Source: a virus
Length of the DNA stretch: 29,609 nucleotides
IMG/VR virus record: IMGVR_UViG_3300030451_006822
Coordinates: 1 to 29,609 of that record
Direction: 5' to 3' (one strand)
Shown: piece after piece, positions 1 through 29,609 of the stretch
How positions within the stretch are numbered: position 1 is the stretch's first letter
Layout of the letters: every line of letters begins with the position of its first letter
Made by a program: the position numbers and the translations under genes
Notes under the pieces: model-generated
The model's database searches: none
The model's input: the letters and a program-made list of their open reading frames with translations, nothing else
Told to the model about the DNA's origin: nothing

Positions 1-516
1 AACCCCAGTCTGACATACTTTAAAATTAGTTTGTTTAAACGAGTTAATCTCAAAATGTCCAAAAACTATATCGCTTTCTGGTATATCCTCTACTCCAACA
101 CCCCAAGGAACAAAAGTAATCTTTTTACCAAAGATAGTTTCACTACGTAACTCAGGAACGATAGTAATATTAGGCCAACCTTGAAGAATAGTTAATGAAT
201 TAACATCAGATCTATCTTTATAATAAGCATCATGATTACCAACGAGTATAATAATATTAAACTCACTCCATTCATCTAATATTTCTTTTACAAAGTGGAT
301 AGTATTAACAGCAATCTCATCTCTATAATGAAAAAAATCACCACTAATAACAATATCTTTAATGCTCTGTTCTCTTAACTCAGCTGCCAACCATTTAGAC
401 CAATCTAAAATAATCTGATGCCATTGCGCACTATTTTGATGTACACCAATATGAATATCGCTAACGCAGCAGATACGTCTATCGTTTAGAAAAATGTCTT
501 TCTTAAGATTAGTCAT
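1..516 (-). CDS. 47: gp47-like recombination nuclease subunit (SbcD/Mre11 type), 3' end outside window
   Basis: This is the N-terminal 172 residues of a calcineurin-like metallophosphoesterase; the rest lies beyond base 1. The metal-binding motifs appear in order: SDIHIGVH (residues 19-26), GDFFHYRDE (from 59), GNHD (93-96) and GHFEI near the window edge. In T4, gp47 pairs with the SMC-like ATPase gp46 to resect double-strand ends for recombination-dependent replication. I chose the ATG at 514-516 (MTNLKKDIFL). It overlaps the stop of the upstream gp55 gene by 8 bases, so translation is probably coupled. The neighbours gp55, uvsW and uvsY fit a T4-type replication/recombination operon. The family is clear. 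The gp47 name rests on context plus the motif set, since gp46 is not in view. Confidence 0.85.
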   Translation of the reverse strand, partial: MTNLKKDIFLNDRRICCVSDIHIGVHQNSAQWHQIILDWSKWLAAELREQSIKDIVISGDFFHYRDEIAVNTIHFVKEILDEWSEFNIIILVGNHDAYYKDRSDVNSLTILQGWPNITIVPELRSETIFGKKITFVPWGVGVEDIPESDIVFGHFEINSFKQTNFKVCQTGV

Positions 517-1000
517 CTAATTGCTGATCTCCATCGGAATCAGACGATTTAGTATATATATTAACTCCAGGATTTGAATTAACTAGATCTGCATATACTG
601 TTTCTTGATAGCTAGTTACTGTCTCGTGATATTTTTTCTCTTTCTTAATACGATTAATAAAAGCATGAAATGCAATCGTTGTATAATATGAGAAAGGATT
701 ATTACCTGAATCTAAATTAAACTTTTTATTTTTAAGAGCAGAAAACATTTTAAGAATAGCGTCTCCTACCATTTCATCTTTATATGAGTAATTAATAAAG
801 TTAGGTGCATAACTAAGACCGTTTGCAATTTTTGTGATCATCTCTGCAAGGGTATCTGTAACTTTATCAGTTTTGTAATACTGACTCAATTCTTCGAGAA
901 ATTCTTTCGAATTAACGTAATGCTTCTCTTTATCTGTATTCTTAGGCTTCCGTTTTCTAGGAGCCTTTTTAGGAGCTTTCTTTGATGGTTTTTCTGCCAT
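509..1000 (-). CDS. 55: Late-transcription sigma factor, gp55-like
   Basis: This 163-residue protein carries a sigma region-2-like segment at about residues 60-125 (KDEMVGDAILKMFSAL, then NPFSYYTTIAFHAFINRIKKEK), the hallmark of T4 gp55. Gp55 replaces host sigma70 on RNA polymerase and recognises the TATAAATA late promoter. The N-terminus is very Lys/Arg rich (MAEKPSKKAPKKAPRKRKPK). T4 gp55 ends in a hydrophobic sliding-clamp-binding peptide (remembered as SLDFLYE). This protein ends in a hydrophilic tail, DSDGDQQLDD, with no such motif. The start at 1000 lies 32 bases inside the end of uvsW, and the stop overlaps the start of gp47. Its promoter class, NATAAATA, is found before many genes in the window. 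Confidence 0.9.
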   Translation of the reverse strand: MAEKPSKKAPKKAPRKRKPKNTDKEKHYVNSKEFLEELSQYYKTDKVTDTLAEMITKIANGLSYAPNFINYSYKDEMVGDAILKMFSALKNKKFNLDSGNNPFSYYTTIAFHAFINRIKKEKKYHETVTSYQETVYADLVNSNPGVNIYTKSSDSDGDQQLDD

Positions 1001-2426
1001 AATTAATTTTTTCCTTGTTATAATGTTCTATACGTTTTTGTAGATGTTGTCTACCATACATAAGATCATCACCAATGTCAATAATTATAAGCTGCTGTTT
1101 TGATTTATGCAACCGTAAACCTCTACCAATTGATTGAATAGTCTTAATTTTGGCTTTACCACCACCCGCAAAAACTATATAATGTAAATTCTTAATATTA
1201 ATACCTGTTGAAAATATTTTAGATATAGCTATTACAACAACATCATCACTAACCTCCATCAGCTGTCTTACTTTATCTCTATCTTCTACAGCTACATCAC
1301 CTCTAATAAAATATACTTTCTTATCTTTGCAATGTTGTTTAACATATTCAAGCAAGATTTCTCCATGTTCAATATAGTCAATTAGTATAAGAGCATTTTT
1401 ATCAAACTTATTACCTAGCTTACCAATAATATTATTCCTAAAATCACTATTGATAATAAAATCGATTTCCCTTTTGTACCTTTTTGTCGGGGTAAGTGGT
1501 TCGGATGGATATAAAACATATTTGGGTTGGGTTTCGTATTTAAGATCTAATATTTGTGCCTTAACTTGAGCAATATAATTTTCTTCTCTCAATGAAGCAC
1601 TATTCTTCTCAAAAAGAACTGGACCGATCTTACCAATAATATTCCATTGATCAAGCAACTCCTCTGGCATTGTACCTGTAAAACCATATCTGTGAGGTGT
1701 ATGTATTTTATTAATAATTTTATTAATCTTATTACCTTGTCTTACTTTATGAACCTCATCAATAATACACAGATCTACATTATGGATCCAGTTTGTGTCA
1801 GATTTACTGCTTTGTAAGATACCTAAGTTACAAATAACAATATTAGTGGTAAGATCAAGCTCGTCATCTCCAGTCCATTTAGAGAAAGTAAACGTAACAC
1901 CATAATCCTTAAGGTCATTATATGTTTGCTCTACAAGACCTCTATCAGGTACAATAATAACACCGTTAAAATTATTTTTATTATGTTGTCTATAAATAGA
2001 TTCTACTAAAGATGACATTGTTAATGTCTTACCACCAGCTGTTGCAAGTATAACTGTACCTCTACCTACTTTAAGACATCTATTAACAATATCTTCCTGA
2101 TAATCTCTTAATTTTAGATCAAGCTGTACTGGTTTTGTTTTACTATAACCAGGTTTGACGTTACTAATAAATGTATCAGTATAGTTTATATCATCATCAA
2201 CATTATGTTCAGCAACAAAATCAATAATTTGTTTATATAAACCAGCATCAAATCTACCAGCAGGAGTTATTGCATACTTTCTAGCGGGCATAAAAGATCT
2301 ACCAAACCTTCTTGCAAACTTTGCTGCTTCATTCTTTACTGAAAAGTGTTCACGAATTTGTTCTAGGCTTTCACATTTCATGATGCCTTGTCTTCTCCCA
2401 CTATCCCAGTCAAAGTTTAGGCTCAT
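969..2426 (-). CDS. uvsW: UvsW-like SF2 DNA/RNA helicase
   Basis: At 485 residues this is close to T4 UvsW (503). Helicase motifs run in order: P-loop ATAGGKTL (residues 128-135), DEVH box (223-226), FTGTMPEE as motif III, STGINIKNL, and motif VI QSIGRGLRL. The C-terminus (IEHYNKEKINYGRKT) also resembles T4 UvsW. UvsW unwinds R-loops and D-loops and drives branch migration, which shifts replication from origin-dependent to recombination-dependent initiation. The chosen start (MSLNFDWDSG) overlaps the uvsY stop as ATGA and leaves an N-terminal domain of the expected length. The internal ATG at residue 16 is an alternative. The gene sits between uvsY and gp55, and all overlap. Confidence 0.92.
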   Translation of the reverse strand: MSLNFDWDSGRRQGIMKCESLEQIREHFSVKNEAAKFARRFGRSFMPARKYAITPAGRFDAGLYKQIIDFVAEHNVDDDINYTDTFISNVKPGYSKTKPVQLDLKLRDYQEDIVNRCLKVGRGTVILATAGGKTLTMSSLVESIYRQHNKNNFNGVIIVPDRGLVEQTYNDLKDYGVTFTFSKWTGDDELDLTTNIVICNLGILQSSKSDTNWIHNVDLCIIDEVHKVRQGNKINKIINKIHTPHRYGFTGTMPEELLDQWNIIGKIGPVLFEKNSASLREENYIAQVKAQILDLKYETQPKYVLYPSEPLTPTKRYKREIDFIINSDFRNNIIGKLGNKFDKNALILIDYIEHGEILLEYVKQHCKDKKVYFIRGDVAVEDRDKVRQLMEVSDDVVVIAISKIFSTGINIKNLHYIVFAGGGKAKIKTIQSIGRGLRLHKSKQQLIIIDIGDDLMYGRQHLQKRIEHYNKEKINYGRKTIKESS

Positions 2427-2818
2427 GTTGTTTCAAGCTTCATAATCTCCGTAACATTCTTAATATCAAATGTCATAGAGCTAAAAATCTTCTCCACTTT
2501 CTCGAGATATTCAATTAGTAGATAAGCTTCTTTTATTTCTGCATCAATTTTTAAAACTGAATCTACCTTAGATACTTTTTTCTCAGCAACAGGTTCGGCT
2601 ATTTTAACAGGGCTTTCACTTACTAGCTTATTAGTTAACTCTCTAATAAGCTTTTCTTTTTGTTTACGAAGCTCCTTTACTTCAAACTTATGTCTCATAA
2701 GTCTACCAACCCATTTATGCTTAATAGCAGGCAGTCTCATCTGCACATCAAGTATATTAAAGTTATCCACGTTCGTATCTTGAACGATCTCTTCCATATA
2801 TTTGTCTAAAGTCGACAT
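2423..2818 (-). CDS. uvsY: UvsY-like recombination mediator
   Basis: This is a small 131-residue protein (T4 UvsY is 137). Residues about 85-129 (SVLKIDAEIKEAYLLIEYLE, then an IKNVTEIMKLE ending) follow the C-terminal helical pattern of T4 UvsY. The middle is Lys/Glu rich and probably helical. UvsY loads the UvsX recombinase onto gp32-coated single-stranded DNA. Its stop overlaps the uvsW start by 4 bases. It is the first gene of the minus-strand operon, with a candidate sigma70-type promoter just upstream inside the 38-base divergent region. Sequence similarity is moderate, but position next to uvsW makes the assignment solid. Confidence 0.82.
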   Translation of the reverse strand: MSTLDKYMEEIVQDTNVDNFNILDVQMRLPAIKHKWVGRLMRHKFEVKELRKQKEKLIRELTNKLVSESPVKIAEPVAEKKVSKVDSVLKIDAEIKEAYLLIEYLEKVEKIFSSMTFDIKNVTEIMKLETT

Positions 2819-2857
2819 TGTTCACATAAATAATAATATAATACTATCAAAGATCAA
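2819..2857 (-). promoter_or_regulatory. Candidate early promoter for uvsY-uvsW-gp55-gp47
   Basis: On the minus strand, TTGATC (2852-2857) is followed after 16 bases by TATTAT (2830-2835), 11 bases before the uvsY ATG. The region is extremely AT-rich, so chance matches are likely. The same arrangement recurs before folE2. The -10 box overlaps the plus-strand late-promoter motif CATAAATA (2825-2832). Confidence 0.4.
2825..2832 (+). promoter_or_regulatory. Late-type promoter motif CATAAATA upstream of the 2857 gene
   Basis: The octamer matches the NATAAATA late motif of T4-like phages. It lies 24 bases before the ATG at 2857, farther than at the other late genes here. A longer identical 16-base string (2825-2840) recurs at 7112-7127 in the other divergent intergenic region. 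Confidence 0.55.
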
Positions 2858-3093
2858 TGAATAATCTTTTTGAACAGCGTTTTAATAGACTGCTTGAGGA
2901 TATGACCGCAGGTGGAGAAGGTAGTGCTTTTGGTTCAGGTGTAGATGCCACAGCAGATCAATTTTCTGGAGATAATTATGCGCCAGGTGATGCGCGTAAC
3001 TTGTTTGGATCAGGTAAAATGCCAAAAATACAGAGACGACCAGGAGTTAAAGGTAAATGTCCTAAAAAACGTGGCAAAAAGAAATGTAAGTAA
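2857..3093 (+). CDS. Small basic protein with capsid-targeting-like N-terminus, unknown function
   Basis: I do not recognise the family of this 78-residue protein. The N-terminus (MNNLFEQRFNRLLED) is a short amphipathic helix ending in a hydrophobic-x-Glu sequence. This resembles T4 capsid-targeting peptides, which the prohead protease gp21 cuts after such a Glu. The middle is Gly/Asp rich and apparently disordered. The tail, from about residue 55, is strongly basic with two cysteines (GKCPKKRGKKKCK), suited to binding DNA. A late-type promoter motif lies upstream and a GIY-YIG gene follows after 11 bases. One reading is a small DNA-associated internal head protein. That is inference from composition and the N-terminal pattern only. 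Confidence 0.7.
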   Translation: MNNLFEQRFNRLLEDMTAGGEGSAFGSGVDATADQFSGDNYAPGDARNLFGSGKMPKIQRRPGVKGKCPKKRGKKKCK

Positions 3094-3104
3094 TAACTAA
3101 TCCT

Positions 3105-3515
3105 GTGGAGGATAAATTAGACTTAGGACATTGGACGTTCGAAGGTGAGTGGCCTACTGATTGTTTCGGGTTTATCTACCAAATAACCAATATTAATACT
3201 CAAAAAAAATATATTGGTAAAAAACAAGTACAAAAAATTATAAAACGACCGCCCCTCAAGGGAAAAAAGAATAAACGGCATGTAATTACTGAATCTGATT
3301 GGAAAATTTATACTGGTTCATGTAATGAGCTTAATGATCAGATAGTTTCTAATGGTAAAGATAAGTTTACCTTTAAAATACTACGTACATGTAATAATAA
3401 ATGGGAGTTATCCTATTATGAAGCTGAATTACAGTTTAAATTAGGTGTTTTACTAAGAGATGACTACTATAATGGTATAATTAACTGCAGGATAGGAAAA
3501 AAACCCAAGAACTAG
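3105..3515 (+). CDS. SegE-like GIY-YIG endonuclease
   Basis: This 136-residue protein carries a GIY-YIG signature at about residues 22-40: GFIYQITN followed by KYIGKKQ. A conserved basic stretch (RPPLKGKKNKRH) and SDWKIYTGS come next, as in the free-standing SegE-type nucleases of T4-like phages. A Glu-containing helix (SYYEAELQFKLG) near residue 105 could supply the catalytic Glu. The family cuts DNA and often acts as a homing or intron-type nuclease. No intron or intein is visible nearby. The start is a GTG at 3105, because no ATG gives the conserved N-terminus. It follows the previous gene closely. Confidence 0.75.
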   Translation: MEDKLDLGHWTFEGEWPTDCFGFIYQITNINTQKKYIGKKQVQKIIKRPPLKGKKNKRHVITESDWKIYTGSCNELNDQIVSNGKDKFTFKILRTCNNKWELSYYEAELQFKLGVLLRDDYYNGIINCRIGKKPKN

Positions 3516-3544
3516 TTGCACTAAGGGGAAAAAGTAGCTATAAT
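3516..3544 (+). promoter_or_regulatory. Sigma70-type promoter for the 3552 gene (leaderless geometry)
   Basis: TTGCAC (3516-3521), a 17-base spacer, then a perfect TATAAT (3539-3544). The GTG start at 3552 comes after only 7 further bases, so transcription should begin at or beside the start codon. Confidence 0.8.
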
Positions 3545-3551
3545 CTGCGTA

Positions 3552-4127
3552 GTGGGACAGAAAGAAACATATTCACTCAATAATTTTACCATAATTGACT
3601 TTCATACCCTATTCCTCCGTAAGATTGAAGGTAAAATCATTAATGATTATAGTGATTACGGTTTATTAGCTAAAAAATTACGACTAAACAATAAAGATAC
3701 GCGTAATTTACTACTTCATCACGTAATATTTGAGTTATGCCAGTATATTCTTAGTAAAAAATCTGGCAAACACGTCATATTTTGCAGTTTAGACCATAAA
3801 TCACTTGCTGGATCACAGTTTCTTACTTTAAATTTAATTGATCCTGATGAACTTAATACATTTTTGGTTAAGAAACTGCAGAGATTATCAAAAATACTTC
3901 CAATCAGGTTTATTTTTGCAGAAGATATATTTAACAATTATGTTTTTGAACTACAAACATGTAGCGGACAACGAGAAGAGCTGAATATGTTTATAGATTC
4001 AACAGATAATAAGTTTATGAAATATAGATTTGATAAACTATTACAGTTTGCAAAGAGATTTAATCTCACATTTCTATCGGAAGACTATTTTAGACAAATA
4101 AAGAATAAGCAGCTACTTATAAAATAA
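3552..4127 (+). CDS. Hypothetical protein, probably early
   Basis: I do not recognise this 191-residue protein. It is soluble-looking, with no signal peptide or membrane span and mixed alpha/beta character. Features include a hydrophobic strand VIFCSLDHKSL near residue 75, RFIFAEDIF near 119, and a basic C-terminus (QIKNKQLLIK). A GTG start is chosen because a near-consensus sigma70 promoter ends 7 bases before it and no ATG lies near. The promoter makes it an early, host-polymerase-transcribed gene, unlike the downstream neighbours that follow late motifs. A host-takeover or DNA-metabolism role would fit, but nothing in the sequence shows it. Confidence 0.7.
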   Translation: MGQKETYSLNNFTIIDFHTLFLRKIEGKIINDYSDYGLLAKKLRLNNKDTRNLLLHHVIFELCQYILSKKSGKHVIFCSLDHKSLAGSQFLTLNLIDPDELNTFLVKKLQRLSKILPIRFIFAEDIFNNYVFELQTCSGQREELNMFIDSTDNKFMKYRFDKLLQFAKRFNLTFLSEDYFRQIKNKQLLIK

Positions 4128-4130
4128 ATA
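4123..4130 (+). promoter_or_regulatory. Late-type promoter motif AATAAATA for the 4138 gene
   Basis: AATAAATA ends 7 bases before the ATG at 4138. By T4 geometry (start about 6 bases past the motif), the transcript would begin within about 3 bases of the codon. The motif overlaps the stop codon region of the previous gene. Confidence 0.65.
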
Positions 4131-4137
4131 TTTTTAT

Positions 4138-4458
4138 ATGTCTAGCTTTGAAAAACTAATTGCCGAACAAGGTTCACAATATGGTGTTGTGTTTGAGCAA
4201 GAACCAGCAGTAACAGATCCAGCTGCTGCAGCACCTGAACCGGTACCTCAAGATCAAGATATTGCACAACCACAAGAACCTGCTGATCTTTCTTCAGAAG
4301 GTAAAAAATTTATGATCAGTTTAGGTCTTAAAGCACTTCGAATCGATTCTGACTTATTATCCGAAGATGATTTATTCAAAGCAGCAGCAGATATTACAGA
4401 TGATAATGCAGATGATATGCTAGACTTCTTAATGTCTAAAGTAGAAGAACACAAATAA
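4138..4458 (+). CDS. Small acidic protein with capsid-targeting-like N-terminus
   Basis: This 106-residue acidic protein starts MSSFEKLIAEQGSQYG, a short amphipathic segment ending in Ile-Ala-Glu, similar to T4 internal-protein leaders. Residues about 20-50 form a Pro/Ala/Gln/Glu linker (PAAAAPEPVPQDQ). A helical C-terminal domain (about 52-106, rich in Leu and Asp) follows. A late promoter motif 7 bases upstream indicates late expression. Its stop overlaps the start of the ligase-like gene (TAATG), so the two are probably co-translated. It may be a scaffold, internal head protein or accessory factor for the next two genes. The family is not recognised. Confidence 0.7.
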   Translation: MSSFEKLIAEQGSQYGVVFEQEPAVTDPAAAAPEPVPQDQDIAQPQEPADLSSEGKKFMISLGLKALRIDSDLLSEDDLFKAAADITDDNADDMLDFLMSKVEEHK

Positions 4459-5522
4459 TGATATCATTTAAGAATTATACTCTGTTACAAGAAGGGGGAG
4501 CTGGTGGACATATGGCTCATCCATTTGATTTACCAGATGTTAATAATGGTAAACAACTTCTTAAAAAGTTTGATCAAGTGATAAAGCATTTACAGTCTAC
4601 TCCAGCTGCTATTAAGTTGGATGGGGTTAATGCTGCAGTTAAAATTATTACTAACGAAGGTGGCGAAAAAGAATTTGCAATGGATAGAGGTTCAATGAAA
4701 CCTCTTGATGTTAAAGGTATTACAGAAAGAGACTTATTAGATCGCTTTGGTGAGGGACACGGAATGGTTAATGTTGGGCAAACATTACTACCAATATTAA
4801 ATGCAGTTATAGATACAGCAGAGCCTGAGCTTACAAAACTAGGCTTATTACAAGATCAAGACCCAACTGAATCAGTATTTTTAAATATTGAATATATAGC
4901 AGGTAAGTCAAATGTGGTTGATTATGGGCAAAATATTATTGCATTACTTGGTGTTAACAAGTTTGCATTAGCACCAACAGGTAAGTCCCGTCGTGGTTCT
5001 GAAGTTAGATATAATGCTAAAGTTTTGGAAAGCTTAAAAGATAAGCTTCAAGTAGCAGCTCGTAATCAAGACTTTACTGTTTATACAAGTATACCCGGTA
5101 CATTGCCCGGTGGTGTTAATTATAGTGATGTATTACAAGAACCAATTACCGTACAATATACACCTGAAGAAGCTGAAACAAAAAGTTTAGGCGTGTGGTT
5201 AAATAACGCTATTAATCCTCGCGACACTAAAGTTGATATTAATGGTAAGAAACAAACCGCTATGACTAAGTCGCTTTACTTTTACGTAATGGAAGGTCAA
5301 GGCCCATTAAGTGATCTTACACAAGATAAAAGAGCACAAAAGATGATTGTTGATGGTGCTATTATATATCATGCTACAAAAAATATTGGTGAGCGTGTTA
5401 AAGAGAATGTCAACTCTCCTGTTGATGTAGGTGAAGGTCTGGTAATAAGAGGGCTTGATAAAGTACCGTTTAAGATTACTGGCGAGTTTATTGTTAGCGG
5501 TTTAATGACAGGGTTTAGATAA
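4458..5522 (+). CDS. Ligase-like covalent nucleotidyltransferase (DUF6267-type), possible capsid-packaged protein
   Basis: This 354-residue protein resembles marine T4-like phage proteins that I recall being annotated only as domain of unknown function DUF6267. It shows the motif order of ATP-dependent DNA/RNA ligases. AIKLDGVNA (residues 51-59) matches motif I KxDG, with K53 the expected adenylated lysine. FLNIEYIAG (mid-protein) resembles motif III, EGLVIR (326-331) motif IV, and FKI with K339 motif V. The overall plan is closest to Rnl2-type RNA ligases (T4 Rnl2 is about 334 residues). The N-terminus MISFKNYTLLQE followed by GGAGG looks like a T4 capsid-targeting peptide with a Leu-x-Glu/Gly cut site. 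It overlaps the genes on both sides. The ligase fold is a motif-based inference. Confidence 0.75.
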   Translation: MISFKNYTLLQEGGAGGHMAHPFDLPDVNNGKQLLKKFDQVIKHLQSTPAAIKLDGVNAAVKIITNEGGEKEFAMDRGSMKPLDVKGITERDLLDRFGEGHGMVNVGQTLLPILNAVIDTAEPELTKLGLLQDQDPTESVFLNIEYIAGKSNVVDYGQNIIALLGVNKFALAPTGKSRRGSEVRYNAKVLESLKDKLQVAARNQDFTVYTSIPGTLPGGVNYSDVLQEPITVQYTPEEAETKSLGVWLNNAINPRDTKVDINGKKQTAMTKSLYFYVMEGQGPLSDLTQDKRAQKMIVDGAIIYHATKNIGERVKENVNSPVDVGEGLVIRGLDKVPFKITGEFIVSGLMTGFR

Positions 5523-6070
5523 TGAAAACGTTTAAGCAATTTGTAACTGAAGCTGAAAGAACTGGTGTTGCTATACTACCTGGTGGTTTTAAACCTCCAC
5601 ATAAAGGACATTTCGAAGCTCTTAAACATATTGTTAATCAAAATAACGCTGCTGCAGCTGTTGTCTTTATTGGTAAAAAAGATCGCGACGGTATAACTGC
5701 CGAACAATCAAAAGCAATTTGGGATATATATAGTAAGTATGTTGGAGTACCAGTCACAGTTGCTGTCTCACAAATAACTCCTGTTAAAGATGTATATGAA
5801 TATGCAGAGGAGGTAAAAGATAAGCCTATCTTTGTCGGCGCAGGCGAAGAGGATATGGATAGATATTCTTATTTTGAGAAAAAGAAAGATGTTTTTCCGA
5901 ATGTTAATTTAGTTGCTATACCACCTCAATTCGGTCGCATTAGTGGTACCGATACAAGAAAAAAGATCCAAGATAATGATCTCGAATCTTTAAACTTTAT
6001 TCCAGACCAAGTTCATTGGACTGATAAAGAAGTTATATATAAAGATATTCTCGGTCTTACAGTAAGCTAA
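5522..6070 (+). CDS. HxGH nucleotidylyltransferase with capsid-targeting-like leader
   Basis: This 182-residue protein has a cytidylyltransferase-like fold. GGFKPPHKGH (residues 21-30) carries the HxGH nucleotide-binding motif, and ISGTDTR (140-146) matches the ISxTxxR motif of NMN/phosphopantetheine adenylyltransferases. The first eleven residues, MKTFKQFVTEA, almost copy the T4 internal-protein leader pattern (MKTYQEFIAEA), and the enzyme fold begins only at about residue 16. The start overlaps the stop of the ligase-like gene (TAATG). Whether it adenylylates NMN or another phosphate is not visible. It meets folE2 tail to tail with no gap. Paired with the ligase-like protein, it could act in nucleic-acid or NAD metabolism early after injection. 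Confidence 0.8.
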   Translation: MKTFKQFVTEAERTGVAILPGGFKPPHKGHFEALKHIVNQNNAAAAVVFIGKKDRDGITAEQSKAIWDIYSKYVGVPVTVAVSQITPVKDVYEYAEEVKDKPIFVGAGEEDMDRYSYFEKKKDVFPNVNLVAIPPQFGRISGTDTRKKIQDNDLESLNFIPDQVHWTDKEVIYKDILGLTVS

Positions 6071-7108
6071 TTATCTCAAGCCTGTTGACTCAAATACATC
6101 TCTAGCTACTCCTGCTGTAAAGCCTCCTTCAACACCCTTTACAATAACTGATACAGCGTTATGACTGTGAAGACTCTCATTATGAGAAGCTACAATCTTG
6201 AAGTCCGTAATGCGTGACTCATTAGTAAGCTTATCGTAGAGTAATCTTACCGCATCCTCTACAAACTTCAAGTAAGCTCCATTCTTTTCTGCAAATGCTT
6301 GCTCATCTTCTCTCTTTACCATAACTTGAGTTTCAGTTTGAAGAGCTTCTAGACACAACTCTTGAAGATCTTCTATCCATAACATCTCATCAAACTTAAC
6401 ACTGACACGTGCTACACTTCTTTGACTATGAGGTACTGTTGCCCTATTACGATATTTTTCGGCATGTTCACTTAACTCAAAGCTACATGGACAAGCAGAT
6501 GAATAAACAAAATCAAAATGAATATATTTTTTAAATTCTCCATCTTTAGTTAAATCACCTTCAAAAACAACATCATAATATTGATAGCCTTCTAGACCAC
6601 TACGTAAACTCTTTTGTCTAATAGGATATGAAATCTTCAACATAATACGTGAATCAAAAGATTTAAGATTATTTTTATATGTCTCTAATACATCTTTGAT
6701 CTTATCAATACTAAACGTCTCATCCTTATGATCATAAAAGCTTCTCATAATGCGTGACATATTAATACCCTTCTTATGAGCTTCTAAACTAACACTACCT
6801 GTAACGCTAGTCTCTAACTCAATTGTCTTACCGTTACGTTTTTTATAAGTTAATGGAAGCTTAAAATTATGGATACCGACTTGTTGAATAGGTACAGCAG
6901 CACCTTGAATTAAGCTCGACGGACCATTCTGCAAATCCGGTAAGGAAGAGATATACTTTTTATCAGCATTAACCTTCGTATCATATACTCTAATAGGAGG
7001 AAAATAACTCTTACTATATTCATCCCCCATGATTTCCTTAGCGATAGTATCCTTCTCGCCTGTCAATTCATCATCATCACCGAGCCATTCATAAGTAACG
7101 TCACTCAT
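6071..7108 (-). CDS. folE2: GTP cyclohydrolase FolE2 (type IB)
   Basis: This 345-residue enzyme of the FolE2 family converts GTP to 7,8-dihydroneopterin triphosphate. That is the first step of both folate and 7-deazaguanine (preQ0/queuosine) synthesis. Motifs seen are KGINMSR (about 113-119, usually RGxHMSR), [12 protein letters not shown] (205-216) with the metal/catalytic cysteines, and VPHSQRS (225-231). It is somewhat longer than typical FolE2, mainly through an acidic N-terminal extension. I chose the ATG at 7108 (MSDVTYEW) over a much longer upstream reading frame, which overlaps the divergent gene and has no conserved sequence. The chosen ATG also lies 8 bases after a sigma70 -10 box. 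It belongs with queD-like and queE at 7479-8824. Confidence 0.9.
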
Positions 7109-7111
7109 ATG

Positions 7112-7119
7112 CATAAATA
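7112..7119 (+). promoter_or_regulatory. Late-type promoter motif CATAAATA upstream of the 7151 gene
   Basis: CATAAATA begins a 16-base string (7112-7127) identical to 2825-2840. It points toward the 7151 gene, 31 bases before its ATG. The motif overlaps the minus-strand -10 box of folE2. Confidence 0.45.
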
Positions 7120-7144
7120 ATAATATATAATAAATTATTTTCAA
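7117..7144 (-). promoter_or_regulatory. Sigma70-type promoter for folE2 (leaderless geometry)
   Basis: On the minus strand, TTGAAA (7139-7144), a 16-base spacer and TATTAT (7117-7122) lead to the ATG at 7108 after 8 bases. This spacing matches the other early promoters in the window and supports the MSDVTYEW start. Confidence 0.6.
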
Positions 7145-7150
7145 GTAAAA

Positions 7151-7447
7151 ATGTTTAACTTTGATTACAGTATTAATAATTTGATGCACCAAATACATGC
7201 TAAACCAGCTGTACCGCGTGTGATAATGATCCAAAAAATTGAGTCTAGATTTGATGAATTTAAAAAATTCGCTGCACAAGATTTGATGAGTGAAGATAAC
7301 TTATCGGAAAACTCTGCGGAAATACAGCAAATTTTAAATGCCTCAAATATGGAAGCTCTAAAAACATTTTTACGTCAGAATGGGTATTGTACAGATGGTA
7401 TAAATAAATTGCAGCAACGGTTCATTCTTAACGTATTTGATAGTTGA
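7151..7447 (+). CDS. Hypothetical small helical protein
   Basis: I do not recognise this 98-residue, predicted mostly helical protein. The start [20 protein letters not shown] is followed by acidic and amphipathic stretches ([20 protein letters not shown]). There is no membrane span or signal peptide. A late-like motif lies 31 bases upstream, and an AATAAATT variant (7129-7136) lies nearer. Its stop codon overlaps the -35 box of the queD-like gene. It sits between the divergent folE2 and the queD-like/queE pair, but nothing in it suggests a pterin role. Confidence 0.6.
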
Positions 7448-7471
7448 ACTTATTTCATATGCATATATAAT
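7444..7471 (+). promoter_or_regulatory. Sigma70-type promoter for queD-like/queE (leaderless geometry)
   Basis: TTGAAC (7444-7449), a 16-base spacer, then TATAAT (7466-7471), with the ATG at 7479 after 7 bases. The same boxes and spacings occur before the 14346 gene. Confidence 0.8.
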
Positions 7472-7478
7472 TTTGTAT

Positions 7479-8027
7479 ATGTCTTTTGAGAGTACTAAAG
7501 TTATTGATCTAGGTAGTTGTGCCTTCAGACAACCTCAAGCAGAGAGTCATTGCAAATTTATTCATGGATATAGACTTAAAGCTAAGTTTTGGTTTACAGC
7601 TGATAAATTAGATAAGAATCATTGGGTTGTTGATTTCGGCGGTCTAAAAGAACTTAAAAAGCTTTTAGAAAATCAATTTGATCACACTACATGTATTGCT
7701 TTTGATGATCCTAAAAGAGCAGTTTTTGAATCACTGCATGGAGAAGGTATTCTAGATTTGCGTATAATGCCTCGAGGTACTGGTATTGAGCGTATTGCAG
7801 AGTGGTGTTATGAGGCTGCCAACAATCATGTTATTAAACTTACTGATGGTAGATGTAAATGTAGTAAGGTTGAAGTGTGGGAACATGAAAATAACAGTGC
7901 AATTTGTACAGGCATAGTAGATTCTATTAAAGAAGATAGTGAACAACTCTTATTAGAAGATTTTGTTAAAGAACAACCACCTAGTGAAGAAAAGAGTACA
8001 TGGGATTTAGGTACAAAATGGATATAA
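7479..8027 (+). CDS. queD: QueD-like 6-carboxytetrahydropterin synthase homologue with altered zinc ligands
   Basis: This 182-residue protein matches the QueD/PTPS fold. SCAFRQPQAESHCKFIHGYR (13-32) corresponds to the Cys and HGH zinc region, VVDFGG (50-55) to the conserved VDF, and FDHTT (67-71) to the catalytic DH motif. QueD makes 6-carboxytetrahydropterin from dihydroneopterin triphosphate. Two of the usual three zinc histidines are changed: the His of the AAH motif is Arg/Gln, and HGH reads HGY. From memory a similar variant exists in alphaproteobacteria, so this may be a subfamily with another metal site or activity. I chose the ATG at 7479 because it starts the conserved sequence and follows a promoter by 7 bases. 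It overlaps queE by 10 bases. Confidence 0.8.
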   Translation: MSFESTKVIDLGSCAFRQPQAESHCKFIHGYRLKAKFWFTADKLDKNHWVVDFGGLKELKKLLENQFDHTTCIAFDDPKRAVFESLHGEGILDLRIMPRGTGIERIAEWCYEAANNHVIKLTDGRCKCSKVEVWEHENNSAICTGIVDSIKEDSEQLLLEDFVKEQPPSEEKSTWDLGTKWI

Positions 8028-8824
8028 AAGAAAAAACTGCAACATTAAATTTATCTGAACATTTTTATTCTGTTCAGTGTGAAGGAGCTTCAACTGGTTA
8101 CCCTGCTTATTTTATTAGACTTAAGGGATGTAATCTTATGTGCGGAGGTAAGGATGGCAGCTTAATGAAGGAAGGTAAAGCTACTTGGTGGTGTGACTCT
8201 GAAGCTGTATGGCGTCAAGGCAAACAAACTAGTTTTGATGTATTAATTGATGCGTGGAAAGAGCAAAATATCTTAGAATGGATACTTAACGGGAGAGTAC
8301 ATCTTATATGGACTGGCGGTGAACCTACTATGAAAAAACATCAAGAGTCAATTGTATCTTGTATTAATTATCTTGAAAGTGATTGTGAAGGTGATGAGTT
8401 TGATAATATAGATTATTTTAATCCTATAAATTTATATAATGAAGTAGAAACTAACGGTACTCAATATATTGAGGATGAGTTTTTTAATAAATTAGATCAG
8501 ATTAATTGTAGTGTTAAGTTGGCTAACTCAGGTATGAGTAAACAAAAACGTATTGTACCTGAAGCTTTAGAACGTATTATATCTCATAAAGGACATTGGT
8601 TTAAGTTTGTTGTGAGTACAGAAGAAGATTTAGATGAAATTGAGAATGATTTTATTAAACCTTTTAATATTGATCCTAAACGTGTATTAATGATGCCCGG
8701 TCTTGACCATCAAGATAATTTTCATGAAAGAACTAAGTTTATTCTCGAGTTAGCTGGTAAACATGGTTATATTGGCTTAACAAGATTACACATTTCTGCG
8801 TGGAATCAGACAACAGGAGTATAA
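8018..8824 (+). CDS. queE: QueE-like 7-carboxy-7-deazaguanine synthase (radical SAM)
   Basis: This 268-residue radical SAM enzyme converts 6-carboxytetrahydropterin to 7-carboxy-7-deazaguanine. The N-terminal YSVQCEGASTGYPAYFIRL and GCNLMC (37-42), with the third cluster cysteine at WWCD (C59), give C-x3-C-x16-C rather than the textbook CxxxCxxC; the SAM motif TGGEP follows near residue 100. An insertion between the second and third cysteines is a known QueE trait. The start at 8018 (MDIKEK) overlaps the queD-like gene. Frames running upstream add only unconserved residues. No QueC or DNA transglycosylase lies in this window, so the final product (modified DNA, or altered host tRNA) is not shown. 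Confidence 0.88.
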   Translation: MDIKEKTATLNLSEHFYSVQCEGASTGYPAYFIRLKGCNLMCGGKDGSLMKEGKATWWCDSEAVWRQGKQTSFDVLIDAWKEQNILEWILNGRVHLIWTGGEPTMKKHQESIVSCINYLESDCEGDEFDNIDYFNPINLYNEVETNGTQYIEDEFFNKLDQINCSVKLANSGMSKQKRIVPEALERIISHKGHWFKFVVSTEEDLDEIENDFIKPFNIDPKRVLMMPGLDHQDNFHERTKFILELAGKHGYIGLTRLHISAWNQTTGV

Positions 8825-8827
8825 ATA
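8820..8827 (+). promoter_or_regulatory. Late promoter TATAAATA for the 8837 gene
   Basis: This is an exact T4 late consensus, TATAAATA, 9 bases before the ATG at 8837. It overlaps the end of queE. Confidence 0.75.
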
Positions 8828-8836
8828 TTATTAGCT

Positions 8837-9145
8837 ATGGCCTTTACTAATAAAAATATTTGTAAGAATAAACAGATTACGCTTTCTTCTTCTTATCAAC
8901 AGCTAGCTAATCAAGAATGTTCAGAAATTGTTGTCGTTGGACCTACTAACGGCGTATACATTAGTGATGATAGCGCTGTTTCAGATCAAGATGATACAGC
9001 ATTTTTTGTTCCTGCTAATGAAATAATGACATTTAGAGGATTAACAAATGCAACAGGCCTTTCTGCTAAAGCTGGCTCAGGTACACCCACGCTTTATTAT
9101 AGAACACAATTTTATAGCAGCTTAACACCAGCAATTGGTGGATAA
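8837..9145 (+). CDS. Small probable virion protein
   Basis: This 102-residue protein is rich in Ser, Thr, Gly and beta-forming residues (EIVVVGPTNGVYISDDSAV; TPTLYYRTQFYSS), with no membrane span. The profile suits a small beta-sandwich decoration or fibre-associated protein. The exact late promoter 9 bases upstream indicates expression with structural genes. No family is recognised, and the structural role is inferred from composition and promoter class. Confidence 0.65.
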   Translation: MAFTNKNICKNKQITLSSSYQQLANQECSEIVVVGPTNGVYISDDSAVSDQDDTAFFVPANEIMTFRGLTNATGLSAKAGSGTPTLYYRTQFYSSLTPAIGG

Positions 9146-9150
9146 GGTAG

Positions 9151-9179
9151 TTGATAATAGCACAAAAGTAGGCTATACT
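9151..9179 (+). promoter_or_regulatory. Sigma70-type promoter for the SemiSWEET-like gene (leaderless geometry)
   Basis: TTGATA (9151-9156), a 17-base spacer, then TATACT (9174-9179), followed after 9 bases by the ATG at 9189. Confidence 0.75.
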
Positions 9180-9188
9180 CTCTTATAG

Positions 9189-9452
9189 ATGGATTCTATA
9201 GGAGAGTTTTTTGGTGCATTAATGGTATTAAGTTTTATTTGCTGTTATATACCTCAGATCATAAAGATGATTAAAAATAAATCATCTAAAGACGTTAGTC
9301 TGCTTATGATAGCTCTTACTGCACTAGGATATTCAAGCGGTATGGTATATATGTTCTGTACTGAATTTGGTATTTGGTGGTTTTTAAACTACGGAATTGG
9401 TTTAATCATGTGTGTTATACTTACTTTTTGTTGGTTTAAATACGATAAATAA
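9189..9452 (+). CDS. SemiSWEET/PQ-loop-like membrane transporter
   Basis: This 87-residue protein has three predicted membrane helices (about 6-24, 36-57 and 62-83). Helix 1 ends in CYIPQIIKMIKNKSSKDVSL, the proline-glutamine PQ-loop signature (P22-Q23) with the following basic stretch and SxxDVS motif. Single three-helix-bundle proteins of this length are SemiSWEETs, which dimerise to move sugars across membranes. It would act in the host inner membrane. A strong early promoter drives it alone among late genes, and its stop lies 5 bases before the next ATG. Sugar transport would fit a phage that spends heavily on nucleotide sugars. The substrate is unknown. Confidence 0.75.
   Translation: MDSIGEFFGALMVLSFICCYIPQIIKMIKNKSSKDVSLLMIALTALGYSSGMVYMFCTEFGIWWFLNYGIGLIMCVILTFCWFKYDK
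9444..9451 (+). promoter_or_regulatory. Late-type promoter GATAAATA for the 9457 gene
   Basis: GATAAATA ends 5 bases before the ATG at 9457. By T4 geometry transcription would start on the A of the ATG. It overlaps the last codons of the transporter gene. Confidence 0.7.
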
Positions 9453-9456
9453 TAAT

Positions 9457-9837
9457 ATGACGATTTTAATCGAAGATCCACATGCTTGGCTCTTAGATGT
9501 TCTGCAAGATGCTCATAAAGATAAAGAATCAACACTCAGAATATACCAAACTGTAACAAGATATATAGTTGATACAAGAGATTTTGTAGGTGTTCTTGAG
9601 TCTATACAACCACACACTATAAAATTTAAAGAGCCACAGGATTTAGCTGATGATTGTTTTATAGGGGTGTCTGTTTTCCATAAAACTCTCGAAAGTAAAC
9701 ATAAAAACCACGGACTTCCACATATAAAGTTTTACAAACATACCGGTAGGAGCGCTTTTAATCAATTAGGATACCCAAAAATAGCAGAAGATTGGAACTT
9801 TTGGGAAAGTTATGTGCAGGAATTTGTTGTATTATAG
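9457..9837 (+). CDS. Hypothetical protein, probably late
   Basis: I do not recognise this 126-residue soluble protein. Notable stretches are EDPHAWLLDVLQDAHKDKES, PQDLADDCFIGVSVFHKTL and YPKIAEDWNFWESYVQEF, with many His and Trp. A longer reading frame begins 45 bases upstream, but it runs backward over the late promoter and the transporter gene. The ATG at 9457, exactly 5 bases after GATAAATA, is the better start. Confidence 0.65.
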   Translation: MTILIEDPHAWLLDVLQDAHKDKESTLRIYQTVTRYIVDTRDFVGVLESIQPHTIKFKEPQDLADDCFIGVSVFHKTLESKHKNHGLPHIKFYKHTGRSAFNQLGYPKIAEDWNFWESYVQEFVVL

Positions 9838-9846
9838 AATTTTGAG

Positions 9847-9854
9847 TATAAATT
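9847..9854 (+). promoter_or_regulatory. Late-like motif TATAAATT for the 9864 gene
   Basis: This is one mismatch from TATAAATA, placed 9 bases before the ATG at 9864 as at 8837. Confidence 0.45.
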
Positions 9855-9863
9855 ATTATTACT

Positions 9864-10604
9864 ATGCGTATTAGCGTAACAGGAACAGCTTGTCAAGGAA
9901 AATCCACGTTTGTTAAAGATTTTATTGAGTATTATCCTAAGTACACAACGCCTGAAAAGACGTATCGGGATATGATCAAGGAAAAAGGCTATACACATAG
10001 TCAGCAAACCACAAAAGATACCCAATGGGATATTTTAAACTTCATGATTGATGAACAGATGAAGTATACTCGGGAAGATTATGTTATTTTTGATAGGTGC
10101 CCGATAGATAACATTGCATATAGTATTTGGGCATGTGCAAAACAAGATTCTGATATTGATACAGAGTTTGTTGAAAAATGTATGCCACTTGTTAAAGAGT
10201 CTATGAAGTTTTTAGATATTATTTTCTTTACACCTATCACTAAAGTAGCTAAAGTTGAGTTAGAAGACAATGATGAAAGAGATGTCGATCCGGTTTTTGT
10301 AGAAGAAATTGACCATTTACTAAAAGCTATTAAGAAAGACTGGGATCAAAATCATGACTCAAAGTTTTTTGAACACGATGATCGACCGGCGATGATTGAT
10401 ATTTTTGGTAATCCTAATGAGCGCATTCAAATCAGTAAATTATATCTTGATGCTGATGGAGATTGTATGGGGGAGACTGATTCTCCTTTAGTTACTGAAG
10501 AAGAACTTCGGGAGATGGAATATTATAAATATAAGTTTGGTATTTCAGATGATAAAACAAAAGCTTTAAACGATCCTAAGGGTTTAGACGGTGGATATAA
10601 ATAA
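9864..10604 (+). CDS. P-loop kinase/ATPase, AAA_28 (NadR-kinase-like) type
   Basis: This 246-residue protein begins MRISVTGTACQGKST, a P-loop at residues 7-15 in the first strand. FDRCPIDNIAYS (about 74-85) follows, a DRxxxD motif typical of deoxynucleoside-kinase-like and NadR-like small-molecule kinases. The central part is helical and acidic, and the C-terminus (NDPKGLDGGYK) appears disordered. It probably phosphorylates a nucleoside or other small metabolite, but the substrate cannot be read. A possible partner is the HxGH nucleotidylyltransferase at 5522, since NadR unites these two activities. They are 3.8 kb apart, so this is only a suggestion. Confidence 0.75.
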   Translation: MRISVTGTACQGKSTFVKDFIEYYPKYTTPEKTYRDMIKEKGYTHSQQTTKDTQWDILNFMIDEQMKYTREDYVIFDRCPIDNIAYSIWACAKQDSDIDTEFVEKCMPLVKESMKFLDIIFFTPITKVAKVELEDNDERDVDPVFVEEIDHLLKAIKKDWDQNHDSKFFEHDDRPAMIDIFGNPNERIQISKLYLDADGDCMGETDSPLVTEEELREMEYYKYKFGISDDKTKALNDPKGLDGGYK

Positions 10605-10607
10605 ATA
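10596..10607 (+). promoter_or_regulatory. Tandem late promoter motifs TATAAATA and AATAAATA for the 10613 gene
   Basis: TATAAATA (10596-10603) and AATAAATA (10600-10607) overlap. They lie 9 and 5 bases before the ATG at 10613, and both fit the spacing seen elsewhere. Confidence 0.7.
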
Positions 10608-10612
10608 ATTAT

Positions 10613-10996
10613 ATGTCCGAAGAAAAAAACGAAACTAAATTTGATAAAATATTAGAAGGTTACCGTCCTATGCCAATGGGTCGTATGTTCTACCCACGTG
10701 GTATGAAGCTTAGCGAAGATTTTGTTAATGCTTTCCATCGTGAATATGATAGATTAGTTTCTGAAGGACAAAATCCTAAAAGTCTTCTTGAGCGATTTGG
10801 TAAAGCACTTAAGTTCCATGTTTCTGAAACACGCAAGTATCCTGACATCGATGCACGTAACGAAGCGTATAATACTGGCGCAGAAGGCAATTACGTTGAA
10901 GTGGCAACCGACAAGGGCATGGAACTTATGACACCCGAAGAAGCCGAAGCGTATCATAAGAAAAAAGCTGCGAGCAAAAAACAAGCTAAAAAATAA
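10613..10996 (+). CDS. Hypothetical late protein with basic tail
   Basis: This is an unrecognised 127-residue protein. The N-terminus MSEEKNETKFDKILEGYRPM contains Ile-Leu-Glu/Gly at residues 14-17, which could be a prohead-protease site, but the leader is less typical than that of the 5522 gene. The centre is helical (SEDFVNAFHREYDRLVSEGQ). The C-terminus is Lys/Ala rich (KKKAASKKQAKK), as in DNA-contacting or internal head proteins. Tandem late promoters precede it, and a bidirectional terminator overlaps its end. A virion role is plausible. Confidence 0.65.
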   Translation: MSEEKNETKFDKILEGYRPMPMGRMFYPRGMKLSEDFVNAFHREYDRLVSEGQNPKSLLERFGKALKFHVSETRKYPDIDARNEAYNTGAEGNYVEVATDKGMELMTPEEAEAYHKKKAASKKQAKK

Positions 10997-11014
10997 TTAG
11001 CTTATATATTTTTT
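10983..11014. terminator. Bidirectional intrinsic terminator between the 10613 gene and phoH
   Basis: AAGCTAA (10983-10989) and TTAGCTT (10997-11003) form a 7-bp stem around a 7-base loop. On the plus strand a T run (11009-11014) follows. On the minus strand six T residues follow the stem after a G. The genes converge here, so one hairpin can serve both. Confidence 0.65.
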
Positions 11015-11772
11015 AATTTCTTTGTTACATATTTTACTAAAGGCGATCTCATAATATCGTCTTCATCGAATGTAAATGTGTGTATACCTTGAGCTTGACT
11101 CTCTTGATCTGTAAACACATTAAACATCTTCTCAAATGCTCCTACTGATCCGTTCTTAAGATCAGTTTGCATTGGATCAGCTAAAATAAACAACTTACTA
11201 TGTGGCCCTAGTCGGGTCATAACTGTTGTTATTTCTTTTTGTGTACAGTTTTGAGCTTCATCTAAGATAATAAACTTAGCATTCCAGCTCATACCACGTG
11301 CAAAGTTAACTGGAAACATTGAGATACGCTTTTCTTTTTCTAATTTTTCAGGATTAGTTGAAGTTAAGAGCTCATCTAATTTATCAAGGAATGGCAAATT
11401 ATAAAAAGCAAGCTTATCCTCTGCTGCTCCGGGTAGAAATCCTAACTTAGCATCACTACTCTCTACAGCACTTCTTAGATACATTAAGTCTGAGACTTTT
11501 TTATAATTAAGAAGTTTTAATCCGCAATATACAGCAAGTAGCGATTTACTTGTACCAGCCGGACCGTTAACAAACATTATATTTGTATTGTCGTCTAACG
11601 CTAGTCTGAAAAAATCTCTTTGTTTTTCAGTCCAAGCAAGCTCTTTTATTCGAAGCTTAGTTTTGATTGGTGGTCTTTGAAATACTATTTCATCCGGCAA
11701 CAATGCTTCATCAATAATGGAGCGCTCTTCCGTTTTCGCACGAGCGCGAGATGCAGTTTTTGCTCTTGACAT
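11002..11772 (-). CDS. phoH: PhoH-like P-loop ATPase
   Basis: This 256-residue protein has Walker A GPAGTSKS (70-77) and Walker B FIILDEAQN (167-175), followed by the conserved TVMTRLGPHSKLFILADPMQ segment. That is the full PhoH core. PhoH is very common in marine phages. The family has helicase/RNase-related ATPase activity, but its phage role is unsettled. The final Gly of the usual GTGK loop is Ser, as I recall in many phage members. The Arg/Ala-rich N-terminus (MSRAKTASRARAKTE) is unconserved. No strong promoter is seen. An imperfect late-like ATTAAATA ends 7 bases before the ATG on the minus strand. The gene converges with the 10613 gene at a terminator. Confidence 0.92.
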   Translation of the reverse strand: MSRAKTASRARAKTEERSIIDEALLPDEIVFQRPPIKTKLRIKELAWTEKQRDFFRLALDDNTNIMFVNGPAGTSKSLLAVYCGLKLLNYKKVSDLMYLRSAVESSDAKLGFLPGAAEDKLAFYNLPFLDKLDELLTSTNPEKLEKEKRISMFPVNFARGMSWNAKFIILDEAQNCTQKEITTVMTRLGPHSKLFILADPMQTDLKNGSVGAFEKMFNVFTDQESQAQGIHTFTFDEDDIMRSPLVKYVTKKLKNI

Positions 11773-11788
11773 CTATGAATATTTAATG

Positions 11789-11817
11789 TTGATAACTTAA
11801 AAGTTCGAGGTTATCAT
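11789..11817 (+). promoter_or_regulatory. Sigma70-type promoter for the start of the carbohydrate block (leaderless geometry)
   Basis: TTGATA (11789-11794), a 17-base spacer, then TATCAT (11812-11817). The ATG at 11825 follows after 7 bases. It lies between divergent phoH and the first glycosyltransferase. Confidence 0.7.
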
Positions 11818-11824
11818 TAATAAA

Positions 11825-12625
11825 ATGACACCTAAAGTAGGTATTGGTATTATTACATGTAATAGGGAAAAATTCTTTAGAGAATGTCTAAAGAGTGTTT
11901 TGAAGTCTCGAGTAGATGTTATTGTAGCTGTTAACGATGGTAAAGTATATGATAGCAATATACCGGGCATTAAGAAGATAAATTTTATACAACACCAGGA
12001 AAATAAAGGTGTTGGTGTATCTAAGAATGAGGCTTTAAAATATCTTTATGATTTAGGCTGTGAACATATTTTCTTAATTGAAGATGATATTATTATTAAA
12101 GACCCTGAAGTATATTATAGATATATTGATCTAGCAAAGGAGTCAGGCATATGGCACTTAATGTATGGTTATCATGGTCCTGCAAATAAAACCCAAGACA
12201 AAAAACCTAATCCAAGAATTGTAGTAGAATATAAAAATACTAAACTTGCTCTTAATCATCATTGTGTAGGTGCATTCTGTTATTATCATCGTAATGTAAT
12301 TAAGACTGTAGGTTATAATGATGAAGCATTTGTTAATGCATGGGAGCATGTTGAGCATAGTTATAGATGTGTTAAGACAGGATTATTACCTGGCTATTGG
12401 TGGTGGCCGGATGTTGCAAACAGTTATGATTTGTTAGATGAGCAAGCATGTAGTGAAGATAATTCTGCTATTAGACCTAGATCAGATTGGCAAACAAATA
12501 TACAAGAAGGTGCTCAACACTTTACTAATAAGCATGGACACTCTCCCGTTTCAGTTCCTAATCTCACCCAAAATAATATACTTGAAAGATTAAAATTTAT
12601 TAATAAACATTATAGTAAAGCATGA
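11825..12625 (+). CDS. GT-A glycosyltransferase (family 2-like)
   Basis: This 266-residue protein opens with VGIGIITCNREKFFRECLKS, the family-2 pattern. HQENKGVGVSKNEAL follows near residue 58 and the DxD-type metal/nucleotide site FLIEDDIII near 88. The C-terminal half, with GYWWWPDVANSYD, probably forms the acceptor site. No membrane helix is seen, so it acts in the cytoplasm. It is the first gene of the carbohydrate block under its own early promoter, and its stop overlaps the next start (ATGA). Donor and acceptor cannot be told. Confidence 0.82.
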   Translation: MTPKVGIGIITCNREKFFRECLKSVLKSRVDVIVAVNDGKVYDSNIPGIKKINFIQHQENKGVGVSKNEALKYLYDLGCEHIFLIEDDIIIKDPEVYYRYIDLAKESGIWHLMYGYHGPANKTQDKKPNPRIVVEYKNTKLALNHHCVGAFCYYHRNVIKTVGYNDEAFVNAWEHVEHSYRCVKTGLLPGYWWWPDVANSYDLLDEQACSEDNSAIRPRSDWQTNIQEGAQHFTNKHGHSPVSVPNLTQNNILERLKFINKHYSKA

Positions 12626-13050
12626 GTGATAGAAAATACCTTCCAACGTTTGCTGAGCTTTTAGATAGAATGACTATTTGTCAGCTTAAAGCAATTTTTA
12701 TCCCTGAAAATAAAAACGCATATGATAAAGAAATAAGTGATATCAAACATGATTTAGATCAAATTATTAACGAAAAAGATGTTAAAGTATCAGCTGAGAT
12801 GATTCGAGCTATTTGTGTTGTTATGTTATCAAATAGATATATTTGGGAAAATGAGAGTAAATGCAGGAGTGGTACAGATCAAGATCTATCATTACTTAAA
12901 TTAACTCACTCCATTAATGGTGTACGTAATGTTGCCAAAAATGTTATTTCAAAAGAACTAGGTGAACGCGTTGATCTTAAGACAGATTGTTTAGCAGCTG
13001 AACTTAAATCAGACTTTCAAAACTGGGATATTTTTAAAGATGAGTCTTGA
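12622..13050 (+). CDS. Hypothetical helical protein of the carbohydrate block
   Basis: This 142-residue, predicted all-helical protein is not recognised. Distinct stretches are LLDRMTICQLKAIFIPENKN, DIKHDLDQIINEKDVKVSAE and LLKLTHSINGVRNVAKNVIS. It overlaps the upstream glycosyltransferase by 4 bases and the downstream DUF962-like gene by 11, so it is translationally linked to both. It may be an accessory subunit or regulator of the first glycosyltransferase, which is inferred from position only. Confidence 0.65.
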   Translation: MSDRKYLPTFAELLDRMTICQLKAIFIPENKNAYDKEISDIKHDLDQIINEKDVKVSAEMIRAICVVMLSNRYIWENESKCRSGTDQDLSLLKLTHSINGVRNVAKNVISKELGERVDLKTDCLAAELKSDFQNWDIFKDES

Positions 13051-13348
13051 TGAATATTATAAAAGTTATTTGAAATTGCATAAAAATAAAAATTGTATTC
13101 GCATGCACGTCTTAGGTCAATTAGTAACTATTTCATATGTTATAGCTGTATTAATTGCAGCGTATATATATGACGTTAAATATACAGTCTTATTGTTATT
13201 ATCTCCATTTGTTGTATACCCGTTCGCATGGGCTGGTCATTACTTTTTTGAAAAAAATAAGCCAGCAGCTTTTTCTAATCCTATTAAAGCAAAAATATGT
13301 GACTGGAAAATGCTTTATGATATAATAAAGGGTAAAATTAAATTATGA
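13040..13348 (+). CDS. Mpo1/DUF962-like membrane protein
   Basis: This 102-residue protein has two membrane helices (about 26-44 and 48-64). The conserved residues of the DUF962 (YGL010w/Mpo1) family are present: H14 with N18 and H23 in LKLHKNKNCIRMH, then WAGHYFFEKNKPAAF with H67, E71 and N73. The DWKMLYDI ending is also typical. Yeast Mpo1 is an iron-dependent dioxygenase that shortens 2-hydroxy fatty acids. Bacterial members are mostly uncharacterised. In a phage carbohydrate operon it could modify lipid A-type or other membrane lipid, or a polyprenyl carrier, but no substrate is visible. It overlaps the epimerase start (ATGA) at 13345. Confidence 0.75.
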   Translation: MSLDEYYKSYLKLHKNKNCIRMHVLGQLVTISYVIAVLIAAYIYDVKYTVLLLLSPFVVYPFAWAGHYFFEKNKPAAFSNPIKAKICDWKMLYDIIKGKIKL

Positions 13349-14286
13349 GTAAAATTCTTATTACAGGTGGTGCGGGCTATATTGGTAGTGTTCTTACAGG
13401 GATGCTTTTGCAGCGCACTAATGAAGTAACCGTTATTGACAATCTTATGTATGGTCAATCTTCTTTAACTAACTTATGTTCATATAAAGGGTTTAATTTT
13501 ATTGAAGGTGACGTAAGAGATAAAGCTTTGTTAGAAGAGCAAGTCAAAAAACATGATGTAATTATACCGCTAGCGGCTATTGTAGGATTTCCAGCTTGTG
13601 AGAGAGACAAACAATTAGCAACTGCAGTCAACTATGAACACGTAAGTGATATCTGTAAGTGGGCTTCTTCTAACCAAAAATTAATTTATCCTAATACAAA
13701 TAGTGGTTACGGAGTAGGCGAGGATGATACATTATGTACAGAAGAAACTCCTTTAAGTCCTATTTCACATTATGGAGTTACTAAGTGCCAAGCAGAAGCT
13801 AATATTCTTAGTAAGGGAGGCATTTCATTAAGACTAGCAACCGTGTTCGGTATGTCACCGCGTTTTAGAAATGACCTGCTCGTTAATGATTTTGTTTATA
13901 GAGCATTTGATGATGGGTTTATTGTCTTGTTTGAGAAGCATTTTAAACGCAATTTTGTTCATGTAATAGATGTATGTGATGCTTTTATCTATATGAAGAA
14001 CCATTATGAAAAAGCAAAAGGAGAAGCATATAATGTAGGTCTTTCATCTGCTAACTTGAGTAAGCTTGAGTTATGTGAAAAGATTAAAGAATATGTTCCT
14101 GGTTTTGCAATTCTATCAGATGATATTAATACAGATCCGGATAAAAGAAATTATATTGTATCTAGTGAAAAAATTGAAAAGCTTGGATGTAAAGCTCGTG
14201 TATCCCTTGATGATGGTATTCAAGAACTTCTAAAAGCCTACCCAATGGTCCGTAAAGTTAAAAATAGTAACTATACAAATCTATAA
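13345..14286 (+). CDS. NAD-dependent sugar epimerase/dehydratase (extended SDR)
   Basis: This 313-residue protein has the Rossmann motif TGGAGYIG (7-14). The typical SDR PLAAIVGFPACERD segment follows, then NTNSGYG, and the catalytic pair in HYGVTKCQAE (Tyr-x3-Lys). The C-terminal half binds the sugar nucleotide. The sequence differs from GalE and from the next two genes, so it likely handles another nucleotide sugar. It could fill the HldD-like epimerase role for the HldE-like genes downstream, but this cannot be decided. It overlaps the DUF962-like gene by 4 bases and ends 59 bases before a fresh promoter. Confidence 0.82.
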   Translation: MSKILITGGAGYIGSVLTGMLLQRTNEVTVIDNLMYGQSSLTNLCSYKGFNFIEGDVRDKALLEEQVKKHDVIIPLAAIVGFPACERDKQLATAVNYEHVSDICKWASSNQKLIYPNTNSGYGVGEDDTLCTEETPLSPISHYGVTKCQAEANILSKGGISLRLATVFGMSPRFRNDLLVNDFVYRAFDDGFIVLFEKHFKRNFVHVIDVCDAFIYMKNHYEKAKGEAYNVGLSSANLSKLELCEKIKEYVPGFAILSDDINTDPDKRNYIVSSEKIEKLGCKARVSLDDGIQELLKAYPMVRKVKNSNYTNL

Positions 14287-14310
14287 GTTGCTTAAAATAA
14301 TTATCTTAGC

Positions 14311-14338
14311 TTGAACTTTACACATATTATAATATAAT
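14311..14338 (+). promoter_or_regulatory. Sigma70-type promoter for the sugar-nucleotide operon (leaderless geometry)
   Basis: TTGAAC (14311-14316), a 16-base spacer, then TATAAT (14333-14338), with the ATG at 14346 after 7 bases. Boxes and spacings are identical to those before the queD-like gene. A second TATAAT at 14328-14333 has a poor spacer. Confidence 0.75.
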
Positions 14339-14345
14339 ATTCGTC

Positions 14346-15320
14346 ATGGATCTTAATAATAAGCGCGTGTTGGTAACAGGCGGAACCGGTATGATCGGAC
14401 AAGAAGTTGTAAATAAAGTTTTACAACGTGGTGGAGATGTTATTGTTGCTTCTAACGAAGATGAAAATAGATTAGGCTTAGATGTTGAATATGTAAAATG
14501 TGATTTAAGAGATTTTGAGACATGTAAGCAGATAACAAAAAACATTGATGTTGTTTTTAACATGGTCGGTGTTAAAGGTTCTCCTAAAATGACTAAAGAA
14601 AGGCCGGCTAGTTTTTTTGTACCTATGCTTCAGTTTGATACTAACATGATGGAAGCAGCAAGATTAAATGATGTTGGTTGGTTCCTGTTTACAAGCAGCG
14701 TTGGTGTATATGGCGATTTTGAATCACCAGAAGATAAAGTATGGGATGATTTTCCATCACCTAATGATTGGTATGCAGGTTGGGCGAAGAGAATGGGAGA
14801 GTTGCAAGCGTCTGCATATAGCACTCAGTACGGCTGGGATCGTGTAAGCATTATTCGTCCTGCTAATGTTTTTGGTAAGTATGATAATTTTAATCCAGAG
14901 ACAGGCATGGTAATACCGTCATTAATGGCTCGAATTGAGTCTGGGGAAGATCCATTAGTCGTATGGGGTGATGGTTCAAATATTAGAGATTTTATTTACG
15001 CAGGTGATGTGGCGGAGATATGCTGCTTTTTAGTAGAAAATGAAATTACATCTCCTGTTAATGCTGGTCGTGGTTGGGGTATTACAATTAAAGATGTTGT
15101 TACTAGCATTGTTGAAACAACAGATAAAAATCCAGATGTGGTATGGGACACAACAAAACCGTCTGGAGACAAAAAGCGAGTATTAAACGTTGAACGTCTT
15201 AAAAAGTTAGGTTTTGAGAATTATACAGCATGGCCTGATGCGCTAAGATGGACATGGGAGTGGTATAAAGAACATAAAGAAACAGTTGATAATCGATATA
15301 ATCCTTTTATTAAAGTATGA
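14346..15320 (+). CDS. GDP-fucose-synthase/ColC-like NAD epimerase-reductase, copy 1
   Basis: This 324-residue extended SDR starts VLVTGGTGMIG (8-18). FTSSVGVYGD carries the SDR Ser, and PANVFGKYDNFNPETGMVIP plus VVWGDGSNIRDFIY are typical of GDP-L-fucose-synthase-like 3,5-epimerase/4-reductases. The active-site Tyr and Lys lie in WYAGWAKRM as Y143-x4-K148 instead of Tyr-x3-Lys. The next gene shares the same GWxKR frame, so the two are paralogues of one subfamily. In colitose synthesis the last enzyme, ColC, belongs to this group. First gene after a strong promoter; its stop overlaps the next start (ATGA). Confidence 0.82.
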   Translation: MDLNNKRVLVTGGTGMIGQEVVNKVLQRGGDVIVASNEDENRLGLDVEYVKCDLRDFETCKQITKNIDVVFNMVGVKGSPKMTKERPASFFVPMLQFDTNMMEAARLNDVGWFLFTSSVGVYGDFESPEDKVWDDFPSPNDWYAGWAKRMGELQASAYSTQYGWDRVSIIRPANVFGKYDNFNPETGMVIPSLMARIESGEDPLVVWGDGSNIRDFIYAGDVAEICCFLVENEITSPVNAGRGWGITIKDVVTSIVETTDKNPDVVWDTTKPSGDKKRVLNVERLKKLGFENYTAWPDALRWTWEWYKEHKETVDNRYNPFIKV

Positions 15321-16300
15321 GATTCAAGAATAAAATTGTAACAGTCTGTGGAGGGACAGGGTTTATTGGTCTTAACGTTGTTAAAGGCTTATTAAAAACA
15401 GATGTAGCTAAGGTTATTGTTACATCACACACAAAGCGTCCGTATTACTATGATGATATTTTATCTGATCCGCGAATCGAACATCATGTGTGTGATTTAA
15501 CAACTAGTGAACACTGTGATAAAGTTACAAAAGAATCTGATTACGTTGTAATATCTAATGCGGTTTCTTTCGGAGCTCTATTCATCCAAAATAACCCTCT
15601 AGGTCTAGTAAATGATAATATTATTATGAACGTTAGACTCTTAGATGCATGCATGAAAAATGGTGTTGAAAGAGTAGTTTATTATGGCAGCACGACAGGT
15701 TATCCTGATACTAGTGAAGAAATGGTAGAGGATGATATGTTTACAGGAGACCCGCATGACAAGTATTACAGCGTAGGTTGGATGAAAAGATATACTGAGG
15801 TACTTTTAAAGTTATATGCAGAAAAATTAAACATACTGTCAGCTGCTGTTTTAAGATTATCAAACGTATATGGTCCGTATGATAAGTTTGATCCTGACAC
15901 ATCTCACGTTTTACCTGCTATGGTGAAAAAATTTGGTGATGAACAATTTCCGTTAGAAGTTTGGGGTGATGGTACAGATTCACGAGATTTAATTTATGTT
16001 GAAGACGTTGTTGAAGCTACCCTATTAGCCTTAGAGAATGTAAAAGGTTTCCAGGCTTTAAATATCGGGTCAGGTATTAATCACACTGTTAATGATATTA
16101 TTAATATTCTTAAGAAAGTAAAGAGTGTAGAACCTGAGCTTGTTTATTTAACAGACAAGCCGCGAATGATTGCTAAAAGAGTTGTTAATGTTGATAAAGC
16201 AGCAAAAATTTTAAATTTTAAACCTGTAGTAGATATCGATAGTGGATTAAAAATGACAATGGAGTGGTATCTCAATAATAAAGAAAAGATTTACCGATGA
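15317..16300 (+). CDS. GDP-fucose-synthase/ColC-like NAD epimerase-reductase, copy 2
   Basis: This 327-residue paralogue of the preceding gene has VTVCGGTGFIG (8-18), YYGSTTGYP with the SDR Ser/Thr, and LSNVYGPYDKFDPDTSHVLP. EVWGDGTDSRDLIYVEDVVE is characteristic of the GDP-fucose-synthase-like group. Catalytic residues are likely Y150/Y151 and K157 in KYYSVGWMKRY, a longer spacing than in most SDRs. Two such enzymes in tandem suggest either two products from one 4-keto-6-deoxy intermediate or a heteromeric enzyme. Start and stop both overlap neighbours (ATGA on each side), so the operon continues without a break. Confidence 0.82.
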   Translation: MRFKNKIVTVCGGTGFIGLNVVKGLLKTDVAKVIVTSHTKRPYYYDDILSDPRIEHHVCDLTTSEHCDKVTKESDYVVISNAVSFGALFIQNNPLGLVNDNIIMNVRLLDACMKNGVERVVYYGSTTGYPDTSEEMVEDDMFTGDPHDKYYSVGWMKRYTEVLLKLYAEKLNILSAAVLRLSNVYGPYDKFDPDTSHVLPAMVKKFGDEQFPLEVWGDGTDSRDLIYVEDVVEATLLALENVKGFQALNIGSGINHTVNDIINILKKVKSVEPELVYLTDKPRMIAKRVVNVDKAAKILNFKPVVDIDSGLKMTMEWYLNNKEKIYR

Positions 16301-17280
16301 AAACATTTAAACGAGCTTTTATTACTGGGATAGCAGGAAGTGGTGGTAGCTATCTTGCGGAACATATACTTGATAATGTGCCAGGTGTTGAGGTAGGAGG
16401 TACAAGTAGATGGCATAGTACGACTACTCCACGTAACTTAAATAGAATAAAAGATAAAATTGACTTATTCAGCTGCGATCTTACTGATCTTGGAAGAATA
16501 ACAAGAATATTAGACCAGTATAGACCTGACGTAATATTTCATATTGCATCATTAGCTAATGTTAGAGATTCATTTGACAATCCTATAGCTGTTATTAACA
16601 ATAACATTAATATTACGTTAAACTTATTAGAAGCTGTGAGGATTCTCAAAGAGCAATCTGACTATAATCCTGTCATACAGCTATGCAGTACATCAGAAGT
16701 ATATGGCGATGTGGATCCTGACAACGTACCTATTAATGAATCGTGTCCAATACAACCTGTTAATCCATATGCATCTTCAAAATTATGCCAAGACAATTTA
16801 GGCTTAGTATATTATAAAAGTTTTGGGTTGAATATTATTAGAACAAGAATGTTTACCTATCTAAATGCTCGTAGAACAGATTTGTTTGCTACAGCATTTG
16901 CCAAACAGATTGTTGAGATCGAGAAAGGTGAAAAGGATATACTCCGTCACGGGAACTTAGAATCTGTACGTACTTTGATTGATGTTAGAGATGCTGCAGA
17001 TTCATATTGGATAGCAGCTGCAGCAGGCACGCCTGGAGAAGTATATAATATCGGTGGAGAGTATCCTGTTAAAGTAGGAGAGTTTTTAGAACAACTTAAA
17101 AATTTCTCATCTGTTGAAATTAAATCTGAAGTTAATCCAGACTTACTACGCCCAGTAGATGTTACTTTACAAATACCTGACTGTACCAAATTTAGAGACC
17201 ATACAGGCTGGAAACCTAAATATAAACTAGCTGAAAGTGTTGAATTCTTCTTAAAAGAGATTAAACTTATTTATGGTTAA
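16297..17280 (+). CDS. gmd: GDP-mannose 4,6-dehydratase/RMD-like SDR
   Basis: This 327-residue SDR has RAFITGIAGSGGSYLAEHIL (6-25), the GSYLAE of GMD/RMD enzymes, then DLTDLGRITRILDQYRPDVI. Active site TSE (132-134, in STSEVYG) with Tyr158-x3-Lys162 in PYASSK fits a 4,6-dehydratase. The C-terminal RPVDVTLQIPDCTKFRDHTG matches GMD and its relative RMD (GDP-4-keto-6-deoxymannose reductase). GMD turns GDP-mannose into GDP-4-keto-6-deoxymannose, the substrate of ColD-type enzymes, and a ColD homologue lies 1.1 kb downstream. The Thr/Ser-Glu pair favours dehydratase over reductase, but RMD cannot be excluded. The MKTFK start runs straight into the Rossmann strand and is not a capsid leader. Confidence 0.8.
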   Translation: MKTFKRAFITGIAGSGGSYLAEHILDNVPGVEVGGTSRWHSTTTPRNLNRIKDKIDLFSCDLTDLGRITRILDQYRPDVIFHIASLANVRDSFDNPIAVINNNINITLNLLEAVRILKEQSDYNPVIQLCSTSEVYGDVDPDNVPINESCPIQPVNPYASSKLCQDNLGLVYYKSFGLNIIRTRMFTYLNARRTDLFATAFAKQIVEIEKGEKDILRHGNLESVRTLIDVRDAADSYWIAAAAGTPGEVYNIGGEYPVKVGEFLEQLKNFSSVEIKSEVNPDLLRPVDVTLQIPDCTKFRDHTGWKPKYKLAESVEFFLKEIKLIYG

Positions 17281-17884
17281 GCTGACAGCCAAAGATTTAT
17301 TAAATTTTGAAGAAGATATAGCATCAGAATTTAATAATTCAAATATTAAAGCTCCTGTGCATCTGTATAATGGCAATGAACAGGAGATGATTGATGTTTT
17401 TTCTACCATTAATAATGATGATTGGGTTTTATGTACATGGAGAAGTCATTATCAATGCTTATTGAAGGGTGTACCTAAGGAAATTGTTAAAGAAAAGATA
17501 ATGTCAGGAGGGTCTATGGCACTATGTTTTCCAGATTATAATATTTTTTCCTCGGCTATTGTAACCGGTATTTTGCCTATAGCTGTAGGTCTGGGGCTTA
17601 GTCTTAAAAGAAGACAGGAAGATCATAGAAAGGTACATTGCTTTGTTGGAGATATGACTGCTTTGACAGGGTCTTTTAATGAGTGTTTAAGGTATTGTGA
17701 GCAACATGATTTACCTGTACGTTTTATTATTGAAGACAATGGTAGATCGGTTTGTACAACAACAAGCGAAGTATGGAATTATAATAAGCATCCATATTTA
17801 GACGTAGACAATAAACATATTGTTTATTACAAATATGAGTCTAAATGGCCTCATGCAGGTGCTGGAAAGAGAGTACAATTTTAA
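17273..17884 (+). CDS. Thiamine-diphosphate enzyme, PP-domain subunit (E1-alpha-like, short)
   Basis: This 203-residue protein consists of the ThDP pyrophosphate-binding domain only. GGSMALCFPDYNIFSSAIVTG leads to AVGLGLSLKRR and then HCFVGDMTALTGSFNECLRY, with IIEDNGRSV closing the GDG-x(about 25)-N motif (GDM and DN variants). True pyruvate dehydrogenase E1-alpha subunits are 330-400 residues and bring an E2 partner, and none is seen here. The stop overlaps the next start (TAATG), and that gene supplies the complementary Pyr domain. It sits between a GMD-like and a ColD-like gene, so a role in building a branched or unusual sugar is more likely than central metabolism. Substrates are unknown. 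Confidence 0.8.
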   Translation: MVKLTAKDLLNFEEDIASEFNNSNIKAPVHLYNGNEQEMIDVFSTINNDDWVLCTWRSHYQCLLKGVPKEIVKEKIMSGGSMALCFPDYNIFSSAIVTGILPIAVGLGLSLKRRQEDHRKVHCFVGDMTALTGSFNECLRYCEQHDLPVRFIIEDNGRSVCTTTSEVWNYNKHPYLDVDNKHIVYYKYESKWPHAGAGKRVQF

Positions 17885-18414
17885 TGAAATATTTTGATGA
17901 AATAAAAAGGTCAATGACATGGCTAGGCGAACAGTCTGATACTATTTTTCTCGGACAAGCTGTTTCATATAAAGGTACTGCTATGACAAATACACTACCT
18001 GATGTACCGGATGATAAAAAGATAGAAATGCCAGTCTGTGAAGATCTTCAAATGGGTATAACAAATGGATTAGCTCTCGAGGGTTATGTACCTGTTTCTA
18101 TTTACCCGCGATGGAATTTTTTTGTTTTAGCTGCTAATCAAACAATAAACCATCTAGATAAAATTAATCTTCTTGGAGAATATGGTGTTAAGGCAATATT
18201 AAGAACAGGTATCGGATCCGAGAGACCATTACATCCTCACTATCAACACGTTGGAGATTATACTGATGCATATAAAATTTTATGCCCTAACATGGAAGTA
18301 ATAAGACTGGATGAACCTGAGGAGATATTTGAATCTTACCAAAAAGCATATATGAGAGATGATAATAAGTCAACTTTAATTGTTGAATGTATGGATTTTT
18401 ATAACGAAAAATGA
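17884..18414 (+). CDS. Thiamine-diphosphate enzyme, Pyr-domain subunit (E1-beta-like, short)
   Basis: This 176-residue protein is a pyrimidine-binding (transketolase-Pyr) domain. MPVCEDLQMGITNGLALEGY carries the conserved Glu that activates ThDP, followed by VPVSIYPRWNFFVLAANQTI as in E1-beta subunits. The C-terminal transketolase domain of normal E1-beta (about 325 residues) is missing. Together with the previous gene it forms a minimal two-domain ThDP enzyme, in size like sulfopyruvate decarboxylase ComD/ComE. The ATG at 17884 (MKYFDEIKRS) overlaps the upstream stop by one base. A 39-base-longer frame adds only out-of-register sequence. The stop overlaps the colD-like start (ATGA). Confidence 0.8.
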   Translation: MKYFDEIKRSMTWLGEQSDTIFLGQAVSYKGTAMTNTLPDVPDDKKIEMPVCEDLQMGITNGLALEGYVPVSIYPRWNFFVLAANQTINHLDKINLLGEYGVKAILRTGIGSERPLHPHYQHVGDYTDAYKILCPNMEVIRLDEPEEIFESYQKAYMRDDNKSTLIVECMDFYNEK

Positions 18415-19598
18415 GCTATAATATACCTTTAATGTCTGATAACGTTACTCGCGAAGATATCAACGAGTTAATTACATTTTTACAGCAGGACCCTTTACCT
18501 AGGCTTACTAATGGTCCTAAGGTCGAAGAATTTGAGAGAGCATGGTCAGACTGGTTAGGCGTAAAACACTCTATCTTTGTTAATTCAGGTACAAGCGCAA
18601 ATTATATGACCATGCAACTATTGAGATATTTGCATGGTCCTTGTGATATTATCGTACCACCTCTTACATGGGTATCCGATATTGCAAGTGTTATTAATAA
18701 TGGCCATAATCCTGTATTTGTAGATATTAATTTATCAAATCTTAGTTTTGATATTAATAAGCTTAAAGAAGCAATTACTTCTAACACTAAAGCTATTTTC
18801 TTGACTCACGTTCTTGGACTTAATGGCATTACAGATGAGCTATTAGCTCTATGCTCTGATAAAAATATTATGCTTGTTGAGGATGTGTGTGAATCTCACG
18901 GTGCTACATATGAAGGTATGAAAGTAGGAACTATTGGTCAGATTAGCAATTTCAGTTTTTACTTTGCACACCATATGTCCACTATTGAAGGGGGCATGGT
19001 ATGTACTAATGATGACAAACATTATGATTTGCTAAGAGCATTTAGATCTCATGGTATGCTTAGAGAGTGTAAAGATCAAACGTTTAAAGAATGTGTTACA
19101 CATGCACACGAAGATTTAAATCCTGATTTTATATTTTTGTCACCGGCATATAATTTTAGAAGTACAGAGCTTAATGCTGTGCTTGGTATATCTCAGCTTA
19201 AAAACTTAGATGATAACAACAAAAAGAGAGTTGATAATTTTGACTTCTTTATGTCTAATCTAAATGATACCAAATATATTACTAATTTAAATAGAACCGG
19301 TCAATGTAATTATGCTTTTATTGTTATATTACGCAAACCCGATATAGAAGAAAGAAATAAAATTGAGACAATGTTACGTGAGAATAACATTGAATTCAGA
19401 AGAGGATTATCAGGCGGTGGTAACCAGCTAAGACAGCCGTATATTGAAAGATATGGTTTTGATGTAAGCGATGAAAAATTAGCATCTCAATTTGCAAACG
19501 TTGATCATGTACATAACTATAGTTGGTATATTGGAAATTATCCATCATTAGAGAGAGAAAAAATTACCAACTTACTTACATTACTAAATGAGCAATAA
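18411..19598 (+). CDS. colD: ColD-like GDP-4-keto-6-deoxymannose 3-dehydratase (PLP, His in place of Lys)
   Basis: This is a 395-residue DegT/DnrJ/EryC1/StrS-fold enzyme. NSGTSANYM (58-66) binds PLP phosphate, VEDVCESHG (156-164) carries the PLP-pyridine Asp, and FSFYFAHHMSTIEGGM (181-196) holds the active site. The Schiff-base lysine of aminotransferases is His at 188, as in ColD (His188 in the E. coli enzyme, from memory). ColD uses PMP to remove the C3 hydroxyl of GDP-4-keto-6-deoxymannose on the route to GDP-colitose. The related RfbH/DdhC/E1 dehydratases are longer (about 437) and hold an iron-sulfur cluster, so ColD fits better. The GMD-like and ColC-like genes upstream complete a plausible pathway. 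Confidence 0.87.
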   Translation: MSYNIPLMSDNVTREDINELITFLQQDPLPRLTNGPKVEEFERAWSDWLGVKHSIFVNSGTSANYMTMQLLRYLHGPCDIIVPPLTWVSDIASVINNGHNPVFVDINLSNLSFDINKLKEAITSNTKAIFLTHVLGLNGITDELLALCSDKNIMLVEDVCESHGATYEGMKVGTIGQISNFSFYFAHHMSTIEGGMVCTNDDKHYDLLRAFRSHGMLRECKDQTFKECVTHAHEDLNPDFIFLSPAYNFRSTELNAVLGISQLKNLDDNNKKRVDNFDFFMSNLNDTKYITNLNRTGQCNYAFIVILRKPDIEERNKIETMLRENNIEFRRGLSGGGNQLRQPYIERYGFDVSDEKLASQFANVDHVHNYSWYIGNYPSLEREKITNLLTLLNEQ

Positions 19599-20583
19599 AC
19601 CATCATTTTTAATCGTTTTTAATATATGTGAGATACAGAGATCTAATTTAAGTTTTTATATTAAAAGAATAGATAATCTCTTAAAATTAGATTATAAAAA
19701 ATATCACATATGTATTTCTGGATGTCGTGTGCGCCGCGAAACCAAAAAAGCATTAATTGAAAGATATGCTAATAAAGTATCATTTAATTTTACTGTGCAA
19801 AAATTAACTGTGCAGATGACATTTAATCAGACTGTTGAAAAATGTATTCAGCGCTTCGGTGAATTTAACGGGTATATATATGTTGAATCTGGTATTGACA
19901 TTGGAGACAGCATTATAAATCTTAATATTTTAAATGAAATTGCTGAGAGATATAAAACCGGTAAATATGGTATTATATCCATACAAACAGATACAGATCA
20001 TGGGCATCATTGGATTCTCAATCAAGAGAGACTAGATAAGCAAGCTTATATCTTAGACGAAGATTTTATCATACCGCCTGGAAAATGTTGTCACTTACAT
20101 TTTACAGTTTTTACAGATATTTTTTATAAAAAGTACAATAAATTATTGCCAGATATTTTTAACGCTTGGTGTATTGAGACAACACTTTCGGTAATGTGTG
20201 CTGCTATTAAAACACAATGGGTCATTATTAATACTATTATAGTAGAGCATTATAAAGCTTATCACTCCCAGGAAGGGTATGATGGTGCAACATCTGGATT
20301 TAATCCAGAGGGAGGATTATATAACTGCTATTGGAACAATCTGTACGGAGGTAAGAACATGATTAATATTATGAATGATCCAACCGGTGTTGCAGCAGGA
20401 TTTGGTTATAATGATATGGATATTAACGGAGGTCGTCAAGTAGATAAAACTCAGTATGATGATAATTATCATTGTATTAACGATGAGCTTTACACTTTCT
20501 GCAAGGAAAAATTATTCTTACAACAAGATGAATTAGATTATAATTTTATTGTATCTAATTTTTTACCATACAACCCAGCATGA
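19588..20583 (+). CDS. Glycosyltransferase-like protein
   Basis: This 331-residue protein opens FLIVFNICEIQRSNLSFYIK and continues HICISGCRVRRETKKALIER, resembling the first strands of GT-A family-2 transferases. GYIYVESGIDIGDSI near residue 100 could be the metal site, but it lacks a clean DxD. The C-terminal part is rich in Tyr, Asn, Gly and Asp (GGLYNCYWNNLYGGK) and may bind acceptor. No membrane segment is evident. It overlaps colD by 11 bases and the next glycosyltransferase by 4. The fold assignment is tentative and rests mainly on the N-terminal pattern and operon position. Confidence 0.65.
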   Translation: MSNKPSFLIVFNICEIQRSNLSFYIKRIDNLLKLDYKKYHICISGCRVRRETKKALIERYANKVSFNFTVQKLTVQMTFNQTVEKCIQRFGEFNGYIYVESGIDIGDSIINLNILNEIAERYKTGKYGIISIQTDTDHGHHWILNQERLDKQAYILDEDFIIPPGKCCHLHFTVFTDIFYKKYNKLLPDIFNAWCIETTLSVMCAAIKTQWVIINTIIVEHYKAYHSQEGYDGATSGFNPEGGLYNCYWNNLYGGKNMINIMNDPTGVAAGFGYNDMDINGGRQVDKTQYDDNYHCINDELYTFCKEKLFLQQDELDYNFIVSNFLPYNPA

Positions 20584-21320
20584 ACATTAGTATCTTAGTA
20601 CCAACGCGAAAACGTGTTAATAACGTTAAAAGATTGTTACAATCAATACATGATACTGCGCTTCATAGCGAATTAATTGAGATTATTTTTTATGTTGATC
20701 ATGACGATCAAGAAAGCATTGATTTCATACAAGCATTATCGAATAACAGTAAAATAAAGACTGGTATTAAATTACATATTGATAAACGAGATAAACCAGG
20801 TTATATTTATGAACAACTCTATAAAAAGGCTGCAGGTAATATTATCATGACAGCAGCTGATGATATAAAGTTTAATACTAAAAAATGGGATTATCTTGTA
20901 CAGGAAGAATTTAATTTTTACCCGGATAAGATATTGCTTGTGTTTGGCTATGATGGGCTTCAACCACCCGGTTCAATTGCGACACATTATTTTCAAAGCC
21001 GGGAAGCAATCGAAAAGGTAGGCTATGTAATGCCTAAAGATTTTGGTTATAATTATTCTGATAATTGGATGACCACGATGTATAGAGCTATAGGGAGACT
21101 TTCCTATATACCAATATATGTTGAACATATACATTGGGGTGCAGGTAAGGCTCCTTATGATGAGATATATAAAGAAGGCTCTGACGCACCGCATGAAGAG
21201 AGTATAACGCTTTATCAAGATAAAGAGAGAAGAGATAAAGACATTGAAATATTAAAACAAGGCATAGATGAAAATTTATGTTTTTATGATAGATATTACG
21301 AGGAAGAATTTCCCCTTTAA
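20580..21320 (+). CDS. GT-A glycosyltransferase (family 2-like)
   Basis: This 246-residue protein shows a classical family-2 layout: ISILVPTRKRVNNVKRLLQS (3-22), IIFYVDHDDQESIDF (35-49), and KKAAGNIIMTAADDIKFNTK (about 82-101) with the ADD metal motif. GAGKAPYDEIYKEGSDAPHE near the C-terminus is a likely acceptor loop. Cytoplasmic, with no membrane helices. Start and stop are tightly packed with neighbours (ATGA overlap upstream, 2 bases downstream). Confidence 0.82.
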   Translation: MNISILVPTRKRVNNVKRLLQSIHDTALHSELIEIIFYVDHDDQESIDFIQALSNNSKIKTGIKLHIDKRDKPGYIYEQLYKKAAGNIIMTAADDIKFNTKKWDYLVQEEFNFYPDKILLVFGYDGLQPPGSIATHYFQSREAIEKVGYVMPKDFGYNYSDNWMTTMYRAIGRLSYIPIYVEHIHWGAGKAPYDEIYKEGSDAPHEESITLYQDKERRDKDIEILKQGIDENLCFYDRYYEEEFPL

Positions 21321-21322
21321 TT

Positions 21323-22237
21323 ATGAAACTTTATATTTATCCAAAAGGTAGACAGCAGGATGCAGAAGTTGATGGGTGGCGAACTAATACGACTCCCTTG
21401 TCAGAGGAAGGGCTAAAAAAACATTGCGAAATAGTTCCGTATGAAGAAGCAGATTATTACTATATAGGTCAATTATCATGTGGTACTATGCAACATATTT
21501 CGCCGAATTTTTTTGAACATCTAAATAAAAATCCTAACAAGCACATAGCAGCAATAGAGGGAGATTGGGAAACAAGCGTTATACCTGACTGGGGATTACA
21601 ATGTATTTTGTTTGGTAATGAAAACAAATATAACAAAAAGGACTTCATGACAAGACCTTCTATGAGTCCTCTCTTATTACATCTTGTCAGAAATTATAAT
21701 AATATACAATATGAAAATAAAATACCTGACAACAAGTCGTTTGGTTTTCGAGGTCAAGTCGACCCTCATGGGGTAAGAATTAAGATAGATAGAATTTTAA
21801 AAGGTAATAACTTACCTCATGAGATATTATGGAACGCACACTGGGGCTTAGTACATGATTTAAAAGCAAATAATGCTTTTATTCAGGAATATTCCCGCGT
21901 AATGGTTGAGAATATTTTTTCTTTATGCCCTCGGGGAGTAGCAAATTGCTCAAGCCGACATTACGAAACATGTTTTTTTGGGAGAATACCTGTCATTGTA
22001 GGTAATATAATGATGCTAGGTGACGATTACTACGATATGTCTTTTATGTATAAGATAGATCCTGCATTACCTGATGAGGAAATGTTAAATGAATTTAATA
22101 AAATTTATAATACTCCAGTTAAAGAACTGCATGAGAGATGTCATGCGGCTCGTCAATATTTTGAAGATGTCATTATAAAATACTACGAAGATCCAACATT
22201 ATTTTTTATTAATTTTTTAAAGAGACATAACCTCTAA
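21323..22237 (+). CDS. Exostosin-family (GT47-like) glycosyltransferase
   Basis: This 304-residue protein is recognised by its C-terminal SLCPRGVANCSSRHYETCFF followed by GRIPVIV. That is the exostosin motif (CPRG...S.R..EA...G.IPVI) that binds the nucleotide sugar in GT-B-fold GT47 enzymes. The N-terminal half (MKLYIYPKGRQQD; EEADYYYIGQLSCG) matches the short first domain of bacterial exostosin-like proteins. No signal peptide or anchor is present, so it is cytoplasmic. It is followed directly by the HldE-like kinase (TAATG). Donor unknown. Confidence 0.78.
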   Translation: MKLYIYPKGRQQDAEVDGWRTNTTPLSEEGLKKHCEIVPYEEADYYYIGQLSCGTMQHISPNFFEHLNKNPNKHIAAIEGDWETSVIPDWGLQCILFGNENKYNKKDFMTRPSMSPLLLHLVRNYNNIQYENKIPDNKSFGFRGQVDPHGVRIKIDRILKGNNLPHEILWNAHWGLVHDLKANNAFIQEYSRVMVENIFSLCPRGVANCSSRHYETCFFGRIPVIVGNIMMLGDDYYDMSFMYKIDPALPDEEMLNEFNKIYNTPVKELHERCHAARQYFEDVIIKYYEDPTLFFINFLKRHNL

Positions 22238-23016
22238 TGGACACCAAAAGCAAATCTATATTATTAGTCGGAGATTCATGTGTAGATAAATATGTTTATT
22301 GTAAATGTTCTCGTCTCTGTCCTGAAGCGCCTGTACCTGTTTTAGATATAAAAGATACTGTTCAAAATAGGGGTATGGCTGGTAATGTTCTAAGAAACAT
22401 GGGAGTGTTTCCCTCAATTAGTATTAAGTTTTATACTAACAAAAATCACCGATCAATTATTAAAACTAGATATGTTGAAGAAAAAACTAATCATATGTTT
22501 ATAAGAATTGATACAGATAATACACCAACATCGTTTTTTAAGGATATAAGAGATACAATAAATTATGATGATTATACTGCAGTTGTAATTTCTGATTATG
22601 ATAAGGGTTATATTACAACTGATGATGTTGAGTATATTACACAAAGACATCCATTAACGTTTATGGATACAAAGAAAGAATTGGGCGAATGGGCCAATGA
22701 TGTTAGTTTTATAAAAATTAATCGGTTCGAGCGTCGAGATACTGAAAGTACATTAACAGATAAATTAAAAGATAAAATTATTACAACATTAGGTGGAGGT
22801 GGCGCGGTATATAAAAATAAAAAGTATGAGGTTGAAGATGTTGAAGTAAAAGATGTTTCTGGAGCGGGTGATTCTTTTCTTTCAGCACTAGTTATTAGTT
22901 ATATTAAAACAAATGATATTAATCAAAGCATCGAGTATGCTAATAAATGTGCATCTTACGTTGTAACTAGAAAAGGTGTTAGTATAATTGATGTTACAGT
23001 TATTGACAATGAATAG
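22237..23016 (+). CDS. HldE-N-like PfkB sugar kinase (split HldE)
   Basis: This 259-residue ribokinase-fold enzyme resembles the kinase half of HldE/RfaE. ILLVGDSCVDKYVYCKCSRL (9-28) is followed by CPEAPVPVLDIKDTVQNRGM, matching the HldE TSRISPEAPVPV and GGAANVA region, with GGA altered to GMA. The catalytic Asp lies in KDVSGAGDSF. It is about 50 residues shorter than HldE-N. HldE-N phosphorylates heptose-7-phosphate at C1. Whether the substrate here is a heptose is unknown. The nucleotidylyltransferase half is a separate gene overlapping by 8 bases. GmhA and GmhB are not in the window. Confidence 0.82.
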   Translation: MDTKSKSILLVGDSCVDKYVYCKCSRLCPEAPVPVLDIKDTVQNRGMAGNVLRNMGVFPSISIKFYTNKNHRSIIKTRYVEEKTNHMFIRIDTDNTPTSFFKDIRDTINYDDYTAVVISDYDKGYITTDDVEYITQRHPLTFMDTKKELGEWANDVSFIKINRFERRDTESTLTDKLKDKIITTLGGGGAVYKNKKYEVEDVEVKDVSGAGDSFLSALVISYIKTNDINQSIEYANKCASYVVTRKGVSIIDVTVIDNE

Positions 23017-23401
23017 AGTTATATTTACTAATGGGTGCTTTGATATACTGCATAGAATGCATATTGAACTTTTAACATTTTGCAAAAGCCGAGGTGATTA
23101 TGTTGTAGTTGGCCTTAACAGCGATAGGAGTGTTAAAATGTTGAAAGGTAATAATCGCCCAATATTTTGTCAGGAAGATAGAAAAAAGGTTTTAGAGAGT
23201 CTTGAGTGTGTCGATGAAGTGGTAATATTTGATGACGAAACACCATATAATCTAATTAAAGAACTAAAGCCGGATGAGATTGTAAAGGGTGGAGATTATA
23301 AAGTTGAAGATGTAGCAGGTCATGAGTTTGCACCTGTTATTCTTTTTGACTATAATACTGATTATTCAACAACAAAAGCACTTGAAAAGCTAAATTCTTA
23401 G
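23009..23401 (+). CDS. HldE-C-like nucleotidylyltransferase with HRMH motif
   Basis: This 130-residue protein corresponds to the ADP/cytidylyltransferase half of HldE. VIFTNGCFDILHRMH (4-18) is the nucleotide-binding loop, and SLECVDEVVIFDDETPYNLI then PDEIVKGGDYKVEDVAGHE follow the HldE order. The HxGH motif reads HRMH: both histidines (H15, H18) remain, but the Gly is Met. This is unusual and may affect nucleotide choice or activity. The ATG at 23009 overlaps the kinase stop by 8 bases, and a start 21 bases upstream only adds unconserved residues. Together the pair would turn a sugar phosphate into an NDP-sugar for the glycosyltransferases. Confidence 0.8.
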   Translation: MNRVIFTNGCFDILHRMHIELLTFCKSRGDYVVVGLNSDRSVKMLKGNNRPIFCQEDRKKVLESLECVDEVVIFDDETPYNLIKELKPDEIVKGGDYKVEDVAGHEFAPVILFDYNTDYSTTKALEKLNS

Positions 23402-23409
23402 TCTATAAT
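23382..23409 (+). promoter_or_regulatory. Sigma70-type promoter for the DUF366-to-26425 operon (leaderless geometry)
   Basis: TTGAAA (23382-23387), a 16-base spacer, then TATAAT (23404-23409), with the ATG at 23418 after 8 bases. The -35 box lies in the last codons of the HldE-C-like gene. Confidence 0.75.
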
Positions 23410-23417
23410 CTACACAT

Positions 23418-24008
23418 ATGATTATTGATAATATTGATGTTTACGATGGTAACATAATCCATAACCGCTTTGCTTATCAATACTTCAGAGATAAGACGTT
23501 ACCTATAGGTAATATTCTTGCTTTTAGAGCTCCTATGAAGGTTGAGACTGAAGGTATGATTGATTATGAAGACGTTTTAAAAGATGATTTTATTTATAGT
23601 GATGATGCTATTAATTTTATCTGGGAGATTCCAGGATTAGATAGCTTTGGCGCTGTAGCATGGCAGCGATTATTTAATACTCAAATCGCTAATGTATTAT
23701 CATCTAACTATCTCAAAGCACCTATTGAAGTGGATGGGGATGATTTAATTGTACATAAAGAACATAATCAAGGAGGCATTATTCAACCTCATGGTAAATG
23801 TAGCGTTAGTATCACTTATACAAAGAATGGTGCCGCATTAGGTCATACAGCAATCAATGTAACTGCAGGCAAGAAAGCGCCTGCGTTTGCTTATTCAACT
23901 AACCTTGAAGATGATCAATGTACTGATTTCATGAAGAATGCTATTGATATCTTCTATACAATGAACGATGATATGTTTATTGCTACTACAAAAATTATAG
24001 CTAAGTGA
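23418..24008 (+). CDS. DUF366-family protein
   Basis: This 196-residue protein resembles the uncharacterised DUF366 family found in archaea, bacteria and some phages. IDVYDGNIIHNRFAYQYFRD (6-25) is followed by NILAFRAPMKVE, then MIDYEDVLKDDFIYSDDAIN, and GKCSVSITYTKNGAALGHTA. The length matches the family. Function is unknown. It leads an early operon under its own promoter and overlaps the GalE-like gene by 4 bases. Confidence 0.7.
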   Translation: MIIDNIDVYDGNIIHNRFAYQYFRDKTLPIGNILAFRAPMKVETEGMIDYEDVLKDDFIYSDDAINFIWEIPGLDSFGAVAWQRLFNTQIANVLSSNYLKAPIEVDGDDLIVHKEHNQGGIIQPHGKCSVSITYTKNGAALGHTAINVTAGKKAPAFAYSTNLEDDQCTDFMKNAIDIFYTMNDDMFIATTKIIAK

Positions 24009-24916
24009 AGATTCTTGTTACAGGTGCGGCAGGATTTATTGGTAGTAAGACTGTTGATGAGCTTTATGATTTAGGTCATGAAGTTATATCTATCGATAAT
24101 GAAAGTGCAACCTCTAACGAGAAATTTTATTGGCATAAAAAGGTACGTGGGTGGAAGCATAATGTATGTGACGCAGGTGCTATAGATGCTGTTTTTGCAT
24201 ATTATAAACCTGACGCAGTATTACATTGCGCTGCTCAAGCTAGAATTCAGATTGGGTTTGACTCTCCTTTAGACACATATAAGACAAATTATCTTGGTAC
24301 AATAACTCTTTTGGAAGCCTGTATTGAACATAAATGTAAAAGGTTTGTGTTTGCTTCTACTTCATCCTCTTATGGTCTGGCAAATGATATACCGTTAAAA
24401 GAAGATTATAAAACAGATTGTTTAAATCCTTATTCTATTAGTAAAATAGCTGCAGAACAAGCATGTAAAGATTATTATAAAAATTGGGGTATAGAGACAA
24501 TAATACTTAGATACTTTAATGCATATGGAGATAGACAACCTGTTAAAGGTACATATGCTCCTGTTATTGGCTTATTTCATAGACAAAGAGAAGCAGGGCA
24601 ACATCTCACTATAATTGGCAATGGTAATCAAACGAGAGATTTTACTAATATTGATGATATTGTAAATGCTAATATGCTTGCTTTAACAGGTATTTATAGA
24701 GATAAAGATTACGGTGAAGTATATAATATAGGTACAGGTCAAAATTACTCTATTAATGACGTCGCGAAAATGATATCTCCTAATGGTCCATTTATGCATA
24801 TTGCACATAGACCGGGAGAGGCAAAAGATACAAGAGCAGATATTACAAAGGCAAAAACTATTTTAGGGTGGAAACCAACCGTTGAACTGCCACAATGGAT
24901 TAAGGAAAATTATTAA
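24005..24916 (+). CDS. GalE-like NDP-sugar 4-epimerase
   Basis: This 303-residue extended SDR has ILVTGAAGFIGS (3-14), HCAAQARIQIGFDSP, FASTSSSYGLAND with the catalytic Ser, and Tyr-x3-Lys in NPYSISKIAAEQ. RYFNAYGDRQPVKGTYAPVI and GNGNQTRDFTNIDDIVNAN follow. These are the features of UDP-glucose/UDP-GlcNAc 4-epimerases such as GalE and WbpP. It lies in a separate operon from the main sugar block, between a DUF366-like gene and gp62, with 1-4 base overlaps on both sides. It may supply a UDP-galactose-type donor. Exact substrate unknown. Confidence 0.85.
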   Translation: MKILVTGAAGFIGSKTVDELYDLGHEVISIDNESATSNEKFYWHKKVRGWKHNVCDAGAIDAVFAYYKPDAVLHCAAQARIQIGFDSPLDTYKTNYLGTITLLEACIEHKCKRFVFASTSSSYGLANDIPLKEDYKTDCLNPYSISKIAAEQACKDYYKNWGIETIILRYFNAYGDRQPVKGTYAPVIGLFHRQREAGQHLTIIGNGNQTRDFTNIDDIVNANMLALTGIYRDKDYGEVYNIGTGQNYSINDVAKMISPNGPFMHIAHRPGEAKDTRADITKAKTILGWKPTVELPQWIKENY

Positions 24917-25323
24917 TGAAGACAATTTTTGATTATCTTAAAGATTTACTATTTACTAAAGATGGTAAATCTATGCAAAATATTGATGACGAAAATGGTT
25001 ATAATACATTCATGATCAATAGATGGGTAAGTATGTATTCTCCTGCAATGGCAATATTAGTAAATGAAACAACTAATAGATATTGGACTCTTTTAACAAA
25101 GAAAAAAGATAGCTATAATTTTTTACATAAGTTGTTACCTAAAGTACCTTCAAGAAGAATATATTATGTAAAGAAAGTAAAGAAGGAAAAAACAGAACAA
25201 GAAGAAATAATATCTGTTTTAGCTAAAAACATGGAACTTTCAAAAAGGGAGATTACTTATTATATAGAAAGCAGTAATATAGACCTTACAAAATTTAAAG
25301 ATTATGGCAAAAGCAAGCGTTGA
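24916..25323 (+). CDS. 62: Clamp-loader small subunit, gp62-like
   Basis: This 135-residue protein shows the pattern of marine T4-like gp62 proteins: YNTFMINRWVSMYSPAMAIL (28-48) then YNFLHKLLPKVPSRRIYYVK and a helical C-terminus (SVLAKNMELSKREITYYIES). With gp44 the subunit loads the gp45 sliding clamp on primer junctions. It is shorter than T4 gp62 (187), as usual in marine relatives. gp44 and gp45 are not in the window. The start overlaps the epimerase stop (TAATG), and the 3' end overlaps the gp31-like gene by 20 bases. Confidence 0.75.
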   Translation: MKTIFDYLKDLLFTKDGKSMQNIDDENGYNTFMINRWVSMYSPAMAILVNETTNRYWTLLTKKKDSYNFLHKLLPKVPSRRIYYVKKVKKEKTEQEEIISVLAKNMELSKREITYYIESSNIDLTKFKDYGKSKR

Positions 25324-25753
25324 TCAACTCGGACCAATTCCAAAAGGATTAATTAACCTCGATAAATATGTTGAGGACAATTTTACATTGTTTGGATTTT
25401 CATTAGATGAAGTATATGATGATATTATTATTGTAGAATATGCTGACCTTTCTGATGATGGAGATTCTATTGTTCGCAATGGTTTACATATTCCTATCCA
25501 TCAGGTACAAAAAGCATGGCGAATCGGTCGTGTAATTCTACATGGTCCAAACTCACAGTCTGTAAAGCCTGGTGATTATGTATGCTTTCCAAATGATAAA
25601 GGCATTCCAGTTTCTAATATGAATATTGGAGGTACAGTTATTAAAAATGCTGTTTTTTTAAATGAAGATAGACTTTTTGGGAGAGTAACACCTATTAAAG
25701 ATGAGAGTAAGTCTGGGAAATCTAGCAAGCGTTCTTCAGGAAAACGTAGCTGA
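25304..25753 (+). CDS. 31: gp31-like co-chaperonin (GroES functional analogue)
   Basis: This 149-residue protein has the GroES-like barrel. DDIIIVEYADLSDDGDSIVR (39-58) with NGLHIPI forms the first strands and mobile loop, and AWRIGRVILHGPNSQSVKPGDYVCF is the conserved GroES turn. FLNEDRLFGRV closes the barrel. The tail is Ser/Lys rich. T4 gp31 replaces host GroES on GroEL so that the capsid protein gp23 can fold. The N-terminal extension (MAKASVDQLGPIPKGLINLD) is longer than in GroES. It follows gp62 with a 20-base overlap, and the next gene overlaps its tail by 53 bases. Confidence 0.8.
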   Translation: MAKASVDQLGPIPKGLINLDKYVEDNFTLFGFSLDEVYDDIIIVEYADLSDDGDSIVRNGLHIPIHQVQKAWRIGRVILHGPNSQSVKPGDYVCFPNDKGIPVSNMNIGGTVIKNAVFLNEDRLFGRVTPIKDESKSGKSSKRSSGKRS

Positions 25754-26078
25754 AGTTAAGTTCACACGTCGAAGGGCAAAAGCTGGATCACCAGCAACTC
25801 GTCGAATGCTTTGTACTAATTCATTTAGTTTGCTTAACTCAGCTGAAGGCCGTGTTGCATTGAACTTTAAACCGCCGACTAATTATCCGAAATATAATCC
25901 ACAAGCAAAAAATTTAGTAGTAACATGGGATATAATTATGCAGGGCTTTAGAACAATAAGCATAGAGACATGCGATCTTATTTCTGTTATACCTGCTAAT
26001 GATGAGTTCTGGACATATTTTAATGAGAAGCTGGCACCTCTATCACAGGCTGAAAAAATAAACTTTATGAACGTATGA
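25701..26078 (+). CDS. SH3-barrel-like (WYL_2/DUF2693-type) small protein
   Basis: This 125-residue protein shows EVKFTRRRAKAGSPATRRML (18-37), then NLVVTWDIIMQGFRTISIET and CDLISVIP. The order 'KF..R..G...RRMLCT' to 'VWD...FR.I....I..I' recalls the small Sm/SH3-like WYL_2 proteins common in T4-like phages, whose role is unknown. The ATG at 25701 lies inside the gp31-like gene, in another frame, and is the only start that includes the conserved segment plus a short helical leader. Basic residues near the N-terminus would suit nucleic-acid contact. The assignment is tentative. Confidence 0.65.
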   Translation: MRVSLGNLASVLQENVAEVKFTRRRAKAGSPATRRMLCTNSFSLLNSAEGRVALNFKPPTNYPKYNPQAKNLVVTWDIIMQGFRTISIETCDLISVIPANDEFWTYFNEKLAPLSQAEKINFMNV

Positions 26079-26425
26079 CAATCGCGGATAAAACAGAACA
26101 GCTATTAAAATGTACATTGCAAAATAATGTACAGTTCGTTCTAAATGATAAAATTATCCGCGAAGGTAAGATGATTATCTATAATGTTAAGGATTTTTAT
26201 ATTACATTTAATTTTATAAATACTAAGGGTATACAAAAAGTCTACGAAATACCTGTACCGTTTGATATAGTAAAGAAAGATAATGTTTTAGAATTTTCCT
26301 ATGATGTAAATAATGCGACCAATAGTGATTTTAACTGTAATTTTTTGGTCAAACAAATTATTGGTAAAGTTAAAAAGAAAAATAAACTTATTAATAATAA
26401 ATTGCTTGTAAAATGCGAACATTAG
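26075..26425 (+). CDS. Hypothetical small beta-rich protein
   Basis: This 116-residue protein is not recognised. Alternating strands (KMIIYNVKDFYITFNFINTK; VYEIPVPFDIVKKD) suggest a compact beta fold, and the tail is basic (KVKKKNKLINNKLLVK). Its ATGA start overlaps the preceding stop, placing it last in the early operon that begins at 23418. Confidence 0.6.
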   Translation: MTIADKTEQLLKCTLQNNVQFVLNDKIIREGKMIIYNVKDFYITFNFINTKGIQKVYEIPVPFDIVKKDNVLEFSYDVNNATNSDFNCNFLVKQIIGKVKKKNKLINNKLLVKCEH

Positions 26426-26431
26426 TATAAT
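26402..26431 (+). promoter_or_regulatory. Sigma70-type promoter for the DinG-like helicase (leaderless geometry)
   Basis: TTGCTT (26402-26407), an 18-base spacer, then TATAAT (26426-26431), with the GTG at 26440 after 8 bases. A second -10-like TATACT touches the start codon but would leave no room. Confidence 0.6.
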
Positions 26432-26439
26432 ATTATACT

Positions 26440-28068
26440 GTGTTTGATCTTGTTAAAAACTTTCCTGCTGGATATACACCAACAGCTCAGCAAAAGCGTG
26501 TACTTAAGCGTGTGCAAACAGCATTAAATGGAGATAAAAAGTTTGTTATTATATGCGCCCCTACTGGTACAGGTAAGAGCATGATTAGCAAAAGTATTGG
26601 AAATGCATCTCCTCAGCCTGGAAGTAGGTGGCAAGAATTAGTTAATGATAATTTACTGTTTAAACAAACACATACTGGAGAGTATAGCTATGCTGATGAT
26701 GCCTATGAATGCGATTCATTTGGTTCGTACGTACTTACAATCACAAAAAATTTACAAAATCAATATAAAGAATTATTTGAAGATACATCTATACTGAAAG
26801 GTAAATCTAATTATAGATGTAATGTTGATGATCAATATGATGTAGAGACTGCACCATGTGTGTTGTTACCCGCACTTAAAAATAGCTGTATACAAGCTAA
26901 TACATGTCATTACTATAACAATAGAAGCGAAGCTATTAGTAATAAATTCTCTGCATTAAACTATAAAATGTTTCTGTCATTACCACCGCATGTGAGAAGG
27001 CGCAAAGCAATTATCTGTGATGAAGCATCTGAGCTTGAGGAAGAATTAGTTAAACGGTTTTCTATTACAGTGGATTACAATACATTAACTCGATTAGGAG
27101 TTACACATTCTAAGCTTTTAACAATAGATAAACGTCAGGTATTAAATTGGGTAACATCTATTATTTCATCCATATCAGAAATACGAGAAGAATTACTTAA
27201 TAAAAATAGCAAGAAAAATAGCTCTGATCAGTCTGCAAGAGATAAGAATAAATTGCTGGCTGTGAGTAGACTTTATAACTCTCTTTTAACAATCCACGCA
27301 CATTGGTTTGATAGTGAGTTTATGATTGAGAAGGATTCAGAGGCTGTAAAACTTACCCCGTTAAAAGTGAATAAGCTCTCTGATACTGTATTTGCGCATG
27401 GGGATAAAGTTATATTAATGTCAGCAACTATTGTTGACCATAAACAATTTGCAAAGACGTTAGGTATAAGAGATTATGATTATATTGAAGTAGGTTGTGA
27501 GTTTGATTCTGAATTAAGTCCAATTTATGTAAGTACCAAAGCTAAGTTAAATCATAAAAATCTTGTTAAAGAAATGCCCAAGGTTGTCAATCAAATCAAG
27601 CACATCTTAGAAATACATAAGTTTGATAAAGGTGTTATACATACACATACAAATGCAATAACAAGCATGATAAATGGGAGTATAAAAGATAAGCGTATGC
27701 TTTATAGACAAGTTAACGCTACAAATGAAGATATATTAGAGCTACATTCTAAAGATAATAAACCAACTGTACTTGTAAGCCCGTCTTTAACATATGGAGT
27801 TGATCTCAAAGATAATCTAGCTAGATTTCAGATCATAGTTAAACTGCCTTATTCACCCTTAGGATCTAAAAGAGTAAAAGCATTATTTGAACAGGACAAA
27901 AGGTGGTATGAAAATAAAATGCTCGTGAATCTTATTCAAGCATGTGGTAGAGGTACTAGAAGTACTACAGATCATTGCAAAACATACATATTAGATGGTA
28001 ATGTTGTTAGAGTTTTACAGACTTGCAAAGAACGACTCCCTAAGTATTTTCTAGACAGGTTCGTTTAA
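26440..28068 (+). CDS. DinG/XPD-type SF2 helicase with probable iron-sulfur cluster
   Basis: This 542-residue helicase carries Walker A APTGTGKS (40-47), motif Ia YVLTITKNLQNQY, and the DEAS box (194-197, the XPD/DinG DEAH variant). LMSATI is motif III, and QACGRGTRS motif VI. Between Walker A and the DEAS box lie four cysteines (C127, C140, C150, C156), where XPD and DinG hold a 4Fe-4S cluster. The family unwinds DNA 5' to 3', including R-loops and DNA-RNA hybrids. A 40-residue insertion with SRWQELVNDNLLFKQ follows Walker A. The GTG start is preferred for the promoter 8 bases upstream and because no ATG precedes the conserved Q-motif region. It is a second helicase besides UvsW. Confidence 0.85.
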   Translation: MFDLVKNFPAGYTPTAQQKRVLKRVQTALNGDKKFVIICAPTGTGKSMISKSIGNASPQPGSRWQELVNDNLLFKQTHTGEYSYADDAYECDSFGSYVLTITKNLQNQYKELFEDTSILKGKSNYRCNVDDQYDVETAPCVLLPALKNSCIQANTCHYYNNRSEAISNKFSALNYKMFLSLPPHVRRRKAIICDEASELEEELVKRFSITVDYNTLTRLGVTHSKLLTIDKRQVLNWVTSIISSISEIREELLNKNSKKNSSDQSARDKNKLLAVSRLYNSLLTIHAHWFDSEFMIEKDSEAVKLTPLKVNKLSDTVFAHGDKVILMSATIVDHKQFAKTLGIRDYDYIEVGCEFDSELSPIYVSTKAKLNHKNLVKEMPKVVNQIKHILEIHKFDKGVIHTHTNAITSMINGSIKDKRMLYRQVNATNEDILELHSKDNKPTVLVSPSLTYGVDLKDNLARFQIIVKLPYSPLGSKRVKALFEQDKRWYENKMLVNLIQACGRGTRSTTDHCKTYILDGNVVRVLQTCKERLPKYFLDRFV

Positions 28069-28074
28069 TAAATA
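28067..28074 (+). promoter_or_regulatory. Late-type promoter AATAAATA for the gp15-like gene
   Basis: AATAAATA ends 6 bases before the GTG at 28081 and overlaps the stop codon of the helicase gene. Confidence 0.65.
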
Positions 28075-28080
28075 TTTACA

Positions 28081-28773
28081 GTGAAGAATAGTCCTTACTT
28101 TTTTGAGATAAAAGACATTATGACGCAATTTATAGCTGCGTTTAATGATGTTACTATTAATCGATATAATAAGGATAGAGATGTAAAAGATAAAATACAT
28201 GCAAGATATGTTTACGCCCCAAAGCAGCGCGTGTTGCATGATATAGTAAATAAAAATCAGCATATAACTCTACCAGCAATCGCCGTTTCAATTAATGGTA
28301 TATCTCGCGACTCAGATAGAGTTTTTAATAAAATTTTTGGCACATATATGCATACTGGGTTGGATGATGATAGTATCAATACTAACTCAGACTTTATGCC
28401 AGCTCCAATACCAATTGATATTTCAGTTAATATGTCTATATTAGCCAGATATCAAACAGATATGGACCAGATACTTTCTAATTTTATACCGTATAATAAC
28501 CCATATGTAATTATCTCTTGGAAAGTGCCATCAGATTTTGTTACAGATGTGCAAGAGATTAGAACTGAAGTATTATGGAGCGGTAACATAAGTTTAACAT
28601 ATCCAACAGATTTAGACCCTAATACACCTGCAAGATTATCTGGAGACACATCCTTTACAATTAAGAGTTGGTTATTCCCGCATAAGAATAAAGGAGATGG
28701 TAAAAATATTCTCTATGTTAATACTGATTTTCAAACATTAAGCACGCCAGGCTTGTCAGGATTTTATAGCTAA
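28081..28773 (+). CDS. 15: Tail-completion/sheath-stabilising protein, gp15-like
   Basis: This 230-residue protein begins SPYFFEIKDIMTQFIAAFND, as in T4-like gp15. The centre PAPIPIDISVNMSILARYQT followed by DMDQILSNFIPYNNPYV corresponds to the T4 gp15 'SPIKMIYELSIFTRYEDDMFQI' region, and FTIKSWLFP to its C-terminal strand. Gp15 caps the tail tube and sheath and joins the tail to the head. It is shorter than T4 gp15 (272) by loss of the C-terminal extension. The GTG start is set by a late promoter 6 bases upstream. Portal gp20 lies 450 bases downstream, in line with T4 morphogenesis gene order. Confidence 0.8.
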   Translation: MKNSPYFFEIKDIMTQFIAAFNDVTINRYNKDRDVKDKIHARYVYAPKQRVLHDIVNKNQHITLPAIAVSINGISRDSDRVFNKIFGTYMHTGLDDDSINTNSDFMPAPIPIDISVNMSILARYQTDMDQILSNFIPYNNPYVIISWKVPSDFVTDVQEIRTEVLWSGNISLTYPTDLDPNTPARLSGDTSFTIKSWLFPHKNKGDGKNILYVNTDFQTLSTPGLSGFYS

Positions 28774-29210
28774 TGAACGTTTATACTACAGCTAATTCAG
28801 CAGTTGAGATACGTGTTGAGCGTGTTAGTATTTCAGCTCGACCTATAATAACAAGACTTAATCCTGGTTATGTTAATTTAGGTTATGACAAAAAAGTTTC
28901 AATAGAAGGTTATAATCTTGATACAGTTGAAAATGTTTATTTAAGCGCTTCTCCTGGCATATACACAACAGCAGAATTATCAGGTGTCTCAGCTTTTGAT
29001 CTGTTTGGAAGTCTATCAGGCCTCTCGGCTTTATACCCTGCATTTTCAGGTTTTGAAGTCAAGTCATCAGACTTTATTAAATCTAGAAATGTTTTAACAT
29101 TAAGTGTAAGTGCCACGCAAGCTCTAGGTGGCCAAAAAATAAATATCTTAATTAAAAATCCTGCAGGTTATACTATTGATTCTACTAGAACCTTGTCTAT
29201 CAGCGCATAA
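28773..29210 (+). CDS. Ig/IPT-like probable virion protein
   Basis: This 145-residue protein is beta-rich with Ser/Gly/Ala loops. RPIITRLNPGYVNLGYDKKV followed by SIEGYNLDTVENVYL matches the opening of IPT/TIG or Ig-like domains (P.I..L.P.....G....I.G.NL), and a later GGQKINILIKNPAG fits the final strands. The loop region LSGVSAFDLFGSLSGLSALY is low complexity. It lies between gp15-like and gp20, starts in overlap with the gp15-like stop (TAATG), and so is probably a late structural accessory. No exact T4 counterpart is recognised. Confidence 0.7.
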   Translation: MNVYTTANSAVEIRVERVSISARPIITRLNPGYVNLGYDKKVSIEGYNLDTVENVYLSASPGIYTTAELSGVSAFDLFGSLSGLSALYPAFSGFEVKSSDFIKSRNVLTLSVSATQALGGQKINILIKNPAGYTIDSTRTLSISA

Positions 29211-29213
29211 ATA
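29206..29213 (+). promoter_or_regulatory. Late-type promoter CATAAATA for gp20
   Basis: CATAAATA ends 11 bases before the ATG at 29225 and overlaps the stop codon of the Ig-like gene. Confidence 0.65.
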
Positions 29214-29224
29214 TTGTTATAGCT

Positions 29225-29609
29225 ATGGCAAACGCGGATACAGATCGTTCAGGTACATTCGGAAGACAGCTCCAAAACTTTATTAATAATAAATTACCCT
29301 ATGCTGGCTCGGGGGATGTTATCGATAATGTTGGTGAAATTAATCCAAAATTTAAAGACTTTTTTGAACTCGGATCGCGACGTGAAGAGCTTCTCAAAAA
29401 ACATAGCGTTGCAATCCAAACTGATCCTAACTCCCCTACAGGTTCTATTGCGATTGATAAAAATTATCATGCATTCATGTATGCTAATGTTGATCATGAT
29501 AAATCAAAAAGACTACGAGATTATAGGGTAATGGGTCAATTCGCTGAAGTGGCTGATGCTTTAGACGAAATTTGCGATGAATGTATTGTTAAGGATGATA
29601 ATGAAAAAA
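29225..29609 (+). CDS. 20: Portal protein gp20, N-terminal part (runs off the window)
   Basis: The first 128 codons of a T4-type portal protein are present. The segment ANVDHDKSKRLRDYRVMGQF followed by AEVADALDEICDECIVKDDN matches the 'K..R...YR.MA...EV..AI..I.DEAIV' region conserved in T4-like gp20. Gp20 forms the dodecameric ring at the capsid vertex through which DNA is packaged and to which the neck binds. The N-terminus MANADTDRSGTFGRQLQNFI is helical. A late promoter motif ends 11 bases upstream. The remainder (T4 gp20 is about 520 residues) lies outside the window. Confidence 0.85.
   Translation, partial: MANADTDRSGTFGRQLQNFINNKLPYAGSGDVIDNVGEINPKFKDFFELGSRREELLKKHSVAIQTDPNSPTGSIAIDKNYHAFMYANVDHDKSKRLRDYRVMGQFAEVADALDEICDECIVKDDNEK

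Follow-up and report, generated by a model that had tools for sequence, protein, structure and literature searches.

Two small overlapping phage genes are proposed here to encode a single thiamine diphosphate (ThDP) enzyme, a decarboxylative carboligase that would branch an NDP-3,6-dideoxy-4-keto sugar at C4 by attaching an acetyl group, for which pyruvate is the probable source. Activity and product are inferred and have not been shown; we give this explanation as a whole a probability of about 0.78. It includes a predicted active site between a PP-domain and a Pyr-domain subunit, with complex formation, ThDP binding and catalysis likewise inferred.

The genes are located in a stretch of 29,609 nucleotides (the window, meaning the whole of the DNA analysed), the source of which is a marine-type phage. 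The start codon of the PP gene overlaps the stop of the preceding gene (end at 17280), which is the one called 'GMD' in the initial annotation. The PP and Pyr genes share a start/stop overlap, TAATG (17882-17886), and the Pyr gene and the ColD-like gene overlap by ATGA (18411-18414), so that the sizes, coordinates and both overlaps reported initially are confirmed.

Table 1. Genes of the window cassette and their assignments
Feature	Position	Strand	Basis
SDR1, recurrent companion of the mini-pair (57/99 loci within 8 kb)	13345-14286	+	
SDR (Fcl-like), candidate ketoreductase or epimerase	14346-15320	+	NCBIfam GDPFucSynFcl 2.5e-45, below cut-off
SDR (Fcl-like), candidate ketoreductase or epimerase	15317-16300	+	NCBIfam GDPFucSynFcl 3e-37, below cut-off
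NDP-sugar 4,6-dehydratase (GMD / GDP-heptose dehydratase family)	16297-17280	+	PDB 7us5, 2pk3, 1db3
PP-domain subunit (mini E1-alpha) of ThDP enzyme, 203 aa	17273-17884	+	Pfam E1_dh, ThDP motif, fold
Pyr-domain subunit (mini E1-beta), 176 aa	17884-18414	+	Pfam Transket_pyr, conserved residues, fold
ColD-like PMP/PLP-dependent sugar 3-dehydrase, 395 aa	18411-19598	+	PDB best matches ColD 2gms/3gr9; HH at 187-188
HldE-like sugar kinase half (heptose route)	22237-23016	+	rfaE_dom_I 1.3e-33
HldE-like nucleotidyltransferase half	22988-23401	+	rfaE_dom_II 9.6e-47

The PP protein matches Pfam E1_dh (1.7e-11, profile positions 6-171 of 300), and in the Pyr protein Pfam finds Transket_pyr only (2.4e-8), with no match to the Transketolase_C domain of an ordinary E1-beta. 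The NCBIfam models which they resemble are those of pyruvate dehydrogenase (PDH) E1-alpha and E1-beta, respectively, both far below cut-off, and together the two proteins align to a single PHROG family, phrog_34187, in which they are fused and to which no function is assigned. The ThDP motif of PP, GD(126-127)...N(156), and its H59 are conserved in relatives; E53 and H122 of Pyr are invariant, and align with the Glu of 'SEMG' and the His of 'QHSQ' in human PDH E1-beta. The sequence signature of a ThDP enzyme, i.e. GD...N in the PP part and the aminopyrimidine Glu in the Pyr part, is thus present. AlphaFold2 models of the singly modelled subunits reached pLDDT values of 90.7 (PP) and 93.1 (Pyr). 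The best PDB folds for PP were the E1-alpha chains of PDH and BCKDH (TMq to about 0.80), while those for Pyr were the corresponding E1-beta chains (TMq 0.86) and also the minimal two-subunit AzcB/AzcC. Hence, the pair qualifies as a homologue of a two-subunit E1-alpha/E1-beta enzyme (2-oxoacid dehydrogenase E1 or alphaKADH2), except that Pyr lacks the Transketolase_C domain characteristic of E1-beta. The single-chain TPP_enzyme_N/M/C architecture of YerE-like enzymes is not found in the window pair by Pfam, but occurs in the enzyme of a sister phage, L193, described below.

Scans of IMG/VR revealed, for PP, at least 585 related stretches and, for Pyr, at least 513. PP is directly followed by Pyr in 155 of 179 loci (not de-duplicated), and the two are fused in two cyanophage records. 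The two halves are retained in some 100 non-redundant viral loci, with a correlation of r 0.89 between their distance matrices, which argues against a chance arrangement. Besides one match in a MAG, a sample of 398 genomes from the phylum of that MAG gave a single further bacterial genome, and plasmid records contained ordinary E1-alpha matches only. Since the IMG/VR matches are many and the bacterial ones so few, the family is, as far as the sequence data examined allow one to judge, widespread in phages and rare in bacteria, i.e. mostly viral with few chromosomal copies. The counts depend on the top matches retrieved, and little weight can be given to absences because most IMG/VR contigs are fragments. 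On a complete bacterial chromosome of 5.4 Mb the genes are ordered HddA-like kinase, PP, Pyr, ColD, HddC-like, GmhA, SDR1 and B12 radical SAM, with a flagellin gene no more than about 10 kb away.

ColD and RfbH are 3-dehydrases, not aminotransferases. A DegT-family protein is the commonest neighbour of the pair within 8 kb (76 of 99 non-redundant loci), and all but two of these proteins carry His where the catalytic Lys would be. The window dehydrase matches Pfam DegT_DnrJ_EryC1 (7e-71), and its PLP-site Lys is replaced by His, as checked across relatives. It is closest to ColD (2gms/3gr9, 2.7e-48 in a phmmer search of the PDB, as against 2.3e-36 for 3bcx) rather than to RfbH, for the model of which it scores 212.7 bits against a cut-off of 423. 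A Lys-to-His 3-dehydrase, typed by alignment, was found near 79 of 101 non-redundant pairs as compared with 11 of the 54 phage heptose loci that served as controls (Fisher p 3e-12). The controls were anchored on the HldE-C nucleotidyltransferase, thus on one gene family only, because the window GMD, when used by itself to scan viral records, gave just one weak relative. The dehydrase near the pair is of the ColD type in 64 loci, of the RfbH type in 12 and of both types in 3, where proteins above 425 aa were counted as RfbH and one member of this class was confirmed by NCBIfam. The RfbH-type dehydrase of locus L162 passes the NCBIfam cut-off and adjoins an RmlB-like 4,6-dehydratase. What the two types sharing the same pair have in common is a product of the 3-deoxy-4-keto type.

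The initial annotation would have been refuted had homologues of the pair regularly been located next to some unrelated pathway lacking ColD-like genes; the above enrichment does not bear this out. Its description of the pair as 'locked to colD', on the other hand, is too strong, since the median distance between pair and dehydrase is about 1 kb (100 bp or less in 24 of 79) and no His-type dehydrase lies nearby in 22 of the 101 pair loci, several of which are short contigs. In place of a dehydrase, the fused cyanophage versions (S-SM2, P-TIM68) have heptose genes and a Zn-alcohol dehydrogenase beside them.

When loci were anchored on ColD, a ThDP enzyme was present in 55 of 56 non-redundant cases: the mini-pair in 40, a full-length E1 pair in 6, a split transketolase in 5 (accompanied by a JanthE-like enzyme in one locus) and a JanthE/YerE-like enzyme alone in 4. 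In the 56th locus (L245) the Pyr gene of a mini-pair lies further out on the contig. The seeds of the ColD search came from pair-bearing loci, and the resulting 56/56 therefore holds for close relatives alone; next to phage ColD homologues at a greater distance (S-CAM7, ACG-2014f), no ThDP enzyme is annotated. A ThDP enzyme was found in 2 of 44 control loci devoid of the dehydrase, and 7 of the 11 control loci with a His-type dehydrase had none within the fetched range. The replacement is seen most clearly in L193, the sister phage of the window, with outer flanking proteins about 70-99% identical. Where the window has SDR2, SDR3, GMD, PP and Pyr, this phage encodes an aldolase, a B12 radical SAM protein, a PanB-type ketopantoate hydroxymethyltransferase and a 623-aa ThDP enzyme. 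The latter, a TPP_enzyme_N/M/C protein directly upstream of ColD, occupies the same slot as the window pair, and no mini-pair was found on the whole 50-kb contig. Its nearest PDB match is JanthE (8rph, 1.7e-87, as against 1e-73 for acetolactate synthase), a YerE-like enzyme that has been characterised and accepts ketones, although the motif is the usual GDG in L193 and CDG in JanthE. The slot contains no 4,6-dehydratase, which counts against the carboligase explanation. Loci L213 and L224 bear a JanthE-like gene beside an RfbH-sized dehydrase, and some phages, these two among them, appear to hold two dehydrase-ThDP combinations. It is reasonably probable that these phages synthesise branched 3,6-dideoxy sugars with a modular system. 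The 3-dehydrase (ColD or RfbH) would be its constant component and the ThDP carboligase its exchangeable one, supplied as a minimal E1 pair, a full-length E1 pair, a split transketolase or a JanthE-like enzyme accompanied by a PanB-like donor maker. That the PanB product serves as donor for the JanthE-like enzyme is a guess.

A B12-binding radical SAM protein of about 505 aa occurs within 8 kb of the pair in 59 of 99 loci and is adjacent in 41. As such genes are common neighbours, phosphonate biosynthesis by a ThDP decarboxylase and a B12 radical SAM enzyme was considered and rejected: the pair best matches E1_dh, and no PEP-mutase-like gene was seen among the neighbours scanned, with no dedicated PEP mutase search. 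Other companions within 8 kb, apart from SDR1, are an HddA-like GHMP kinase (38/99) and an RmlC-like epimerase (33/99). The kinases adjoining the pair resemble HddA. The window 4,6-dehydratase matches a GDP-D-glycero-D-manno-heptose 4,6-dehydratase (7us5, 4.9e-56) and a GDP-6-deoxy-4-hexulose reductase (2pk3, 7e-55) about equally, and GMD (1db3) with 6e-31, while its equivalent in locus L160 is clearly nearest to the heptose enzyme. Formation of GDP-3,6-dideoxy-4-keto-heptose by a PLP C3-dehydratase is established, being known from Campylobacter (PMC10440746), and the bacterial cassette, with its HddA-like, HddC-like and GmhA genes, fits this compound as acceptor. The acceptor may thus quite possibly be GDP-heptose based, although for the window itself a hexose remains possible. 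The branched dideoxyhexose suggested initially should be amended accordingly, to allow for a heptose in place of the hexose.

In the mechanism which we propose, the pair would be related to 2-oxoacid dehydrogenase E1 but reduced to a minimum, both the E2 partner and the C-terminal domain of E1-beta having been lost. An NDP-3,6-dideoxy-4-keto sugar, possibly a GDP-heptose derivative, would be produced in two steps, first by the 4,6-dehydratase and next by the ColD-like 3-dehydrase; the pair would decarboxylate a 2-oxo acid, most likely pyruvate, and the resulting acetyl-anion equivalent would be added to the C4 ketone, yielding a sugar branched at C4 in the manner of yersiniose or eurekanate, the branch of which might afterwards be reduced by an SDR. 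ThDP enzymes that add to ketones belong to three superfamilies: decarboxylases (YerE, ErwE, JanthE), E1-type alphaKADH2 enzymes (AviB1/B2, Pau11/12, KbDH) and transketolases (PMC12247030). All three were found near ColD in these phages. Acetyl transfer to C4 is proposed because a keto sugar acceptor is the requirement common to them, and pyruvate is inferred as the donor because the E1-type precedents appear to be C2-specific; transketolase and JanthE-like replacements would give other branches. Transfer of a C-branch to a keto sugar by the pair, in the alphaKADH2 manner, and hence the suggestion that it serves branched-sugar synthesis, is an inference supported by context only, namely the dehydrase enrichment and the JanthE relative that replaces the pair beside ColD in L193.

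The pair could instead be a ketol transferase, with hydroxypyruvate or a ketose phosphate as donor of a two-carbon hydroxyacetyl unit to the keto sugar, or forming a heptulose or octulose precursor. The split transketolases alternating with it beside ColD and the heptose genes common in its vicinity (GmhA, HddA, HldE halves) would agree with such a function, but PP matches E1_dh, not Transketolase_N, Pyr is devoid of Transketolase_C and both subunits have E1 as their best fold, which makes it unlikely. Slightly less credible still is mere co-location, the ThDP enzyme and ColD acting on different sugars of one polysaccharide cluster. These islands are large and rich in SDRs and glycosyltransferases, and direct adjacency is often missing; however, co-location is at odds with the enrichment of the dehydrase over control heptose islands, the exchange of ThDP types beside ColD, the use of either ColD or RfbH with the pair and the gene order kept in bacteria. 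A remnant PDH or acetoin dehydrogenase E1 boosting host energy metabolism, for which the E1 homology of both subunits might speak, is very improbable and was rejected because E2/lipoyl genes are missing: neither Biotin_lipoyl nor 2-oxoacid_dh was matched in any of 15 large pair-bearing phage records of 96-358 kb (control matches in 14 and 10 of 14), the E1-beta C-terminal domain is absent, and the pair sits in sugar islands wherever its neighbours can be named. No E2 or E3 gene is present among the window ORFs either, and the initial doubts about an ordinary pyruvate dehydrogenase were well founded.

The carboligase reaction type is already known (AviB1/B2, KbDH, YerE). AviB1/AviB2, Pau11/Pau12, EvdU5/EvdS3 and KbDH-alpha/beta are, like the window pair, two-subunit E1-like ThDP enzymes, and the branched-sugar carboligases of this alphaKADH2 type use a keto-sugar acceptor, with pyruvate as C2 donor shown for KbDH and aldgamycin (PMC4425429, PMC10338323, PMC12247030). 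They belong to antibiotic clusters, whereas the window pair is found in phages together with ColD/RfbH dehydrases, and its subunits of 203 and 176 aa without Transketolase_C are much shorter than Pau11 (325 aa) and Pau12 (345 aa). YerE, JanthE and ErwE are yersiniose-type carboligases, with which the pair would share its proposed reaction, C-branching of a 3,6-dideoxy-4-keto NDP-sugar, but YerE-like enzymes are single Pyr-TH3-PP chains, in contrast to its E1-like arrangement of one domain per subunit. AzcB/AzcC share this minimal arrangement but represent another family (13% identity) with other reactions; the same is true of the sulfopyruvate decarboxylase ComDE, also a minimal two-subunit ThDP enzyme differing in family and reaction. 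The closest solved structures to the window dehydrase, of the same fold family and with His for Lys, are ColD (GDP-4-keto-6-deoxymannose-3-dehydratase), to which it is only moderately similar, and the Campylobacter GDP-heptose C3-dehydratases. PHROG_34187, like the cyanophage 'transketolase central region-containing protein', is a fused single-chain homologue (PP, then Pyr) of 402 aa, without ColD, whereas the window pair is split. Thus, the view that a phage carboligase of two tiny subunits would be new holds only in part: two-subunit E1-like branched-sugar carboligases are known from actinobacterial antibiotic pathways and the cassette also occurs on a bacterial chromosome, while the minimal size and architecture, the phage distribution and the swapping of ThDP families appear to be new. 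No phage-encoded branched-sugar carboligase was found in the literature searched, which is no proof of absence.

If the proposed function is correct, the pair would constitute a phage-encoded route to C-branched sugars based on a seemingly unusually small two-subunit E1-type carboligase, and an unannotated PHROG family gains a testable function. A 2025 review names viruses as one source still unexplored for ThDP enzymes that accept ketones (PMC12247030), and the pair family provides hundreds of viral candidates. Use of the sugar on a host or virion glycan is inferred, and decoration of DNA is another possible role. From the swapping of differently built ThDP enzymes beside a single dehydrase it seems that phages diversify a surface or virion sugar one branch at a time; were the modular system real, a change of carboligase would change the branch, and with it the surface glycan, at the same locus.

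A B12-binding radical SAM protein of ~505 aa, to which AprD4 is the closest PDB entry, neighbours the pair of PP and Pyr subunits in 59 of the 99 pair loci; no such neighbour was seen in the window. Three window genes look, judged by eye only, like a 7-deazaguanine pathway.

Other layouts of the pair were also found. Its fused or reversed forms (L020, L021 and L176) are adjoined by Zn-alcohol dehydrogenase and heptose genes, ColD is absent beside them, and their acceptor could perhaps differ. In a huge-phage version (L022), Pyr comes first and a 350-aa gene separates it from PP.

Two single phage loci (L213 and L224) appear to contain two dehydrase-ThDP combinations each, the first being ColD with the mini-pair and the second a JanthE-like enzyme adjoining an RfbH-sized dehydrase. 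In the sister phage L193 and in L236, the gene of the single-chain JanthE/YerE-like ThDP enzyme is immediately preceded by that of a PanB-type ketopantoate hydroxymethyltransferase, whose product might be a hydroxymethylated 2-oxo acid donor.

Coordinates of the features in the window and related loci
Feature	Locus	Position
B12-binding radical SAM protein	L035	8456-9994
PanB-type and JanthE/YerE-like genes	L193	7086-9984
PanB-type and JanthE/YerE-like genes	L236	4855-7717
FolE2-like	window	6071-7279
QueD-like	window	7437-8027
QueE-like	window	8000-8824
Fused or reversed pair	L020 (S-SM2)	11983-13191
Fused or reversed pair	L021 (P-TIM68)	12049-13194
Fused or reversed pair	L176	
Pyr then PP	L022 (735-kb phage LR756501)	8394-10612

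On a complete bacterial chromosome (L347, L348), the pair lies in the cassette HddA/PP/Pyr/ColD/HddC-like/GmhA, and the proximity of flagellin and flagellar genes suggests a role of this cassette in flagellin or surface glycosylation.
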